A stretch of 64,000 nt of DNA, taken from positions 310,001 through 374,000 of the forward strand of contig NZ_QICJ01000002.1 of assembly GCF_003201105.1 (NCBI RefSeq), given 5' to 3'. The position numbers and the translations under genes are program-made. Every line of letters begins with the position of its first letter. Within the stretch, counting starts at the first letter, position 1. The stretch comes from Dyella sp. AtDHG13 (GTDB taxonomy: Bacteria; Pseudomonadota; Gammaproteobacteria; Xanthomonadales; Rhodanobacteraceae). The notes under the pieces were generated by a model, which made no database searches, was not told the origin of the DNA, and was given only the letters and a program-made list of their open reading frames with translations. Below, in pieces: positions 1-64,000 of this stretch.

Positions 1-53
1 TGTACATGAGCCGCGTGGAGGTTCCCTCCCCCGCGAGCATCACAACGCGCGGC

Positions 54-1034
54 CTAACCGGCATGCATGCGTTCCAACAGGTTGGATATCTCCCCCATGT
101 TCAGCGACTGCATGCCATAGCGCTGCCGCAGTTGCTCGTAGTACTCAAGAATCCGAGTGAGGAACCGCTGGTTTTCCGCCACGTGCGCGCCGAAGTTGTG
201 CGGATGCCACCACAGATGGAACAGTCGATGATTGATCGCCGCGTGGCGCATGGCGCGCTTGATGCGATGCAATCGCAGATCGTCCATCCACGCGAAAGAC
301 GGCGAATAGGGCCGCAGGAAACGACTGGATGGAATGTTGAACGGCCGGCTCTGCGCGCACTCTTCAAAACTATAGGTGTTGTGCCCGGTCACGTTGACGT
401 AGGCGTCGAGCAGTCGCAGGCCGCGAACCAGTGCGTTCTGCTGCTCCTGGTTTCTCGCCGTGTAGAACGGCGCCACTTCGTTGCCGCGATAGCAGCGAAT
501 ACCTAGTTCCTGCAGCAGTGACAGATACTGCGGGTTGCCCTGGTTCCTTGGGAAAACAAGGCTCTGAATCTCGATGCCGCGCGCCCTCGCCGTTTCGATC
601 GCGGCCGCCATGTCGGCGCGGAACGCTTCCGCCGTCTGCCCCGGCTCCAGGCAGTAGTAGTGCGAAAAGGTGTGCGTGCCGATCTCTTGTCCCGGATAGC
701 TGCGGATAAGATCGATCACTTCCGGCGCAAAGTGATACTGGTCATCCACGCCCCACTCGTGCGTTTCGATATAGGGGTACGGCGAAAGCTCGCTGTTGTG
801 ATAGGTCGGCGTGGCGTGTGGCAGCCGCGTGCGCAGTTCCGATACGTCGGCAAAGAAAAGAAAGCCCAACGTCGCCCAGGTGGCATGAACCCCGTAGGCA
901 TCGAAGGTGACCAGCATCTCCTGAATCGCCTGACGTTCGCCACGCAGATTCGCTTCGTAATCCTGGATGCTGCGCTTGTCACGCACGCCCCAATACAACT
1001 CAAGATCAAGTGAGACAGTAAATATGCCTGGCAT
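54..1034 (-). CDS. polysaccharide deacetylase family protein
   Basis: NodB-type carbohydrate esterase fold, about 326 residues. The N-terminal beta-strand carries the metal-binding Asp motif (SLDLELYWG), followed by the second metal motif GTHTFSHYYC, which has the two His ligands. A C-terminal LWWHPHNF segment is typical of long deacetylases found in cell-surface polysaccharide loci. These enzymes remove N- or O-acetyl groups from glycans; the substrate here is unknown. I chose the ATG that starts MPGIFTVSLD, because the upstream extension (to 1094) is not conserved-looking. No signal peptide is evident, so it may act in the cytoplasm. It is probably island cargo. The family call is firm and the role is inferred. 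Confidence 0.8.
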   Translation of the reverse strand: MPGIFTVSLDLELYWGVRDKRSIQDYEANLRGERQAIQEMLVTFDAYGVHATWATLGFLFFADVSELRTRLPHATPTYHNSELSPYPYIETHEWGVDDQYHFAPEVIDLIRSYPGQEIGTHTFSHYYCLEPGQTAEAFRADMAAAIETARARGIEIQSLVFPRNQGNPQYLSLLQELGIRCYRGNEVAPFYTARNQEQQNALVRGLRLLDAYVNVTGHNTYSFEECAQSRPFNIPSSRFLRPYSPSFAWMDDLRLHRIKRAMRHAAINHRLFHLWWHPHNFGAHVAENQRFLTRILEYYEQLRQRYGMQSLNMGEISNLLERMHAG

Positions 1035-1270
1035 GAGGTTGCACCCATCCGGTCGATCGGATGCCAGCCGTCTTCCGGATATCCCGCCGGACAAGAGGCA
1101 CCGAGTTCTGTCTTAGCGAATCCTTCGCTTGCGACTAAGCGAAGCGATTGTTCTTGCGGAATCGTGAAGGGAGGCTGACGCCGTTGATGCGCACCGCAGC
1201 AATCGGGTTTCTTTATGCCACGGCCGTCCAAACCAAAGGGCGTGAGACTCGCCATTGCGGCAAGACACCA

Positions 1271-1924
1271 TCAGCCGGCTTGGGGTTGACCGGTATTGAA
1301 CGCCCATTGGGCAGCGAATGCCCGCTGATATGCGGGGCGCGCTTCGCCGCGGGCGACATAGGCGGCCAAGTTGGGAAATTCATTCAGGATGCCCGATGGC
1401 CTCGTCCTGAGCAGCACCGACACCATGGTCAGGTCGGCCGCGCTGAACGCGCCATCCAGCCACTCGGCGTCTCCCAGCCGTGCGGAAAGCTGACTCAGCC
1501 GATGACGGACGCGATCGGCAACCAGAGGAAGCCGCTCCTCGGCCCAGGGCTTGTCTGCCTCCATGATCCTGGCGGTGGAAAGATCGAGGATCGGCGGCTC
1601 CACCGTATTGAGCGCGGCAAACATCCAGGTGATCACCCGCGCCCTGGCGTTCGGTTCTTCCGGCAACAATCCTGCATGACGCGAAGCGATATGGAAGATG
1701 ATCGCGCCCGACTCAAACAGCACAAGGTCGCCTTCCTCATAGGTGGGAATCTGCCCGAAGGGATGAAGAGCCATATGCGCAGGCTCCTTCATCGCGGCGA
1801 ACGACACAGGGCGAACCCGATACGGCTGGCCCGCCTCCTCCAGCGCCCAGCGCACACGCGTATCGCGCGCCAGCCCCTTGCCACCATCGGGCGAGCGTTC
1901 AAAGGCGGTGATGGTGGGAATCAT
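1271..1924 (-). CDS. glutathione S-transferase family protein
   Basis: About 217 residues with a thioredoxin-fold N-terminal domain (ITAFERSPDGGKGLARDTRV, then PFGQIPTYEEGD with the cis-Pro and FESGAI with the Glu-Ser glutathione-binding pair) and an all-helical C-terminal domain (WLDGAFSAADLTM, the usual GST motif). It probably conjugates or reduces small electrophiles with glutathione in the cytoplasm. The start is the ATG at 1924, preceded by CAGGAG at good spacing; an upstream ATG (1972) lacks a ribosome site. It lies between the deacetylase and the broken peptidase on the same strand and has its own leader, so it is not obviously part of an operon. Confidence 0.85.
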   Translation of the reverse strand: MIPTITAFERSPDGGKGLARDTRVRWALEEAGQPYRVRPVSFAAMKEPAHMALHPFGQIPTYEEGDLVLFESGAIIFHIASRHAGLLPEEPNARARVITWMFAALNTVEPPILDLSTARIMEADKPWAEERLPLVADRVRHRLSQLSARLGDAEWLDGAFSAADLTMVSVLLRTRPSGILNEFPNLAAYVARGEARPAYQRAFAAQWAFNTGQPQAG

Positions 1925-2068
1925 CGTGATCTCCTGGTGATTGCAGAGCGCTGTGATCGGAAGCCATATCATCGATGAACAGCATCATTGGGAAGCCGTT
2001 CTCGCCTCCGTTTGCACACACGACGAACGGCTTACCGCGGAATCGACACGCGCCCCGCTTTCCAATCG

Positions 2069-2863
2069 CTACCAAAGGCGCACGCGGCTGGCGGATGGCA
2101 GGAACATGGGATCACCCTCCTTCACCTGGAAGGCGCGATAGAACGCATCCTGATTCTCGACCGCGCCGAGCACCCGATATCGATCGGGCGCATGCGTGTC
2201 CGCCAGGGCCTGCGTGATAGCTGCCTGCGTCCTGATGGGCTCCGACGCCCAGGTTCGGGCAAAGCCCAGGTAGAAGCCCTGCTCGCCGGTGAAGCCGTCC
2301 AGGACAGGGGCCGATCGCTGTCCAAGCGCCATCCGGTAGGCGTCATGCGCAATCGCCAAACCCGAGGTATCGGCGATGTTCTCGCCAATCGTCAGCTCGC
2401 CGTTGAGGTGATCGCCCGGTGCGAGTTCGTAGCGGTTGTACTGCGCGATTAGCGCATGTGCGCGCTGCTCGAACTCGGCACGGTCCTTTGGCGTCATCCA
2501 TTCGACGCGCTTGCCCGTTCCGTCATACTGACTGCCGGCGCGATCGAACGCGTGGGTCAATTCATGGGCAATGAAGAAGCCCAGGCCGCCGTAGTTGACG
2601 GCGTCATCGGCGTCGGCCTGGAAGTAAGGCGGCTGCAGCAGCGCCGCGGGCAACACGACCTGATTGCGGCTGACGGAGTAGTAGCCATTCACCGACTGCG
2701 GCGACATGGTCCATTCTTCGCGGTCGACGGCGCGGCTCAACTTGTCGATCTCAAACCGTGACAACAACTCGCGCGCACGCATCCAGTTTCCGACCGGATC
2801 GGTTGGCGTGGTCACCAGGCCTGAATAATCGCGTGTGCGATCCGGTGCGCCCATGCGGGGCCG
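2069..2863 (-). pseudogene. M13 (neprilysin-type) metallopeptidase, 5'-truncated
   Basis: Only the C-terminal catalytic part (about 265 residues) of an M13 zinc peptidase remains; intact family members are about 680 residues. Visible are the HExxH zinc motif within IAHELTHAFDRAGSQYDG, the third zinc ligand in GENIADTSG, the substrate-cleft motif SVNGYYS and the family-typical C-terminus ending RVRLW. Homology starts abruptly near PDRTRDYSGL (about 2850), next to the phage gene ending at 2975. The signal peptide and N-terminal lid domain are gone, so the gene is almost certainly inactive. The break marks a junction between chromosome or island cargo and the prophage remnant. Confidence 0.85.
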
Positions 2864-2974
2864 TGGGGAAGGAATCGTGACCATGCATAAGTGGAATCTG
2901 GCGGCGCCCGGTAACCGACGAATGATTCCTTCGATTGATTTTCATTGTTATCAGCAGTCCCACTTGGCCCTTGT

Positions 2975-3217
2975 TTATTCCGGAAGATCAGCAGAGGCCA
3001 GCACCAGACTGTCGATCACTGACGAGTAGTCGCCGCCAGCACAGGGCTGCCATAGGCTCTCGATAACCGCCCGAGCTTCCTTGCTCGGGTAGTAGTCGAT
3101 GCGAGGGTTAGCCTTCCGGCGTTTCCGCTGCTGCTCAAGCTTGCGTGCCCTTCTCCAGGCCTGCCATTCGGATTCATCCGATGCAGTCAGGACCGGCTGG
3201 CCGGGTTGCCAGGTCAT
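2975..3217 (-). CDS. small phage-type protein of unknown function
   Basis: 80 residues, basic in the middle (RRARKLEQQRKRRKANPRI) with a SNF-free, soluble composition. It resembles small hypothetical proteins that accompany tail genes in prophages of Xanthomonadales, but I cannot name a family. Its ATG overlaps the TGA of the upstream recoded gene as TGATG, so it is probably translationally coupled to it. It ends at TAA and contains no in-frame TAG. It is the last gene of the phage late operon; beyond it lies the truncated peptidase. Confidence 0.65.
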   Translation of the reverse strand: MTWQPGQPVLTASDESEWQAWRRARKLEQQRKRRKANPRIDYYPSKEARAVIESLWQPCAGGDYSSVIDSLVLASADLPE

Positions 3218-3621
3218 CAGTGATACCTCCCTGAGCTGGCCGATTCGAGACCACCAGCGTCATCCTTCTCTGCGGTATGGCTCATCGACTCATCAGAATC
3301 TTCCTTGCTGCCGGGCTTGGCGCCGTGGAGTTCCAGGATGCCAAGGACGTGAGAGTAAGGAATCCAGAAGATCGTTGTATCTCGATCTGCCGGAATATGG
3401 ACGAGCGCCCTCAACATGGCTGGGTGACGAAAATCGAGTTCGGCGCAGTACAGGACTGGATGACCTTCCCTGTCGGAAGTCTGTTGTTCGTCTGCACCTA
3501 TCGGCGTCTATGCCTTTACGAACGCCTGGGCGGCAAGCGCATGGATATTGGAAAGGGGCGATGCACGATCAATGGTGACGTGATATTCGACACGGTTGAA
3601 CGTACGGTTCTGGGTAGTCAT
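3217..3621 (-). CDS. phage late protein read through one in-frame TAG (recoded)
   Basis: Reading TAG as an amino acid gives 134 residues, from MTTQNRTFNRVEYHVTIDRA to a C-terminus ending SSGRYH and TGA. The amber codon is codon 38 (3510-3508), in the context FVKA-TAG-TPIGADEQ. With the standard code the gene would be two pieces of 37 and about 66 residues in the same frame, with no shift between them. A GGAAC ribosome site precedes the ATG, only 10 bases after the TAA of the upstream gene, and the stop overlaps the next start (TGATG). The conserved-looking core RHPAMLRALVHIPADRD lies after the TAG, so the downstream part is real coding sequence. Function unknown; position suggests a virion or tail accessory protein. 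Confidence 0.7.
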
Positions 3622-3631
3622 CGCTTGTTCC

Positions 3632-4036
3632 TTAGCGAGTGCGGAGGGCAGAACCCACCGGGCGAATGAGGGGAGCGAAGCCGGGGCCGATGTAGCCAGC
3701 TGCCTGCTGGTCAACCTGACTTAGTGGATGCCGTACATAGCCCGATGGGAGGCTATCCTAGCCTTGTCCGATTGGAGCTGAGTTCGGCAGCGCCCCACCC
3801 AGTGCGGAAAGCATCGACATGTAATCGTGCGAAGTCCCCTGCTGTGATAGCGCCCACGGTCCAAGCACTGACCAGTCAATGCCCTGCGATGCAGGAATGG
3901 CGTTGCCGCCGCCCAGCACGTTCGCGTAATTCATGCCCTGCGGGTTGCCGGTATTCCAGAGTGGCTGATACTGCTGTAGGCCGGACGGATCGTAGGCGGG
4001 CTATGTCTGCCCAGTCATGAAATTGAAAATGCCCAT
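3632..4036 (-). CDS. phage late protein with two in-frame TAG codons (recoded)
   Basis: 134 codons from ATG (4036) to TAA (3634-3632) with TAG at codon 12 (4003-4001) and codon 93 (3760-3758), and no TAA, TGA or frameshift. The start is MGIFNFMTGQT-TAG-PAYDPSG and the second site is APIGQG-TAG-DSLPSG; glutamine fits both. The product is rich in Gly, Gln, Pro and Tyr, like small structural or ejection-associated proteins next to pilot-protein genes in podoviruses. The ATG follows a strong site formed by the upstream stop itself (TAAGGAG). Because TAG occurs at codon 12, a host without UAG suppression would make only an 11-residue peptide. No family recognised. Confidence 0.7.
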
Positions 4037-4045
4037 GTCCGCTCC

Positions 4046-5122
4046 TTAGAGGTAGTAGCCGAGAAGGCCAGCAGCGCCACCAATGACGCCGCCAGCGACT
4101 GTGCCCAGGCCAGGGATTACGCTACCCGCCGCAGCGCCAGAGAGTGCTCCGCCTGCTGCAGACGCGAGTCCGCCGCCAGCAGTGCGTGCCTGATAGTTGG
4201 GATTTCGACCCGTCGTAGCCGATCCCGTGAAATTGCCAGCGATGGCATTCAGCGCATTGCCGTAGTTGTTGAGCTACTGCTGCTGATAGCCATAATTCTT
4301 CATGTACCAGTCGTTGTAAGCCTGGTCCAGATTGCCCTGGTTGTATTGCTGACCGAGGCCGGCGAGGTTCGCATACTGCCCGAGGAACTGGCTTTGCAGC
4401 GCGTTTGCCCCAGTGATCGCCTGTGACGCATTGAGAATGTTCCCGGCGTTCTGCTGCGCAGCCGTGAGCTGATTCTGGATGCCCGACTGGTAGAGCGCCG
4501 AATTGCGCGCAAGGTCGGTCTGCTGCGCATTGATCTGGTTCTGGATCTGCTGCTGCGCGAGCTGGGCCGATTGGTTGTAGTTCTGGAATAGCAGATTGCT
4601 GTCGGTGTTGCCGATGTTCTGCGCCAGTGTGTTCTGGGCGTTCTGTACCTGCTGGTTGTAGGCCGACCCACCGAATGCACCGCCCTGGGCGAACTGCGCA
4701 GCGAGCTATGGCGCCACGCTGTTCTGGTACGTGTTGGTCAGGTTCGTATTGGCCTGGTTGATCATCGACTGCAACTGCGGGTTCTGACCCATGTACTGGT
4801 TCGTCCCGACCTGCGTCGTGGCTCCCATCCAGGGATTAGATGACGGATTGATGCTGTACTGGCCGTTGACAATCGATTGCAGGGCCGAAGATTGATTCTG
4901 CTGATTACCGAGCTACCCAGCCGATCCGAGCTGAGCAAGGTACTGTGCATTCTGCTGATCGGATGTAAGCGGGGCGGTGAGTTGCCCGGGATACTGCTGG
5001 TATGGCAACGCGTTGACTGCGTTCGTCTGGTTGATGAAGTTCTGATAGTCGTTGCGCAGCCAATCGGGAAGCTGCGTGACCGTCGTGGTCGTCGTGTTTT
5101 TCGGCTAGCTACTACCACCCAT
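4046..5122 (-). CDS. phage structural / DNA-ejection-like protein with four in-frame TAG codons (recoded)
   Basis: One continuous frame of 358 codons from ATG (5122) to TAA (4048-4046), interrupted only by TAG at codons 6 (5107-5105), 70 (4915-4913), 139 (4708-4706) and 283 (4276-4274). The protein is very Gln/Asn-rich: 56 ordinary Gln codons, 50 of them CAG. It begins MGGSS-x-PKNTTTTVTQLPDW and ends in a glycine zipper (GGVIGGAAGLLGYYL). This architecture is typical of podovirus pilot or ejection proteins that insert into the host envelope. Gln at the TAG sites gives natural contexts: SSQPK, APQLAAQF, QQQQLNNY. An AGAGAGGTG ribosome site precedes the ATG. A standard gene caller would see fragments or antisense noise here. 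Confidence 0.75.
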
Positions 5123-5268
5123 GATTTGGCACCTCTCTGCCTTGTGGAATTTGATTGCCGTGCATGACCCGGCACGGCGTCGGGAGAGGTATACGCAAGG
5201 CAGTACGCCCCTCTACTAAATTAGTCGTCGGCAGGGTGCGTTTCCGTCCCTGATCACCCTTACTGCCT
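5123..5268 (-). promoter_or_regulatory. leader/promoter region of the recoded late operon
   Basis: Gap between the membrane-protein gene and the first recoded gene. It contains an 11-bp palindrome (ACTAAATTAGT, 5215-5225) and a hairpin with a 7-bp stem (GCCGTGC/GCACGGC, 5157-5178) about 35 bases before the start codon. A weak promoter-like TTGCG...TATACC lies between them on the minus strand. Such elements could hold a late promoter, an operator or a translational control hairpin. The function is inferred from position only. Confidence 0.35.
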
Positions 5269-6027
5269 TCAGACGCGATGGCAAAGCAACAAGATCACAG
5301 CGACGGAACCCGCGACTAGCGGAACAAGAACGTCAATTACCAGCCACCGCAGATTCTGGCTCCGCAGCCACAAAGAAAACCATCGATCGAATCGATTCAG
5401 CGACGCAAGGATACGGGGAGAAGAATCTTGCCTTTCTGCATTCTCAATTGCGTGCCTTAACTCCACCATGCGGCCCTCAACACTGGCTAGAGCGTCAGTG
5501 ACGGCTGTCGAGTTTTGAATGATGTCGCCACCTGACTGCAGGGATTCGATCGTTCTGCGAAGGTCACTTACTGATGCTTCGATAGCTGGCATTCGACCCT
5601 TTAGGGAACCAAAGTATTGCCGTTTTCCCTTCCACCAGTTGTAGAGGCTGGATTGGCGCAAATCCCCGGTGTAGTCGAGATTCTCATCACCAAACGTCCC
5701 GGCCGTTATGAATGCCTGCCTGGTTCCCGTGATCCGCACCCTCCATCCCATGAAGCTATCGAACGCATACCAGACAAAGTGGAGCAGGAGATACCCAACC
5801 GTGATCGCCATGCCAGATCGCAACAAATCGTCTGTCAGGTTCTGCAGATGAAAGCCGAAGATGGGAGAGTCAGCAGCGATTCGCACCCCGGCTACTGTTC
5901 CGCCAATTGAGATGAAGCTGGCCACCAGAAGGTTTCGACGCACCTTTAAGGCATCTTCACTTAGTTCGGCCAACCAAGGCTCCCCCAGCACTTTATCAAC
6001 TGCTGCCACCTTGTCGTCTTCGGTCAT
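5269..6027 (-). CDS. predicted membrane protein, prophage-borne, unknown function
   Basis: 252 residues. Three hydrophobic segments are visible: residues about 36-52 (LLVASFISIGGTVAG), about 72-95 (ITVGYLLLHFVWYAF) and the C-terminus (VIDVLVPLVAGSVAVILLL). Between the second and third is a long soluble part with a helical, coiled-coil-like stretch (about 145-205). The ATG at 6027 follows a strong GGAGGGG site; the upstream ATG at 6054 has none. It lies between the early genes and the recoded late genes, where a cargo gene such as superinfection exclusion or host defence would be plausible, but no family is recognised. It ends in TGA and has no internal TAG. Confidence 0.6.
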   Translation of the reverse strand: MTEDDKVAAVDKVLGEPWLAELSEDALKVRRNLLVASFISIGGTVAGVRIAADSPIFGFHLQNLTDDLLRSGMAITVGYLLLHFVWYAFDSFMGWRVRITGTRQAFITAGTFGDENLDYTGDLRQSSLYNWWKGKRQYFGSLKGRMPAIEASVSDLRRTIESLQSGGDIIQNSTAVTDALASVEGRMVELRHAIENAERQDSSPRILASLNRFDRWFSLWLRSQNLRWLVIDVLVPLVAGSVAVILLLCHRV

Positions 6028-6043
6028 CGCCCCTCCAAAAAAT

Positions 6044-6667
6044 CTACTTTCCAAGCGCTACAAGATAAGCGGAAGCCGCCCGCCCCAGCCAGCATAGCAA
6101 TCGCCGCTCGTATTCCCGCGTCAGTTCCCGGAAGGCACTAGCCCGCATCCGAAGCTCTCGCGCCCGGTCGTCCTGGGAGATCGCTGCGCGTCCACAGAGA
6201 ATCCGCTGCATCGCATCCGTGATGGCGCAGTCATCGGCCCAAGACGGTTTCCTTGCCAGCCCAAACCGTTTCACGGTCGGCCAGTATCGGTTTACGCCCC
6301 CCGTCGCATACAGCAACAGGATGGCTTCCAGAGGACCATCCAGTTTGGCGAAGCTCAGCGCGGCGATGGCCTCTGTGTCATGGCGATAGCTCGGGATGGC
6401 GACGACGGTACGGGACGTACTCCACCGATGCTGGCGGCGGACATGTCGGCAACCGTCGATGGACTTCGCAGCCTGCTCTATGACTGGGCCCCGCTTGGCT
6501 ATGGCGAGCACGCAGGACTGGTCCAGTACCTCACTGCCGGGCTCCTCTATACGAGCCTCCTGCATCAGCGGGGCCCAGCCGTAACCCGTGCCAAACGCCC
6601 TAGCCAGGATTCGCGCTGCCATTTCTACGAGGTCCCATTGGTCAACGGTCTGCCCACCGTCCGCCAT
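6044..6667 (-). CDS. phage early/middle protein of unknown function (antiterminator-like position)
   Basis: 207 residues, soluble, with a helical basic C-terminus (RASAFRELTREYERRLLCWL). I cannot assign a family with confidence. The size, C-terminal helices and place at the end of the early operon just before the late genes recall Q-type antiterminators, but this is inference. GAGGTCAAG precedes the ATG and the gene follows the 74-residue gene by 11 bases. It terminates at TAG (6046-6044). If UAG were read through, translation would run only 15 more codons over the next ribosome site to a TGA, so TAG appears to be a true stop here, unlike in the late genes. Confidence 0.6.
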   Translation of the reverse strand: MADGGQTVDQWDLVEMAARILARAFGTGYGWAPLMQEARIEEPGSEVLDQSCVLAIAKRGPVIEQAAKSIDGCRHVRRQHRWSTSRTVVAIPSYRHDTEAIAALSFAKLDGPLEAILLLYATGGVNRYWPTVKRFGLARKPSWADDCAITDAMQRILCGRAAISQDDRARELRMRASAFRELTREYERRLLCWLGRAASAYLVALGK

Positions 6668-6678
6668 CGCACTTGACC

Positions 6679-6903
6679 TCAGTTTGCGATGTCGAGCTTG
6701 GCCCGAGCGATTTCACGCTCACGGCGATGCCATGCCCAACGCCGATACGGCACGACGTACAGGACACAGCTGCCCAACTGGTACTGGCGGATGTCTCGCG
6801 GCCGGTTGTTCCAGCCTGGAGTTCGTGCAGTGGCCGCCAGCAGTTTTTCTAAGTCAGAAAACTGGCCGCCGTGGTCCAGGGCAGAGATGGAAGGCGAGAG
6901 CAT
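6679..6903 (-). CDS. small phage-type hypothetical protein
   Basis: 74 residues, with a Trp/Arg/Tyr-rich second half (RQYQLGSCVLYVVPYRRWAW followed by basic residues). AAGGGG lies upstream of the ATG. It is the first gene after the repeat cluster at 6938-7062 and is close-packed with the 207-residue gene. No catalytic motif or known domain is visible. It is probably a conserved accessory gene of the phage early region. Confidence 0.5.
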   Translation of the reverse strand: MLSPSISALDHGGQFSDLEKLLAATARTPGWNNRPRDIRQYQLGSCVLYVVPYRRWAWHRREREIARAKLDIAN

Positions 6904-6937
6904 AAGCGTAAGCCCCTTGGTAAGAATCTATATAGGT

Positions 6938-7062
6938 GTACGGAATCCGTACTGGGCGAAGGGTCGAAAACAGCCCCTATCGCTACGGAATCCGTATCGA
7001 TCAGGCCGCTTCTTGACGCCCACTACTACGGAATACGTATCGATCTGCTACGGAATCCGTAC
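6938..7062 (-). repeat. four 13-bp palindromic repeats (iteron- or operator-like)
   Basis: The palindrome TACGGAATCCGTA occurs at 6939-6951, 6984-6996 and 7049-7061, and with one change (TACGGAATACGTA) at 7027-7039. Start-to-start spacings are 45, 43 and 22 bases, close to multiples of two helical turns, so the sites would lie on one face of the DNA. Copies 1 and 4 are followed by CTGGGC, copies 2 and 3 by TCGATC. They span the 3' end of the winged-helix gene and the gap after it. Lambda-type replication genes carry their origin iterons inside or next to the initiator gene, so an origin or an operator cluster is likely. Confidence 0.7.
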
Positions 7063-7495
7063 TGGGCTCGCTGTTTTTCCTAGGGCGTATGAACGGCTCT
7101 CGTGGGACCTTCCAGTCGCTGGAGGCAACTGACGTCGATGGACAATCCAGCTTGCCACCGCAGTCGTCTATGGGCTTCCAGGTAACAGCGTAGAGGCTGG
7201 CGCAGTTCAGACCACCCTGACGTGTGAGTGTCAGGAAGCCGTAGTACCGCAGCTCGCGAAGCGCCCATTTCAACGTGTCCGGTGACGTCCATCCACGGCT
7301 GCGAAGAACACTGATCGACGCGCAGAGGTCGCCGTTGTTGCGGCCGTTGTATTGACGGGCCACATCACAGAGCAACTTGACGGCTGAGCCCCCACAGGCC
7401 TTCCAGTTAGGTGAGTCCTGGACTGCATGCGGGATCATCGTGAAGGTTCCTGACTCCTTCCGTCCCTTGTGCTTTTGGCGGCTACGAGGCCTCAT
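7001..7495 (-). CDS. winged-helix DNA-binding protein, possible phage replication initiator or regulator
   Basis: 164 residues. A basic N-terminus is followed by a helix-turn-helix-like core: KLLCDVARQYNGRNNGDLCA, then LRSRGWTSPDTLKWALREL as recognition-type helix and YYGFLTLTRQGG as wing. The C-terminal third is disordered and polar. Its ATG overlaps the TGA of the C2H2 gene (ATGA), indicating coupling. The last 20 codons run through two of the palindromic repeats. Homologous-looking proteins are common in small prophages near AlpA genes and are usually unannotated. Initiator or repressor is inferred from the adjacent repeats. Confidence 0.6.
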   Translation of the reverse strand: MRPRSRQKHKGRKESGTFTMIPHAVQDSPNWKACGGSAVKLLCDVARQYNGRNNGDLCASISVLRSRGWTSPDTLKWALRELRYYGFLTLTRQGGLNCASLYAVTWKPIDDCGGKLDCPSTSVASSDWKVPREPFIRPRKNSEPSTDSVADRYVFRSSGRQEAA

Positions 7496-7758
7496 TGCAT
7501 ATCCCCTGTAGGTTGGTAGCGGGGGGCGCGATTCGAACCTGCGTTTACCCCCACGGGGCCACATTCCAGAGGCCTTCGGAGCCAGAACCCTCGGTCGTTC
7601 TGCGCCCAGCCAAGAGCGGACATCTCGGACCGGGACAGGCATCGGCGATCCACGCCGTGGCGCCCTACCCTGTGGCGGTCGAACACCACGACGTTTCCGA
7701 AGTATTCCCCGCAAGCGCAGCACTGGCAGCGGCAGCCGGTTAGCTTGGGCGCACTCAT
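7492..7758 (-). CDS. small C2H2 zinc-finger-like phage protein
   Basis: 88 residues. Cys13-x2-Cys16-x12-His29-x4-His34 (CCACGEYF...FDRHRVGRH) fits a single C2H2-type zinc finger, a fold also found in small phage DNA-binding proteins. Its start overlaps the stop of the truncated AlpA gene (ATGA), and its stop overlaps the next start in the same way, so three genes are tightly coupled. The C-terminal tail includes a tRNA-T-arm-like DNA stretch, discussed among rejected items. Function unknown; DNA or RNA binding is likely. Confidence 0.6.
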   Translation of the reverse strand: MSAPKLTGCRCQCCACGEYFGNVVVFDRHRVGRHGVDRRCLSRSEMSALGWAQNDRGFWLRRPLECGPVGVNAGSNRAPRYQPTGDMQ

Positions 7759-7871
7759 GCTGCCGCCCCGCGAGAGGCCGCGATGCGATCAGCGCACCAT
7801 TGAAGGACTTCGGATTCAATCCAGGCGCTGGCAGCCTGGCCGAGCTTCACGCGATGGGGAAACTGGCCTGC
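7755..7871 (-). pseudogene. AlpA-family regulator, 5'-truncated
   Basis: The C-terminal 38 residues of an AlpA/MerR-like phage regulator remain (AGQFPHRVKLGQAASAWIES, then EVLQWC). This is the part that normally follows the first helix-turn-helix helices. Homology stops near 7871, where in the opposite orientation RHS coding sequence begins. The N-terminal recognition helix and the promoter are missing, so the gene cannot work. It marks the right-hand break of the prophage remnant. A second, intact AlpA gene lies at 12347. Confidence 0.7.
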
Positions 7872-10790
7872 ACCCTCAAGACTGACTGGGTTTACAACAC
7901 ACCGGGCTGGAATACCGCCCGCTGCGATGTCGACCCCGCCATCGCCGGCGCCACCACTTATCCCTGCGGCAGCAACCCCAACGCCCCCGTCGGCGTGCGC
8001 CAATGGCGCTACACCTACTGCACCGCCGCCGACGGCGCGCAGTGCCCGCTGACCGGTTTACTGCTCTCGGTGGATGGCCCGCGCACGGACGTGTCGGATG
8101 TCACCAGCTACGCCTATTACCTGGCGACTGACGAGTCCGGCTGCGGTACGGCCGGTGGTGCCTGTCACCGCGCCGGCGATCTCTATCAGGTGACCAACGC
8201 CCTGGGTCAGATCACCACCAGCGTTGCCTACGACAAGAACGGCCGTGTGGTGCGCCAGTCCGATACCAACGGCGTCATCACTGACCTCACCTATAGCCCG
8301 CGCGGCTGGTTGCTGACACGCACCGTGCGCGTCAACGCCAACGGTTCCGCCTCGTCCGCTGATGCCACCACCACGCTCACCTATACCCCTTACGGCGCAG
8401 TAGCCTCCATCACCGACCCCGATGGTGTAGTCATCAACTACGGCTACGACGCCGCGCACCGCCTCACCCGGATCACCGACGCCCTCGGCAACTATGTGCA
8501 GTACACGCTCGATGCGGCTGGCAACAAAACCGCCGAGCAGACCTATGACAGCAACGGCACGTTGCGTCGCAGCCTGTCGCGCACGTACAACACGCTGGGT
8601 CAGCTCACTCAGGTCACGGATGGCCTGAGCCACGCTATCTTCAACGCCAGCTACACCGACAGCTACGACGCCAACGGCAATCTGGTGCATACCGCCGATG
8701 CGCTGGGCGTTCAGCGCAAGCAGGGGTATGACGGGCTCAATCGCCTGATCACCACCATCGACAACTACAACGGCACGGATACCGCCACGCAGAACACGCA
8801 GAGTGCTTTCGCCTACGACGCCAACGACCGGCTGGAAGGCGTCAGCGATCCGGATGGACTCAACACCACCTACAGCTACGACGGCCTGGGCAATGCCACC
8901 GGCGTGCAGAGCCCCGATACCGGCAGCACCGCCTATGTGTACGACACGGCGGGCAACGTCATCCAGCGCACGGACGCCAAAGGCGTGGTGAGCCACAGCA
9001 CGTACGACGCACTCAACCGTCGCACCGCCACTACCTATGCCGATGGCACGCTCAATGTGGCCTATGCCTACGACGAGCCCAACAGCGTCACGGGCTGCCC
9101 GGCATCGTATTCGGTGGGTCGCCTCACCCGCATCATCGAAACCGCCGTGACCACGGTGTACTGCTACGACGCGCACGGCAATGTCACGCGCAAGAGCCAG
9201 ACTCAGGGCACGGTGACGGACGTCACTGCCTACGGCTACACCCTGGCCGACCGCCTTGCCAGCACGCTGACGCCCGCCGGCACCTCCATCCAGTACAGCC
9301 ACGATGCCGCCGGCCGCATCAGCGGCGTCACCGCGCTGCCGCCGGGCGCCACTGGCGCGGGTGCCGGCAATGTGGTCACCGCCATCAGCTACCTGCCCTT
9401 CGGCCCCATCGCCAGCTACACGCTGGGCAACGGCCAGACCATCACGCGGACCTACGACGCCAACTACGCCCTCACCGACGTGGTAAGCCCCGCGCTCAAC
9501 CTGCACTTCGCGCGCGATGCCATGGGCAACATCACCGCCTTGGGTAATGCGGCCGGTGCCAACCCGGCCACGGAAACCTATACCTACGACCCGCTCTACC
9601 GCCTCACCGGCCTCTACGACGCCAGCAACAACCCGGAAGAAACCTATACCTACAACAAGACCGGCGATCGCTTGAGCAAGACCGGCAACGGCCTCGCCAC
9701 CGGCACCTATACCTACCAGCCGGGAACCCACCACCTCACCGCCATCGGCAACGCTGCCCGCACCTACGACGCCAACGGCAACACCACCGGCAGCACCATC
9801 GGCGGCGACACCTTCGGCTACGGCTACAACGCCCGCAACCGCATGACTATCGTGCAGCGCGATGGCAGCACGGTGGGCACGTACACGTACAACGCACTGG
9901 GGCAGCGCACGGCCAAGGTGGCGACCTTCCCCGCCGCCAGCAGCCTGCGGTTTGCCTACGATGAGGCGAGTCAGCTGATCGGGGAGTACGGCAGCAGCTC
10001 ACGCGACTATGTGTGGCTGGGCGATGTGCCGGTAGCGACCGTCGACACGGCCGGCGGCGTAAGCACGGTGAGTTACGTGCATACGGATGGGCTGAATACG
10101 CCGCGTGCGGTGACGGATGCAAGTGGGAACACGGTCTGGCAGGTTGCTTATCAGGGGAATGCATTTGGGGAGCAAGTGCCGACGAGTTCAAACGGCTTTA
10201 GCTACGGATTGCGATTCCCCGGCCAGTACTTCGATGTAGAGACCGGGCTGAATTACAACGTCCATCGCTACTATGAATCAGCCACGGGGCGGTACGACCA
10301 GCCTGATCCGATGGGACTAGCCGCAGGCCCAAGCTTGTTCGCTTATGTCGGTAGCGACCCTCTGAGCTACGTCGATCCCCTTGGGTTGGATCCGCACTAC
10401 TATCACGTCTATACGCCCATCTGTTGGGGCTGTTCGGCTGGCGATGCCTTCGAGGCGATGCGGCATTTTTCCGCCCCAGGTGCACCCTATGCTGAAACCG
10501 GAACTCACGACTTGACGCTGACCGGTGGAAATCCCATCACGCAGATTGTCGACCCGTGCAGATTGAAAATTACTAACATCACCAGGCCGGGTCATATCTT
10601 CGGTGGCCAGGTTGAGATTTCGATTGTTGCGGGTGCGCACGGCGAATTTGGCGCAGACATTGTCGGCAGCGGGGAAGGCCCGAATGCGTGGCTAAATCAA
10701 GAGACCGGACCTTTGATATTTCAATGGCTAACCGCAAATGCGTTTCTATACGCCAATCCGGACATCAACAATAATGCGGCGGGGTTCTGA
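7869..10790 (+). pseudogene. RHS-repeat protein with variable C-terminal tip, 5'-truncated
   Basis: About 970 codons of YD/RHS repeats (many G-x-x-x-x-x-YDA-x-GN units), then the conserved RHS core (FPGQYFDVETGLNYNVHRYY, DQPDPMGL, DPLSYVDPLGL) and a variable tip of about 135 residues. RHS proteins form a shell around a C-terminal toxin exported to rival cells. The secretion signal and 5' third are absent: coding homology starts at about 7869, directly against the broken AlpA gene. The frame is open from an ATG at 7800, but that start lies in AlpA sequence. The tip has Cys pairs and a PGHIFGG motif and matches no toxin family I know. Two membrane-protein genes follow immediately. Confidence 0.8.
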
Positions 10791-10792
10791 GG

Positions 10793-11101
10793 ATGCGACC
10801 TATGTCAAGAAGCCGTACGGCAAGCTCTCAAATAGTCGCGATTTGCATGGCGACCATGTGGCTGATCATCTCAGTTTTAGGGGGCGTCTTATATCGTTCG
10901 GTGATCGCACAACACGTACCGGGTTACCCCAACTCAGGCCAGACAAGATTTTATCTCGTAGTGCCTGTAGTCATGACCATACTGAGTTGGGTCCTTGTCC
11001 TGTTCTCTAAGCGGCTCACCACATTTGTGGTTGTGCTATGTGCCGGAATACAACTTTTGGCGCTGCTAGGATGGTTGTTTTTTGGAGGCGGCGGCGTCTA
11101 A
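10793..11101 (+). CDS. small polytopic membrane protein, putative RHS-tip immunity protein
   Basis: 102 residues with three hydrophobic segments (IVAICMATMWLIISVLGG; FYLVVPVVMTILSWVLVLF; TTFVVVLCAGIQLLALLGWL) and a basic N-terminus. It starts two bases after the RHS stop codon, the standard place for a cognate immunity gene in polymorphic toxin loci. A membrane-embedded immunity protein would fit a membrane-targeting toxin tip. No family recognised; the immunity role is inferred from position alone. Confidence 0.6.
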   Translation: MRPMSRSRTASSQIVAICMATMWLIISVLGGVLYRSVIAQHVPGYPNSGQTRFYLVVPVVMTILSWVLVLFSKRLTTFVVVLCAGIQLLALLGWLFFGGGGV

Positions 11102-11106
11102 ATCTC

Positions 11107-11469
11107 ATGGCAATGCTGTCCGCCGCTTTGATCCTTGGGCTACTTTCACTCGCCGAGATGGTGATCGGCGTGGGCTTGCTAGCACTCGCCCTCTACCAGC
11201 TACAAAAGTCGGCGTGGCCTACGCATCGTAAGCAAGGATTGTTCATCATCTGTGGGGTTCTGCTCGCTTCGCCTGCAGTTGCACCTGCTGGGACACTCTC
11301 GGTAATACCGCTCCCACTCGGCGTTTTATTGGTATTTATTCGTTCATCGACAGACGCCATGTTCTTGCTCATGACATGGTGGTTTGTCGTGCCATCGATG
11401 CTTATAACGGGGCTTGTCTGTTGGTACGTTTCGCATCGACTTTTTTCTACCCGAGTTGCCACGGCTTAA
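11107..11469 (+). CDS. second small membrane protein downstream of the RHS gene
   Basis: 120 residues from the ATG at 11107, five bases after the previous stop. Hydrophobic segments lie at about residues 5-30 (LILGLLSLAEMVIGVGLLAL), 45-60, 65-80 and 90-108, so it is probably a four-helix inner-membrane protein. Together with the preceding gene it may form the immunity pair for the RHS tip, or it may be a leftover immunity gene from an exchanged tip. Codon use is more AT-rich than that of chromosomal genes nearby, which fits recent acquisition. No family recognised. Confidence 0.55.
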   Translation: MAMLSAALILGLLSLAEMVIGVGLLALALYQLQKSAWPTHRKQGLFIICGVLLASPAVAPAGTLSVIPLPLGVLLVFIRSSTDAMFLLMTWWFVVPSMLITGLVCWYVSHRLFSTRVATA

Positions 11470-11513
11470 AAATCACGGTGTGTCTTGAAGAGATTTAGCG
11501 CGAGGAAGGCTCC

Positions 11514-11702
11514 ATGCAAGACGTTGATCGTGTTATCGATCTTGCCGAATCGATCTCCGGCGATCGAGCCAAAGCGGTTTGGTGGCTCAGCCAGCCGCTC
11601 ACAACGTTTGCTGGCAAGACCGCGCTTGAACTGATCGCCGAAGGCCGCACCGACGACGTGATCGGTTATCTGCAATCCTGTGAGTCCGGCTACGTCGGAT
11701 GA
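11514..11702 (+). CDS. MbcA/ParS/Xre antitoxin toxin-binding-domain protein (DUF2384)
   Basis: 62 residues matching only the C-terminal toxin-binding domain of MbcA/ParS-type antitoxins (GDRAKAVWWLSQPLTTFAGK, then TALELIAEGRTDDVIGYL). Typical antitoxins are about 130-150 residues with an Xre helix-turn-helix in front; that part is missing. A GAGGAAGG site upstream of the ATG argues that the short form is expressed. No RES-domain toxin gene is next to it. It may be an orphan, a decoy antitoxin, or a truncated remnant. A 17-bp inverted repeat follows its stop codon. Confidence 0.65.
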   Translation: MQDVDRVIDLAESISGDRAKAVWWLSQPLTTFAGKTALELIAEGRTDDVIGYLQSCESGYVG

Positions 11703-11713
11703 ACACCACGAGC

Positions 11714-11755
11714 ACGTGCCATCGGTAGCGGAATATCGCGCTACCGATGGCACGT
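11714..11755. terminator. 17-bp perfect inverted repeat after the DUF2384 gene
   Basis: Perfect arms 11714-11730 and 11739-11755 (starting ACGTGCCATCGGTAGCG) with an 8-base loop lie 12 bases after the antitoxin stop. There is no T-run on either side, so intrinsic termination is uncertain. It may instead be a transcript-stabilising hairpin or a recombination remnant. Both strands give the same structure. Confidence 0.5.
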
Positions 11756-11842
11756 ACGGTGAGCATGGTTCATGAGTGCGGTCTTGCACATAACCGTCTC
11801 AAGGAAATTTAGCCAAGACGCATCCTCGCCTCATGCTCAAGG

Positions 11843-12091
11843 ATGTGGTTCCCCGGCCAATATAACGACGCCGAGAGCGGCCTGACCCAGCACAAACCAC
11901 AATATGGGCCGAAATATAGTCTGGCGGAAATCAGCGAAAGAAAAGATCCGCTGAATCAGCGGCTTATCTCACCACTTGGCGGAGAGACCATGATCTACAA
12001 CGTCAACGTGACTTTGAATCGCTTGATAAGTCCGTACCCAGTCATGGAAAAATCCGAAGTAGACGAGTGGGCGATGAACACGCGGCGCTGA
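11843..12091 (+). pseudogene. RHS core fragment
   Basis: The first residues (WFPGQYNDAESGL) match the RHS core box seen intact at 10210-10250 of the larger gene (FPGQYFDVETGLNY). The following sequence (QHKPQYGPKY...ERKDPLNQ) is a degenerate form of the core, and the rest (MIYNVNVTLNRLISPYPVME) is unrelated. This is what remains of a displaced RHS tip or silent cassette downstream of an active RHS gene. There is no plausible start signal, and I treat it as non-functional. Confidence 0.55.
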
Positions 12092-12096
12092 GAAAC

Positions 12097-12279
12097 TCAC
12101 TCCGGCTCGTCAATCTGCTCCAGGCGCAAGAAGCCCTCTTCGTCGTAGCCTAAGCTACGCAGGCGATTCCGGCGACCACAAACCGGGCACATGAAGTGCA
12201 GGCCAAAGCTATCGATGTTCGCCTCGGCACCTCCCGTGAATTCCGGGAATTCGGTATGGCAGCGGATGCAGATCCACAT
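12097..12279 (-). CDS. small zinc-ribbon protein
   Basis: 60 residues from the ATG that gives MWICIRCHTEF. Cys4-x2-Cys7 and Cys31-x2-Cys34 (MCPVCGRRN) form a four-Cys zinc-ribbon knuckle pair; the C-terminus is acidic (LEQIDEPE). An upstream ATG at 12309 has no better signal. Such proteins occur singly in islands with unknown roles, perhaps binding nucleic acid. The gene converges with the RHS fragment and diverges from the AlpA gene. Confidence 0.6.
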   Translation of the reverse strand: MWICIRCHTEFPEFTGGAEANIDSFGLHFMCPVCGRRNRLRSLGYDEEGFLRLEQIDEPE

Positions 12280-12346
12280 GGCGCGAATCGTACACCCACG
12301 CAGCGTCATGCGTGGCGGAATACTTTCAAGGCTTCAAGGATTCTGT

Positions 12347-12550
12347 ATGAGTGAATGCTTATTGCCACGCCGCGAGGTCGAGCGCCGAACCGGCCTGAGT
12401 AGATCATCCATCTACGCGCGCATGAAGGCAGGGACGTTCCCGTTGCCCGTTCATGACGATGACACGCATTCGGTATGGTGGGTGGCGTCAGAAATTGACG
12501 CCTGGGTGATGGCACGGATTGCAGCACGCAATGCTCGCAACCAGGTATAG
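12347..12550 (+). CDS. AlpA-family helix-turn-helix regulator
   Basis: 67 residues. LLPRREVERRTGLSRSSIYA is the typical AlpA/MerR winged helix-turn-helix, followed by RMKAGTFPLPV and SVWWVASEIDAWVMARIAAR. AlpA-type proteins of P4-like islands activate the neighbouring integrase gene and drive excision. It converges with the integrase gene, with 42 bases between their ends, as in many tRNA-linked islands. It ends in TAG, here an ordinary stop. Start at the ATG before SECLLPRR; no strong ribosome site is visible. Confidence 0.8.
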   Translation: MSECLLPRREVERRTGLSRSSIYARMKAGTFPLPVHDDDTHSVWWVASEIDAWVMARIAARNARNQV

Positions 12551-12592
12551 CCGCGACGTACGCCGCCAGAGTCGACGGGCGTGCGGAGCTGC

Positions 12593-13813
12593 TCAGGCCA
12601 ACTTTCTTCCAATCGCCACGACCTTGCCGCCAGCTCGCAGTCCATCCAGATAATCCGCCCACGCCTGCATCATGCGCTTGCGCTCATCCAGGTATTGGGC
12701 GGCATGGGTGTAGGCCTCGCGGACCTTGTTGGACTCGGCGTGCGCTAGCTGGCGCTCAATGGCGTCGGCGTTCCACCCCATCTCGTTGAGGCGTGTGGCT
12801 GCGAGGCTGCGGAAGCCATGGCCGGTCATTTCATCGCCGCCGTAGCCAAGACGACGCAAGGCGGCATTGACGGTGTTCTCCGACATCGGGCGGCTAGCTG
12901 TGCGCAAACCGGGGAACAGGTAGTCTCCCTGCCCAGTCATGGCGTGCAACTCGCGCAGAATGGCGACTGCCTGCGTAGACAAAGGCACCAGATGAGCCGC
13001 TTTCATCTTCATGCGCATGGCCGGGATGCGCCACATAGCCTCGTCCAGATCGAACTCCGACCATTGGGCTTGCCTAAGCTCGCCAGGCCGCACAAACACC
13101 AGCGGGGCCAGCTTCAAGGCACATTGCGTGACGAACTGACCGGAGAATCCATCCATGGCGCGAAGCAGCTCGCCTACCTTTGCAGGCTCCACGATGGCGG
13201 CGTGATGTTTGACCTTAGGTGCCTTCAATGCGCCTCGAAGACTTGACGTCGGATCGCTATTCGCCAGCCCTTCCAGCACAGCGAAGCGGAACACCTGTCC
13301 CGCTTTCACGCGCGCACGCTTCGCCGTTTCCAGCATGCCGGCATCTTCTACCTTGCGCAGCGTTTCCAGCAGCTCGCGAGCTTCAATCTCGGCAATGGGG
13401 CGCTCCCCCAAATCGGGATAGAGGAACGACTGAAGAATCCAACGGGACTTGTTGGCCGTCACTTCGGCGACGTGCTGACGGAGCATCCATTGCTCAGCAA
13501 CCTGCTTGAAGGTGATGGCCGGTGTGTTCGACTCGATCTTTGCTTGCTTGGCGTTCTTCTTCGCCTCACTCGGATCGACACCCTGCGCGAGTAGCCGCCT
13601 GGCCTCGGTGCAGGCATCGCGGGCCGATGTCAGGGAGATGGCTGGGTAGGCACCAAGCGCCAGCACCTTCTCCCGACCGGCCACCCGGTACTTCCAGCGC
13701 CAGAGCTTGGACCCCGTAGGGTTCACCAGGAGATAGAGGCCTGCCCCGTCCGCCAGTTTCTGGGGTTTGTCGGCTGGCTTGGCCTTGCGGATGGCGATGT
13801 CAGAGAGAGGCAT
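12593..13813 (-). CDS. P4-type tyrosine integrase
   Basis: About 406 residues from MPLSDIAIRKAKPADKPQKL. The N-terminal DUF4102 arm-binding domain (about 1-85) is followed by a core-binding SAM-like domain and the tyrosine recombinase catalytic domain: Arg in LVFVRPGELR, the HGFRSLAATRL box, a second His in LAHAESNKV and the nucleophile Tyr in AAQYLDERKRMM. All catalytic residues are present, so the enzyme may be active. Its start faces the tRNA-Leu gene 188 bases away, the arrangement of islands integrated into a tRNA 3' end. An upstream ATG at 13849 is possible but less typical. Confidence 0.92.
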   Translation of the reverse strand: MPLSDIAIRKAKPADKPQKLADGAGLYLLVNPTGSKLWRWKYRVAGREKVLALGAYPAISLTSARDACTEARRLLAQGVDPSEAKKNAKQAKIESNTPAITFKQVAEQWMLRQHVAEVTANKSRWILQSFLYPDLGERPIAEIEARELLETLRKVEDAGMLETAKRARVKAGQVFRFAVLEGLANSDPTSSLRGALKAPKVKHHAAIVEPAKVGELLRAMDGFSGQFVTQCALKLAPLVFVRPGELRQAQWSEFDLDEAMWRIPAMRMKMKAAHLVPLSTQAVAILRELHAMTGQGDYLFPGLRTASRPMSENTVNAALRRLGYGGDEMTGHGFRSLAATRLNEMGWNADAIERQLAHAESNKVREAYTHAAQYLDERKRMMQAWADYLDGLRAGGKVVAIGRKLA

Positions 13814-13929
13814 GGTGGGGGTATCCCGGGCGCCGGACTGGGGGTACATACCCCCGATACCCCCAGATATACCCCCAGAATGAGCGCGCTTTCAAGGGAC
13901 GCTATGGGACGATTCCGGACAATCAGGCA

Positions 13930-13957
13930 TAAAAAAACCCGCCAAGTAGCGGGTTTC
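13930..13957 (-). terminator. intrinsic terminator downstream of tRNA-Leu
   Basis: Stem AAACCCGC/GCGGGTTT with a 6-base loop. It is followed on the minus strand by a run of seven T (seen as AAAAAAA on the plus strand at 13931-13937). It would end the tRNA-Leu (and perhaps secG) transcript before the integrase gene. Confidence 0.7.
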
Positions 13958-14000
13958 TTTACTGTTTCTGGACTGTATGGGACGTCCTGAAACTTACATA

Positions 14001-14085
14001 TGGTGCCCAAGGGGGGACTCGAACCCCCACGCCTCTCGGCGCTACCACCTCAAGGTAGTGCGTCTACCAATTCCGCCACCTGGGC
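14001..14085 (-). tRNA. tRNA-Leu (anticodon GAG)
   Basis: 85 bases including an encoded CCA. The acceptor stem GCCCAGG pairs with CTTGGGC (one G-U). The D-arm has GGAATTGGTAGACGC, the anticodon stem is CTACC/GGTAG with loop TTGAGGT giving anticodon GAG, a long class II variable arm follows, and the T-arm is GGGGG-TTCGAGT-CCCCC. It lies 11 bases after the secG stop on the same strand and may be co-transcribed. The integrase on its 3' side marks it as the likely attachment site of the island. No second copy of its 3' end was found to the left within the window. Confidence 0.95.
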
Positions 14086-14096
14086 AGGTGTCTTGC

Positions 14097-14546
14097 TTAG
14101 TTCTTCTTCGTCGGTTCCGTCGCGGCCGGCAGGTCGCCCGAAGAGGGCTTTGCCGGAGCGGTTGCGGCGGGGACGTCGCCCTGAGCCGGCTTGGTGGCCT
14201 GCGGGATTTCCGCGTTGGCCGGAGCGGCGGGCTGCGCATTCTGCGTTGCTGCCGGCTTGTTGGCAAGACCTGACATCACACCCAGATCACCGCCGTTGTC
14301 GCTCTGCGCCTTGCCGTTGTGGCCCAGGTAAATACCCATGCCGAGGCTCAACGCGAAGAACAGCGCGGCCAGCACGGCCGTGGTGCGGGTAAGGAAGCTT
14401 GCCGAGCCACGTGCGCCGAACACGGTGGCGGATGCGCCGCCGCCGAAGCCGGAGCCCGCGTCCGCACCAGCGCCGCGCTGCATCAGGATCAGCACGATCA
14501 TCGCCGCGGCGATCAGAATGTAGAAGACGCTGAAGATGACGAACAT
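14097..14546 (-). CDS. secG: protein translocase subunit SecG
   Basis: 149 residues. Two transmembrane segments typical of SecG: the first at MFVIFSVFYILIAAAMIVLI and the second after the conserved RGAGADAGSGFGGGASATVFG (around RTTAVLAALFFALSLGMGI). A long Ala/Pro/Lys-rich tail of about 75 residues is usual in Xanthomonadales. SecG binds SecYE and aids SecA-driven export. It follows tpiA by 25 bases on the same strand, and the tRNA-Leu gene follows; this tpiA-secG-tRNA order is common in the order. In relatives the nuo operon comes next; here the island intervenes. Confidence 0.95.
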   Translation of the reverse strand: MFVIFSVFYILIAAAMIVLILMQRGAGADAGSGFGGGASATVFGARGSASFLTRTTAVLAALFFALSLGMGIYLGHNGKAQSDNGGDLGVMSGLANKPAATQNAQPAAPANAEIPQATKPAQGDVPAATAPAKPSSGDLPAATEPTKKN

Positions 14547-14571
14547 GGTTCTCTTTAAGAGTCCGTAGCGC

Positions 14572-15321
14572 TCAGTAAGCTGCCGCGCAGATACCCAGGA
14601 AATCAGCCGATGCCAGCGAGGCGCCCCCGATCAACCCACCATCCACGTCCGGCTGCGCGAACAAGTCCGCAGCATTAGCCGCTTTGACACTACCGCCGTA
14701 AAGCAGTCGGGTCAGACGGGCAATCATAGCATCTTCTTTTTCCAGTTGGCTACGGATGAACGCATGAACGTGCTGCGCCTGCTCGGGCGTGGCCGTGTGG
14801 CCGGTGCCGATGGCCCAGATGGGCTCGTAGGCGATCACGGCGGTATCGAAGCTGGCGATGCCGTTCAGCTCGATCACCGCCCTGAGCTGGCGGGCCACGA
14901 CGGCGTCGGTGAGCCCGTTCTCGCGCTCGGCCAGCGTTTCACCCACGCAGAGAATCGGCGTGAGGCCGCCCGCCCGCGCTGCGGCGAACTTGCGGGCCAC
15001 CAGTTCGCTGGTTTCATGGTGATACTGGCGGCGCTCGGAGTGCCCGACCAGCACCCACTGCGCGCCCACGTCGGCCAGCATGGCGGCGGACACTTCGCCG
15101 GTATAGGCGCCCTGCCCTTCGTGCTCGCTCACGTCCTGCCCGCCAAAACCCAGGCCCGATCCCGCATGCTGCATCGCCAGTTCGCCCAGGTAGGGAAAAG
15201 GCGGAATGACGACCACGTCGATGTCCGGCGGCAGCGCAGCGGCAATGTCGCCCACCAGGGCTGTCGCCATGCTGCGGCTACCATGCATCTTCCAGTTGCC
15301 GGCGACGAGTTTCTTGCGCAT
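14572..15321 (-). CDS. tpiA: triosephosphate isomerase
   Basis: 249 residues starting MRKKLVAGNWKMHG (active-site Asn and Lys). The electrophile His is in WVLVGHSERR, the catalytic Glu in VIAYEPIWAIGTG, and the phosphate-binding loop in LLYGGSVKAANA and GLIGGASL. It interconverts dihydroxyacetone phosphate and glyceraldehyde-3-phosphate in glycolysis and gluconeogenesis. The length is normal. The frame stays open upstream to 15492, but conserved sequence starts at the chosen ATG. It leads the tpiA-secG-tRNA-Leu unit and diverges from an SDR gene. Confidence 0.97.
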   Translation of the reverse strand: MRKKLVAGNWKMHGSRSMATALVGDIAAALPPDIDVVVIPPFPYLGELAMQHAGSGLGFGGQDVSEHEGQGAYTGEVSAAMLADVGAQWVLVGHSERRQYHHETSELVARKFAAARAGGLTPILCVGETLAERENGLTDAVVARQLRAVIELNGIASFDTAVIAYEPIWAIGTGHTATPEQAQHVHAFIRSQLEKEDAMIARLTRLLYGGSVKAANAADLFAQPDVDGGLIGGASLASADFLGICAAAY

Positions 15322-15442
15322 GCGCGTGTTCCCTTGCGTATAAACCCGAAAGCTTAACGTCCGACCATGCCACTGGCAACGAGCCAACGACAAGCTATTG
15401 CCTTTACGGAAAAAATCAGAAGAACCACAAGGAGACCACTTT

Positions 15443-16258
15443 ATGACCACGACCCGTCCGCTCAGCCTGGTCACCGGTGCTTCGGCCGGCATCGGCGCCG
15501 CCTTTGCCCGGGAACTTGCGGCCCGCGGCCATGATCTGGTGCTGACGGCGCGCCGCGTGGAGCGACTCGAGGCGCTGGCCCAGGAACTGCGCGAGCGCCA
15601 TCAGGCCACCGTCACTGTACTCCCGGCCGACCTAGCCGACCCTGCCGCCGTGGCGCAGCTGTGCGATGTGCTGGACGCACGTGGACTTAGGGTGGACTGG
15701 CTGATCAACAACGCCGGTTATGGCGTGCCAGGCACGTTCGATGCGGTGGACTGGCCAACGCACGAGGCCTTTATCCGGGTACTGATGACCGCGCCCGCCG
15801 AACTCGCGTGGCGCCTGCTGCCCGGCATGCAGGCGCGAGGCTATGGCCGCATCGTCAACGTCGCCTCGCTGGCGGGCCATGTTCCGGGCTCGGCCGGCCA
15901 CACGCTGTACGCGGCGAGCAAGGCGTACCTGATCAAGTTCTCGCAGTCGCTGGCGCTGGAAAACATGCATCGCGGTATTAACGTGTGTGCGCTCTGCCCC
16001 GGGTTCACGTGGTCGGAATTCCACGACGTTACCGGCACGCGCCAACTGATGAACAAGCTGCCCAAGTTCATGTGGCAGAGCGCGGAGGCGGTGGTGCGCG
16101 AGGGTTACGACGCCGTCGAGCGTGGCGACGTGGTGCACGTGACGGGCGGCGTGAACCGCTTCATCAAGGCGTTGATGAAACTGCTGCCGGATCGGCTGAC
16201 GCTTTGGTTATCGGCGAAGGAATCGAAGCGGTATCGGGATCTGGGCGGGTTGGCTTGA
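15443..16258 (+). CDS. short-chain dehydrogenase/reductase
   Basis: 271 residues. The Rossmann motif TGASAGIGAAFARELAARGH binds NAD(P), followed by the NNAGYG motif and the catalytic Ser...Tyr-x3-Lys (VNVASLAG; YAASKAYLIKFS). It is a classical SDR of the type often annotated as a YqjQ/DltE-like oxidoreductase; the substrate is unknown. AAGGAG stands nine bases before the ATG; an in-frame ATG at 15398 lacks one. A GC-rich hairpin lies between its end and the convergent oxygenase gene. Confidence 0.85.
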   Translation: MTTTRPLSLVTGASAGIGAAFARELAARGHDLVLTARRVERLEALAQELRERHQATVTVLPADLADPAAVAQLCDVLDARGLRVDWLINNAGYGVPGTFDAVDWPTHEAFIRVLMTAPAELAWRLLPGMQARGYGRIVNVASLAGHVPGSAGHTLYAASKAYLIKFSQSLALENMHRGINVCALCPGFTWSEFHDVTGTRQLMNKLPKFMWQSAEAVVREGYDAVERGDVVHVTGGVNRFIKALMKLLPDRLTLWLSAKESKRYRDLGGLA

Positions 16259-16283
16259 GCGGCTGTTGCAACGCTGTCGCGGG

Positions 16284-16325
16284 TTGCCCCCTCTCCCCAC
16301 CCCTCTCCCGCGAGGGGAGAGGGAG
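16284..16325. repeat. REP-like palindromic element, probable bidirectional terminator
   Basis: CCCCTCTCCCC and CCCTCTCCCGCGAGGGG followed by AGAGGG form a strong GC hairpin between two convergent genes. This CTCTCCC...GGGAGAG pattern is a frequent dispersed palindrome in Xanthomonadales intergenic regions (general knowledge). It probably ends both transcripts or protects their 3' ends. Confidence 0.55.
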
Positions 16326-16340
16326 TTAGGTGCCGCGGAG

Positions 16341-17276
16341 TTAGATCAGCTTGATTTCACGCAGGCGCTCGAGCAGGTACTCGTGCGAGGTGATGCTGGT
16401 GTTGTAGCGGCTCGGGTTGTCCGGCGTCACCGTCTGCGGCAGCGGATCGAGCACCACGTCCGGATTCGGATGCAGGAAGTACGGCACCGAATAGCGCGGC
16501 TTGCGCGCGTTCTCGTTCTGCGGGTTCACCACGCGATGCGAGGTGGACGGATACACATGGTTGGTCAGGCGCTGCAGCATGTCGCCGATGTTCACCACGA
16601 TGGCGTCACCCTCGGTGGTGATCGGCAGCCACTCGCCTTCGCGCGTGAGCACTTCCAGGCCTTCGGCGCTGGCGCCGACCAGCAGCGTGATGAAGTTGAT
16701 GTCCTCGTGCGCGCCGGCGCGCACATTCGGGATGTTGTCTTCGGTGATCGGCGGATAATGGATGGGACGCAGGATGGAATTGCCCTGGTCGATCTTGTCG
16801 TCGAAGAAATGCTCGGGCAGGTCGATGTGCAACGCCAGCGCGCGTAGCACGCGTGAGCCGAGCTGGTCGAGCGCCTCGAACAGGCCGTAGCCGTTCTTCT
16901 TGAAGTCCGCGACTTCGGTCGGCCAGATGTTGGGGGGCATCACGTCCGCGAACTTCGAATCACGCGAAATTTCGCGGCCGATGTGCCAGAACTCCTTGAG
17001 GTCGGCGTGCTTGCTGTCCTTGGCCGTTTCCACCTTGTACGGCGTATAGCCGCGCGCGCCACCGCTGCCGGGCACGTGGTACTTCATCTTGGTGTCGGTC
17101 GGCAGCGCGAAGAACTGCTGGAACGACTCGTACGCGCCGTCGATCAGCTCGCGCGGAATACCGTGCCCGCTGATGCAGCAGAAACCGTATTCGCGGTAGG
17201 CGTTGCCCAGCTCGGCAACGAAAGCGGCACGGTCCGTGTCGTAACGACGGATGTCGAGGGTTGGAACTTTCTTCAT
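16341..17276 (-). CDS. isopenicillin N synthase-like 2-oxoglutarate/Fe(II) oxygenase
   Basis: 311 residues. The N-terminal DIOX_N domain (VPTLDIRRYDTDRAAFVAEL; GFCCISGHGIP) is followed by the double-stranded beta-helix with iron ligands His-x-Asp (GAHEDINFITLL) and a distal His (STSHRVVNP). The co-substrate-binding Arg-x-Ser is in KPRYSVPYF. Members hydroxylate or cyclise diverse small molecules, and several bacterial ones are housekeeping genes of unknown substrate. The start at MKKVPTLDI was chosen over a longer frame to 17351. It is monocistronic and converges with the SDR gene. Confidence 0.85.
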   Translation of the reverse strand: MKKVPTLDIRRYDTDRAAFVAELGNAYREYGFCCISGHGIPRELIDGAYESFQQFFALPTDTKMKYHVPGSGGARGYTPYKVETAKDSKHADLKEFWHIGREISRDSKFADVMPPNIWPTEVADFKKNGYGLFEALDQLGSRVLRALALHIDLPEHFFDDKIDQGNSILRPIHYPPITEDNIPNVRAGAHEDINFITLLVGASAEGLEVLTREGEWLPITTEGDAIVVNIGDMLQRLTNHVYPSTSHRVVNPQNENARKPRYSVPYFLHPNPDVVLDPLPQTVTPDNPSRYNTSITSHEYLLERLREIKLI

Positions 17277-17424
17277 GGCTTGTCCACAGGTTGTGCGTGC
17301 GGTCCACTTGGAGTCTGCCCAACATCTCGAACAGACTCTTTCATCCGCCACCGCAGGGGCGGGGCACGTCGGGCCAATCCTTGGCGACCTGGGTGGGATG
17401 CGAATCCCCGAACTTCTTACAGGC

Positions 17425-18777
17425 TCACGAACGTTCTGCGGCGGATTTTACGACACCGGCCAGCCTTTCGGCCAACTGCCGCACTTCCCCCTCGTCGGCC
17501 GCCTCCACCGTCACGCGGACCAGTGGCTCGGTGCCCGAGGCGCGCAGTACCACGCGCCCGCGGCCGGACAGCGCGCGCTCGGTTTCCGCCAACGCCTCGC
17601 GCACCGGATCGCTGTGCAGTGCCTCGCGGGCGCCGTCCGCGCGAACGTTGATCATGATCTGCGGCATCTTGCTCAGGCCCCGGCGCGCTTCCGCCAGGTC
17701 GGTGCCGGCATAGGCCAGCGCTTCCAGCACGGCCAGCGCCGAAACGATGCCATCGCCCGTGGTGGCGCGGTCCAGGCACAGGATGTGTCCGGAGGTCTCG
17801 CCGCCCAGGTTGCCGCCGTGCTCCTTGAGCTGCTGCAGCACGTAGCGGTCGCCCACGTTGGCGCGGATCAGCTGCACGTCGTGCTGGGCCAGCGCCAGCT
17901 GCAGGCCGTAGTTGCTCATCAGCGTGCCGACCACCGGGCCCAGCAGCAGGCCCTGGGCATGCCATGCGTTGGCCAGCACGAAAAGAATGTCGTCACCGTC
18001 CGCCAGCTTACCTTCGCGGTCGACCAGCTGCACGCGGTCGCCGTCGCCATCGAAGGCAATGCCGAGGTCCGCGCCCTGCTCCACCACCGCGCGCTCCAGC
18101 GCCTGCGGATGGGTGGAGCCCACGTCGCGGTTGATGTTGAAGCCGTCGGGCCGGTCGCCGATGGTGCTCACCACCGCGCCGAGTTCGGAGAACACCTTGG
18201 GCGCCACCTGGTAGGTCGCGCCATTGGCGCAGTCCAGCACGATGCGCAGGCCGCGCAGGCTGAAATCCTCCGACACGGTGGACTTGCAGAACTCCGCGTA
18301 GCGCGTCACGGCGTCCGCGATGCGGGTGGCCTTGCCGAGCTGTTCGGACGGAACCGTGGTGAACTCCAGTTCCAGCTCTTCCTCGATGGCGTGCTCCACC
18401 TCGTCGGAGAGTTTTTCGCCGTTGGCCGAGAAGAACTTGATGCCGTTGTCGTGATGCGGGTTGTGCGAAGCGCTGATCACGATGCCCGCATCCGCGCGCA
18501 GCGAGCGCGTGAGAAAGGCCACGCCCGGCGTCGGCATCGGACCGAGCAGGGACACGTCCGCGCCGGCGGCGACCAGGCCGGCTTCCAGGGCGGACTCGAA
18601 CATGTAGCCGGACACGCGGGTGTCCTTGCCGATCAGCACCTTCGGCCGCGCGCGCCCGTGGCGGGCCAGCACCACGCCCACGGCGCGGCCCAGGCGCAGC
18701 ATGAAGTCCGCGCTGATCGGCCACTGGCCCACCAGACCGCGAATGCCGTCGGTTCCAAAGTATTTCCGTTGCGTCAT
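17425..18777 (-). CDS. glmM: phosphoglucosamine mutase
   Basis: 450 residues starting [20 protein letters not shown]. The phosphoserine loop [19 protein letters not shown], the metal loop [12 protein letters not shown] and the C-terminal phosphate-binding [14 protein letters not shown] are all present. It converts glucosamine-6-phosphate to glucosamine-1-phosphate for UDP-GlcNAc, peptidoglycan and LPS synthesis. It follows folP on the same strand, the widespread folP-glmM order, with a 57-base gap. Family length is normal. Confidence 0.97.
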
Positions 18778-18834
18778 GGCACTGCTCCTGCCGGCGTCGG
18801 CGCGTTGCGGCGCCAGACGTCCTGTTCTGTTGGG

Positions 18835-19743
18835 TTATTCGTCATCCGGCCAACGCGGCATGGAAGGCTTGTCGTCACGGCGCGCCGGCGTGTCGCCGGC
18901 CTGCACGGCATGCCAGACCGCGAGCGCGTCGACCGTAGCCGCCACATCATGAACGCGCACCATCCGCGCGCCACGCTGCACGGCGATGACCGCCGCCGCC
19001 ACGGACCCGGCCATGCGCTCGCCCGGCGCCTGCCGCCCGGTGATCGCGCCGATCATGGATTTTCTCGACATGCCCACGTAGACGCCGCTGCCGAGATTCG
19101 CGAAGCGTTCCAGGGCGCGCAGCAGGGCGAGGTTGTGTTCCAGGTTCTTGCCGAAGCCGAAGCCGGGATCGACCATCACCTTGCGGCGATCGATGCCGGC
19201 CAGCTCGCAGGCGAACAGGCGATCGGTTAGGAAACGGTGCACGTCGCCCACCACGTCGTCGTAGTGGGGATCGTCCTGCATGCTGCGCGGTTCGCCGAGC
19301 ATATGCATCAGGCACACCGGCACGCCCAGTTCGGCGGCCGCGTCGATGGCGCCTTCGCGGCGCAGGGCGTAGACGTCGTTGATCATGCCCGCGCCCGCCG
19401 CCACCGCGGCGCGCATCACTTCCGGCTTCGAGGTGTCGATGGCGAGCGGCACCTTGGTGCGCGCCGCGAGCTGTTCGAGCACGGGCACCACGCGGCGCAG
19501 TTCTTCGTCGACAGTGACATCGTCGGCGCCGGGGCGCGTCGATTCGCCGCCGATGTCCAGCATGTCCGCGCCCTCGTCCACCATGCGCAGGCCATGCGCC
19601 ACGGCGTCGTCCAGCGAGGCGTAGCTGCCGCCATCGGAAAACGAATCGGGCGTGACGTTGAGAATGCCCACCACGCGCGGCCGGTCGAGCTTGAGCGGCC
19701 GGCCGTTGCAGTCGAGCACGGGAGCGAACAGATCGAGGGACAT
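18835..19743 (-). CDS. folP: dihydropteroate synthase
   Basis: 302 residues. Motifs: GILNVTPDSFSDGGSY, DIGGESTRPGADDVT, MINDVYALR, KVMVDPGFGFGKNLEHN and the final RVHDVAATVDALAV. It condenses p-aminobenzoate with dihydropterin pyrophosphate in folate synthesis and is the sulfonamide target. It lies between orn (21 bases upstream) and glmM on the minus strand, probably one operon. Several long antisense frames across it are coding shadows. Confidence 0.96.
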   Translation of the reverse strand: MSLDLFAPVLDCNGRPLKLDRPRVVGILNVTPDSFSDGGSYASLDDAVAHGLRMVDEGADMLDIGGESTRPGADDVTVDEELRRVVPVLEQLAARTKVPLAIDTSKPEVMRAAVAAGAGMINDVYALRREGAIDAAAELGVPVCLMHMLGEPRSMQDDPHYDDVVGDVHRFLTDRLFACELAGIDRRKVMVDPGFGFGKNLEHNLALLRALERFANLGSGVYVGMSRKSMIGAITGRQAPGERMAGSVAAAVIAVQRGARMVRVHDVAATVDALAVWHAVQAGDTPARRDDKPSMPRWPDDE

Positions 19744-19764
19744 GATGACTCCCGTGGATAGACG

Positions 19765-20325
19765 TCAGGACTCGCCGCCCAGCGGCCCCATGAAGCGGCG
19801 GTAGTAGCGCAGTTCCTCGATGGAATCGCGGATGTCCGACAGCGCGGTGTGTGCGGACTCCTTGGCGAAACCCTTGCCGATGGCCGGCGCCCACCGGCGC
19901 GCCAGCTCCTTGAGCGTGGACACGTCGAGGTTGCGGTAGTGGAAATAGCGCTCCAGCCGCGGCATCTGCCGATGCAGGAAGCGGCGATCCTGGCAGATCG
20001 AGTTGCCGCACATGGGCGACTTGCCACTGGGCACCCACGCCTTGAGGAAATCGAGCGTGGCCTGTTCCGCCACGGCGTGATCGTCATTGGACGCGACCAC
20101 CTGATCCCACAGGCCGGAGCGGCGGTGCTGGTTGCGGTTCCACGCGTCCATGGATTCCAGCCGGTCCAGCGGGTGGCGGATCGCGAACACCGGGCCCTCG
20201 GCCAGAATGCGAAGGTCTTTGTCGGTGACGATGGTGGCGATCTCGAGGATGGAGTCGTTGTCCGTGTCGAGACCGGTCATTTCCAGATCGATCCAGATCA
20301 GGTTGTCTTCGTTCGCTTGGCTCAT
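19765..20325 (-). CDS. orn: oligoribonuclease
   Basis: 186 residues. A DEDDh exonuclease: [12 protein letters not shown] with the first Asp and Glu, [15 protein letters not shown] with Asp, and [17 protein letters not shown] with the His and last Asp. It degrades 2-5 nucleotide RNAs, including the pGpG product of c-di-GMP breakdown, and is usually essential in gammaproteobacteria. Length is typical. It diverges from sbcB, another DEDD nuclease, across a 114-base promoter region. Confidence 0.96.
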
Positions 20326-20439
20326 GCGCCCTCCTGGACGCGAAGTCTAGCAGCAGCGCAGCGGCCGGGCCCCGGATTCCGGCTTCGCGTGATGCCGGAC
20401 GACGTGGAGCATGCCGCAGGGCCATGCGATGATCGCGGC

Positions 20440-21888
20440 ATGCAGACCTTTTTCTGGCACGACTACGAGACCTTCGGCGCCGATCCGTGGCGCGACCGGC
20501 CGGTGCAGTTCGCCGGCATTCGCACCACCATGGACCTGGAGATCGTGGGCGAGCCGGTGATGTTCTTCGGCAAGCCCCCAAGGGAAATGCCGCCGCACCC
20601 GGAGGCCTGCCTGATCACCGGCATCACGCCGCAACAGGCCGAGCGCGAAGGCTGCCTGGAGGCGGATTTCGCCGCCCGCGTGCATGAGCAGCTGGCCCAG
20701 CCGGGCACCTGCGGGGTGGGTTACAACTCGCTGCGCTTCGACGACGAAGTCAGCCGCCAGCTGTTCTACCGCAACATGTTCGAGCCCTATGGCCGCGAAT
20801 GGGAAAGCGGCAATTCGCGCTGGGATCTGATCGACCTAGTGCGCATGTGCCAGGCGCTTCGCCCCGAAGGCATCGAATGGCCCAAGCGCGAAGACGGCAC
20901 GCCCAGTTTCAAGCTGGAGCACCTGGCCGCGGCGAATCACCTGAAGCAGGAGCGCGCGCACGATGCGCTGTCCGACGTGTATGCGCTGATCGACCTGGCC
21001 CGCCTGATCCGCGTGCGCCAGCCGCGCCTGTGGGATTGGCATTTCAATCTGCGCAAGAAGCAGCGCGTGTTCGAAATGCTCGACGTGGTGGCCATGACGC
21101 CGGTGGTGCACGTGTCCTCCCGCTATCCGGCCAGCCGCCATCGCCTGACCGTGATCGCGCCGTTGGCGGCGCATCCGAGCCGGCCGGCCGAGATCATCGT
21201 GTACGACCTGGCGAGTGATCCTTCCGATCTGCTGGCGCTGGACGAAGACGAGATCGCCGACCGCATCTTCACGCCGCGCGCCGACCTGCCCGAGGGCGTG
21301 GAACGGATTCCCCTGCGCACTGTGCGCGCCAATCGCGCACCGGCGCTTGCGCCGCTTTCCACCTTGAAAGGCGTGGACCTCGACCGCCTGCAGATAAACC
21401 TAGAGCGCATGCAGGCGCATCGCGACATGCTCGCCTCCGCCGACGGGTTGGCGGCCAAGCTGCGCCGCGTGTTCCAGCGCGCCGCCGACCTGCCGCCGCC
21501 CGCCGACCCGGAGCTGGCCCTGTACGGTGGCTTCCTGCCCGATGCGGACAAGCGCCTGCTAGCGGATATCCGCGCGACGCCGCCGGAACAACTGGGCCAG
21601 CGCAGTTTCCCCTTCCGCGACCCGCGTTATCCGGAACTGCTGTTCCGCTACCGCGCGCGCAACTGGCCCGAAACCCTCAGCCTGGACGAGCAGGCCCGCT
21701 GGCAAGCCTTCTGCCGCGACCGCCTGACCCGCCCCACGCCGCTGACCAACCTCACCCTCGACGACTACTTCGCCCGCATCGCCGAGCTGCGTGGCGACGA
21801 CCTGCCCCAGGAAAAGCTCGCCGTCCTCGACCATCTGCAAGCCTGGGGCGAGATGCTTGCCGCCGACATTGCCCCTCTTACCGCCTGA
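20440..21888 (+). CDS. sbcB: exodeoxyribonuclease I
   Basis: 482 residues from the ATG of MQTFFWHDYETFGADPWRD. The DEDDh exonuclease core (HDYETFG; YNSLRFDDE; RAHDALSDVYALIDLA) is followed by the SH3-like and C-terminal domains of ExoI (SRYPASRHRL; LDDYFARIAELR). It degrades single-stranded DNA 3' to 5' and works in recombination and mismatch repair. The frame is open far upstream, but the family N-terminus fixes the start. It is followed 10 bases later by the DUF2461 gene. Confidence 0.95.
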   Translation: MQTFFWHDYETFGADPWRDRPVQFAGIRTTMDLEIVGEPVMFFGKPPREMPPHPEACLITGITPQQAEREGCLEADFAARVHEQLAQPGTCGVGYNSLRFDDEVSRQLFYRNMFEPYGREWESGNSRWDLIDLVRMCQALRPEGIEWPKREDGTPSFKLEHLAAANHLKQERAHDALSDVYALIDLARLIRVRQPRLWDWHFNLRKKQRVFEMLDVVAMTPVVHVSSRYPASRHRLTVIAPLAAHPSRPAEIIVYDLASDPSDLLALDEDEIADRIFTPRADLPEGVERIPLRTVRANRAPALAPLSTLKGVDLDRLQINLERMQAHRDMLASADGLAAKLRRVFQRAADLPPPADPELALYGGFLPDADKRLLADIRATPPEQLGQRSFPFRDPRYPELLFRYRARNWPETLSLDEQARWQAFCRDRLTRPTPLTNLTLDDYFARIAELRGDDLPQEKLAVLDHLQAWGEMLAADIAPLTA

Positions 21889-21898
21889 CCGACGACCC

Positions 21899-22585
21899 AT
21901 GGCCAAGACCTATTTCACCCCTGCCACGTTCCGTTTCCTTCGCTCGCTGGCCCGCAACAACAACCGCGAGTGGTTCCATGAACACAAGGACGCGTATGAA
22001 AGGGATGTGCGCGAACCCTTTCTCGCACTCATCGGCGACCTGCAGGCGCCACTGTCCAAGATCAGCACGCACTACCGCGCCGATCCGCGCAAGGTCGGCG
22101 GCTCGTTGTTCCGTATCCATCGCGATACGCGTTTCTCCAACGACAAGCAGCCCTACAAACCCTGGCAAGGTGCGCGCTTCTATCACGAGCGCCGCAACGA
22201 AGTGCATGCGCCATCGTTCTACATGCATATCCAGCCCGGCGACAATTTCGCTGGCGGCGGCATGTGGCATCCGGAGTCGGATGCGTTGAAGAAGATCCGT
22301 GAGTTCCTTGCCGATAATCCGGAAGCCTGGAAGCGCGCCACGCGCAGCAAGGCGTTCCGCGATCACTTCGAGTTCTGGGGCGAGTCGCTGAGTCGGCCGC
22401 CGCGTGGCTACGACGCGAACCACGAACTGATCGACGACCTGAAGCGCAAGGATTTCGCCTGCGGCGCGGGTTTCGACGAGAAGCTGGCCTGCTCCAGCGA
22501 GTTGCTGCCGTGGCTGGTGGATACCTACAAGCGCGTGGCGCCGATGATTGACTATTTGTGCGCGTCGCAGGAATTGGATTTCTGA
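21899..22585 (+). CDS. DUF2461 family protein (TIGR02453)
   Basis: 228 residues from MAKTYFTPATFRFLRSLARN. The motifs NNNREWFHEHKDAYERDVREP, RDTRFSNDKQPYKPWQGARF and GGGMWHPESDALKKIR are diagnostic of this widespread family of unknown function. It is probably cotranscribed with sbcB, whose stop lies 10 bases upstream. No membrane segments. Biochemical role unknown. Confidence 0.85.
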   Translation: MAKTYFTPATFRFLRSLARNNNREWFHEHKDAYERDVREPFLALIGDLQAPLSKISTHYRADPRKVGGSLFRIHRDTRFSNDKQPYKPWQGARFYHERRNEVHAPSFYMHIQPGDNFAGGGMWHPESDALKKIREFLADNPEAWKRATRSKAFRDHFEFWGESLSRPPRGYDANHELIDDLKRKDFACGAGFDEKLACSSELLPWLVDTYKRVAPMIDYLCASQELDF

Positions 22586-22608
22586 CGGACGCCGCAGCTT
22601 TTCCTGCT

Positions 22609-22735
22609 CGTCATCCCGGCGCAGGCCGGGATCCAGTAACTGCATGGATAGATCTTCGCCAAGAGGCAACTGCCTTTAGCCAACGCGATAACCGACAGCT
22701 GTCGCTACTGGATCCCGGCCTGCGCCGGGATGACG
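22609..22735. repeat. 30-bp perfect inverted repeat (dispersed palindromic element)
   Basis: The arms at 22609-22638 and 22706-22735 are exact reverse complements and each is itself partly palindromic (CCCGGCGCAGGCCGGGATCC). The 67-base spacer shows no gene. A related, degenerate copy lies at 26854-26928. Such CGTCATCCCGGC...GGATCCAG elements are dispersed in Xanthomonadales genomes. It separates the convergent DUF2461 and LysR genes and may also serve as terminator. Confidence 0.75.
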
Positions 22736-22796
22736 GCCTGGATATTGAGGCCGGTTATCTGTGCTGCCCGCCGGTGGCTGACGGCAGCCACTCCGC

Positions 22797-23708
22797 TCAA
22801 CACGCCTCATCCGCCAGCTTTAGCCCCGGCCTTTGCTTCGCCAGCTTGCGCAGCAACACCGCGAAATTCTGCAAGTCCGCGTGCCACGGCGAGGCCTCGC
22901 GCCAATACAGCGCGATCTCGCGCCCAGGCGCCTGCCCCTTGAGCTTGGCCAGCACGACATTGGGCATGGAGGCGAGTCGGTCGTGGGCCAGCGCCGGCAC
23001 GAGCGCATAGCCTCCGCGCAGTTCCACCAGCGCGGCCAGGCTCTCCAGGCTTACGTCCTGCACGTGGCCGCCGCCGAGCACGTCTTCGCAGTGGCTTTCA
23101 GTCATGAGCGTGGCGTCGCTGGCTTCCAGTTGCTCCAGCGCCACCGTGCGCTTGCCGGCGAGCGCGTGGTCCGCCCGGAACATTACTTCCCAGGGCTCGA
23201 AGAACAGGGGACGCATCGCCACGCCGCTCACCGGCGGCACGCGCGGTGCGAGCACGGCGTCGAGCTCGCCTTCGTTCAGGCGACGCAGCAAGCCGCGCGG
23301 CTTGCCTTCGGACAGGCTGAGGCGCGTGCCGGGGAAATGCTGCGGAAACGGTCCGATCAGATGCGGCAGCAGGTAAGGCCCCAGCGATGCCGGCACACCC
23401 AGGCGCAGCTCGCCGCCAAAGGCGACCTCGCCCGCGCGCGCCACCTGCTGCAGATGCTCGGCGGCCGCCAGCACGGCGTCGATCTGCTCCAGCAAGCGTT
23501 GCCCACCCGCCGTGGGTACGATGCGGCGGCCACCACGCTCGAACAGCGGCGCACCCAGCGCCTGCTCCACTTTCTGCACCTGATGCGAGAGGCCCGACGG
23601 GCTGATGTGCATGGCCCGCGCGGCGCTGTTGAAGCTGCCGTGGCGACGCACCGCCTGCACCAGCATGAGGTCGCGGATCGAGACTACCGATAGGTGGGAG
23701 GAGATCAT
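22797..23708 (-). CDS. LysR-family transcriptional regulator
   Basis: 303 residues. The winged helix-turn-helix lies at about 9-68 (FNSAARAMHISPSGLSHQVQ) and the two-lobed effector domain from about 95 (GELRLGVPASLGPYLLPHLI). It resembles OxyR-like regulators in layout, but only one Cys (near SHCEDVL) is visible in the usual redox region, so peroxide sensing is not supported. Neither possible ATG (23708 or 23747) has a good ribosome site; I chose the one with standard LysR spacing. It lies downstream of acnB on the same strand, separated by a terminator. Confidence 0.85.
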   Translation of the reverse strand: MISSHLSVVSIRDLMLVQAVRRHGSFNSAARAMHISPSGLSHQVQKVEQALGAPLFERGGRRIVPTAGGQRLLEQIDAVLAAAEHLQQVARAGEVAFGGELRLGVPASLGPYLLPHLIGPFPQHFPGTRLSLSEGKPRGLLRRLNEGELDAVLAPRVPPVSGVAMRPLFFEPWEVMFRADHALAGKRTVALEQLEASDATLMTESHCEDVLGGGHVQDVSLESLAALVELRGGYALVPALAHDRLASMPNVVLAKLKGQAPGREIALYWREASPWHADLQNFAVLLRKLAKQRPGLKLADEAC

Positions 23709-23756
23709 CCGCTGGGTGCTGGCGTGGCTGTTGACGCCGGGAAGCATAAACGAGCA

Positions 23757-23929
23757 GGAGTGAGTTGAGAGAAGTGAGTAGTGAGAGAAGAGCGTGCAGC
23801 CCGCGAAGCCCGACGCGGACAGCTACCCTGAAAACAGAAAAGCCCGGCGGGTAGCCGGGCTTTTGCTGGGGTCCGAAGCGAGAGGGTGATCCCTCTCACT
23901 TCTCACTCCTCTTCACTCACTTCTCGCTC
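23757..23929. repeat. acnB-distal GAGTGAG repeat pair around a terminator
   Basis: A purine-rich repeat of GAGTGAGT/GAAGAGGAGTGAG type begins directly after the acnB stop (minus strand, 23929 downwards to about 23890). An inverted, imperfect copy lies at 23757-23792. The terminator at 23838-23864 sits between them. The acnB-side copy is nearly identical over about 40 bases to the sequence directly after the fadD stop at 32076. Function unknown. Confidence 0.7.
23838..23864 (-). terminator. intrinsic terminator after acnB
   Basis: Stem GCCCGGC/GCCGGGC with loop GGGTA, flanked by AAAA and TTTT, so it can act in both directions. It ends the acnB transcript before the LysR gene. Confidence 0.8.
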
Positions 23930-26521
23930 TCAAGCGGTGACCGTATCGGCCACGTTCTGATAATCGGCGATCTGGTTGAAGTTCATGTACTTGTAGATCT
24001 TCTCGCCGTTGGCGTTGATCACGCCCACGTCGGCCATGTACTCCTCCTTGGTCGGGATCTTGCCCAGACGCGAGCAGATCGCGGCCAGTTCGGCCGAGCC
24101 CAGGTACACGTTGGAGTTCTTGCCCAGGCGGTTGGGGAAGTTGCGGGTGGAGGTGGAGAACACCGTGGCGCCCTCGCGCACCTGCGCCTGGTTGCCCATG
24201 CACAGCGAGCAGCCCGGCATTTCCATGCGGGCGCCGGCGGTGCCGAGCACGCCGTAGTGGCCTTCCTCGGTGAGCTGCTGCTGGTCCATCTTGGTCGGCG
24301 GGGCCACCCACAGCTTGGTCGGGATGTCGCGCTTGCCTTCCAGCAGCTTGGACGCCGCGCGGAAGTGACCGATGTTGGTCATGCACGAACCGATGAACAC
24401 CTCGTCGATCTTGGCGCCGGCCACGTCGCTGAGCGTCTTCACGTCGTCCGGGTCGTTCGGGCAGGCCACGATGGGCTCGTGCACGTCGGCCAGGTCGATC
24501 TCGATGACGGCGGCATATTCGGCGTCGGCATCGCGCTCCAGCAGCTGCGGGTTGGCGAGCCATGCTTCCATCGCCTTGATGCGGCGCTGCAGACTGCGCG
24601 GGTCCTTGTAGCCCTGGGCGATCATGTACTTCAGCAGCGTGATGTTGCTGTTGATGTATTCGATGATCGGCGCCTTGTCCAAGTGCACCGTGCAGCCGGC
24701 GGCGGAACGCTCGGCGGAGGCGTCGGACAGCTCGAACGCCTGTTCCACCTTCAGGTTCGGCAGGCCTTCGATTTCCAGGATGCGGCCGGAGAAGATGTTC
24801 TTCTTGCCCTGCTTGGCAACCGTCAGCAGGCCCTGCTTGATGGCGTACAGCGGGATGGCGTTGACCAGGTCACGCAGGGTGACGCCCGGCTGCAGCTCGC
24901 CCTTGAAGCGCACCAGCACGGATTCGGGCATGTCCAGCGGCATCACGCCCGTGGCAGCGGCGAAGGCCACCAGGCCCGAGCCGGCCGGGAACGAAATGCC
25001 GATGGGGAAGCGCGTGTGGCTGTCGCCGCCGGTGCCGACGGTGTCGGGCAGCAGCATGCGGTTGAGCCAGCTGTGGATCACGCCATCGCCCGGACGCAGG
25101 CTGATGCCGCCGCGCGTGCTGATGAACTCCGGCAGCGTGTGGTGCGTCTTCACGTCCACGGGCTTGGGATAAGCCGCGGTGTGGCAGAACGACTGCATCA
25201 CCAGATCGGCCGAGAAGCCCAGGCAGGCCAGGTCCTTCAGCTCGTCGCGGGTCATCGGGCCGGTGGTGTCCTGCGAACCCACCGAGGTCATCTTCGGCTC
25301 GCAGTAGGTGCCCGGGCGCACGCCCTGGCCTTCCGGCAGGCCGACCGCGCGGCCGACCATCTTCTGCGCCAGCGTGTAGCCCTTGCCCGTGTCGGCCGGC
25401 TGCTGCGGCAGGCGGAACAGCGTGGAAACCGGCAGGCCCAGCGCCTCGCGCGCCTTGGCGGTGAGGCCGCGACCGACGATCAGCGGAATGCGGCCGCCGG
25501 CGCGCACTTCGTCGAACAGCACGTCGGACTTCACCTGGAACTCGGCGATCACTTCGCTGTTCTTCAGCGCCTTGCCCTCGTAGGGGCGCAGTTCGACAAC
25601 GTCGCCCATCTCCATCTTGGACACGTCGAGCTCGATCGGCAGCGCGCCGGCGTCTTCCATGGTGTTGTAGAAGATCGGGGCGATCTTGCTGCCCAGGCAC
25701 ACGCCGCCGAAGCGCTTGTTCGGGATGAACGGGATGTCTTCGCCCGTCCACCACAGCACGGAGTTGGTGGCGGACTTGCGGCTGGAACCGGTGCCGACCA
25801 CGTCACCCACGTAGGCCACCAGGTGGCCCTGCTTGGCCAGATCCTGGATCAGCTGGATGGGGCCGCGCTTGCCGTCTTCTTCCGGCTGGAACGGCGCGCC
25901 ATCGCGCTTGTTCTTCAGCATGGCCAGCGCGTGCATCGGGATGTCCGGACGCGTGGTGGCATCGGGCGCCGGCGAGAGGTCGTCGGTGTTGGTTTCGCCC
26001 GGCACCTTGAACACGGTGACGGTCAGGCTTTGCGGCACTTCGGGCTTGCTGGTGAACCATTCCGCGTCGGCCCAGCTCTGCAGCACGGCCTTGGCGTTGG
26101 CGTTGCCCTTGTCGGCCTTGTCCTTGACGTCGTGGAAGGCGTCGAACATCAGCAGGGTGTGCTTGAGCGCGTTGGCGGCCACGGTGCCGACCTGCGCGTC
26201 GTCGAGCAGCTCGATCAGCGGATGGATGTTGTAGCCGCCCAGCATGGTGCCGAGCAGTTCGGTGGCCTTCTCGCGCGAGATCAGCGCGCTCTTCTCGGTG
26301 CCGAACGCCACGGCCGCCAGGTACGAGGCCTTGACCTTGGCCGCGTCGTCCACGCCGGCTGGTACGCGGTTGGTGATCAGGTCGACGAGAAAGGCCTCTT
26401 CACCGGCCGGAGGATTCTTCAGCAGCTCGATCACATCGGCGGTCTGCTGGGCCGACAGCGGCAGCGGCGGGATACCCAGCGCGGCGCGCTCGGCGACATG
26501 TTGGCGGTAGGCGTTAAGCAT
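23930..26521 (-). CDS. acnB: bifunctional aconitate hydratase 2 / 2-methylisocitrate dehydratase
   Basis: 863 residues, the normal AcnB length. The N-terminal HEAT-like domain ([20 protein letters not shown]) and swivel domain come first, as in AcnB. The [4Fe-4S] ligands are in [19 protein letters not shown] and [10 protein letters not shown]. It catalyses citrate-isocitrate conversion in the TCA cycle and 2-methylisocitrate formation in propionate breakdown; AcnB apo-protein also binds mRNA in E. coli. It is divergent from acnA across a 500-base region, so both aconitases lie side by side. Confidence 0.97.
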
Positions 26522-27022
26522 GTGGTCTCGTCCGGTGAACTAGAACAAAGGGGCAGCGAGCGATGGCTTGCACCATTGCGGCGGAGGTCGCCCAGAGGGA
26601 TGTTCCGCGTGGCCGCTACCGGCGCTCGACAGGGCGCAAGGCCTTGTCGCCATGCCATTTTCGGCGGCATGACAGCCCGCTATTTTGCCAGCCGGGCCCC
26701 AGGCGCCGCAACGCAAGACAACGCTTCCGGCAGCGTTCGAAATCTTGCAATGCGGATGTGGCGCAATCCCCATTCGGGTCTCTTGCACGACCTGGGATTT
26801 GGCCCAAACTGAATGGCAGTGCCGATGGAGAGGATGTCTTGCCTCAGTCTCCCTGCTCGTCATCCAGGCGGTCGCGAAAGCCCACCGACGCCGCCACGGG
26901 ATCCCGGTCTGCACCGGGATGACGAGCAAGGGCCTTTGCAATTCCCCTCACGTTCCGTGCCTTAGGATCCCCAAGCTACGCGTCCGCGCGTTCGCCAGAC
27001 TCACGCAACAGGAGTTAGCCCC
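26522..27022. other. divergent acnB/acnA promoter region
   Basis: 501 bases without a supported gene. It must hold the promoters of both aconitase genes. A degenerate member of the CGTCATCC palindrome family is visible (12-bp arms TGCTCGTCATCC at 26854-26865 and GGATGACGAGCA at 26917-26928). A CAGGAG ribosome site precedes the acnA ATG. I see no clear regulator site. Confidence 0.5.
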
Positions 27023-29773
<2,751 letters not shown>

Positions 29774-29800
29774 GGGCCGGCAACGCGTAACGCTTGAAGG

Positions 29801-29830
29801 AAAACGCCGCCCTCGGGCGGCGTTTTCTTT
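29801..29830. terminator. intrinsic terminator after acnA
   Basis: AAAACGCCGCC-CTC-GGGCGGCGTTTTC forms a strong, A/T-flanked hairpin between acnA and the convergent lipoprotein gene. It would work in both directions. Confidence 0.85.
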
Positions 29831-29833
29831 GCC

Positions 29834-30280
29834 TCAAGCCTGCCCCGTCCACGTGGCCGAGTAGCACCGCCACTCGCCACCCTCCTTCCGCCACGCGGTC
29901 TCCACCCGGTACACGCCGATCTGCGCGGGCAGCAGCTTGCCGCCGCTGGTCAGGGTGACGGTGAAGCGGGCGACATAGCGGTCGCCGTGCGGCTCGACCT
30001 CGATGGGCCCGGTCAGCGCGTGGATGGTCTCGCCGCGAAAGGCGGCGGCGCGCAGCAGGCCAAGCAGTTGGCGGCGTTCCATCTCGCCGTTGTTGCCGTT
30101 GAAGTCGTCGCTGAGGACATCGTCCAGCGCCGACGCGTTGGCATGTTCGGCGGCCTGTTCGGCCTTTTCGATGCCCTGCCGCACTCGACTTTCGTCGGGC
30201 GTGCGGTGACAGGCCGTCAGGCTTGTCGCCAGCAACAGCCAAAGCATTGGATTTACCAGCCGTTTTCGCGTCAGGAACAT
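29834..30280 (-). CDS. predicted lipoprotein, NTF2-like
   Basis: 148 residues. A type II signal peptide with lipobox LTAC (Cys about 24) is followed by a small alpha+beta domain ([33 protein letters not shown], ending in W-rich strands) like NTF2/SnoaL-type folds. It is likely anchored to the outer or inner membrane facing the periplasm. No enzymatic motif. It diverges from fadD with 118 bases between starts. Confidence 0.65.
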
Positions 30281-30398
30281 GGAAAAATCTCGCTGCGGCG
30301 CGGCTTGCTGCTATACGCGAGCGTATGCTCCAATGCCGCGTCATTATCTTGCCCTACGTTGTCGGCGGGCAGACACATACAGGAGCGTTGGATCCAAC

Positions 30399-32075
30399 AT
30401 GAGCATTGAGCGTCCGTGGCTGGCCCATTATCCCGAAGGCGTTCCTCCGCAGATCGATGTCAACCAGTACGCCTCGGTGGCCGCGGTCGTGGAAGAAGCC
30501 TTCGAACGCTTCCGCCAGCGCCCCGCGTTCGCCAGCTTCGGCAAGATCCTCAACTACGGCCAGATCGATGAGCTGAGCCGCCAGTTCGCCGGCTACCTCA
30601 CCGGCGTGCTCAAGCTGAGCAAGGGCGATCGCATCGCGATCATGATGCCCAACGTGCTGCAGTATCCCATCGCCCTGTTCGGCGCGCTGCGCGCCGGCCT
30701 GGTGGTGGTCAACACCAACCCGATGTACACCGCGCGCGAACTGCGTCATCAGCTCGAGGACGCCGGCGCAAAGGCCATCGTGGTGCTGGACAACTTCGCC
30801 TCGACACTGCAGCAGGTGGTGGCGGAGACGCACGTCGAGCACATCGTCACCACCGGCATCGGCGACCTGCTGGGCGCCAAGGGCATGGTGATCAACTTCG
30901 TGCTCAAGCACGTCAAGAAGATGGTGCCGCCCTACAGCCTGCCGCAGGCGGTGCGCTTCACCGATGCCTTGTCGCAGGGCGCGTCGCATCCGCTGCCGAA
31001 GGTGCAGCTGGGCCACGAGGATCTGGCCTTCCTGCAGTACACCGGCGGCACCACCGGCGTGGCCAAGGGCGCGATGCTCTCGCACGGCAACATGGTCGCC
31101 AACATGATGCAGGCCGGCGCCTGGATCGGTAAGAACGCCAAGCCGGGCGAAGAGATCATCATCACCGCGCTGCCGCTGTATCACATCTTCTCGCTGACGG
31201 CGAACGGCCTGGTGTTCATGCGTCTGGGCGGCCTGAACTGGCTGATCACCAACCCGCGCGACATGCCCGGCTTCGTCAAGGAACTGAAGAAGTCCAGGTT
31301 CACCGCGCTGACCGGCGTCAACACGCTGTTCAATGGCCTGCTCAACACGCCGGGTTTCGCCGAGCTGGATTTCTCCCGCCTGCATCTGAGCCTGGGCGGC
31401 GGCATGGCCGTGCAGCGCGCGGTGGCCGAGCGTTGGAAGAAGGTCACCGGCTGCACGCTGGCTGAAGCCTACGGCCTTACCGAAACCTCGCCCGCTGCCT
31501 GCATCAATCCGCTGGACCTGAAGGACTACAACGGCTCGATCGGCCTGCCGATTCCTTCCACCGACGTGGCCATCTGGTCGGAAGACAACCAGCCCCTGCC
31601 GATTGGCGAAGTGGGCGAACTGATGGTGCGCGGTCCGCAGGTGATGAAAGGCTACTGGCAGCGCCCGGATGAAACCGCCAAGGTGCTCGGCGCCGACGGC
31701 TGGCTGCATACCGGCGACGTGGCCCGCATGGACGAGAACGGCTACGTCTATATCGTCGACCGCAAGAAGGACATGATCCTGGTGTCCGGCTTCAACGTGT
31801 ATCCGAACGAAGTCGAGGACGTGGTGATGCAGCACCCCGGCGTGGCCGAGGTCGCCGCGGTCGGCGTGCCGGACGAGCACTCGGGCGAGGTGGTGAAGCT
31901 CTTCGTGGTGCGCAAGGACCCGAACCTTACGGTGGAAGCGCTCAAGAAGTTCTGCCACGACAACCTCACCGGCTACAAGCGCCCGAAGATCATCGAGTTC
32001 CGCGACTCCCTGCCCAAGAGCAACGTCGGCAAGATCCTTCGCCGCGAACTGCGCGACGAGAAAAAGACGGCCTAG
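30399..32075 (+). CDS. fadD: long-chain fatty acid--CoA ligase (FadD/RpfB type)
   Basis: 558 residues from [16 protein letters not shown]. The AMP-binding signature [26 protein letters not shown], the hinge/A8 motif [20 protein letters not shown] and the catalytic Lys near [14 protein letters not shown] are all present. It activates fatty acids with ATP and CoA for beta-oxidation or phospholipid use; the Xanthomonas orthologue RpfB also turns over DSF signal precursors. The frame is open to 30279, but the family start is at 30399. It ends in TAG, and the purine repeat starts immediately after the stop. Confidence 0.93.
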
Positions 32076-32083
32076 GAGCGAGG

Positions 32084-32241
32084 AGTGAGTGAAGAGGAGT
32101 GAGTAGTGAGAGAAGACCTCGTCTCGCACCAAAGCAAAAAGCCCGGCATATGCCGGGCTTTTTGTTGGCAAGCTGATAATCAGAGCGGAAAGCAGGAGAT
32201 CGCCAGGTTTTTCTCTCACTACTCACTCCTCTTCACTCACT
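32084..32241. repeat. fadD-distal GAGTGAG inverted repeat pair
   Basis: Perfect 31-bp inverted arms at 32084-32114 and 32211-32241 (GAAGAGGAGTGAGTAGTGAG type) surround a palindromic terminator. The left arm begins eight bases after the fadD stop. The stretch from the stop onward matches the one after acnB with only a few differences. Equivalent arms at acnB are less perfect. No gene is seen between the arms. Confidence 0.75.
32136..32163. terminator. bidirectional terminator after fadD
   Basis: A perfect 28-bp palindrome, AAAAAGCCCGGCA followed by its reverse complement, with A and T tails on either side. It separates fadD from the convergent PilZ gene. Confidence 0.85.
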
Positions 32242-32249
32242 ACTGCTTT

Positions 32250-32617
32250 TCAGTCATGCCACATCTCCAGGATGTCGGCATAGCCACCCAGCAGGTTCCA
32301 CAACGGCACCTGCTTGTCCTCGGGGATGTGCGTGTAGGCGAAGCCCAGGTGCCGTTCGGAAATCCGCGCCACCTGCGCTTCCAGATGGATGTGCAGGTCG
32401 TGCCCGAAAATCATGTCGAGGATCCAGCTTTGTCCCTGCTCGCCGTGCCAGCCCAGCGGGCGGCGCAGCAGCACGCCAGTCGCGGAAATTCCACCAGCTC
32501 GGTAGGGTGCGATTCGTCGCCACGGCTCATCAGCACCGTGGTTTCGATCCGCATGCGCGCAGGACGCAGCTGTTCCGGGTCGGAACCGCTCCTGGCTTTG
32601 TCTTCCGCCTTGCTCAT
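32250..32617 (-). pseudogene. PilZ-domain protein with a one-base frameshift
   Basis: The N-terminal part (MSKAEDKARSGSDPEQLRPA, then RMRIETTVLMSRGDESHPTE) is in one frame. The C-terminal part (ISATGVLLRRPLGWHGEQGQ onward, ending GYADILEMWHD) is in another. The two halves would join as ELVE-ISATGVLL if one A were restored in GTGGAATTT near 32485-32495. This gives a complete c-di-GMP-binding PilZ-type protein of about 122 residues. It could be a true pseudogene, a sequencing error in a short homopolymer, or a phase-variable site. Confidence 0.6.
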
Positions 32618-32714
32618 CCTGCTCTTTCTCCCCACGTGAGGCGCCCAGGCGCCACGTTCGCTTCATCCTGAAGAACACGTCCCACCATGCAATGTGGCGT
32701 GCCTCCATTGAACT

Positions 32715-33890
32715 TCAATCCCGCTCCCGCGTCCTCAGCACGCCTGCGCGAACCAGGCTCCCCGTGCCAAACCGCGAGTTGATCCGATCCTGCACCTGGT
32801 CGGCCACGCGCCGCGCTGGCGCGGTATCGAACAGATCCGGCTGACGTTCGGCCGCAAATCCCGACAGGCTCACGCCCAGCAAGCGCAGGCGCGGCCGCCG
32901 TTGCGCCTTCCACCATGCGTGAAGCAAGCCTCGTGCCAGCTTATACATTTCAGTGGCGGACGAACTGGGCGCGGGCAGTTGCGCCTGGCGCGTGTAGGTC
33001 TCGAAAGGCGGTTCGCGCAGCTTCACCGTCACCGTGCGGCCTTGCAGCCCTCGCTGTCGCGCCCTCGCTGCGATCCGCTCGCAATGCCGGAGCAGCCAGG
33101 CCTCGGCCATCGCCAGCTCGGCCACGTCTACATCGAAGGTGTGCTCCGCGCCGATGGATTGTTCGGCCTGCGCGGGCTCCACGCCACGCTCGTCCTCGCC
33201 GCGCGCAAGCGCCTGCAAGGCCGTCACCTGACGCCCTAGCGCACTCGCCAGACGCGCCGTGTCACTTGCTGCCAATTCGCCCATGGTCCGGATGCCCAGC
33301 CGGTGCAGGGCCTGTTCCGTCACCTTGCCCACCGTCCACAGGCGCCCCACGGGCAGCGGCGCCAGTTCGGCCGCCGCACGCTCGGCGGTGATGCGGCGAA
33401 AGCCGTCCGGCTTGGAGAGCTCGCTGGCCAGCTTGGCCAGCAGCTTGTTAGGCCCCATGCCTACGGACGCGTTGAGGCCGGTGCGCTCGCGGATGGCGGT
33501 CTTGATCCTTTGCCCCATGGCCTCGACCGAGCCCAGCAGGCGTTGGCTGGCGGTAACGTCAAGGAACGCCTCATCCAGCGACAGGCCTTCGACCAGCGGC
33601 GTCACTTCGTGAAACACCTCGAACACCTGGTCGGAGACTTCCTCGTATCGCGCCAGATCAGGCCACAGATACACGCCGTCAGGGCATAGCCGACGCGCCT
33701 GCGCCGTGGGCATGGCCGAGCGCACGCCGAAGCGCCGCGCCTCGTAACTGCAGGTCGACACCACGCCACGGGGGCCCAGCCCGGCCACGATCACCGGCAG
33801 TCCGCGCAGCTCCGGACGGTCGCGCTGCTCCACGGACGCGTAGAACGCGTCCATGTCGACGTGGATAATGGCGCGTTCATCGGGCGGCAT
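32715..33890 (-). CDS. dinB: DNA polymerase IV (Y family)
   Basis: 391 residues. Catalytic motifs IIHVDMDAFYASVEQRD and EGLSLDEAFLDVT contain the metal-binding Asp and Glu, GVRSAMPTAQARRLCPD is the family finger motif, and the little-finger domain ends in LLGVSLSGF. It is a translesion polymerase, usually LexA-controlled; I see no clear LexA box in the upstream sequence. The last residues have no obvious beta-clamp motif beyond the QPDLFD stretch, which fits a clamp-binding peptide (QxDLF). Confidence 0.95.
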   Translation of the reverse strand: MPPDERAIIHVDMDAFYASVEQRDRPELRGLPVIVAGLGPRGVVSTCSYEARRFGVRSAMPTAQARRLCPDGVYLWPDLARYEEVSDQVFEVFHEVTPLVEGLSLDEAFLDVTASQRLLGSVEAMGQRIKTAIRERTGLNASVGMGPNKLLAKLASELSKPDGFRRITAERAAAELAPLPVGRLWTVGKVTEQALHRLGIRTMGELAASDTARLASALGRQVTALQALARGEDERGVEPAQAEQSIGAEHTFDVDVAELAMAEAWLLRHCERIAARARQRGLQGRTVTVKLREPPFETYTRQAQLPAPSSSATEMYKLARGLLHAWWKAQRRPRLRLLGVSLSGFAAERQPDLFDTAPARRVADQVQDRINSRFGTGSLVRAGVLRTRERD

Positions 33891-34358
33891 GTCTGCTGTA
33901 TTTTGCCGTTACGCGGGCGCGGGGTGTACTGGACTTGCCCGGCTCCAGCGGCTAATCTTGGAATCGCCAGGGTTACAAGGGTGCGCGCACGATCGGCCAG
34001 GATCGACCGCTACGGCACCCGCCCGATGCACTCAGCCGACCGATTGAGAAGCCAGTGACGCAGGTTTCGTCACGTTATGGCTTGCGCCTATTGTCGTGGT
34101 CCACACACGCCAGAGACGCTCAAGGGTCGCTCACGGCCAGCCTGATCGAAACGCCGGACGCGCGATTTCATCATGCATGCCCGCGACGGTGACGCCGTGC
34201 GCACCGGAGTGGCATCGCAAGTCAGTTTCAACGAGTCGCGCCCACGGGTCACGATTCGGGCGGGGACATTCGTCCAGCGAATGCCGGTGGGATAAAACCG
34301 TTTCCTAACGTGTTGAACGCAGAGCAAGCCGTCGCGGACGGCCCAACGACATGCATTG
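33891..34358. other. intergenic region between dinB and scpA
   Basis: 468 bases with no supported gene on either strand; the short frames present lack ribosome sites and coding-like composition. It should contain the divergent promoters for dinB and the scpAB-rluB operon. A partial inverted pair around 34010-34080 (GTGACGCAGGTTTCGTCAC) could be an operator or hairpin. Confidence 0.4.
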
Positions 34359-35273
34359 ATGAGCACTGAGCCAGTCGAGCCTCAGGCGGTCCCCGCACCG
34401 CAGGACGCATTTGCGTCGGTACCTCAACAGCAGGAAATGCCGCTGGCCATCGTGCGCGGCGAACCGCTGTTGCAGATGCCGCAGGACCTGTACATCCCGC
34501 CGGATGCGCTCGAGGTCATTCTTGAGGCATTCGAAGGGCCGCTCGACCTGCTGCTGTACCTGATCCGCCGGCAGAACCTGGACATCCTGGACATCCCTGT
34601 CGCCGAGATCACCCGGCAGTACATGGACTACATCGAGATGATGCGCGATGTGATGCGCCTGGAGCTGGCCGCCGAATACCTGCTGATGGCGGCCATTCTC
34701 GGCGAGATCAAATCGCGCCTGCTGTTGCCGCGGCCCCCGGCCGAGGAAGGCATGGAGGAAGACCCCCGCGCCGAGCTGGTCCGCCGGTTGCAGGAGTACG
34801 AGCGTTTCAAGAAGGCGGCGGAGGACATCGACGCCCTGCCCCGCATGGAACGCGACTTCGCGCCCGCCCACGCCGACACGGGCGAGCGCAACGTGATCAA
34901 GCTGCCGCCGCCGCTGGACCTGAAGGAGCTGCTGCTGGCACTGAAAGACGTGATGCGCCGCGCGGAGCTGTTCGGCCATCACGCCATCAAGCGCGAGGCG
35001 CTGAGCGTGCGCCAGCGCATGGGCGAGTTGCTGGGGCGACTGACCAGCGACCGGAATTTCCAGCGTTTCGAAACGCTGTTCGACGTGACCGAGGGCCGCC
35101 TTGGCGTGGTCGTCACCTTCCTTTCCGTGCTGGAGCTGGCCAAGGAAATGCTGGTGGAGATCGTGCAGGAGGAACCGCTGGGCCCCATTTACGTCAGGGC
35201 GAAAGTCACGAGCGCCGACGAGGCCGCCGAAGACCTGTTCGCCGACGACGAGCCGGCCGCCGCTGCCGAATAG
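34359..35273 (+). CDS. scpA: segregation and condensation protein A
   Basis: 304 residues. The kleisin core is evident: AFEGPLDLLLYLIRRQNLDI, IPVAEITRQYMDYIEMM, EYLLMAAILGEIKSRLLLP and the C-terminal winged helix (VVTFLSVLELAKEMLVEIVQ). It bridges the SMC dimer with ScpB in chromosome condensation. A TTG three bases upstream is an alternative start. It ends in TAG, evidence that the host uses UAG as stop. It heads the scpA-scpB-rluB run. Confidence 0.94.
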   Translation: MSTEPVEPQAVPAPQDAFASVPQQQEMPLAIVRGEPLLQMPQDLYIPPDALEVILEAFEGPLDLLLYLIRRQNLDILDIPVAEITRQYMDYIEMMRDVMRLELAAEYLLMAAILGEIKSRLLLPRPPAEEGMEEDPRAELVRRLQEYERFKKAAEDIDALPRMERDFAPAHADTGERNVIKLPPPLDLKELLLALKDVMRRAELFGHHAIKREALSVRQRMGELLGRLTSDRNFQRFETLFDVTEGRLGVVVTFLSVLELAKEMLVEIVQEEPLGPIYVRAKVTSADEAAEDLFADDEPAAAAE

Positions 35274-35322
35274 GCAGCCCGGCCCGAACCATTCACCGAA
35301 GCATCGCATCCCATCCGAGGCT

Positions 35323-36201
35323 ATGCAGATCGAACAACTCAAACCCATCATCGAGGCGGCGCTGCTGGCATCCACCCAGCCGATGACCGTGCCTCAACTG
35401 CTGGAACTGTTCGGCGAAGAGGACGAGGTCGGCCGCGAGGAAATCGCCAAGACGCTCGAGGCCCTCGCGGAAGACTGCGCCCACCGCGGCGTCGAGTTGC
35501 GCGAAGTGGGCTCCGGCTTCCGCTATCAGGTGAAGCAGGCGGTGCATCCGTGGATTTCGCGGATGTGGACCGAAAAGCCCAGCCGCTACTCGCGCGCCCT
35601 GCTGGAAACCTTGGCGCTGATCGCCTACCGCCAGCCGATCACCCGCCCGGAAATCGAGCAGATTCGAGGCGTGGTGGTGTCCTCCAACATCATCAAGACA
35701 ATGGAAGAACGCGAATGGATCCGCGTGGTGGGTTACCGCGACGTGCCCGGCAAGCCGGCCCTGTTCGGCACCACGCGCGCCTTCCTCGACTACTTCAACC
35801 TGAAATCGCTGGACGAGCTGCCGCCGCTGTCGGAAATCCGTGACATGGAAGACCCGCAGATGAGCATCGCGCCGGAACCGCTGCCTGCCCACGTGGCGCG
35901 CGACCTGCCGATCGATCCGGACGAAGAAGACGAAACCCTGGTGGTGGCCGGCGAAGAAAACGACGCCGTCGTTGCCGAACCCGGCGAAGCAGAAGCACCG
36001 GCCCATTCCGACGAAAGCCACCCGGCCGCCGTCGAGGAACCCGGCCACGAAACACCCGAGGCGATGGAAATCGCTTCCCCCGAACCCGACGCCGCCGCCG
36101 TGCACGTCGAGGCCTTGACTGACACTGCCGACGAGGCAGCGACCCATGCGGACGCCGAGCAAGGCGACGCCACGCAAGACACCGAGGAGTACCGCGCATG
36201 A
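35323..36201 (+). CDS. scpB: segregation and condensation protein B
   Basis: 292 residues. Two winged helices form the conserved core (IEAALLASTQPMTVPQLLEL; RALLETLALIAYRQPITRPE; GYRDVPGKPALFGTTRAFLD), residues about 1-185. They are followed by an acidic, Ala/Glu-rich tail of about 100 residues, longer than in E. coli-distant homologues but common in Xanthomonadales. It works with ScpA and SMC. Its stop overlaps the rluB start (ATGA). Confidence 0.94.
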   Translation: MQIEQLKPIIEAALLASTQPMTVPQLLELFGEEDEVGREEIAKTLEALAEDCAHRGVELREVGSGFRYQVKQAVHPWISRMWTEKPSRYSRALLETLALIAYRQPITRPEIEQIRGVVVSSNIIKTMEEREWIRVVGYRDVPGKPALFGTTRAFLDYFNLKSLDELPPLSEIRDMEDPQMSIAPEPLPAHVARDLPIDPDEEDETLVVAGEENDAVVAEPGEAEAPAHSDESHPAAVEEPGHETPEAMEIASPEPDAAAVHVEALTDTADEAATHADAEQGDATQDTEEYRA

Positions 36202-37637
36202 CTGCGCCCCAGAAATCCGTTTTGACCCTCAAGCGCGCCCCGCGCGACGAAAGCACCCCCGCCATCGAGGAGCGCCTGCACAAGGTGCTCGCCAACGCCG
36301 GCCTCGGCTCGCGCCGCATGCTGGAACAGCGCATCCAGGCGGGTGAAGTCGAACTCAACGGCACGCCCGCCACCATCGGCGCCAGCGTGCATGCGGGCGA
36401 CCGCGTCGTGCTCGACGGCAAGCAGTTCATCGTTGCCACCGACAACCGCGACGACACCGAAGTGCTGGTCTACCACAAGCCCGAAGGCGTGGTGACCACC
36501 CGCGAAGACCCCGAAGGCCGCCCCACCGTGTTCGAACAGCTGCCGCGCCTGAAGGGCGCGCGCTGGGTCGCCGTGGGCCGCCTGGACATCAACACCACCG
36601 GCCTGCTGCTGCTCACCACCGACGGCGAACTGGCCAACGCGCTGATGCATCCCAAGAGCGGCCTCGAGCGCGAATACCTGTGCCGCGTGCACGGCGAAGT
36701 GCCCGATGAAATCATCGAAAAGCTCAAGGCCGGCGTGGAGCTGGAAGACGGTCCCGCCCGCTTCGACGAGATCGCCGTGATCAGCCGCGGCGGCAGCCAC
36801 AGCTGGTTCCGCGTGGTGATCCGCGAAGGCCGCAACCGCGAAGTGCGTCGCCTGTGGGATTCCCAGGGTTTCCTGGTGAGCCGGCTCAAGCGCATCCGCT
36901 ACGGCAGCGTGGAGCTGCCCCGCGCGCTGCGTCGCGGCGACTGCGAATCGCTGGGCGAGGAAGCCGTCAAGGATCTGCGCAAGACCACCGGCCTTGGCGC
37001 GCCGCAGCCGGTGCTCACGCTGAGCCCGGTGCTGCATCAGCGCCGCGCGCCGCGCAACGTCACGGAGTACCGCCCCGAGCGCGGTGCGACCGGTGCGTGG
37101 AGCGGCGGCTACCAGGATGAAGCGCGCGAACTGCGTGCCTATGACCGCATTCGCGAGGAACCCGTGCGCGGCAAGCAGCAGCGTCGCCGCCCCGGCAAGG
37201 AAGTGAACGGCAACGTCGCCCGTCCGGAACGTGCGGGTGGCGGCATGCAGCGCAAGAACCGCCGTGGCGTGGCGCCCGGCCAGGAACTGCCCTCGGTGCG
37301 CACCTGGTTTGCCGGCGAATCGCGCGAAGGCGGCGGCGCCGGTGGTCGCGGTGGCGCGGCGGGCAACCGTCGCGGCGCGGCCGGCGGCAAGCCGTTCGGC
37401 AACCGCGCCGGCGGTGCCGAAGGCCGCAGCGGCAGCCCCTACGGTGGCTTTGGCGGCGGCGCCGGCGGCAACCGCGGCGGCAAGCCCGGCGGTCGTCCGG
37501 GCCAAGGCGGCCAGGGCGGCCGTCCGCAGGGCCGTGGCGGCAACCGTCCGCAGGGCGGTGCCGGTGGACGTCCGCAAGGTGGCGGTCGACCGCATGGCGG
37601 CGGTGGCCGCGGCGGCAATCGCTCGGGCAACCGTTGA
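36198..37637 (+). CDS. rluB: 23S rRNA pseudouridine(2605) synthase RluB-like, with long Gly/Arg-rich tail
   Basis: 479 residues. An S4 RNA-binding domain (LHKVLANAGLGSRRMLEQRI, about 27-75) and the RsuA/RluB catalytic domain with Asp in GRLDINTTGLLLLT are followed by a low-complexity tail from about residue 290 to the end (runs of GGxGG, RPQG, NR). RluB enzymes modify U2605 in helix 90 of 23S rRNA. E. coli RluB also has a basic tail, but this one is longer and RGG-like, which may add RNA binding. It is translationally coupled to scpB. Confidence 0.9.
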   Translation: MTAPQKSVLTLKRAPRDESTPAIEERLHKVLANAGLGSRRMLEQRIQAGEVELNGTPATIGASVHAGDRVVLDGKQFIVATDNRDDTEVLVYHKPEGVVTTREDPEGRPTVFEQLPRLKGARWVAVGRLDINTTGLLLLTTDGELANALMHPKSGLEREYLCRVHGEVPDEIIEKLKAGVELEDGPARFDEIAVISRGGSHSWFRVVIREGRNREVRRLWDSQGFLVSRLKRIRYGSVELPRALRRGDCESLGEEAVKDLRKTTGLGAPQPVLTLSPVLHQRRAPRNVTEYRPERGATGAWSGGYQDEARELRAYDRIREEPVRGKQQRRRPGKEVNGNVARPERAGGGMQRKNRRGVAPGQELPSVRTWFAGESREGGGAGGRGGAAGNRRGAAGGKPFGNRAGGAEGRSGSPYGGFGGGAGGNRGGKPGGRPGQGGQGGRPQGRGGNRPQGGAGGRPQGGGRPHGGGGRGGNRSGNR

Positions 37638-37651
37638 GCCCGTCCGGCGCC

Positions 37652-37999
37652 ATGGCGGTCCGCATCTATCACAACAGCCGCTGCTCCAAGTCGCGCGCCA
37701 CCCTGGCGTTGCTCGAGGAACGCGGCGTGGTGTGCGACGTGGTGAATTACCTCGACACGCCGCCGGGCACGGCCGAACTCACGCAATTGCTGGACATGCT
37801 CGGCATGACGCCGCGTGAGTTGATGCGCAAGAACGAGGCCGAGTACAGCGAGCTCGGCCTCGACGATCCATCGCTCGACGACACCGCGCTGATCGCGGCC
37901 ATGGCGAGCCATCCGCGACTGATCGAACGCCCCATCGTGGTGTCCAATGGCAAGGCCGCCATCGGCCGTCCGCCGGAAACGGTGCTGTCCATACTCTGA
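37652..37999 (+). CDS. arsC: ArsC/glutaredoxin-type arsenate reductase family protein
   Basis: 115 residues. The N-terminal YHNSRCSKSRATLALL carries the single catalytic Cys of the glutaredoxin-dependent ArsC family. NYLDTPPGTAELTQLLDMLG and RPIVVSNGKAAIGRPPE contain the expected substrate-loop Arg residues. It may reduce arsenate or serve as a general member of the family; no ars operon surrounds it, so arsenic resistance is uncertain. It starts 12 bases after rluB. Confidence 0.85.
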   Translation: MAVRIYHNSRCSKSRATLALLEERGVVCDVVNYLDTPPGTAELTQLLDMLGMTPRELMRKNEAEYSELGLDDPSLDDTALIAAMASHPRLIERPIVVSNGKAAIGRPPETVLSIL

Positions 38000-38040
38000 G
38001 CCGGCGAGTCCCTGCGCCTGCGGGGGCTTCACCGAGCCGC

Positions 38041-38265
38041 TCAGCTCTCTCCCGTTTCCTCGTCAGGCTCATACGCCAGCAGATCGCCCGGCTGGCACTC
38101 GAGGAATTCGCAGATCCTGCTCAGCGTTTCGAAACGCACGCCACGCACGTGGCCGGACTTGAGCAAGGACAGATTGGATTCCGTAATGCCGACGAACTCG
38201 GCAAGTTCGCGCGAGCGCACCTTGCGCATCGCCAGCATGACATCGAGTCGGACCACGATCGCCAT
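38041..38265 (-). CDS. XRE-type helix-turn-helix regulator (YozG-like)
   Basis: 74 residues. A compact Cro/CI helix-turn-helix: RSRELAEFVGITESNLSLLK followed by the third to fifth helices (FETLSRICEFLECQPGDLLA). This short form is regularly encoded after a DUF2975 membrane protein, as here, with seven bases between the genes. The pair probably autoregulates its promoter. The longer frame to 38400 overlaps the DUF2975 gene and was rejected. Confidence 0.85.
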   Translation of the reverse strand: MAIVVRLDVMLAMRKVRSRELAEFVGITESNLSLLKSGHVRGVRFETLSRICEFLECQPGDLLAYEPDEETGES

Positions 38266-38272
38266 CAGTGCC

Positions 38273-38818
38273 TCACACGATCGAGCGTTGGTCGTCTTCA
38301 AAGCGCGCGGCCGCATCGAGCAGGCGCGCGACGAAGAAAAACACGGCGACGGGCAGCAGCGAGAGCAGGTCGTCGCCGCTGAATTCAACATGGGCCGCAT
38401 GCGCCCCCGATTGCATGGCCAGCCACAGCGACGCCGCGGCCGGCAGCAGTATGCGAAGCACGGCCGCGACCATCAGCAGGCTGGCAAAGCGCCGGAAATG
38501 CCTGGTGACTGAGCTCGAGAACAGCGCGTCCGGATGAATGCGACCCAGCATGCGCGCGAGCTCCACCAGCGCTGCGCAGGTCACCAGCGCCAACACCGCC
38601 GCCATGACGGCCGCCCAGCCACGCGGCAGGCCATCGGTCGAGAGAACGGCAGCAACCCCGGCCGTCTGATCATGGCCCCAGATGCCTGCCGCCGTCACGA
38701 CCAGGCAGGCCAGCGCCGCCAGCCATGCCACCCACGCCAGCCGGCGCGCTGCACGCGTCAGCACGAACGCTGTTGCATGATAATTTTTTTCTGTATTACG
38801 ATAATTTTTGTCCGTCAT
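38273..38818 (-). CDS. DUF2975 membrane protein
   Basis: 181 residues. Four hydrophobic segments (RLAWVAWLAALACLVVTAAG; WAAVMAAVLALVTCAALVEL; FASLLMVAAVLRILLPAAAS; LLSLLPVAVFFFVARLLD) with a conserved loop LGRIHPDALFSSSV. It is the membrane partner of the downstream XRE regulator; the family is thought to sense or signal at the membrane, but the mechanism is unknown. The start at 38818 (MTDKNYRNTEKNY) lies in an AT-rich patch unlike the rest of the gene. Confidence 0.8.
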   Translation of the reverse strand: MTDKNYRNTEKNYHATAFVLTRAARRLAWVAWLAALACLVVTAAGIWGHDQTAGVAAVLSTDGLPRGWAAVMAAVLALVTCAALVELARMLGRIHPDALFSSSVTRHFRRFASLLMVAAVLRILLPAAASLWLAMQSGAHAAHVEFSGDDLLSLLPVAVFFFVARLLDAAARFEDDQRSIV

Positions 38819-38832
38819 ACAGGCACCATACC
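38770..38832. promoter_or_regulatory. AT-rich divergent control region at the DUF2975 start
   Basis: The sequence between and around the divergent starts has repeated ATAATTTTT blocks (38780-38788 and 38800-38808) separated by CTGTATTACG. It is far more AT-rich than its surroundings. This could hold overlapping promoters for the DUF2975/XRE pair and the aspartyl protease, and an XRE operator. Confidence 0.4.
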
Positions 38833-40176
38833 ATGAACCGTCCCGTGCTGGCCCTGCTTGTCGCCCTTCCTCTCCTGAGCGCCGGCACGGGCCTTGCCCT
38901 CGCAGCGCCAGGGCCGTCGGCGCTGCCCGCCCTGTCCCGCCAGCAAGCGGAGGACAGCCTGCGCAACGCCGCCGACGGCGAGGTGTTTTCGCTCGCCGAT
39001 TCGCTCCCACGCATCCAGGACCCAGGCCTGTCTACGCTGGCGCAGGCGCGACTGGCGGCAACGCGGCTCGATGCCGAGGAGGCGCGCCGACTGGTCGATC
39101 GCTACCTTGCCGAAGGCACGCGCTCTCCCGCGGAGCGCGCACTGGCGTGGCCCATCGTGGCCGACGCGAGTTTTGCCGACGGCGACTACCGTCAGGCCGC
39201 CGACGCGGCGCATGCATGGGAAAAAGCACTGGCCGAGCAAGGTGCGAGCGTTGATGATCGCGCCGGCGCGCTCCAGATGGCGGCAATCGCCGATCAGCTC
39301 GCCATCGCGCCCAGGCAACAGGTGGAAACGTATGCACCGGTGCCGGTGGACGTCACCCGCGACAAGGTCGGGCTGCCTCGTTCCATCCTGCGGATCAATG
39401 GCCACGCGCAGGAAGCCATCCTCGACACCGGGGCCAATCTATCGACGGTGTCGCTTTCCACCGCGCGCAAACTGGGGCTCAAGTTGCTCGACGGCACATC
39501 CAGCGTCGGCAGCGCCAGTCGCCAGGCGGTGACAACGCGAGTCGGCATCGCCGACCACGTCGAATTCGCGGGGCTCTCGTTGAGCCATGTCGCCTTCCTG
39601 GTACTGGACGACGAGCAACTCGACATGCCAGTGCCGGGCGGCTACCAGATCGATGCGATCCTGGGCTTCCCGGTGCTGCGGCAGCTTCAACGCCTTCAGT
39701 TCACCGCCGATGGCAGGCTGCTGCCGTCGCGCAGCGCTGCATCCTCTGTAGCCACTGGCAACCTGCGCATGGTGGGAAGCGATCTCTACGTGAACGTGAG
39801 ACTCAATGACATGCCGGTGTCCATGCAACTGGATAGCGGCGGTGCGCGCTCGGCGCTTTCCTCAGGCTTCGCCTCGGCCCATCCAGCCGTGATCAAGGGC
39901 TTGCAGTCCAAGCGGGAACGTGTAGCCGGCGCAGGCGGCTCGCGCGCCAGCGAAGCCGTCACGTGGCCGGACATTCGCGTCCGCATCGGCGATCAACAGG
40001 CGCTGCTGCCCGCCATCACCATCGCGCTGCACGATGCGGCCGGCGGCAAGGACGTGAACCTGCTCGGCGGCGACATCCTGCAAGCCTTCGAATACTGGAC
40101 GATCGACTTCCGGCGCATGCAGTTCGAGGTGGGGAAGCCGCTGACGAAAGCTACCCCGCAGCCGCGCGCGGAGTGA
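38833..40176 (+). CDS. secreted retropepsin-like aspartyl protease domain protein
   Basis: 447 residues with a Sec signal peptide (VLALLVALPLLSAGTGLALA, cleavage near AAP). An N-terminal helical region (about 30-170, TPR-like) is followed by two aspartyl-protease lobes with EAILDTGANLSTVSLS and VSMQLDSGGARSALSS. Paired D-T/S-G motifs in one chain suggest a two-lobed pepsin-like arrangement built from retropepsin units. It likely acts in the periplasm. Substrate unknown. Confidence 0.75.
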   Translation: MNRPVLALLVALPLLSAGTGLALAAPGPSALPALSRQQAEDSLRNAADGEVFSLADSLPRIQDPGLSTLAQARLAATRLDAEEARRLVDRYLAEGTRSPAERALAWPIVADASFADGDYRQAADAAHAWEKALAEQGASVDDRAGALQMAAIADQLAIAPRQQVETYAPVPVDVTRDKVGLPRSILRINGHAQEAILDTGANLSTVSLSTARKLGLKLLDGTSSVGSASRQAVTTRVGIADHVEFAGLSLSHVAFLVLDDEQLDMPVPGGYQIDAILGFPVLRQLQRLQFTADGRLLPSRSAASSVATGNLRMVGSDLYVNVRLNDMPVSMQLDSGGARSALSSGFASAHPAVIKGLQSKRERVAGAGGSRASEAVTWPDIRVRIGDQQALLPAITIALHDAAGGKDVNLLGGDILQAFEYWTIDFRRMQFEVGKPLTKATPQPRAE

Positions 40177-40198
40177 CCGCGCGCGGCCGGGAACGGGG

Positions 40199-41002
40199 TC
40201 AACTCGCGTCGAGCGTAAAGCGATCGGCGTCCATCCACGCAGGGAAGCGCTCGCGATGCGCGAGCAGCGGCGCGGGATCCACCGTCACCGTCACCACCTG
40301 CTCCTGCGGGCCAAGTTCGATCAGCGGCTCGCCGACGGGATCGAGCACCGCGCTGTCGCCCGCATAGGGCAGATCGTTGCCGTCGACGCCCACGCGGTTG
40401 AGGCCCACGACGTAGCTCAGGTTCTCGATGGCGCGCGCCCGCAACAAGGTGCGCCAGGGCTGGCGCCGGGGCGCCGGCCAGTTGGCCACGAACACGGCCA
40501 GGTCGTAGTCCATGCCACCGGCGGCTTCTTCGCGGCGACCGTTGCGCAACCACACCGGGAAACGCAGGTCGTAGCAGACCTGCGGCAGGATGCGCCAACC
40601 CCTCAGTTCGACAATCAGGCGCTCGTTGCCGCCGCCGTAGCGCGTGTGCTCACCGGCCATGCGGAACAGGTGGCGCTTGTCGTATTGCGCGAAACTGCCG
40701 TCCGGGCGCGCCCAGATCAGCCGGTTGTACACCGTATCGCCTTCGCGGATCGCCAGGCTACCGCACAGCACGGCATCGACTTCCTGCGCGAGCGCGCGCA
40801 TCCACGCCACGCCTTCGCCATCCATGGTTTCCGCACTGGCGCGCGTGTCGTTGCTGAAGCCGGAAAGAAAAGTTTCCGGCAGCACGACCAGATCCGTTTG
40901 CCCGGCCACGCTGCGCACCAGTTCGCCGTAGTAATCGCGATTGGCGGGCGCGTCATGCCAACGGGTGGCGCCCTGGATCAGGCTGATTCTTAAAGCTTGC
41001 AT
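40199..41002 (-). CDS. carbon-nitrogen hydrolase, omega-amidase (YafV/Nit2-like)
   Basis: 267 residues from MQALRISLIQGATRW. The nitrilase triad is visible: Glu in VVLPETFLSGFSND, Lys in FAQYDKRHLFRMAGEH and Cys in PQVCYDLRFPVWLRN. Omega-amidases hydrolyse 2-oxoglutaramate and 2-oxosuccinamate left by glutamine transaminases. Its start overlaps the end of the YbdL-like aminotransferase gene by 13 bases, which supports that pathway. Confidence 0.85.
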   Translation of the reverse strand: MQALRISLIQGATRWHDAPANRDYYGELVRSVAGQTDLVVLPETFLSGFSNDTRASAETMDGEGVAWMRALAQEVDAVLCGSLAIREGDTVYNRLIWARPDGSFAQYDKRHLFRMAGEHTRYGGGNERLIVELRGWRILPQVCYDLRFPVWLRNGRREEAAGGMDYDLAVFVANWPAPRRQPWRTLLRARAIENLSYVVGLNRVGVDGNDLPYAGDSAVLDPVGEPLIELGPQEQVVTVTVDPAPLLAHRERFPAWMDADRFTLDAS

Positions 41003-42135
41003 AGACGCTCCGCGGCGGCCTCCATGGTGGCGTCGCTCTTGGCGAAGCACAGGCGCAGCAGGTGGGTACCCGGCGCCTTCTCGTAGAACGGCGTGAGCGG
41101 AATGGCGGCGACACCGCCCTCCTTCACCATCCACTCGCAGAAGGACACATCGTCCTTGTCGCTGATGGCGGAATAGTCGACCAGCTGGAAATAGCCGCCC
41201 GGCACGTCGAGCAGCTTGAAGCGCGAGGGCTTGATCAGGTCGCGGAAACGGTCGCGCTTGGCCTGGTAGAACGCGGGCAGTTCCAGATAATGCTCCGGCG
41301 TGCTCGCCATGAACTCGGCGAAGGCCACCTGCGCAGGATGGAAGGTGCAGAACGTGAGGTACTGGTGCACCTTGCGGAATTCCGCGCTCAGCGCCTTCGG
41401 CGCCACCGCGTAGCCCAGCTTCCAGCCGGTGCAGTGATACGTCTTGCCGAACGAGGACACCACGATGCTGCGCGCCGCCAGTTCGGCATGGCGCAGCACG
41501 CTCTGATGCTGCTTGCCGTCGTACACGATGTGCTCGTACACCTCGTCCGACAGCACGACGATCTCGGTATCGCGAACGATCGCCGCCAGCTCGTCCAGGT
41601 CGGCCGCGGACAGCACCGCGCCGGTGGGATTGTGCGGGCTGTTGATCAGGATCATGCGCGTCTTCGGCGTGATCGCATCGCGCACACGCTGCCAGTCGAT
41701 GGCGAAGGTCGGCGCCTGCAGCGGAATGTGCACGGCGCGGGCGCCCTGCAGTTCGATCGCGGGCTCGTAGCTATCGTAGGCCGGGTCGAACACGATCACC
41801 TCGTCGCCCGCGCGCACCACGGCGGCGATAGCGGCGAACAGGGCTTCGGTCGCGCCCGAGGTCACCGTCACGTCCGTGTCGGCGCTCAGCTTGTGGCCGT
41901 ACATGCGCTCGGTCTTCAGTGCGATCTGCTCGCGCAAGGCCGGCAGGCCGATACCCGGTGCGTACTGGTTGCGTCCTTCGCCCATGGCGCGCGTGATGGC
42001 ATCGCGCAGCGGCTGCGGCGGCTCGAAGTCCGGGAAGCCCTGCCCCAGGTTGACGGCCTTGTGTTCCACCGCCAGCTGGCTCATGACGCTGAAAATGGTG
42101 GTTCCGACTTTGGGAAGCTTGGTTTCGATCTGCAT
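40990..42135 (-). CDS. methionine/glutamine aminotransferase (YbdL-like, PLP-dependent)
   Basis: 381 residues from MQIETKLPKVGTTIFSVMSQ. Class I/II aminotransferase: NLGQGFPDFEPP, SGATEALFAAI, INSPHNPTGAVLS, SDEVYEHI and the PLP-binding Lys in SSFGKTYHCTGWKLGYA. The family transfers amino groups between methionine, glutamine or kynurenine and 2-oxo acids, completing methionine salvage. The overlap with the omega-amidase gene indicates an operon that removes the glutamine-derived keto acid. Confidence 0.9.
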   Translation of the reverse strand: MQIETKLPKVGTTIFSVMSQLAVEHKAVNLGQGFPDFEPPQPLRDAITRAMGEGRNQYAPGIGLPALREQIALKTERMYGHKLSADTDVTVTSGATEALFAAIAAVVRAGDEVIVFDPAYDSYEPAIELQGARAVHIPLQAPTFAIDWQRVRDAITPKTRMILINSPHNPTGAVLSAADLDELAAIVRDTEIVVLSDEVYEHIVYDGKQHQSVLRHAELAARSIVVSSFGKTYHCTGWKLGYAVAPKALSAEFRKVHQYLTFCTFHPAQVAFAEFMASTPEHYLELPAFYQAKRDRFRDLIKPSRFKLLDVPGGYFQLVDYSAISDKDDVSFCEWMVKEGGVAAIPLTPFYEKAPGTHLLRLCFAKSDATMEAAAERLCKL

Positions 42136-42208
42136 GATCCGGAGGTATGGATGGCTAAACGTCGATGCTAACACGGTGCTCGTTGCGGGCCCGCGTCAGC
42201 GCGTGCTT

Positions 42209-43162
42209 TTACACGTATTTGTTGCATTGGGCGTGTTTCTCGCGCACCGTGCCGGGCAGCCGCTCCGCAAGAAAATCCACGAAGGCGCGCACGCCGGGCA
42301 GCAAGCCGCGGCGGCTCGGGTAGACGAAGTGCATGGTGCCTTGCGGCACGCTCCAGTCGGGCAGGACCACTTCCAGCTCACCGCGCTCGATGGCCGGGCC
42401 GCACACGAACTCCGGTAGCAGCGTCACGCCGATGCCGCGCTTGCAGCTTTGCAGCAGCGCGTTGAAGTCGCCGCAGATCAGTCGCGGCTTGATGTCCACG
42501 ATGACGCGCTCGCCTTCCTTGTCCAACAGCTCCCAGCTCTGCGCGCCTTCGTGTTCCTGGTTGCTGAGCGCCGGCAGCTCTGAAATCTCGGACGGCTCCT
42601 TGGGCCGGCCCACGCGGTTGAGCAATTCCGGGCTGGCTACCAGCAACACGTTCGACTGGCCGAAGGTGCGCACCACCAGGGTCGCGTCGGTATCGAGCTT
42701 GCTGCGCACGCGAATGGCGATGTCGAAGCCCTCGCCGATGACGTCCACGCGCCGATCCGTCGCCTGCAGGCGCACCTGCATCTTCGGATGCTGGGCCAGG
42801 AAATCCGGAAGGATATGGCCCACCACGGTCTGCACCAGCGACACCGGACAGCTGACGCGCACCACGCCGCGCGGCTCGGAACGCACCTCTTCCACGGCCT
42901 CCTGCGCGGCGCGCGCCTCTTCCAGCACGGCGCGGCAGTGTCCGTAGAAACGCTCGCCCACTTCGGTGACCACGAATCGCCGGGTGGTTCGCTGCAACAG
43001 GCGAACGCCCAGGCGCTCTTCCAGTTGCGCGATGCGCTTGCTCAGGCGCGACTTGGGTATGCCAAGGGCGCGCCCTGCTGAAGAAAAGCCGCCGTGCTCG
43101 ACAACGGCGGCGAAGAAGTACAGATCGTTGAGATCCTGCAGGGCGCCGTCCAACACCGTCAT
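42209..43162 (-). CDS. LysR-family transcriptional regulator beside azoR
   Basis: 317 residues. Helix-turn-helix near the N-terminus (GGFSSAGRALGIPKSRLSKR) and a CrgA/PA0477-type effector domain (GVVRVSCPVSLVQTVVGHIL). It diverges from azoR, as is common for LysR regulators that control a quinone- or electrophile-responsive reductase. A GAACG-ATA-CGTTC inverted repeat in the intergenic region is a candidate binding site. Confidence 0.9.
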   Translation of the reverse strand: MTVLDGALQDLNDLYFFAAVVEHGGFSSAGRALGIPKSRLSKRIAQLEERLGVRLLQRTTRRFVVTEVGERFYGHCRAVLEEARAAQEAVEEVRSEPRGVVRVSCPVSLVQTVVGHILPDFLAQHPKMQVRLQATDRRVDVIGEGFDIAIRVRSKLDTDATLVVRTFGQSNVLLVASPELLNRVGRPKEPSEISELPALSNQEHEGAQSWELLDKEGERVIVDIKPRLICGDFNALLQSCKRGIGVTLLPEFVCGPAIERGELEVVLPDWSVPQGTMHFVYPSRRGLLPGVRAFVDFLAERLPGTVREKHAQCNKYV

Positions 43163-43277
43163 CGCTGTTTCCCTAATTGAACGATACGTTCGATTTTACC
43201 CGACTTATCAGACGATTGTCCGATGGCTAACTTAGTCACGTCGCCGGTCGACCCGGCCCGTTAACTGAGGAAATACC
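43163..43277. promoter_or_regulatory. LysR/azoR divergent control region
   Basis: Inverted repeat GAACGATACGTTC (43179-43191) with a second partial dyad TCAGACGATTGTCCGA downstream. This fits paired LysR recognition and activation sites. AGGAAATACC precedes the azoR ATG. Confidence 0.5.
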
Positions 43278-43862
43278 ATGAAACTGCTGCATCTCGACGC
43301 CAGCGCCCTGGGTAGCCACTCCGTTTCGCGCGGTCTGACCGCTGCCATCGTAGCCGAACTGACGCAAAACAACCCCGGTACGGAAGTCATCTACCACGAT
43401 CTGGCCGCCAACCCGCTTCCCCATTGGACCCCAGTGGCGGACGCCAGCGATCCGGCCGCCGTGCAGGGCAGCCAGATGATCGAGGAGTTCCTGGCCGCCG
43501 ACGTGGTGGTGATTGGTGCCCCCATGTACAACTTCACAATCCCCAGCCAGCTGAAGGCGTGGATCGACCGCGTCGCCGTCGCCGGCAAGTCGTTCCGCTA
43601 TACCGCCAATGGCCCCGAGGGCCTGGCCGGCGGCAAGCGAATGATCATCGTGTCTTCGCGTGGCGGCGTTTACAGCCAGGGCAGCCCGGCCCAGCCGATG
43701 GACTTCCAGGAAACCTACCTGCGCGCCCTGTTCGGCTTCCTCGGCGTCACCGACATCGAGTTCGTCCGCGCTGAAGGCGTGAACCTTGGCGAAGAGAACA
43801 AGGTCGAATCGCTGAAGTCCGCCCACGCGTCGATCGGCTCGGTCGCCCGCAAAGCGGCCTAA
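43278..43862 (+). CDS. azoR: FMN-dependent NADH-azoreductase / quinone reductase
   Basis: 194 residues. Flavodoxin-like fold: LLHLDASALGSHSVSRGL with the phosphate-binding Ser residues, APMYNFTIPSQLKAWIDRV (family signature) and SSRGGVYSQGSP. It reduces quinones and azo compounds with NADH and protects against thiol-reactive electrophiles. Probably activated by the divergent LysR regulator. Confidence 0.93.
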   Translation: MKLLHLDASALGSHSVSRGLTAAIVAELTQNNPGTEVIYHDLAANPLPHWTPVADASDPAAVQGSQMIEEFLAADVVVIGAPMYNFTIPSQLKAWIDRVAVAGKSFRYTANGPEGLAGGKRMIIVSSRGGVYSQGSPAQPMDFQETYLRALFGFLGVTDIEFVRAEGVNLGEENKVESLKSAHASIGSVARKAA

Positions 43863-43887
43863 GCCATACCGGCACCACCGTCCCCCG

Positions 43888-43917
43888 CAAACGCCGCGCC
43901 CCTGGGTGCGGCGTTTG
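43888..43917 (+). terminator. intrinsic terminator after azoR
   Basis: Stem CAAACGCCGC/GCGGCGTTTG with loop GCCCCTGGGT, followed by TCGTT. It ends azoR and may also act on the opposing small gene. Confidence 0.7.
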
Positions 43918-43979
43918 TCGTTCCAGCGCGCGAAACGTGGTTGTTGCCCAAGGCGCCCCTACGCCCTGGGCACGACGTC

Positions 43980-44216
43980 TTATGCCGCCGCTTCCAGCGA
44001 AGGTTTTGGCCGAGCGTATTGGGCCAATCGAATGGCGGCTTCCGTTCCCGGCATCTCCACGCAGACGGAACGCCCGGAACGCAGGTGCTCGTCGCGTGCC
44101 ACTTCCCGTGCCAGCTTGATCGCTGCGCCGAGCCGTAGATCGTTGAACAAGGAAAACCCCAGACGGCACACGCACCACGAACCGTCCGGACACTGCTTGA
44201 GCGAATAGGTGACCAT
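43980..44216 (-). CDS. small hypothetical protein
   Basis: 78 residues from MVTYSLKQCPDGSWCVCRLG, with an AAGGG site upstream; the frame is open to 44291. Basic and helical in the middle (RLGAAIKLAREVARDEHLRS), with no membrane segment. It resembles small DUF2188-like proteins that start with a beta-hairpin, but I cannot assign a family. Confidence 0.5.
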   Translation of the reverse strand: MVTYSLKQCPDGSWCVCRLGFSLFNDLRLGAAIKLAREVARDEHLRSGRSVCVEMPGTEAAIRLAQYARPKPSLEAAA

Positions 44217-44543
44217 TGATGCAACCCTTAGGGGAGAGAGTCCTGCCACCAGCTGATCGCTAGGCGTTTGGCGTTGCGATCTGTCCGTCAAGGACTACAA
44301 GAGCATGCCTTTGTTACACCAACACTCCTATGGGTACTTGTCCCATCGTTTCGTAGGAATGCGACTACGACGATAGGAATAGACATCGCTCCACCTGTTT
44401 CACAACCGATACACGCGCGCTTGCCATCCATGAACGCCAAGCGGTTGTTGCATGAACAAGCGGCGCGACGCAGAGCGATACGTCACCCATTGTTAACCGC
44501 CCTCTCGTCAGTTTCGAAATCCCATCGTCAAGGAACCTTGCTG
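44217..44543. other. intergenic region between two small divergent genes
   Basis: 327 bases with no convincing gene; the plus-strand frame from 44268 that runs through it lacks a ribosome site, and I start the downstream gene at 44544. The base composition is more balanced than that of the surroundings. Promoters for both small genes should be here. Confidence 0.4.
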
Positions 44544-44837
44544 ATGACGGACGGAATGCGAGAGAACCGATTCCTGCCGCGCGAAGCGTTCGACGAACTG
44601 CTTCGACTCTATCGCCTGCTCGAGCAGGAAAACGAATTGCTACGCGGCCAGCTGCGTAGGCACCCCGTGGGTGAACTGCAGATCCGCGAGGCGGAGCGAA
44701 AAATGGCCGCGCTACGCGGCGGCCATCCGCCGGCAAGCGCCGAGCGACTCGCGGCATTGATGGCCGCATGGGTGGATGAGCGGCACGGCCCGATGGAAGA
44801 CGAGGGCGTCAACCGTGACCTCTACCCCACGCCCTGA
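44544..44837 (+). CDS. small coiled-coil hypothetical protein
   Basis: 97 residues from the ATG preceded by AAGGAACC. A coiled-coil stretch (FDELLRLYRLLEQENELLRG) is followed by a charged C-terminal helix region (ERLAALMAAWVDERHGPMED). Soluble, acidic end. No family recognised. It lies beside the response-regulator cluster on the opposite strand. Confidence 0.5.
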   Translation: MTDGMRENRFLPREAFDELLRLYRLLEQENELLRGQLRRHPVGELQIREAERKMAALRGGHPPASAERLAALMAAWVDERHGPMEDEGVNRDLYPTP

Positions 44838-44947
44838 TCGGGTCGTCACGTAGCCCTGCGGCTGTGACCAAAGTGCGAGAAGAACATGGCGCGCTGCAAG
44901 ATAGGCGTTGACCCAAAGGCACAGCGAACGCTGCCGCTCGCAGCGTG

Positions 44948-45358
44948 CTAACCCATGATGGCATCGAGCTTCCCCAGCGCGGGGGAAACGAAATAGCCGC
45001 CTTGCAGAACCTGTCGCAAGGCGTCGATCAGTTCTTCGCCCGCGGAGGCTTTCAGCACGTAGCCCTTGCCAAGGGAAAGCGCACGGCGCGCCAGCACCGG
45101 ATCGTCATGCACGGTGACGAAGACCACGGGAGTGTCAGGCCGGTCCTTCAGGAACTCTCGCACGGCCTGCATGCCGTCCATCCCCGGCATGCCGATATCC
45201 GTCACCACGGCATCCGGCTGCCAGCGGCGGACGGCTTTCACCAGTGCGTGGCCATGCGCCACGACGGCGAGCACATCGAATTCCTCACCAAGCAACGCCT
45301 GCAGCTGGTCGGCGATAGGCGTGTGATCTTCGGCCAATACGAGGGTGGCCCGTTTCAC
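44948..45358 (-). CDS. single-domain response regulator (receiver only)
   Basis: 136 residues. The receiver has the acidic pair in LVLAEDHTPIADQ, the phospho-acceptor Asp in AVVTDIGMPGMDG, Thr in FVTVHD and Lys in YVLKASAGEE. It ends just after GGYFVSPALG, exactly where the neighbouring NarL-type regulator continues into its linker and helix-turn-helix. It is therefore either a truncated paralogue or a stand-alone CheY-like output. A CTACGTAAAAATAC site lies upstream (45443-45456). Confidence 0.85.
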   Translation of the reverse strand: MKRATLVLAEDHTPIADQLQALLGEEFDVLAVVAHGHALVKAVRRWQPDAVVTDIGMPGMDGMQAVREFLKDRPDTPVVFVTVHDDPVLARRALSLGKGYVLKASAGEELIDALRQVLQGGYFVSPALGKLDAIMG

Positions 45359-45493
45359 GTCGGTTTCCGTTCATGGATGCGCATCGGTGGCAGCATCTGC
45401 CAACCGCCAGCGTTCCGCCACAGAAAGAGCCCCCAAACCCCGCTACGTAAAAATACCAACGATGGTGCCGCAGCGGGCCTGCAACCGCCTTCT

Positions 45494-46144
45494 TCAGAAC
45501 AGCAGGCCAAGATCCTCCGCGCGGCGCACCAGTTCGAGCGTGGAATGCACGCCAAGCACCTGCATCATGGTGTACTTGTGGGCTTCCACGGTGCGTACCG
45601 ACAACCCCAGCTGCAGCGCGATCTGCTTCGAGCGCAGGCCCGCGCCCACCAGGCGAAGCACCTGCAGCTGCTTGGCCGTCAGGTTGCGCATGTCCGTCAT
45701 CTGCCCGCTGATGTAGCGCGCACCAAGCGCGGGCGTCACGTAGGTTCCGCCGGACATGACCTGCTGGGTGGCGTTGCGGAGGTCCTCGCCCGCCGAATTC
45801 TTCAGGATGTAGCCACGGGCGCCGGCGCGCAGCGCCGCGACGGCCAGCGCGGGCTCCATGTGCATGGTCAGGAACACGAAGCGCGTCTCGATGCCGGACT
45901 GGCGCAATCGCTTGAGCGCATCCAGGCCATTGCAGCGCGGCATGTTGATGTCCGCAACGACGATGTCCGGCTGCAGGCGTTGCACCGCTTCGATCAGCGC
46001 CTCGCCGTCCGAAACGATCTCGAGCAGCTCGAAATCCTCATCGAGAATGTGCTGCACCCCCTCGGCCACCATGCGGTGGTCGTCGGCGATGACAAGCCCG
46101 GGCTTCAGACTGGCTCGTGGATTCCTAACGGTATTTGTATGCAT
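45494..46144 (-). CDS. NarL/FixJ-family response regulator
   Basis: 216 residues. Receiver (VIADDHRMVAEG, Asp in IVVADINMPRCNG, Lys in YILKNSAGED) and LuxR-type helix-turn-helix (NLTAKQLQVLRLVGAGLRSK, then IALQLGLSVRTVEAH). It overlaps the end of the histidine kinase gene by 40 bases, so the two are translationally coupled and form a cognate pair. Confidence 0.92.
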   Translation of the reverse strand: MHTNTVRNPRASLKPGLVIADDHRMVAEGVQHILDEDFELLEIVSDGEALIEAVQRLQPDIVVADINMPRCNGLDALKRLRQSGIETRFVFLTMHMEPALAVAALRAGARGYILKNSAGEDLRNATQQVMSGGTYVTPALGARYISGQMTDMRNLTAKQLQVLRLVGAGLRSKQIALQLGLSVRTVEAHKYTMMQVLGVHSTLELVRRAEDLGLLF

Positions 46145-47682
46145 AGTTCAGTCCCTTTTCCAAGAGTTGATTGCAGTCGGTAGCTTCCGCCAAGCAACTT
46201 CGTGCGCTCGTCGATGCTCATCAGGCCGAGCCCTCGACGTCCCTCTCCCTCCGTGACAAATCCATTGCCGTTATCTGCGATGGTGAGGTTCACCCGGTGG
46301 TCGTCAATCTGCAGCGCCACCTCGATGCGCTGCGCCTGTGCATGACGCAAGGCATTGCCCAGCGCCTCCTGGGTTACGCGGTACAGGCAAAGCGCCACGT
46401 CCTCGGGCAGCTCTTTTGCGTGGGGCGATACCCGCAGCTCGATGACCGGCCCGCTCCGATGGCGAAGGTTCTGGCACAGGCCGGCAAGCGCAGCGGTAAG
46501 ACCGGTCTGCGCAAGCATGCTGGGATGCAGATCATGGGAAAGATGCCGGACATCTTCCGAGAGTGCGATCAGTTCACTCTGAAGCTGGCTAACGTCCTGC
46601 TTATTGCTGTCGCCCACCTTGCGTCGCAAGGCGCTCAGGCGAATGGAGGCAACTGCCAGCCGCTGATTGATATCGTCGTGTAGGTCACGTGCAATGCGCG
46701 CGCGCTCCTGCTCCTGCGCAACGATCAACCTGCCTGCCAGCTCGCGCACCTCGGTGCTGCTGACCACCAGTGCGCGCTGCGTCGCCTTTCGCTGCTCCAC
46801 CAGCGCCACCAGATACAGCGAGGCCACGGCCACGCCGAGCATCCACAACTGCACGCTGATGGTGGTCAGCCCAGAATCTTCCTGGACGAACGGACCTACG
46901 TGGTCCAGGCTCAGCTGGATGGCGATCAACCCCACCGCCAGATTGACCACACATGTGCCCACCGCCTGCGCCCGCATGGCGGCGAAAATCGCCAGCGGCA
47001 CGGGAGCCAGCAACATCAGCGGCCGGGTCATGGGGAACGAGCCGAGCTCTCGCCATCCAAACCACAGGATCACCAGGGCAGCGCCGGCGATCAGCAGCAC
47101 ATGCCAACTCGGCATGGCATCGCGCCGCGTGGACGAGCCGGAACTGACCAGACTGAGGATGGCGGGCGTGAGCAGCACATAGCCCAACGAACCGGCCAAT
47201 GCCACATGCCACCATTCCCGGGACAACCAGCCGGGAAGCTCCACCGCATGGGACAACCACGAGACCAGACAGCCGGTCGCCAGCGGCAGTGCCACGACAG
47301 CTACGGCCAAGAAGACCAGCAATTGGAAGAAATTGTCCGCCGGCTGATCCTTGCGCAGGCGACTGAGCAGCCATGCGGCGACAGTAATGAGCCCGAGCAT
47401 GACAAGGCTCACCGCGAAAATACCCTTGCCCGGGAATTCCATCAGCATCGCCATCAGCATCATGCCGCCCAGCCAGCCGATGTTGTACGCCGGCCAATAG
47501 CGATAATCCGTACACAGCAGCAGCGCAAGCAGCATGGGCCCTGACAGCCCGATAATCGGGGAATCGTGTATGCGATCCCACAGTCCCAACGACACCCACT
47601 GCGCCACCAGCGCGGCAAGGCCAACGCCCACGCCACGCACCAGGTAGTTGGGTAACGCACCCCAGGGTGCCCTACCGCTCAT
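46105..47682 (-). CDS. MASE1-type membrane sensor histidine kinase (NarL partner)
   Basis: About 525 residues from MSGRAPWGALPNYL (ATGs at 47706 and 47796 are alternatives). The N-terminal 290 residues contain about eight to nine transmembrane helices like MASE1 sensor domains (GLSGPMLLALLLC; YWPAYNIGWLGGMM). Then come a HisKA_3 dimerisation helix with His in RIARDLHDDINQRLAVASIR and an HATPase domain (TQEALGNALRHAQA; IADNGNGF; RRGLGLMSIDER). It probably senses a membrane or small-molecule cue and phosphorylates the overlapping NarL regulator. Confidence 0.88.
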   Translation of the reverse strand: MSGRAPWGALPNYLVRGVGVGLAALVAQWVSLGLWDRIHDSPIIGLSGPMLLALLLCTDYRYWPAYNIGWLGGMMLMAMLMEFPGKGIFAVSLVMLGLITVAAWLLSRLRKDQPADNFFQLLVFLAVAVVALPLATGCLVSWLSHAVELPGWLSREWWHVALAGSLGYVLLTPAILSLVSSGSSTRRDAMPSWHVLLIAGAALVILWFGWRELGSFPMTRPLMLLAPVPLAIFAAMRAQAVGTCVVNLAVGLIAIQLSLDHVGPFVQEDSGLTTISVQLWMLGVAVASLYLVALVEQRKATQRALVVSSTEVRELAGRLIVAQEQERARIARDLHDDINQRLAVASIRLSALRRKVGDSNKQDVSQLQSELIALSEDVRHLSHDLHPSMLAQTGLTAALAGLCQNLRHRSGPVIELRVSPHAKELPEDVALCLYRVTQEALGNALRHAQAQRIEVALQIDDHRVNLTIADNGNGFVTEGEGRRGLGLMSIDERTKLLGGSYRLQSTLGKGTELCIQIPLGIHEPV

Positions 47683-48176
47683 GACCCCTCTGCTCCGTGC
47701 ATCCATTCGCCCCGCCGCTGAAAAACAGCCGCCGCCCCAGAGTAGACATCGCCGGACAACCGAAGCCAACACACATTTGTCCATAGGGGCCGTCATCGCT
47801 TCGTGATGATTTACGTACTTCTACGCGGCGCCTGAAGGACACCCTGGACGTTCATCCCAAGATCATTCTCACACGCCCTGATTCCGGTCAGCGATGCGCC
47901 CTGCGAAGGCAGCGCGCCGGCTTCACGTGAATGGGCCGGGCCGCCGCATGTTTGCGTACTGAGCAGTAAATTTACCGGCCGCGTTTGAGTGAAAGTTCGC
48001 TTACCAAGCGGGCAGCGACAGGAGAAGCTGAGTCGAATAGATCAGCGGCCTGAGCAAACCCGACCGATCATGCGACCGAAACACGCTCGATCCCCGCTGG
48101 GCAGCACCTGCCCACACCCTTCGCCTTGCCTTCCGGCGCGCGCGCTCCCGCGCCGGAACCCACCCGTCACGCCCGC
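47683..48176. promoter_or_regulatory. divergent control region, histidine kinase / response regulator
   Basis: 494 bases without a supported gene. A palindrome GTAAATTTAC (47966-47975) is followed 18 bases later by AGTTCGCT (47994-48001). The same pair with 19 bases between its parts precedes the outer-membrane protein gene at 53981. TTTACGTAC near 47812 may belong to the kinase promoter. The arrangement suggests a shared regulator. Confidence 0.5.
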
Positions 48177-48872
48177 ATGAAAGCGAACGCACGGCCCACC
48201 GCCAAAAGCATCCGCAGGCTGCGCGTGCTACTGGCCGATGAGCACCGCTGCGTCGCCGAAGGGCTCGCCGGCCTGCTCGCCAAGCGCACCCATTCCGTGC
48301 TGATCGTGCACAACGGCGAGGCGCTGATCGAAGCCGTGCTGGCGGGCGAGGTCGATCTCGTCATCACCGACATCGCCATGCCGCCCTTCAGCGCCCTGCA
48401 GGCCCTGCGGCGCCTGCGGCAGCAAGGCAGCGACATTCCCGTCGTGGTGCTCTCCACCCATGGCGAACCGCTGATCGTGCGCGAAGCCATGCAGGCAGGC
48501 GCGAACGGTTATGTGCTCAAGCAGTCTCCCAGCAGTGAGCTGTTCACCGCGATGGCCGAGGTCAGCACCGGCAATCAGTTCATCAGCCCCCAATTGATGG
48601 CGTCGCTGCTCGATGCACCCGAGTCCCTGCACCGCCTCACCAAGCGCCAGCGGGAAGTCATCGAGTCGATGGCCAAGGGCAAGCGGACCAGCGAAATCGC
48701 CGCTGACCTGGGCATTTCCGTGCGCACGGTGGAAAGCCACCGCCAATCGCTGCTGGACCTGCTTGGCGTGCACAGCGGCGTCGCCCTCATTCGGGAGGCG
48801 GAGCGACTGGGGCTCATCCCGGTAGGTCCGTATGACATGCACCTGACCCGGGAGGACAAGCCGCTTCCCTAG
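48177..48872 (+). CDS. LuxR-type response regulator
   Basis: 231 residues from MKANARPTAKSIRRLRVLLA. Receiver with VLLADEHRCVAEGL, phospho-acceptor Asp in LVITDIAMPPFS, Thr/Ser in VLSTHGEP and Lys in YVLKQSPSSEL; helix-turn-helix LTKRQREVIESMAKGKRTSE then IAADLGISVRTVESH. It is a paralogue of the regulator at 45494 and divergent from the kinase. It ends in TAG, a normal stop. The DUF4136 lipoprotein gene follows by 63 bases. Confidence 0.9.
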   Translation: MKANARPTAKSIRRLRVLLADEHRCVAEGLAGLLAKRTHSVLIVHNGEALIEAVLAGEVDLVITDIAMPPFSALQALRRLRQQGSDIPVVVLSTHGEPLIVREAMQAGANGYVLKQSPSSELFTAMAEVSTGNQFISPQLMASLLDAPESLHRLTKRQREVIESMAKGKRTSEIAADLGISVRTVESHRQSLLDLLGVHSGVALIREAERLGLIPVGPYDMHLTREDKPLP

Positions 48873-48935
48873 ACACCGCCGCCACAACGTACCCCGCAGC
48901 CCCTTTTCGACACGCATCCCAAAGAGATATTTCAG

Positions 48936-49514
48936 ATGAATGTTTTCCGATATGCAGCCCCTCTCGGCGCCGTCCTGCTGGCGGCCTGCTCGACCTTCAG
49001 CGTCAGCAATCAATGGAAGGATCCCTCCTGGCAGGGGCCGCCCGCCAGCAACGTACTGGTGCTGGGCATCACCAAGAGCGACACCTATCGCCACGTCTTC
49101 GAGGACACCTTTGCGCAGCAGCTTCAGGCCGCCGGAGTGCAGGCGGAACAGAGCTATTCCCAGATTCCGCCCGGCGCCACGTCGGAAAAGCTGGGCGATG
49201 TAGTCAAGGCCACGGGCGCGCAGGTCATCCTCACCACGCGCGTACAGCGTGTTGAGCAGAAGCTCAATGTCACGCCGAGCGGCCCGGGCTGGGGCGGCTT
49301 CTATGGCTGGTATGGCGGCGCGTGGGCCTCGACGCCGGACGTGACCCAGTATGACGCGGTCACCCTCGAAACCACCGCGTGGGATGCCAGCTCGCAGAAG
49401 GTCATCTGGTCCGTGACCACCGAGGGCGTGGGAACCAGCAACATTCCCCAGGCCACGCAGGACCTGGCGAAAACCATCATTCCGAAGCTGAAGGCGGACG
49501 GCATCATCCGTTGA
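48936..49514 (+). CDS. DUF4136 lipoprotein
   Basis: 192 residues. Signal peptide with lipobox LAAC (Cys at about 19), then the DUF4136-like domain (NVLVLGITKSDTYRHVFEDT; GAQVILTTRVQRVEQKL; GFYGWYGGAWAS). Probably an outer-membrane-anchored periplasmic protein of unknown function, often found in stress regulons. Ends before a terminator hairpin. Confidence 0.8.
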   Translation: MNVFRYAAPLGAVLLAACSTFSVSNQWKDPSWQGPPASNVLVLGITKSDTYRHVFEDTFAQQLQAAGVQAEQSYSQIPPGATSEKLGDVVKATGAQVILTTRVQRVEQKLNVTPSGPGWGGFYGWYGGAWASTPDVTQYDAVTLETTAWDASSQKVIWSVTTEGVGTSNIPQATQDLAKTIIPKLKADGIIR

Positions 49515-49523
49515 CCCATTCAA

Positions 49524-49549
49524 GGCTGCAGTCTGCTGCAGCCCTTTTT
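49524..49549 (+). terminator. intrinsic terminator after the DUF4136 gene
   Basis: Stem GGCTGCA/TGCAGCC with a 6-base loop, followed by CTTTTTC. Confidence 0.7.
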
Positions 49550-49572
49550 CACGCTCCTCGAGGAACATCACC

Positions 49573-50031
49573 ATGACCATTCATCGCATGCGGAACATCG
49601 GCATCGCGCTCTTCTGCCTGGCCGGCGCGGCCCAGGCACAACAGCTCCCGGTCGCCTACCCCGCCAACGGACAAAGCCAAGAACAGCAGCAGGCGGACAA
49701 GAGCGCGTGCATGTCGTGGGCGCAGTCCAATGCGCCGGTGCAGGCGGGCCCAGCCCCGCAGACCGGACCCGCCGTCGGCGGCGGCCAGCGCGTGGGAGGC
49801 GCCATGCGCGGCGCAGCCGCGGGTGCCGTGGTCGGTGGCGTTGCCAACAACGACGCGGGCCATGGCGCGGCGGTCGGGGCAGCCGCGGGCGTGGTAGCCG
49901 GCGGCATGCGTGCGCGCGAGCAGCGACGCGAACAGAACGCTGCTGCCGCAGCAACACAGAACCAGAATGCCGCCAATCAGGCGCAGGCCTATGGGGCATG
50001 CATGAAGGGCAAGGGATATACCGTCAACTGA
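49573..50031 (+). CDS. glycine-zipper secreted protein
   Basis: 152 residues. Signal peptide (IGIALFCLAGAAQA, cleavage before QQLP), a Gln-rich linker and two glycine-zipper segments (GAMRGAAAGAVVGGVANN; GAAVGAAAGVVAGGMRA) of the YMGG/OmpA-like zipper type. It ends with a Cys-containing MKGKGYTVN; a Cys early in the mature chain (SACMSWA) may pair with it. Probably an outer-membrane-associated stress protein. Confidence 0.7.
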   Translation: MTIHRMRNIGIALFCLAGAAQAQQLPVAYPANGQSQEQQQADKSACMSWAQSNAPVQAGPAPQTGPAVGGGQRVGGAMRGAAAGAVVGGVANNDAGHGAAVGAAAGVVAGGMRAREQRREQNAAAAATQNQNAANQAQAYGACMKGKGYTVN

Positions 50032-50074
50032 GGGACGGAGTCGAGGTGGCCGGTGCCTGCCAGTTCCGGCCGCC

Positions 50075-51310
50075 TCATCGCCAGGCGCTACCCACCTGGA
50101 TGTAGTAAGCGTGATCGCCCTGGCTCCAGGCCCAGTCGACGCCCACGTATAACCCCAATGCCCGGGCGATCAGGTAACGGAAACCGACGCCTTCCGCCGT
50201 ATGGGTACTGGCATCGCCGAAATCCGTCGTGTGTCCCCAGGCCCTTCCCCCGCCACCGAACCCGAGCAACGCCCAGCGCGCGGTGAAGTTCCAGCGTAGC
50301 TCCGCCTCGAGCATGGCAACGTTCTGGTCCTGGTAACGCCCGTAGGGAATGCCGCGAAGATCGATCGACGGCTGCTGGTAGAACGGCACACCACCGCGCA
50401 CTGCCCGATAGTCCGCGCGCGTACCCAATACCCAGTCCTGCGCAAGCCGGAAGTAGCCGAAGGCGTGCGCGCGGTAGCTCTGGAATGTGTTGTCGCTTCC
50501 GAAGGCGGGAGCGTACTCGGTCGCTTCGAGCTGCCACAGCCAACCCTTCGATGGCGTGAGGGTGTTGTCCCGTGTGTCGTACTTCAGGCCCAGCCCCACG
50601 CCCGACGCACGCTGCGCGAAGTCTCTGGGCTTGAAGTACTGGTCGTTGCTGGGGATGTTGAGGCGGCTTTCCAGATCCATATAGATCCAGCGCAAGGATA
50701 CGAACATGTCGCTCGCGCCCAGCCGTCGCGATACTTCCTGGAAGGAAAAGACGCCGTCCAGGTTGTACCCGATCTTCCTCGGAGCCAGCAGAAGGCCTTG
50801 CGTGTAGTAGTCCAGGTTTACATACGCCTTGCCCACGGCGCCGACGTAGCGCCAGGTGTCGTCCTTGAAATGGAACGAGCCAGCTGCGCCCAATCCCCAC
50901 GTACCGTTTTCGGTCTTGAATGCGCCCGCGCCATACATGTCCGGGGGAATGCGCCGCCCGCTTTCCTTGGATTCCTCCGACTGCTTCGGCTTGTGAAAGA
51001 ACACGGCCGCCAGGCCCCCGCCGTTCCCCACCGCGGGTTCGGTAATGATGATGGGAACGAGCAAGGCGCCCTTGTGCTTGAGGAGCCAGCTCGACATGTC
51101 CATGGCGCCATCCTTGGGATCGCGAAAGTTGCTCCACCAGGATTTCTTCCCGTCGCCGGACACTTCGGGTGGTGAGTCCGGCGACAAGGGTGCGCTGCCC
51201 TTGCTGGGCTGCGAATCGGTCGATACGTCCTGCGCGTGCAGTTCAGCGGCAGCCGGCAAGATCGTTCCCAGCAGCAGGAACCACGCGCCAGCCACGAGGA
51301 AAGTCCTCAT
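50075..51310 (-). CDS. BamA/TamA-like outer-membrane beta-barrel protein
   Basis: 411 residues. Signal peptide (FLVAGAWFLLLGTILPAAAE), a short plug-like N-terminal region, then about 12 or more amphipathic strands of the D15/surface-antigen barrel (DFAQRASGVGLGLKYDTRDN; ATEYAPAFGSDN; RGIPYGRYQDQNVAMLEAEL), ending in a terminal strand. No POTRA repeats are visible, so it is a compact family member of unknown cargo. A CCTAGGTAAAAGCACTTA promoter box lies upstream. Confidence 0.75.
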   Translation of the reverse strand: MRTFLVAGAWFLLLGTILPAAAELHAQDVSTDSQPSKGSAPLSPDSPPEVSGDGKKSWWSNFRDPKDGAMDMSSWLLKHKGALLVPIIITEPAVGNGGGLAAVFFHKPKQSEESKESGRRIPPDMYGAGAFKTENGTWGLGAAGSFHFKDDTWRYVGAVGKAYVNLDYYTQGLLLAPRKIGYNLDGVFSFQEVSRRLGASDMFVSLRWIYMDLESRLNIPSNDQYFKPRDFAQRASGVGLGLKYDTRDNTLTPSKGWLWQLEATEYAPAFGSDNTFQSYRAHAFGYFRLAQDWVLGTRADYRAVRGGVPFYQQPSIDLRGIPYGRYQDQNVAMLEAELRWNFTARWALLGFGGGGRAWGHTTDFGDASTHTAEGVGFRYLIARALGLYVGVDWAWSQGDHAYYIQVGSAWR

Positions 51311-51477
51311 GACAACTCCATCGTCCGGTCATCGTTGCAATGACAGATGGAGTGACTTTGCCCAACTGCGACCTACCCGGACAGCGCAAGTACTCGGAAC
51401 AATCCTAGGTAAAAGCACTTAAAACTGTGGCGTCCAGCGGGCGCCATAGCCGGATCAACAGATGGACAGAAACGAGG

Positions 51478-52380
51478 TCAGTTGGCCGGCGAAACGTCTA
51501 CCTCTTTCCAGCTGCTGTCCGGATCGAACGACTTCATCGCCTGAGCGGTGCTGGCGCCCGCCTTTCCCAGGTCCTTCTCGAACACCTGGCCGTCATGGCT
51601 CACCATGAAGCTCATCACGCCGGTTTCGCCGTATTGCACCGGCCAGGCGATCAGCGCGAAACCGTTGGTCATGCGCCCGCCCACCAGATAGTTGTAGGCG
51701 CCGCCCGGTGCAGAAGGGCCCTGTGCCGTGAGGATCTTGTAGTGATAGCCGTAGTAGCCCTGCCCAGGCTGGACGGTGGCGAAGCTCGGGCCCAGCGGAC
51801 TCGGCGGCTGATCGCCGCTGGTCGGCCAGTAAAGGCCATCGTGCTTGCCGGGTGAACTGATCAGGCGCTGCGCGTACTGCAGTACCTTGTCGCCATCGCG
51901 GTCTTCCGATGCGTAATCGCGCTGCGCGTCGTAGTAGGCGAGCATGGCCTGCTGTACGGCCAGTTCGTTCTCACCGATACGGCGGGTGCGTATTTCCTCC
52001 TTGGCGCCCGCCATGTCGAAGTGCCAGCCCGCACTGCCCTTGACCAGCGGCAACGGCAGAACCCAGTTGTCGGAACCGACATCGAGATGGGTCTTGCCAT
52101 CCGCGGCGTCGATACGATGGCTCTCGTCGTATCGTTTCAGGAACTGATCGACGTCATCCTGGTGGATGCCCTCGACCGGAATGTAGTCCTTCCAGTCATT
52201 GCCGAGCACCTTGGCCAGCGCGGCCTGATCGTGGTTGCGTACCGCCTGCACGAAGGCGTCGGCCGCAGCTTCCGCGGTCGGATAGCTGGCCTGCTGCGCG
52301 AGCACGACACCGGAAACGAAACTACCCGCGCCAATCAGGAGGCCAAGGGCCAGGCGATGGATCTTGGACATGCGATTCAT
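51478..52380 (-). CDS. DUF2950 family secreted protein
   Basis: 300 residues with a signal peptide (LALGLLIGAGSFVSGVVLAQ). The body has the DUF2950 features: SYPTAEAAADAFVQAVRNHD, YYDAQRDYASEDRDGDKVLQ, the GLYWP motif and GYHYKILTAQGP. Function unknown; it follows the DUF3300 gene by 11 bases, a recurrent pairing in proteobacteria that suggests a joint periplasmic role. Confidence 0.85.
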   Translation of the reverse strand: MNRMSKIHRLALGLLIGAGSFVSGVVLAQQASYPTAEAAADAFVQAVRNHDQAALAKVLGNDWKDYIPVEGIHQDDVDQFLKRYDESHRIDAADGKTHLDVGSDNWVLPLPLVKGSAGWHFDMAGAKEEIRTRRIGENELAVQQAMLAYYDAQRDYASEDRDGDKVLQYAQRLISSPGKHDGLYWPTSGDQPPSPLGPSFATVQPGQGYYGYHYKILTAQGPSAPGGAYNYLVGGRMTNGFALIAWPVQYGETGVMSFMVSHDGQVFEKDLGKAGASTAQAMKSFDPDSSWKEVDVSPAN

Positions 52381-52391
52381 GGTCTGGCTCC

Positions 52392-53753
52392 TCAGCGACG
52401 ATGGAATCCGCCGGCACCCCGGCTGGGAGCAGGCCTGGAAACTTGCCGGCCGGCGCCGGCACCCGCGCCGTGGAAACTCGACATCGAGCGCTGGCTCGCC
52501 TGGCCGCGATCAAACTGCGTACGCGCCGAACCCGGCGACTGCACGCCGCTGAACGCGTTGTTGCGCGGGCCTGCGTTGGAGCGGTTGCCCGCGAAGTTCC
52601 CACGCGTCTCGCCGCCGATATTCCCGCCACGCGCCTGGCCTCCGATATTGCCGCGCTCGGCGCCGCCCGCCCGGTTTCCGGCCGCAGGGCGATTGAGGGC
52701 CGCGCCGGTTTCGCCGGCGGAGCGCCTGGCCGCCATGGACGAGCCGTTGTTGGTGGAGCGGTCGAAACTCTGCAGGGCGCGTTCGCGGTTGGCGTTGGCC
52801 GCGGCATCGTTGCCGCGGAATGCCTGCCGCTGGCTGGCGCCGCCCACGCCCTGGCCATAGCGCTGCCGGCTGGCCTGGTCGCGGTAGGGCGTGCCGCGGC
52901 GATAGTCCGGATTGTGGTTCCAGTTCACATTGCCGTTGCCGCTGATGCGGTTGTTGACGTTGATGTTGTTGTAGCGGTTGACGTTGATGTTGACGTCGTT
53001 GTGGCCCCAGTCGAAGCCGCCCCACAGCGAGTTGGCGATCGCGATGCCGGTGCCGAACGCGAGCCCCGCCGCCAGTCCGCTGGCGACCGGGTACGCATAG
53101 CCCGGCGGCGGCGGCCAGTAGGTCGGCGGATAGGAGGGATAGGCCCAGGTGCCATACACCACGGTCGGGTTGTACGTAGGCACGTACACCACTTGCGGGT
53201 TGGCGGGCTCGATCTGGATGACCGTGGTGCTCGGTGCACTCGCCGGTGCCTGCTGCACCACCACCTTCTGCTGGTCGGTCGACTTCAGGTTGCCCGCCTT
53301 CTGCGCCTGTGCGCGCAAGCGCTGCACCGATGCCATGACGTCGTCCGGCTGCGCGAGGAAGGCGTCACCGACGTTCTGTACCCAGTCGGGTTGCTGCTTC
53401 ATCTGGGCCAGCACCTGTGGAAAAGCCACCAGCGACTGCACGCTTGGATCCCAGGGCTGGTTGGCCACCTGCTTCACCGCGTCGTCGCCCTGCGCCTTGG
53501 GATGGGCGGCCGACCACGCCGCGGCGTCCGCCACGTTGCTCGGGTAGGTACAGGCCATGAGCACCTGGGACAGCAGCGCATCGGGGTACAGCGCCACCGG
53601 GGCCAGCATCTGGTCGAGCTGCTGGTTGTTGTAGATCTTCTGCGTGCTGCCTTGCTGGCCCTGCGCCGCCACTGGGCCGACCAGCAACAACGGCACACAC
53701 AGAAGGCAAACGAGGCAGATCCGCCAGAACTCGCCGTATCTCGCCATCTTCAT
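52392..53753 (-). CDS. DUF3300 family secreted protein
   Basis: 453 residues. Signal peptide (ICLVCLLCVPLLLVGPVAAQ), the DUF3300 domain (LDQMLAPVALYPDALLSQVL; NPQVVYVPTYNPTVVYGTWA) and an Asn/Arg/Gly-rich low-complexity tail with repeated NINVN and RGGNIGG units. Probably an envelope or surface protein. It is the first gene of a two-gene unit with DUF2950. A box at 53837-53854 precedes it. Confidence 0.85.
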   Translation of the reverse strand: MKMARYGEFWRICLVCLLCVPLLLVGPVAAQGQQGSTQKIYNNQQLDQMLAPVALYPDALLSQVLMACTYPSNVADAAAWSAAHPKAQGDDAVKQVANQPWDPSVQSLVAFPQVLAQMKQQPDWVQNVGDAFLAQPDDVMASVQRLRAQAQKAGNLKSTDQQKVVVQQAPASAPSTTVIQIEPANPQVVYVPTYNPTVVYGTWAYPSYPPTYWPPPPGYAYPVASGLAAGLAFGTGIAIANSLWGGFDWGHNDVNINVNRYNNINVNNRISGNGNVNWNHNPDYRRGTPYRDQASRQRYGQGVGGASQRQAFRGNDAAANANRERALQSFDRSTNNGSSMAARRSAGETGAALNRPAAGNRAGGAERGNIGGQARGGNIGGETRGNFAGNRSNAGPRNNAFSGVQSPGSARTQFDRGQASQRSMSSFHGAGAGAGRQVSRPAPSRGAGGFHRR

Positions 53754-53836
53754 AGCGCCGCTCCCATGCAGCTTTCACCGCATATCAGCTTGAAGCCAGC
53801 CATGCGGGATTGACCACTGCATTTATGCGGAAGCGA

Positions 53837-53937
53837 ACCGAGTAAAACTACTTAGATGGAGCGCTCCATGAAGGGGCGTCGAAGAGAGCACGTAAATTTA
53901 CTAGGCGCTAAATAAGTAAGAGTTCGCTGTGAGTGTC
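53837..53937. promoter_or_regulatory. divergent control region DUF3300 / outer-membrane protein
   Basis: On the DUF3300 side the minus strand reads TAAGTAGTTTTACTCGGT (53837-53854). On the other side the palindrome GTAAATTTAC (53892-53901) is followed by AGTTCGCT (53921-53928). Both resemble sequences before other genes of this cluster, so one response regulator may control them. Confidence 0.45.
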
Positions 53938-53980
53938 AGCGATAGCGAAGGACGATATCGTCAATCCCTGACAGAAAAGG

Positions 53981-54838
53981 ATGACACCCATGCGCCGCCC
54001 CGCGTCTTCGCGCCTTGCCTGTGCCCGCTCCCTCCTCGCCGTGCTGTGCCTGGGCATGCTTTCGGTGCCGGCGGCCAAGGCGGATACACCCGACTACTGG
54101 GATGGCGACTGGCACGGAAGCATCCAGCCCTACGGATGGCTCCCCGGCATCAGCGCCGAGACCCGCTACCAACTGCCCAACAACGCCGGCACGGTGGATC
54201 AGAAGACCGACAACAGCATCTTCGATTACCTCAGCGGCGCCTTCATGCTCGATGGCACCGTACGCAAGGGCGACTGGGGCATCTACGGCGATGTCGACTG
54301 GGTGAAGTTCTCCGATGAAAAAGGCCGTTTCACCAACATCGGGGGACAGCGTTTCGGGGCCAATGCCAATCTCGACACGCGCTGGAACATGAAGGGCGGC
54401 ATGGTGACATTGGCCGGCCTCTACACCGTGGCCCATGGCCAGCAGGGCTATATCGACGTGGTGTTCGGCGCCCGTTACCTGTGGCTCAAGGGCAATCTCA
54501 ACTGGGACTTCAGCCTGACGGGCAATCGCGGCAACCTCGATATCGCCAACAGCGGGCATCTCAACAACCAGACCCATGTGACCGATGGCATCGTCGGCAT
54601 TCGCGGCCGCTGGTCGCCCTTTGCGGGCAGCAACTGGTTCTTCCCCTATTACGCGGACATCGGCGCGGGCGGTTCGGACAACACCTACCAGCTCATGGTT
54701 GGCGTGGCCTATGGTTTCCATTGGGGCGACATCGCGCTCAACTATCGCGACGTGGAATACAAGAAGAACAGTGGCGGCGAGTTCCTCAAGAGCGTGGAAC
54801 TGAGCGGACCAGCGCTCAGCCTGACCTGGCACTTCTGA
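53981..54838 (+). CDS. outer-membrane beta-barrel protein, unknown function
   Basis: 285 residues. Signal peptide (LLAVLCLGMLSVPAAKA), then alternating strands (WHGSIQPYGWLPGISAETRY; GARYLWLKGNLNWDF; YQLMVGVAYGFHWGDIALNY) and a C-terminal aromatic residue (LSLTWHF), the signal for outer-membrane insertion. An ATG three codons downstream is an alternative start. It precedes a polytopic inner-membrane protein gene by 31 bases. Confidence 0.75.
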   Translation: MTPMRRPASSRLACARSLLAVLCLGMLSVPAAKADTPDYWDGDWHGSIQPYGWLPGISAETRYQLPNNAGTVDQKTDNSIFDYLSGAFMLDGTVRKGDWGIYGDVDWVKFSDEKGRFTNIGGQRFGANANLDTRWNMKGGMVTLAGLYTVAHGQQGYIDVVFGARYLWLKGNLNWDFSLTGNRGNLDIANSGHLNNQTHVTDGIVGIRGRWSPFAGSNWFFPYYADIGAGGSDNTYQLMVGVAYGFHWGDIALNYRDVEYKKNSGGEFLKSVELSGPALSLTWHF

Positions 54839-54869
54839 GCGGCGGCACAGGGCCATCGAAGCACACCGC

Positions 54870-56039
54870 GTGAGCGAGCCCACGTCCAGCATCTTCGAGG
54901 AACCCAAGCACGTTGCCGTGCTGCGGCGGCTACGCCTGATCAAGCCTGAGCAACGCGCCCAGGCTTTCCGGCGCGTGGTGATCGCCGTGCTCGTGTCGTG
55001 GGTGCCGCTTGCCCTGCTTTCGGCGGTGCATGCCGTCATCGACGGACATCCGGAATTGCTGCATGCGTTCTTCACCGACATCGCTGTGCACGCACGCTAC
55101 CTGCTGGCGGTGCCTATCCTGATTCTTTCGGAATACATCATTCTTCCGCGCCTTGACATCACCGCCCGGCATTTTCTCGTTTCGCGGATCATCGATGCCT
55201 CCGACCGCGAGCGCTTCGATGAAGCGGTGGCATCGACGCGCCGCCTCAGCGTGGGCATCTGGCCATCCGCCGGCATGACGGTACTGGTCTATGCCATCGT
55301 CGTCGTCATTGCCCTGACCGTCCACCCCGGCCTGTTCCCGGCGTGGCACCACGCGGACGATGCCAGCCACCTCTCGCTTGCGGGCTGGTGGCACATGCTG
55401 ATCAGTCTTCCGCTGCTGCTTGGCCTGCTGCTCAGCTGGGTATGGCGCGTCGGCGTGTGGACGCGATTCCTGCATCAGGTGTCGCGCATGAACCTGCACC
55501 TGATCGCCTCGCACCCGGACAAGGCCGCCGGGCTGCAGTTCGTCGCATTTTCCCCACGGATGTTCATGTCGCTGGCGCTGACCATCGGCATCATCACGGC
55601 GGGAACCTTCGCCAACGAAGTCTTCCATCTCGGGCTCAACCCGCTGGATCATCCCGCCGTTCCGATCGCCACCGCCCTCGTGGTGGTGGCCATCTTCATC
55701 AGTCCGCCGCTGATCTTCGGGCGCTCGTTGCTGATGGCGTGGCGCCGCGGCGTCTTCGAGTACGGCGCCCTGGCCAGCAAGCTCGGTACCCAGTTCGAGG
55801 ACAAGTGGCTGGGCGCGGATAGCCTTGTCGATCAGGAATCGCTGGAGAAGCCCGACTTCTCCTCCACTACCGACCTCTATGGCGTGACCGCCAACGTCTA
55901 CGCCATGCGCCCGATGCTGTTCGACCCGCGCGCGGCCATTTCGCTCGCCGTGGCTACGCTGCTGCCCTTCGCGCCGATCTGGCTGTCGGTGATTCCCGCC
56001 AAGGTCATTCTTACGCAGTTGCTGAAGCTGGTCGTCTGA
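54870..56039 (+). CDS. polytopic inner-membrane protein, unknown function
   Basis: 389 residues from a GTG start. Six to seven hydrophobic segments (VVIAVLVSWVPLALLSAVHA; MLISLPLLLGLLLSWVWRVG; MFMSLALTIGIITAG; TALVVVAIFISPPLI; ISLAVATLLPFAPIWL). The cytoplasmic loops are charged. No transporter or enzyme motif was recognised. Probably in one operon with the outer-membrane protein upstream, suggesting an envelope role. Confidence 0.65.
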   Translation: MSEPTSSIFEEPKHVAVLRRLRLIKPEQRAQAFRRVVIAVLVSWVPLALLSAVHAVIDGHPELLHAFFTDIAVHARYLLAVPILILSEYIILPRLDITARHFLVSRIIDASDRERFDEAVASTRRLSVGIWPSAGMTVLVYAIVVVIALTVHPGLFPAWHHADDASHLSLAGWWHMLISLPLLLGLLLSWVWRVGVWTRFLHQVSRMNLHLIASHPDKAAGLQFVAFSPRMFMSLALTIGIITAGTFANEVFHLGLNPLDHPAVPIATALVVVAIFISPPLIFGRSLLMAWRRGVFEYGALASKLGTQFEDKWLGADSLVDQESLEKPDFSSTTDLYGVTANVYAMRPMLFDPRAAISLAVATLLPFAPIWLSVIPAKVILTQLLKLVV

Positions 56040-56045
56040 CAGCGC

Positions 56046-57761
56046 TCAAACCGGTTCCATGTAGCGCAGCAGCAGTCGCGCGCTTTCGCGTCCCTGCCAG
56101 TCGTTGATGACCAGCTCGTATGCCGCGCGCAGCACGGACGGCGGCGGCGTGCCTTCATAGGCGTTGAACATCACCGCATCATGCACCGAGCCGTCGCGCG
56201 GATCGCGCAGGCTCAGTCGCAGGTGCCGCTCGCCCATCACGCGCCAGCTGGCGCACTCGAACAGGTTGTCGAACACGGGCTCCGGAAAGGCCTGCCCCCA
56301 CGGCCCCGCCGCGCGCAGCTGGCGCGCCAGCTCCAGCGTCGCCGCACCCGGCGGCAGTTCGCCATCCGTATGCTGCACCGCCTGCAGATGGTCATCGTCA
56401 AGCCATTCGCGCGCGATGGCGTCGAAGGCTTGCGCAAAGCGCGGATAGTCCTCCGTCTTGAGGCTAAGCCCTGCCGCCATGGCGTGTCCGCCGAAACGCG
56501 CGATCAGGCCGGGATGGCGGGCGTCGATCATGGCCAGCGCATCGCGGATATGGAACCCGGCAATGGATCGTGCGGAACCCCGCAGTTCATCCGGCAGATC
56601 CTCGCTGGCCGGCGCAAAGGCGATCACCGGGCGATGCAGCCGCTCTTTCAGCTTCGATGCCACCAGCCCGACCACGCCGGCGTGCCAACTGGGCTCGAAC
56701 AAGGCGACGCCGACAGCATCGATATCGGCCGCGCGCGACACCATCACCTCGGCCTCGGCCACCATGGCCGCCTGCAATTCGCGGCGTTCCTGGTTGATCG
56801 AGCTGAGGAGTTCCGCATATCTGCGCGCCTGCACCACGTCGTCCGTCAGCAGGCACTCCACGCCGATGCGCATGTCTTCAAGGCGCCCGGCGGCATTGAG
56901 GCGCGGCCCGATCGCAAAGCCCAGGTCACTGGCGCACAAGGTCGCCGCGCTGCGTTGGCTGGCTTCCACCAACGCCATGACGCCCGCGTGGCCGCGCCCG
57001 CTGCGCACCCGGCGCATACCCGCTTCCACCAGCACGCGGTTGTTGAAGTCGAGCGGCACCAGGTCGGCCACCGTGCCCACGGCCACCAGGTCGAGCAGCA
57101 CGGACAGATCCGGCTCGCTGCCAGAGGCGAAAGCGCCCAGCTCGCGCAATGACGCACGCAATGCCAGCAGCAGATAGAACATCACGCCCACGCCGGCCAG
57201 CGCCTTGCTGGGAAACGTGTCGCCGCCCAGGTTGGGATTTACCATGGCGTCGGCAGCGGGCAGCTGTTCGCCTGGCAGATGGTGGTCCGTGACGATGACG
57301 CGGATGCCGCGTGCCTGCGCGGCGGCTACGCCGGCGATGCTGGCCACGCCGTTGTCCACGGTGATGATCAGCTGCGGTGCCGGCTGCAGGGATTCCACCA
57401 GCGCTGGGCTAAGACCATAGCCATGCACGAACCGGTTCGGCACCGCGTAATCGACGCGTCGCGCGCCCAGCATGCGCAGCCCGCGCACGGCGACGGCCGT
57501 GCCGGTCGCGCCATCGCAGTCGTAGTCGCCCGCGATCAGGATGGACCAGTCGTCACGGATCGCTTCCGACAAAAGCGCGACGGCCTTATCGAGCCCGCCC
57601 AGTTGCTGCGGCGACAATAGGCGCGCCAGCCGATACTCGGCATCGTCGGGAGTAAGCACGCCGCGCGCCGCGAACACCTGCTGAAGCACCGGATGGACGT
57701 CCAAACCCCAACCCGAAGGGGCGCCCTGCGCCGCGCGCCGTCGAAGACTAACCTTCTTCAC
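56046..57761 (-). CDS. recJ: single-stranded-DNA exonuclease RecJ
   Basis: 571 residues from a GTG that overlaps the upstream stop (GTGA); an ATG at 57797 is an alternative. DHH phosphoesterase motifs: LIAGDYDCDGATGTAVAV, VTDHHLPGEQ and the DHHA1 motif in the C-terminal half (ARFGGHAMAAGLSLKTED). It degrades single-stranded DNA 5' to 3' in RecF-pathway repair. The neighbour is the RpfE-like gene, the same order as in Xanthomonas. Confidence 0.94.
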   Translation of the reverse strand: MKKVSLRRRAAQGAPSGWGLDVHPVLQQVFAARGVLTPDDAEYRLARLLSPQQLGGLDKAVALLSEAIRDDWSILIAGDYDCDGATGTAVAVRGLRMLGARRVDYAVPNRFVHGYGLSPALVESLQPAPQLIITVDNGVASIAGVAAAQARGIRVIVTDHHLPGEQLPAADAMVNPNLGGDTFPSKALAGVGVMFYLLLALRASLRELGAFASGSEPDLSVLLDLVAVGTVADLVPLDFNNRVLVEAGMRRVRSGRGHAGVMALVEASQRSAATLCASDLGFAIGPRLNAAGRLEDMRIGVECLLTDDVVQARRYAELLSSINQERRELQAAMVAEAEVMVSRAADIDAVGVALFEPSWHAGVVGLVASKLKERLHRPVIAFAPASEDLPDELRGSARSIAGFHIRDALAMIDARHPGLIARFGGHAMAAGLSLKTEDYPRFAQAFDAIAREWLDDDHLQAVQHTDGELPPGAATLELARQLRAAGPWGQAFPEPVFDNLFECASWRVMGERHLRLSLRDPRDGSVHDAVMFNAYEGTPPPSVLRAAYELVINDWQGRESARLLLRYMEPV

Positions 57762-58678
57762 GCGCCACTCCCGCGCCAGAAGCGCAGCCGATGCCATGGG
57801 CGATGCAGCCAGCGCTCACCACTGGCGAAGCTGAGCTGCAGAGCATGCTTTTTCGCCAGTGCGACGAGAACGTCCGCCCATTGCGTGGCGATATCGTCCA
57901 CGGGCAGATCCTGCAGATCGACCAGCGTTCCCGGCGTCGCGGCGGATACCGACGCTTTCGTGCGTGGCGTGCAGGAAACACGCGCCTGCTTCGCCAGCGC
58001 GGCCAGCAACAGATCGTCGCCAATCACCTGGGTGAGCGTGGCACTCACGGAACCCGGCAAGACACCGCCACCCCATAGCCACAGGTGGTTCACCGGCGGC
58101 AGGCCGCGGGCGCGGCGCTCTTCATTGAGTGGATGCTGATGCAGCATCACCTGCACGTCGTTGAGCAGGATGCGCCAGGGACGCCCTTGCTCGCCTTGCG
58201 GCAGGTGGTAGTAGAGATCCTCGCCCAGCGCCTGCTCGGGCGCGGCGAAATCGGGGATGTCCATACCGGCGGACAAACGCACGTGCCAGTGATCGGGCGA
58301 CGACACCCGCAGCGCCATGCCGGCTTCGTCGAACAAGGGATTCAACGCGTCGGCAAGCCGCTGCGCATCGTCGTCGGACAACTGCATCTGCCCGTAGGCG
58401 AGCAGGCGCGCACCGTTGAGATCGGGCTGCACCCACGCGGGATCGGCGCACAACCACGCATCCGTCCCGGCATCGCCGGCGATCAACTTCCTGGTCAACG
58501 CCCCCGCCGGCAACGGATTGGACAAGCCAAAACGCGACGCCAGACCTTCCATATAGCCACGCGCGCCGCCGGCCAGCGGATCGGCTTTGCGCAGCAGGCT
58601 CCGCAGCGGATGGTTCGGCGCGAACCTCGCGAGGTGGGGCAGCCAGATATCGATCACGCGGCGGGCCGGATCGTCCAT
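57758..58678 (-). CDS. rpfE: RpfE-like protein (annotated in relatives as phosphoglycerate mutase-like)
   Basis: 306 residues from MDDPARRVIDIWLPHLARFA. Conserved-looking blocks: NHPLRSLLRKADPLAGGARG, LCADPAWVQPDLNGARLLAY and LPPVNHLWLWGGGVLPGSVS. From memory of the Xanthomonas locus this matches RpfE, encoded next to recJ; homologues are often labelled phosphoglycerate mutase. The molecular function is not established. It lies between an ABC-F gene (4-base gap) and recJ (4-base overlap), probably one operon. Confidence 0.55.
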   Translation of the reverse strand: MDDPARRVIDIWLPHLARFAPNHPLRSLLRKADPLAGGARGYMEGLASRFGLSNPLPAGALTRKLIAGDAGTDAWLCADPAWVQPDLNGARLLAYGQMQLSDDDAQRLADALNPLFDEAGMALRVSSPDHWHVRLSAGMDIPDFAAPEQALGEDLYYHLPQGEQGRPWRILLNDVQVMLHQHPLNEERRARGLPPVNHLWLWGGGVLPGSVSATLTQVIGDDLLLAALAKQARVSCTPRTKASVSAATPGTLVDLQDLPVDDIATQWADVLVALAKKHALQLSFASGERWLHRPWHRLRFWRGSGA

Positions 58679-58682
58679 GCGC

Positions 58683-60590
58683 TCATGCCTCCAGCTTTTC
58701 GTAGAGTTCGAGCCATTCGCCCTCCAACGTTTCCTTCTCACGGCGAAGCTCGGCCTGCCGCTGCCCCAGTCGCATCATCTCGGCCGTGGGGCCATTGTAG
58801 GTTTCCGGGTCCGCCAGCTTGGTATCGAGCGCGGCGAGTTCGCCTTCGAGCGTGGCGATGCGTGTCTCCAGTTTCTTCACGCGCTGGCGTGCCGCCTTGT
58901 CGTTCTCGCGTTCGGCGGCCGTGCGCTGGCGGCGCTCTTCCGGTGTTTCCACGCGTTCGACCGGCTTGGCGGTTTCCTTTTTCTTGGCTTTCTTGGCCTC
59001 CGAGCCGCGACTGCGCAACCAGCGCGCATAGTCGTCGAGGTCGCCATCGAACGGTTCCACGCTGCCGTCGGCCACGCGCCAGAAGCTGTCGCTCACCATG
59101 CCGAGCAGATGGCGATCGTGCGAAACCAGCACCAACGCGCCATCGAATTCGGCAAGCGCATCGGCCAGCGCTTCGCGCATGTCCAGATCGAGGTGGTTGG
59201 TCGGTTCGTCGAGCAGCAGCAGGTTGGGTTTGTCCCAGGCGATCAGCGCCAGTGCGAGTCGCGCGCGTTCGCCGCCGGAGAACCCATCGACCGATTCGAA
59301 GGCGCGATCGCCGGCGAAATTCCACGAGCCCAGGAAATCGCGCAGCGCCTGCGCGGCCACGCCCGGCGCCTTGTCCTGCAGGTGATCGAACGGCGAGGCG
59401 CCTTCGCGCAGGCTTTCCACCGTATGCTGGGCGAAGTAGCCGATCTTCAGGTCCTTGTGCGCCTTGCGCTCACCTGCGAGCGGCGGCAACTCGCCGACCA
59501 GCGTCTTCACCAGCGTGGATTTACCCGCGCCATTGGGACCGAGCAGGCCGATGCGTTCGCCCGCTTCCAGGCGGAAACGCACGTTGCGCAGGATGGTGGC
59601 GGGCGCCACGCCATGCTCGCCGGGATAACCGGCATCCACGTCCTCCATCTGCAGCATGGAATCGGGCAGGCGATCGGGCACCGCGAACTGGAAGCGGAAC
59701 GGGCGCTCCAGGCGCACGGCTTCGGTCCCGGCCAGTTTCTCCAGCCGCTTGACGCGTGACTGCGCCTGCTTGGCCTTGCTGGCCTTGGCCTTGAAGCGAT
59801 CGACGAACGATTGCAGGTGCGCACGCTCGGCCTGTTCGCGTTCATGCGCGATCTGCTGCTGGCGCAACTGTTCCGCGCGCAGACGCTCGAACGCGCTGTA
59901 GTTGCCGGTGTAAAGCTTGCCGGTGCCATCGTTGAGGTGCAGCGTGTGGGTGATCACGCCGTCGAGGAACTCGCGGTCGTGCGAGATCACCAGCAAGGTG
60001 CCCTGGTAGCGGCGCAGCCATTCTTCCAGCCACAGCACGGCATCCAGGTCGAGATGGTTGGTCGGCTCGTCGAGCAGCAGCAGGTCCGAGGGCGCCATCA
60101 GCGCGCGCGCCAGGTTCAGGCGCACGCGCCAGCCGCCGGAGAACTCCTTGACGGGCGTCTCGTGCGTTTCCGGCGCGAAACCCAGGCCATGCAGCAGCCG
60201 GCCGGCGCGCGCACGCGCGTCGTAACCATGCAGCTCCTCGATGCGGTGATGCGCGCGCGCCATCGCCTCGGTGTCGCCGCGTGCCTGCGCATCCAGTTCG
60301 TCCCGCAGCGCCTTGGCCAGTTCCTCGTCGCCGCCCATGACGTATTCGATGGCGGGATCCGGCAAGGCGGGCGTCTCCTGCGCCACCGAGGCCAGGCGGA
60401 TCTTCGCCGGCATGTCCAGGTCGCCGGCATCGGCTTCCACCTGGCCCTGCAGGGCGGCGAACAGGCTGGACTTGCCGCAACCGTTGCGCCCCACCACGCC
60501 GAGCCGCCACCCGGTCTGGATCACCAGGTCGACGTCGGAAAGCAGCAGCCGGCTGCCGCGGCGGAGAGCGAAATGGCGAAACGAAATCAT
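58683..60590 (-). CDS. ABC-F family ATPase (YheS-like)
   Basis: 635 residues, no membrane segments. Two ABC domains with Walker A GRNGCGKSS and GPNGAGKST, signatures KEFSGGWRVRLNLARALM and DGFSGGERARLALALIAW and Walker B LLLLDEPTNHLDLD in both. A charged interdomain linker and a C-terminal coiled coil (RVKKLETRIATLEGELAAL) follow. Such proteins bind the ribosome E site and rescue stalled translation. It is first in the run with rpfE and recJ. Confidence 0.9.
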   Translation of the reverse strand: MISFRHFALRRGSRLLLSDVDLVIQTGWRLGVVGRNGCGKSSLFAALQGQVEADAGDLDMPAKIRLASVAQETPALPDPAIEYVMGGDEELAKALRDELDAQARGDTEAMARAHHRIEELHGYDARARAGRLLHGLGFAPETHETPVKEFSGGWRVRLNLARALMAPSDLLLLDEPTNHLDLDAVLWLEEWLRRYQGTLLVISHDREFLDGVITHTLHLNDGTGKLYTGNYSAFERLRAEQLRQQQIAHEREQAERAHLQSFVDRFKAKASKAKQAQSRVKRLEKLAGTEAVRLERPFRFQFAVPDRLPDSMLQMEDVDAGYPGEHGVAPATILRNVRFRLEAGERIGLLGPNGAGKSTLVKTLVGELPPLAGERKAHKDLKIGYFAQHTVESLREGASPFDHLQDKAPGVAAQALRDFLGSWNFAGDRAFESVDGFSGGERARLALALIAWDKPNLLLLDEPTNHLDLDMREALADALAEFDGALVLVSHDRHLLGMVSDSFWRVADGSVEPFDGDLDDYARWLRSRGSEAKKAKKKETAKPVERVETPEERRQRTAAERENDKAARQRVKKLETRIATLEGELAALDTKLADPETYNGPTAEMMRLGQRQAELRREKETLEGEWLELYEKLEA

Positions 60591-60747
60591 GAGGGCACGT
60601 CATCCGGACCGGGCGTCCTGCCGCCCGAAGCCGCCCATGATAACGGCCCGAATGCCCACGGCGTCGCAATCGCCGCAGATTCGCGTGGATTAGCCCGAAC
60701 AGTTCTGCTACAACGACGCCGCAACGCCTTGTGCGGAGAGGGGAACC

Positions 60748-61101
60748 GTGAACAAGTTCGGAATCAGCAAGTCCAGCATCTGCCTGTCCATTGCCCTGCT
60801 GGCCACCGCCGGCTTCGGCGCGCCCGCCGTTGCGCATGCGGAGAGCCTGCTCGTCAACCGCGTGCAGCAGGAAAAGTCGATGGACCTGCCCTCCCGCGGC
60901 ATGAGCATGGCGGAGGTCGAGAAAAAGTACGGCGCCCCGCAGCGCAAGCTCGCGCCTCGCGGCGGCGACAGCGCCAAGCATCCGGTGATCAACCGCTGGG
61001 ATTACTCCAATTTCATCGTCTATTTCGAGAAGAGCCACGTGATCCACGCCGTGCTCAACACGCCGGCCGGCAACAACACCAATCCCGCCTCCGCCAACTG
61101 A
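60748..61101 (+). CDS. small secreted hypothetical protein
   Basis: 117 residues from a GTG start after AGAGGGGAACC. Signal peptide (ICLSIALLATAGFGAPAVAH, cleavage after AHA), then a short domain with MSMAEVEKKYGAPQRKLAPR and RWDYSNFIVYFEKSHVIHAV. The pattern G-M-x-x-x-x-V-x-x-x-x-G-x-P resembles SmpA/OmlA (BamE-like) repeats. Likely periplasmic. Confidence 0.65.
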   Translation: MNKFGISKSSICLSIALLATAGFGAPAVAHAESLLVNRVQQEKSMDLPSRGMSMAEVEKKYGAPQRKLAPRGGDSAKHPVINRWDYSNFIVYFEKSHVIHAVLNTPAGNNTNPASAN

Positions 61102-61298
61102 TCGGCCTGAGCCTTGCACGCGGCTCGTGGAGACACGGGCCGCGTTGTCGTTTCCGGGCATGACATCCGCGAAGCGCCCCTACACAGACTCTTACGTCGC
61201 ATCGTTTACACTCTGCGCCCTCCACCGTCCCTGCTCGGGATGCCCTGACCCGCTCAGTGGCCCCCAGGGTCGCCGCCCCCGCAAGAGAAACGTTCACG

Positions 61299-62333
61299 AT
61301 GAATGACCATAGCCTTCGCCTTCCGGCGGAATGGGAGCCGCAGTCGGCCGTGCTGATCGCCTGGCCGCACGCTGGCACCGACTGGGCCGACCGCCTGGCC
61401 GATGTGGAAACCACCTATGTGGCGCTGGCCGCCGCGGTCACGCGCTTCCAGTCGCTGATCATCGTGGTGGGCGACAATACGCTGCGCCTGCGCGTGCAGG
61501 CCCTGCTGACCGGCGAGGGCGTCGATCTGTCCAAGGTACGTTTCGTGGAGCTGCCTTACGACGATACGTGGCTGCGCGATTCCGGCCCGATCACGCTGAA
61601 GGCCGATGACGGCGCTTTCCAGCTCACCGATTTCCGCTTCACCGGATGGGGCGGCAAGTTCGGCGCCGAGCAGGACGACGCACTCATCGCCGGCCTCGTG
61701 CAGGAAGGCGTGTTCGGCAAGGCCCTGCACAAGCGCATCGACTGGGCACTCGAGGGCGGCGGCATCGAAAGCGACGGCGTGGGCACCGTGCTCACCACCT
61801 GGCGCTGCCTGACCCAGCGCCATCCCGAGCAGTCGCGCGAACAGATGACCGAGATCCTGAGCGACAGCCTGCACGCCAGGCGTGTGCTGTGGCTCGACTA
61901 CGGCTACCTGGAAGGCGACGACACCGACGCGCACATCGACACGCTGGCGCGCTTCGCCCCGGGCGAGCGCATCGTGTACCAGGCCTGCGACGACGCCAGC
62001 GACCCGCACCACGACGAGCTCAAGCGCATGGGCGAGGAACTCGCCGCGCTACGCACGCCCGAGGGCAAGCCGTACACGCTATATCCCCTGCCCTGGGCCA
62101 AGCCGATCATCGACGAGGGCCGCCGCCTGGCCGCGTCCTATGCCAACTACCTGATCGTCAACGGCGCCGTGCTGGTGCCCGCCTATGGCGACGTGGCCGA
62201 TGACGAGGCCGCCCGCATCATCGGCGAGGCCCATCCGGGCCGCGAGATCGTGCAGGTGCCCTGCCGCCCGCTGATCTGGCAGAACGGCAGCCTGCACTGC
62301 ATCACCATGCAACTTCCCGCGGGCATCGTCTGA
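61299..62333 (+). CDS. aguA: agmatine deiminase
   Basis: 344 residues from MNDHSLRLPAEWEPQSAVLI. PAD-like fold: YDDTWLRDSGPI, ALEGGGIESDG and the catalytic Cys in NGSLHCITMQLP. It converts agmatine to N-carbamoylputrescine. An upstream ATG (61257) lacks a ribosome site. The next gene encodes the following enzyme, completing the route to putrescine. Confidence 0.94.
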   Translation: MNDHSLRLPAEWEPQSAVLIAWPHAGTDWADRLADVETTYVALAAAVTRFQSLIIVVGDNTLRLRVQALLTGEGVDLSKVRFVELPYDDTWLRDSGPITLKADDGAFQLTDFRFTGWGGKFGAEQDDALIAGLVQEGVFGKALHKRIDWALEGGGIESDGVGTVLTTWRCLTQRHPEQSREQMTEILSDSLHARRVLWLDYGYLEGDDTDAHIDTLARFAPGERIVYQACDDASDPHHDELKRMGEELAALRTPEGKPYTLYPLPWAKPIIDEGRRLAASYANYLIVNGAVLVPAYGDVADDEAARIIGEAHPGREIVQVPCRPLIWQNGSLHCITMQLPAGIV

Positions 62334-62381
62334 ACGCAGCCGGTGAAAACCGGCGCGGCATGCTCCATATATGAACCGCCG

Positions 62382-62403
62382 GCCGGCCCCGAACGGGGCC
62401 GGC
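62382..62403 (+). terminator. GC hairpin between aguA and aguB
   Basis: Stem GCCGGCCCC/GGGGCCGGC with loop GAAC. It lacks a clear T-run, so it may attenuate rather than end the transcript. Confidence 0.4.
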
Positions 62404-62464
62404 TTCGTCGTATCCGTTAAACTGGGCGGCCTGCTTCCCCGACAGCCCCTACCGAGACCCGCCG

Positions 62465-63355
62465 ATGACCCGCAAGACCCTCAAAGTCGCCCTGCTGCAG
62501 GAAACCGACCGCGGCAGCCGCGATGCCAATCTCGACGCTATTGAGGCAGGCCTGCGCGAAGCCGCGTCCAAGGGCGTGGAACTGGTGCTGCTGCAGGAGC
62601 TGCATAACGGCCCCTACTTCTGCCAGCGCGAGTCGGTGGATGAGTTCGATCTGGCCGAGACCATCCCGGGCCACAGCACGGCGCGCATCGGCAAGCTGGC
62701 CGGGGAACTGAAGCTGGTGGTGGTCGCATCGCTGTTCGAGAAGCGCGCGACGGGCCTCTACCACAACACCGCCGTGGTGTTCGACCGCTCGGCCGCCATC
62801 GCGGGCAAGTACCGCAAGATGCACATCCCCGACGACCCGGCCTTCTACGAGAAGTTCTACTTCACGCCGGGCGACCTGGGTTTCGATCCCATCGACACCT
62901 CAGTGGGCCGCCTCGGCGTGCTGGTGTGCTGGGACCAGTGGTATCCGGAAGCCGCCCGCCTGATGGCGCTGGCCGGCGCGGACCTGCTGCTCTATCCCAC
63001 CGCCATCGGCTGGGACCCGCAGGACGACCAGGCCGAAAAGGATCGCCAGCGCGAGGCATGGGTGACCGTGCAGCGCGGCCACGCCGTGGCCAACGGCCTG
63101 CCGCTGCTGTCGTGCAACCGCACGGGTTTCGAGGCCGACAAGGCGGGCGTCACCAACGGCATCCAGTTCTGGGGCACCAGCTTCGTGGCTGGGCCGCAGG
63201 GCGAGTTCCTGGCGCAGGCCGGCACGGACCAGCGCGAACTGCTGATCGTGGACGTGGACATGGCGCGCAGCGAACACGTGCGCCGCATCTGGCCGTTCCT
63301 GCGCGACCGCCGCATCGACGCCTACGGCGACCTGCTCAAGCGCTTCCGCGACTGA
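62465..63355 (+). CDS. aguB: N-carbamoylputrescine amidase
   Basis: 296 residues. Nitrilase superfamily triad: Glu in VLLQELHNGPYFCQRE, Lys in GKYRKMHIPDDP and Cys in LGVLVCWDQWYPEAA. It hydrolyses N-carbamoylputrescine to putrescine, CO2 and ammonia, the step after AguA. Length and motifs match the family closely. Confidence 0.94.
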   Translation: MTRKTLKVALLQETDRGSRDANLDAIEAGLREAASKGVELVLLQELHNGPYFCQRESVDEFDLAETIPGHSTARIGKLAGELKLVVVASLFEKRATGLYHNTAVVFDRSAAIAGKYRKMHIPDDPAFYEKFYFTPGDLGFDPIDTSVGRLGVLVCWDQWYPEAARLMALAGADLLLYPTAIGWDPQDDQAEKDRQREAWVTVQRGHAVANGLPLLSCNRTGFEADKAGVTNGIQFWGTSFVAGPQGEFLAQAGTDQRELLIVDVDMARSEHVRRIWPFLRDRRIDAYGDLLKRFRD

Positions 63356-63431
63356 ACAGTCGCCGCGCGCGACTTGCATCACACCGGCACCATCCCCACG
63401 CAGTCCTTAGCCTAAGCGACGCCGACCACGC

Positions 63432-64000
63432 ATGAGCCAGACCGATATCGCCGATTCCCTGCCGCCGGTGCTGCGCGACCAGCCCATCGAGCGCGTCACG
63501 CGCGACGGCGTGGAATACGTGGTGCTGGGCACCGCGCACGTATCGCGCGCCAGCGTCGAAGCAGTGCAGGCCCTGCTTGCGCACGAAAGCTTCGACGCCG
63601 TCGCGGTGGAGCTGTGCGACAGCCGCGCGCAGGGCATGCGCGATCCGGATGCGTTCAAGCAGATGGACCTGTTCCAGGTGATCCGCCAGGGCAAGGCGGG
63701 CATGGTGGCGGCGAGCCTGGTGCTTTCCTCGTTCCAGAAGCGCCTGGCCGAGCAGTACGGCATCGAGCCTGGCGCGGAAATGAAAGCGGGCATGGAAGGC
63801 GCCGAGCAGCGCCATCTTCCCGTGTGGCTGGTGGATCGCGAAGTCGGCACCACCTTGCGCCGCGCCTGGCACAGCGTGGGATTCTGGCAGCGCTTCGGCC
63901 TCATGGGCGGCTTGATCGCCAGCGTGTTCGAGCGCCAGGACATCGAAGAGTCCGAGATCGAAAAGCTCAAGCAAGGCGACATGCTGGAGAGCGCCTTCAG
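63432..64000 (+). CDS. TraB family protein (partial, runs off the window)
   Basis: The frame is open from the ATG at 63432 to the window edge, at least 189 codons. It starts MSQTDIADSLPPVLRDQPIE and has YVVLGTAHVSRASVEAVQAL and DAVAVELCDSRAQGMRDPD, the N-terminal motif of TraB/PrgY proteins, related to pheromone shutdown factors and GumN-like hydrolases. C-terminal membrane helices are expected beyond the edge. Long minus-strand frames over it are shadows. Confidence 0.8.
   Translation, partial: MSQTDIADSLPPVLRDQPIERVTRDGVEYVVLGTAHVSRASVEAVQALLAHESFDAVAVELCDSRAQGMRDPDAFKQMDLFQVIRQGKAGMVAASLVLSSFQKRLAEQYGIEPGAEMKAGMEGAEQRHLPVWLVDREVGTTLRRAWHSVGFWQRFGLMGGLIASVFERQDIEESEIEKLKQGDMLESAF

Follow-up and report, generated by a model that had tools for sequence, protein, structure and literature searches.

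TAG read as glutamine in the late genes of SU10-like phages and of a putative satellite-like element family in Rhodanobacteraceae

Most of what is known about recoded stop codons in phages comes from uncultured phages of the gut, and Borges reportedly described in 2022 phages that read TAG as glutamine, carry a suppressor tRNA-CUA and have recoded late genes. Phage satellites form families (P4-like, PICI, PLE) with characteristic features, and the P4-like and PICI types carry hallmark genes of their own that act on capsid size or redirect packaging. Code-15 phages are already known: Kienbeck 2024 (PMC10879173), Peters 2022 (PMC9523058) and Cook 2024 (PMC11210395) treat code-15 gut phages, crAss-like and others, the last counting a CUA tRNA in 375 of 715 (52.4%) predicted code-15 phages, and a cold-seep study (PMC10504277) deals with recoded viruses that have hosts such as Desulfobacterota and Acidobacteriota. 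For Escherichia coli amber suppressors, the review PMC9976931 states that the pairs 1-72 and 3-70 determine glutamine identity in amber tRNA-Ser and that every amber tRNA-Asn suppressor with a weakened 1-72 pair inserts glutamine. We searched the literature for satellites together with recoding or stop codons, and for code 15 together with Proteobacteria; judged by titles and the openings of abstracts, none of the papers listed dealt with recoded satellites or with the phages described below.

Here, we analysed a 64,000-nucleotide stretch of the genome of Dyella sp. AtDHG13 (the window) together with its relatives. The related phages resemble code-15 phages in that TAG stands for glutamine, the phage encodes a CUA tRNA, the late genes are recoded and the host uses the standard code; they differ in being SU10-like phages of about 40 kb in Gammaproteobacteria, some of them prophages, with a CUA tRNA in 12/12 records and a mismatch between position 1 and C72 (N1xC72) in all of these tRNAs. 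Portal, capsid and adaptor (in the phage of genome G218) are shared with SU10-like podophages, whereas the recoded late genes and the CUA tRNA set them apart. Their tRNAs have the CUA anticodon and the weak or broken 1-72 pair of the Gln-inserting E. coli suppressors (PMC9976931), but the latter were made or selected in the laboratory, while the phage tRNAs carry a conserved N1xC72 on several tRNA bodies. The window element and its kin, in turn, resemble satellites in length (~18-25 kb), tRNA-gene sites, a tyrosine integrase, AlpA, the lack of terminase and portal and in having genes in common with phages; they differ from described satellites in that A and P3 are the genes common to them and that their late genes are written in the phages' code, and their helper and transfer are putative.

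Three TAG-bearing genes and the residue at TAG

Three adjacent genes, A, B and P3, had been predicted from the sequence to be continuous except for TAG codons (Table 1). Our recount agreed, giving seven TAG, no TAA and no TGA in 626 codons, and the 72 ordinary glutamine codons turned out to be exact (64 CAG and 8 CAA). Their stop codons are TAA, TAA and TGA, respectively; the coupling junctions (TAAGGAG..ATG, TAAGGAA..ATG and TGATG) were all found in their places, while the other two forward frames contain mixed stops (5 + 5 in A, 3 + 3 in B and 5 + 4 in P3). The original prediction had cautioned that the window data leave decay possible, and rightly so: if seven stops arose by random transitions, the probability that all are TAG is P=0.25 (0.045 over all single-base routes). 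The window by itself is therefore only suggestive, and decay is excluded by the relatives instead.

Table 1 Features of the element at the left end of the window (coordinates within the 64,000-nucleotide stretch)
Feature	Coordinates	Strand	Remarks
80-aa ORF	2975..3217	minus	overlaps the P3 stop (TGATG); 0 TAG
P3, hallmark gene	3217..3621	minus	134 aa; 1 TAG (codon 38)
Gene B	3632..4036	minus	134 aa; 2 TAG (codons 12, 93)
Gene A	4046..5122	minus	358 aa; 4 TAG as Gln (codons 6, 70, 139, 283); DNA-ejection-type protein
252-aa ORF	5269..6027	minus	upstream of A; 0 TAG; hydrophobic stretches (by eye)
207-aa early gene	6044..6667	minus	ends in TAG in the window; family in 8/8 elements
Early gene	7001..7495	minus	0 TAG; family in 6/8 elements
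RHS-repeat-like ORF	7800..10790	plus	inside the element; repeats by eye
ORF with AlpA-like helix-turn-helix segment	12191..12550	plus	segment placed by eye from the translation
Tyrosine integrase	12593..13849	minus	418 aa; adjoins the tRNA; family in 8/8 elements
tRNA-Leu(GAG)	14001..14085	minus	candidate integration site

The product of A matches PHROG 4287, 'DNA ejection protein' (E 1.8e-12). Of 398 genomes from the order, ten matched A: that of the window itself, eight strong ones and a weak one at 35%, G372, which has no TAG and was left out of the relatives. In the family, 11 of 233 genomes matched. Each of the eight strong homologues has 3-9 in-frame TAG, at shifting positions and with TAG as the only in-frame stop, which bears out the prediction that these genes come from phages reading TAG as glutamine, in a host that uses TAG as a stop. 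The same pattern extends to viral contigs, where 25 of 28 close A loci have 2-9 TAG and no TAA or TGA; the remaining three are free of TAG, two of them (L120 and L126) being the sister phages G516 and G517 discussed below and the third (L121) a locus of 10 kb. TAG is also missing from all 19 of the more distant A loci (L139-L157, 25-35%), and A queried against phage records gave no match. Homologues of B are found in the Dyella marensis element (63%) and, weakly, in the phages G401, G402 and G404 (37-38%).

Several strains of these genomes are named isolates: G236 is Dyella marensis UNC178MFTsu3.1, G218 Dyella sp. SG609, G326 Luteibacter sp. UNC138MFCol5.1, G450 Luteibacter sp. Sphag1AF, G074 Luteibacter jiangsuensis CC60 and G135 Luteibacter jiangsuensis CGMCC 1.10133. 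Both genera belong to the Rhodanobacteraceae, Gammaproteobacteria.

An alignment of the homologues had been suggested as a check, and in it the share of glutamine at TAG was much like that at CAA and CAG. For A, glutamine made up 0.57 of the residues opposite TAG (asparagine 0.10, serine 0.06), 0.57 opposite CAA and 0.64 opposite CAG, shares that are weighted by the retained near copies G218/G400 and G401/G402; in the TAG-bearing columns, 405 of 850 non-TAG cells held glutamine. The late gene families of the recoded phages, from which the near copies G218x, G402 and G450 had been dropped beforehand, gave 0.44 opposite TAG, the lowest share, against 0.53 for CAA and 0.59 for CAG, and the comparison with two TAG-free sister phages gave 0.41, 0.44 and 0.52, respectively. 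Among candidate residues at TAG, glutamine fitted best, and any other residue was rejected, histidine coming next at -402 log units (696 cells, which are not independent). Together with the many in-frame TAG and the TAA or TGA at the gene ends, these genes show what is expected of genes of code 15. Substitution rates, another proposed check, argue against decay as well (dN/dS 0.05-0.42 in the computed pairs, with dS mostly saturated). The A genes of G100 and G074 contain three and five TAG, respectively, without a column in common, at dN 0.061 and dS 1.105, indicating turnover between TAG and CAG while the protein stays. We consider the recoding of TAG to glutamine near certain, and the sequence comparison shows TAG swapping with CAG and CAA as a synonym while the protein is conserved.

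Recoded SU10-like phages and their CUA tRNA

The A-bearing elements fall into two kinds, recoded phages and window-type elements. The recoded family, which occurs in Rhodanobacteraceae like the window element, consists of SU10-like prophages of ~40 kb and viral contigs with TAG throughout the late genes. In G218, the late module that contains A is long and also encodes SU10_portal (E 1.6e-186), scaffold, SU10_MCP, SU10_adaptor and further structural proteins, and portal, capsid and adaptor cover the three Pfam families almost end to end; in the viral record V399 (L003), the genes after A encode an SLT-domain protein (C), a DNA ejection protein (D) and a tail-fibre protein. The SU10 match suggests that these are podophages. 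At least some are temperate, since an integrase (PHROG 1, E 1e-50) is encoded by G401, and G218 and G450 lie inside contigs of bacteria. When viral contigs were scanned with the G218 portal, 34 loci matched. The 16 close ones (59-99%), some of which may be pieces of one phage, each contain 1-10 TAG but neither TAA nor TGA; the 18 distant ones (L068-L085, 23-30%) contain no TAG.

The recoding is concentrated in the late genes. Over 12 recoded records, we counted 405 TAG in 54,387 codons of late families and 14 in 12,531 codons of early families, and all 14 came from just two of the ten early families, those lying closest to the late module (12 + 2), the other eight having none. The sister phages G516 and G517 have no TAG in 5,090 and 5,257 late codons, respectively, and are related to G400 at 57-58% in the portal and 69-71% identity in one virion structural protein; as they have the same late genes, they show that the code is dispensable.

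A CUA tRNA in related phages had been named as a further check, and it is present. A structural tRNA scan that required an encoded CCA, with the near copies G218x, G402 and G450 dropped as above, detected exactly one CUA tRNA in each of the 12 recoded records, starting 436-1,233 bases before the terminase large subunit, and none in the two TAG-free sisters; forward sequences gave 23 matches with other anticodons, and a reversed-sequence control gave 11 matches, none with CUA. No CUA tRNA was found in 283 kb of element loci (structural scan) or in the host genome (two narrow patterns). These patterns, neither of which covers every known form, were applied to the host genomes and found no CUA tRNA in the eight element genomes. 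The first gave ten matches in nine genomes: nine have a single sequence, identified in G312 as the gene for tRNA-Arg(UCU), and the tenth looks like a chance site; the sole match of the second was the phage tRNA of G218. ARAGORN called no CUA tRNA in the window and independently called ten of 13 distinct phage CUA tRNAs, labelled 'tRNA-Pyl (cta)'; relaxed settings gave nothing useful.

In all 13 distinct CUA tRNAs, the base opposite C72 at position 1 is U, A or C; each also has G2-C71, G73 and an encoded CCA, and 12 of the 13 have G3-C70. The N1xC72 mismatch is kept on several tRNA bodies, some with long variable arms, whereas a 1:72 pair is present in 30 of the 31 other tRNAs of the loci examined and missing only from a tRNA-Ser with a doubtful predicted end. 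The tRNA of G400/G218 and that of V399 lack the usual T-loop motif and lie inside a short ORF. That of G218/G400 was first noticed as Rfam tRNA matches below the gathering score and was doubted because the short ORF has a shared reading frame; we kept it since the conserved block stops at the tRNA ends, the search of phages with the short-ORF peptide gave nothing significant, and an identical layout is seen in G525, where the T-loop is of the usual type. N1xC72, G2-C71 and G73 are features linked to Gln-inserting amber suppressors, and GlnRS (glnS, TIGR00440) scored above the cut-off in 10/10 genomes.

Eight satellite-like elements with a gene of their own

The second kind comprises the window element and those of G236, G312, G194, G326, G135, G100 and G074, from three genera. 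All eight have the integrase, an AlpA-like gene and the 207-aa family, six have the DnaD-like gene, and a tRNA-Leu gene is present in seven of the eight loci. The order of the late genes is A, sometimes B, P3 and sometimes C and D. P3 follows A (or B) in 8/8 elements and was found in none of seven phage records, none of 41 viral loci and not in the viral-contig search; three of the eight copies contain TAG (one in the window, two each in G312 and G236), so the code is used by a gene of the elements' own. C and D have 0-2 TAG in G194, G074 and G326, and 7 and 11 in G236. A weak AlphaFold2 model of P3 (mean pLDDT 62.5) had SspB, the ClpXP adaptor, as all of its best 11 matches in the PDB, at E 0.36 or worse, and an uncharacterised protein as its best viral match (E 0.014); a Pfam comparison of P3 did not support SspB, so that a likeness of the modelled fold to SspB is only a lead.

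The window element lacks the terminase and portal expected in the head and packaging set of an SU10-like phage. The terminase of the recoded phages was absent from all eight element genomes, and portal matches occurred in three of 398 genomes of the order, apparently the same sample as in the search with A, none of them an element carrier. As to the capsid, a comparison of open reading frames between elements and phages gave matches only at A-D and a few small proteins, and from the early markers the seven phage records gave only a 24% AlpA match. Ten element proteins that we scanned yielded AlpA and weak DnaD-like matches, no P4-like or PICI hallmark and no recognised packaging gene. Right-hand att copies in G194, G326 and G236 delimit elements of ~18, 20 and 24.5 kb, respectively. 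The predicted empty site of the G326 element is continuous in G287 (query positions 1-430 of 700, 88%), one of 22 other genomes of the genus; in the other 21 the match ends by about position 366. Thus, integrase, regulator and defined ends occur without a head or packaging set of the element's own, the far end of the window copy excepted. No compared genome was seen to hold both an element and a recoded phage. The original prediction had called the window locus a prophage from a phage that reads TAG as glutamine, which holds for the type of its genes; the element itself is probably a satellite-like island that has chiefly the ejection-protein genes in common with such phages.

For the window copy, the tRNA-Leu(GAG) gene is the likely integration site, and the AlpA query matched the window at E<=1e-4. 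Among seven homologues of the 207-aa family, 204-293 aa as called, six have no TAG and end in TAA or TGA. The relatives of the other early gene in G074 and G100 show a weak match to PHROG 186 (DnaD-like helicase loader), the window copy none; the 80-aa ORF has no homologue among the compared records, and the 252-aa ORF is absent from them. The RHS-repeat-like ORF is probably a later insertion, a truncated M13 peptidase adjoins the far side, a search for the far end found none, and C and D were not seen. With this insertion, no C or D and an undefined far end, the copy may be damaged, perhaps dead, while A, B and P3 are open when TAG is read as glutamine.

In a tree of A (without G218 and G450, with G402 kept), the elements do not form one clade. 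Strongly supported branches force at least five changes between phage and element, and none of 200 bootstrap trees unites the elements, although there is some clustering by element label (a value as low was reached in 25 of 500 shuffles). The window A groups with L002, V399 and G407, G236 with G400, G403, G405 and G406, and G312 with G401 and G402.

A code supplied by a helper phage

We think it probable that these elements are satellite-like islands whose late genes depend on the tRNA of a helper phage. With somewhat less assurance, we lean towards the narrower form, in which the late genes, including P3, can be translated only in the helper's code and the helper's tRNA is both the trigger and a required part. 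We infer the helper relation, and also the identity of the helper, given that the overlap between elements and phages is mostly limited to A-D plus a few small proteins; as no CUA tRNA was found in the element loci or, by two narrow patterns, in the host genome, the code would come from outside. A, B and P3 would then form the late operon, with TAG as glutamine, of an integrative, satellite-like element found in Rhodanobacteraceae. An active phage in the cell would supply the tRNA, the host GlnRS would charge it owing to the broken first acceptor pair (N1xC72), G2-C71 and G73, ribosomes would pass TAG, and A, B and P3 would be produced only while such a phage is active. The A protein would enter the helper virion, and the element would ride on the helper or interfere with it. 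Lacking the tRNA, release factor 1 would stop window A after five codons, so that the TAGs would be the lock and the helper the opener.

That the elements are instead what is left of recoded SU10-like phages that lost head, packaging and tRNA genes, with functionless TAG-bearing left-overs, seems unlikely to us, although the window copy holds the RHS-like insertion and ends near a truncated peptidase, and A-D belong to the late genes of phages. The eight elements, from three genera, have a common integrase, AlpA-like gene, 207-aa family, A and P3, which are, the weak AlpA match apart, missing from the seven phage records as far as early markers and P3 are concerned; A is conserved between elements and stems from several phage branches, and eight separate decays would hardly reach one common set. 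Equally doubtful is a defence island, in which A and P3 would be made only with the recoded phage's tRNA and would spoil virion assembly without the element being packaged. Its code gating would be identical, no packaging gene was recognised among the scanned proteins, and a homologue of A could compete in the virion; the integrase, AlpA, the DnaD-like gene and the empty site, however, resemble a mobile element, and known satellites often both interfere and get packaged. It is very improbable that the host suppresses UAG itself, by its own tRNA or strong near-cognate readthrough, and needs no helper: tRNA-Gln(CUG) does misread UAG at a low rate and the genomes were searched with narrow patterns, but those patterns recovered no host CUA tRNA, the 207-aa gene of the window ends in TAG, and, with 3-9 TAG in each A gene, hardly any full-length protein would be expected without help. 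Ordinary pseudogenes, with frequent CAG turned into TAG by one transition in a dead prophage and no recoding, would suit the P value of the window but can be dismissed, since decay and chance as the source of TAG are ruled out by the close portal and A loci, dN/dS and the coupling to the CUA tRNA.

Here, the strains whose prophages and islands show the recoding are isolates (Dyella, Luteibacter), which makes them accessible to gene removal, induction and mass spectrometry. How the code is gained or lost can be studied by natural comparison with the TAG-free sister phages, and the conserved 1-72 mismatch is a concrete, testable reason for the insertion of glutamine. If the elements are indeed satellites of these phages, standard annotation would truncate such genes at each TAG and so overlook them, and one mobile element would be using a genetic code as its cue to the presence of another.

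Cargo, neighbors and the hallmark protein

Large serine recombinases are carried as cargo within several of the elements (see the table). The right-hand att copies of the related elements G194 and G326 are missing a single G that is present at the 3′ end of the tRNA (TTTCGCACCA versus TTTCGGCACCA). The M13 peptidase next to the window element is apparently truncated. All 11 best PDB matches of the AlphaFold2 model of P3, the hallmark gene product (window 3217-3621), were to SspB, the ssrA-tag/ClpXP adaptor, a weak resemblance at E values of 0.36 and worse; the last residue of P3 is a conserved His.

Features of the elements and the variant suppressor (CUA) tRNAs
Feature	Position	Remarks
Large serine recombinase	L024:16581-18107	
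Large serine recombinase	L030:8806-10650	
Large serine recombinase	L030:14754-16298	
RHS-repeat-like ORF, 996 aa	window 7800-10790	opposite strand; inside element
M13 peptidase, C-terminal part	window 2069-2884	Pfam; far side of element
CUA tRNA	L018:8271-8341	5-nt D-loop, T-loop CGCAATT
CUA tRNA	L050, near 2488-2558	5-nt D-loop, T-loop CGCAATT
CUA tRNA, phage record G522	L178, L134	long variable arm; C3-G70 in place of G3-C70

Variant suppressor tRNAs

The CUA tRNA of loci L018 and L050 was not called by ARAGORN and is enclosed by a short ORF, and the strongly conserved block stops at the tRNA ends. The G522 tRNA retains the A1xC72 mismatch, G2-C71 and G73.

TAG-free sister phages

The sister phages G516 and G517 (loci L120, L126 and L169-L171) possess the same late module as the recoded phages, with late genes free of TAG, and lack the CUA tRNA. 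Set beside the recoded phages, they are a natural case in which the code was either gained or lost.
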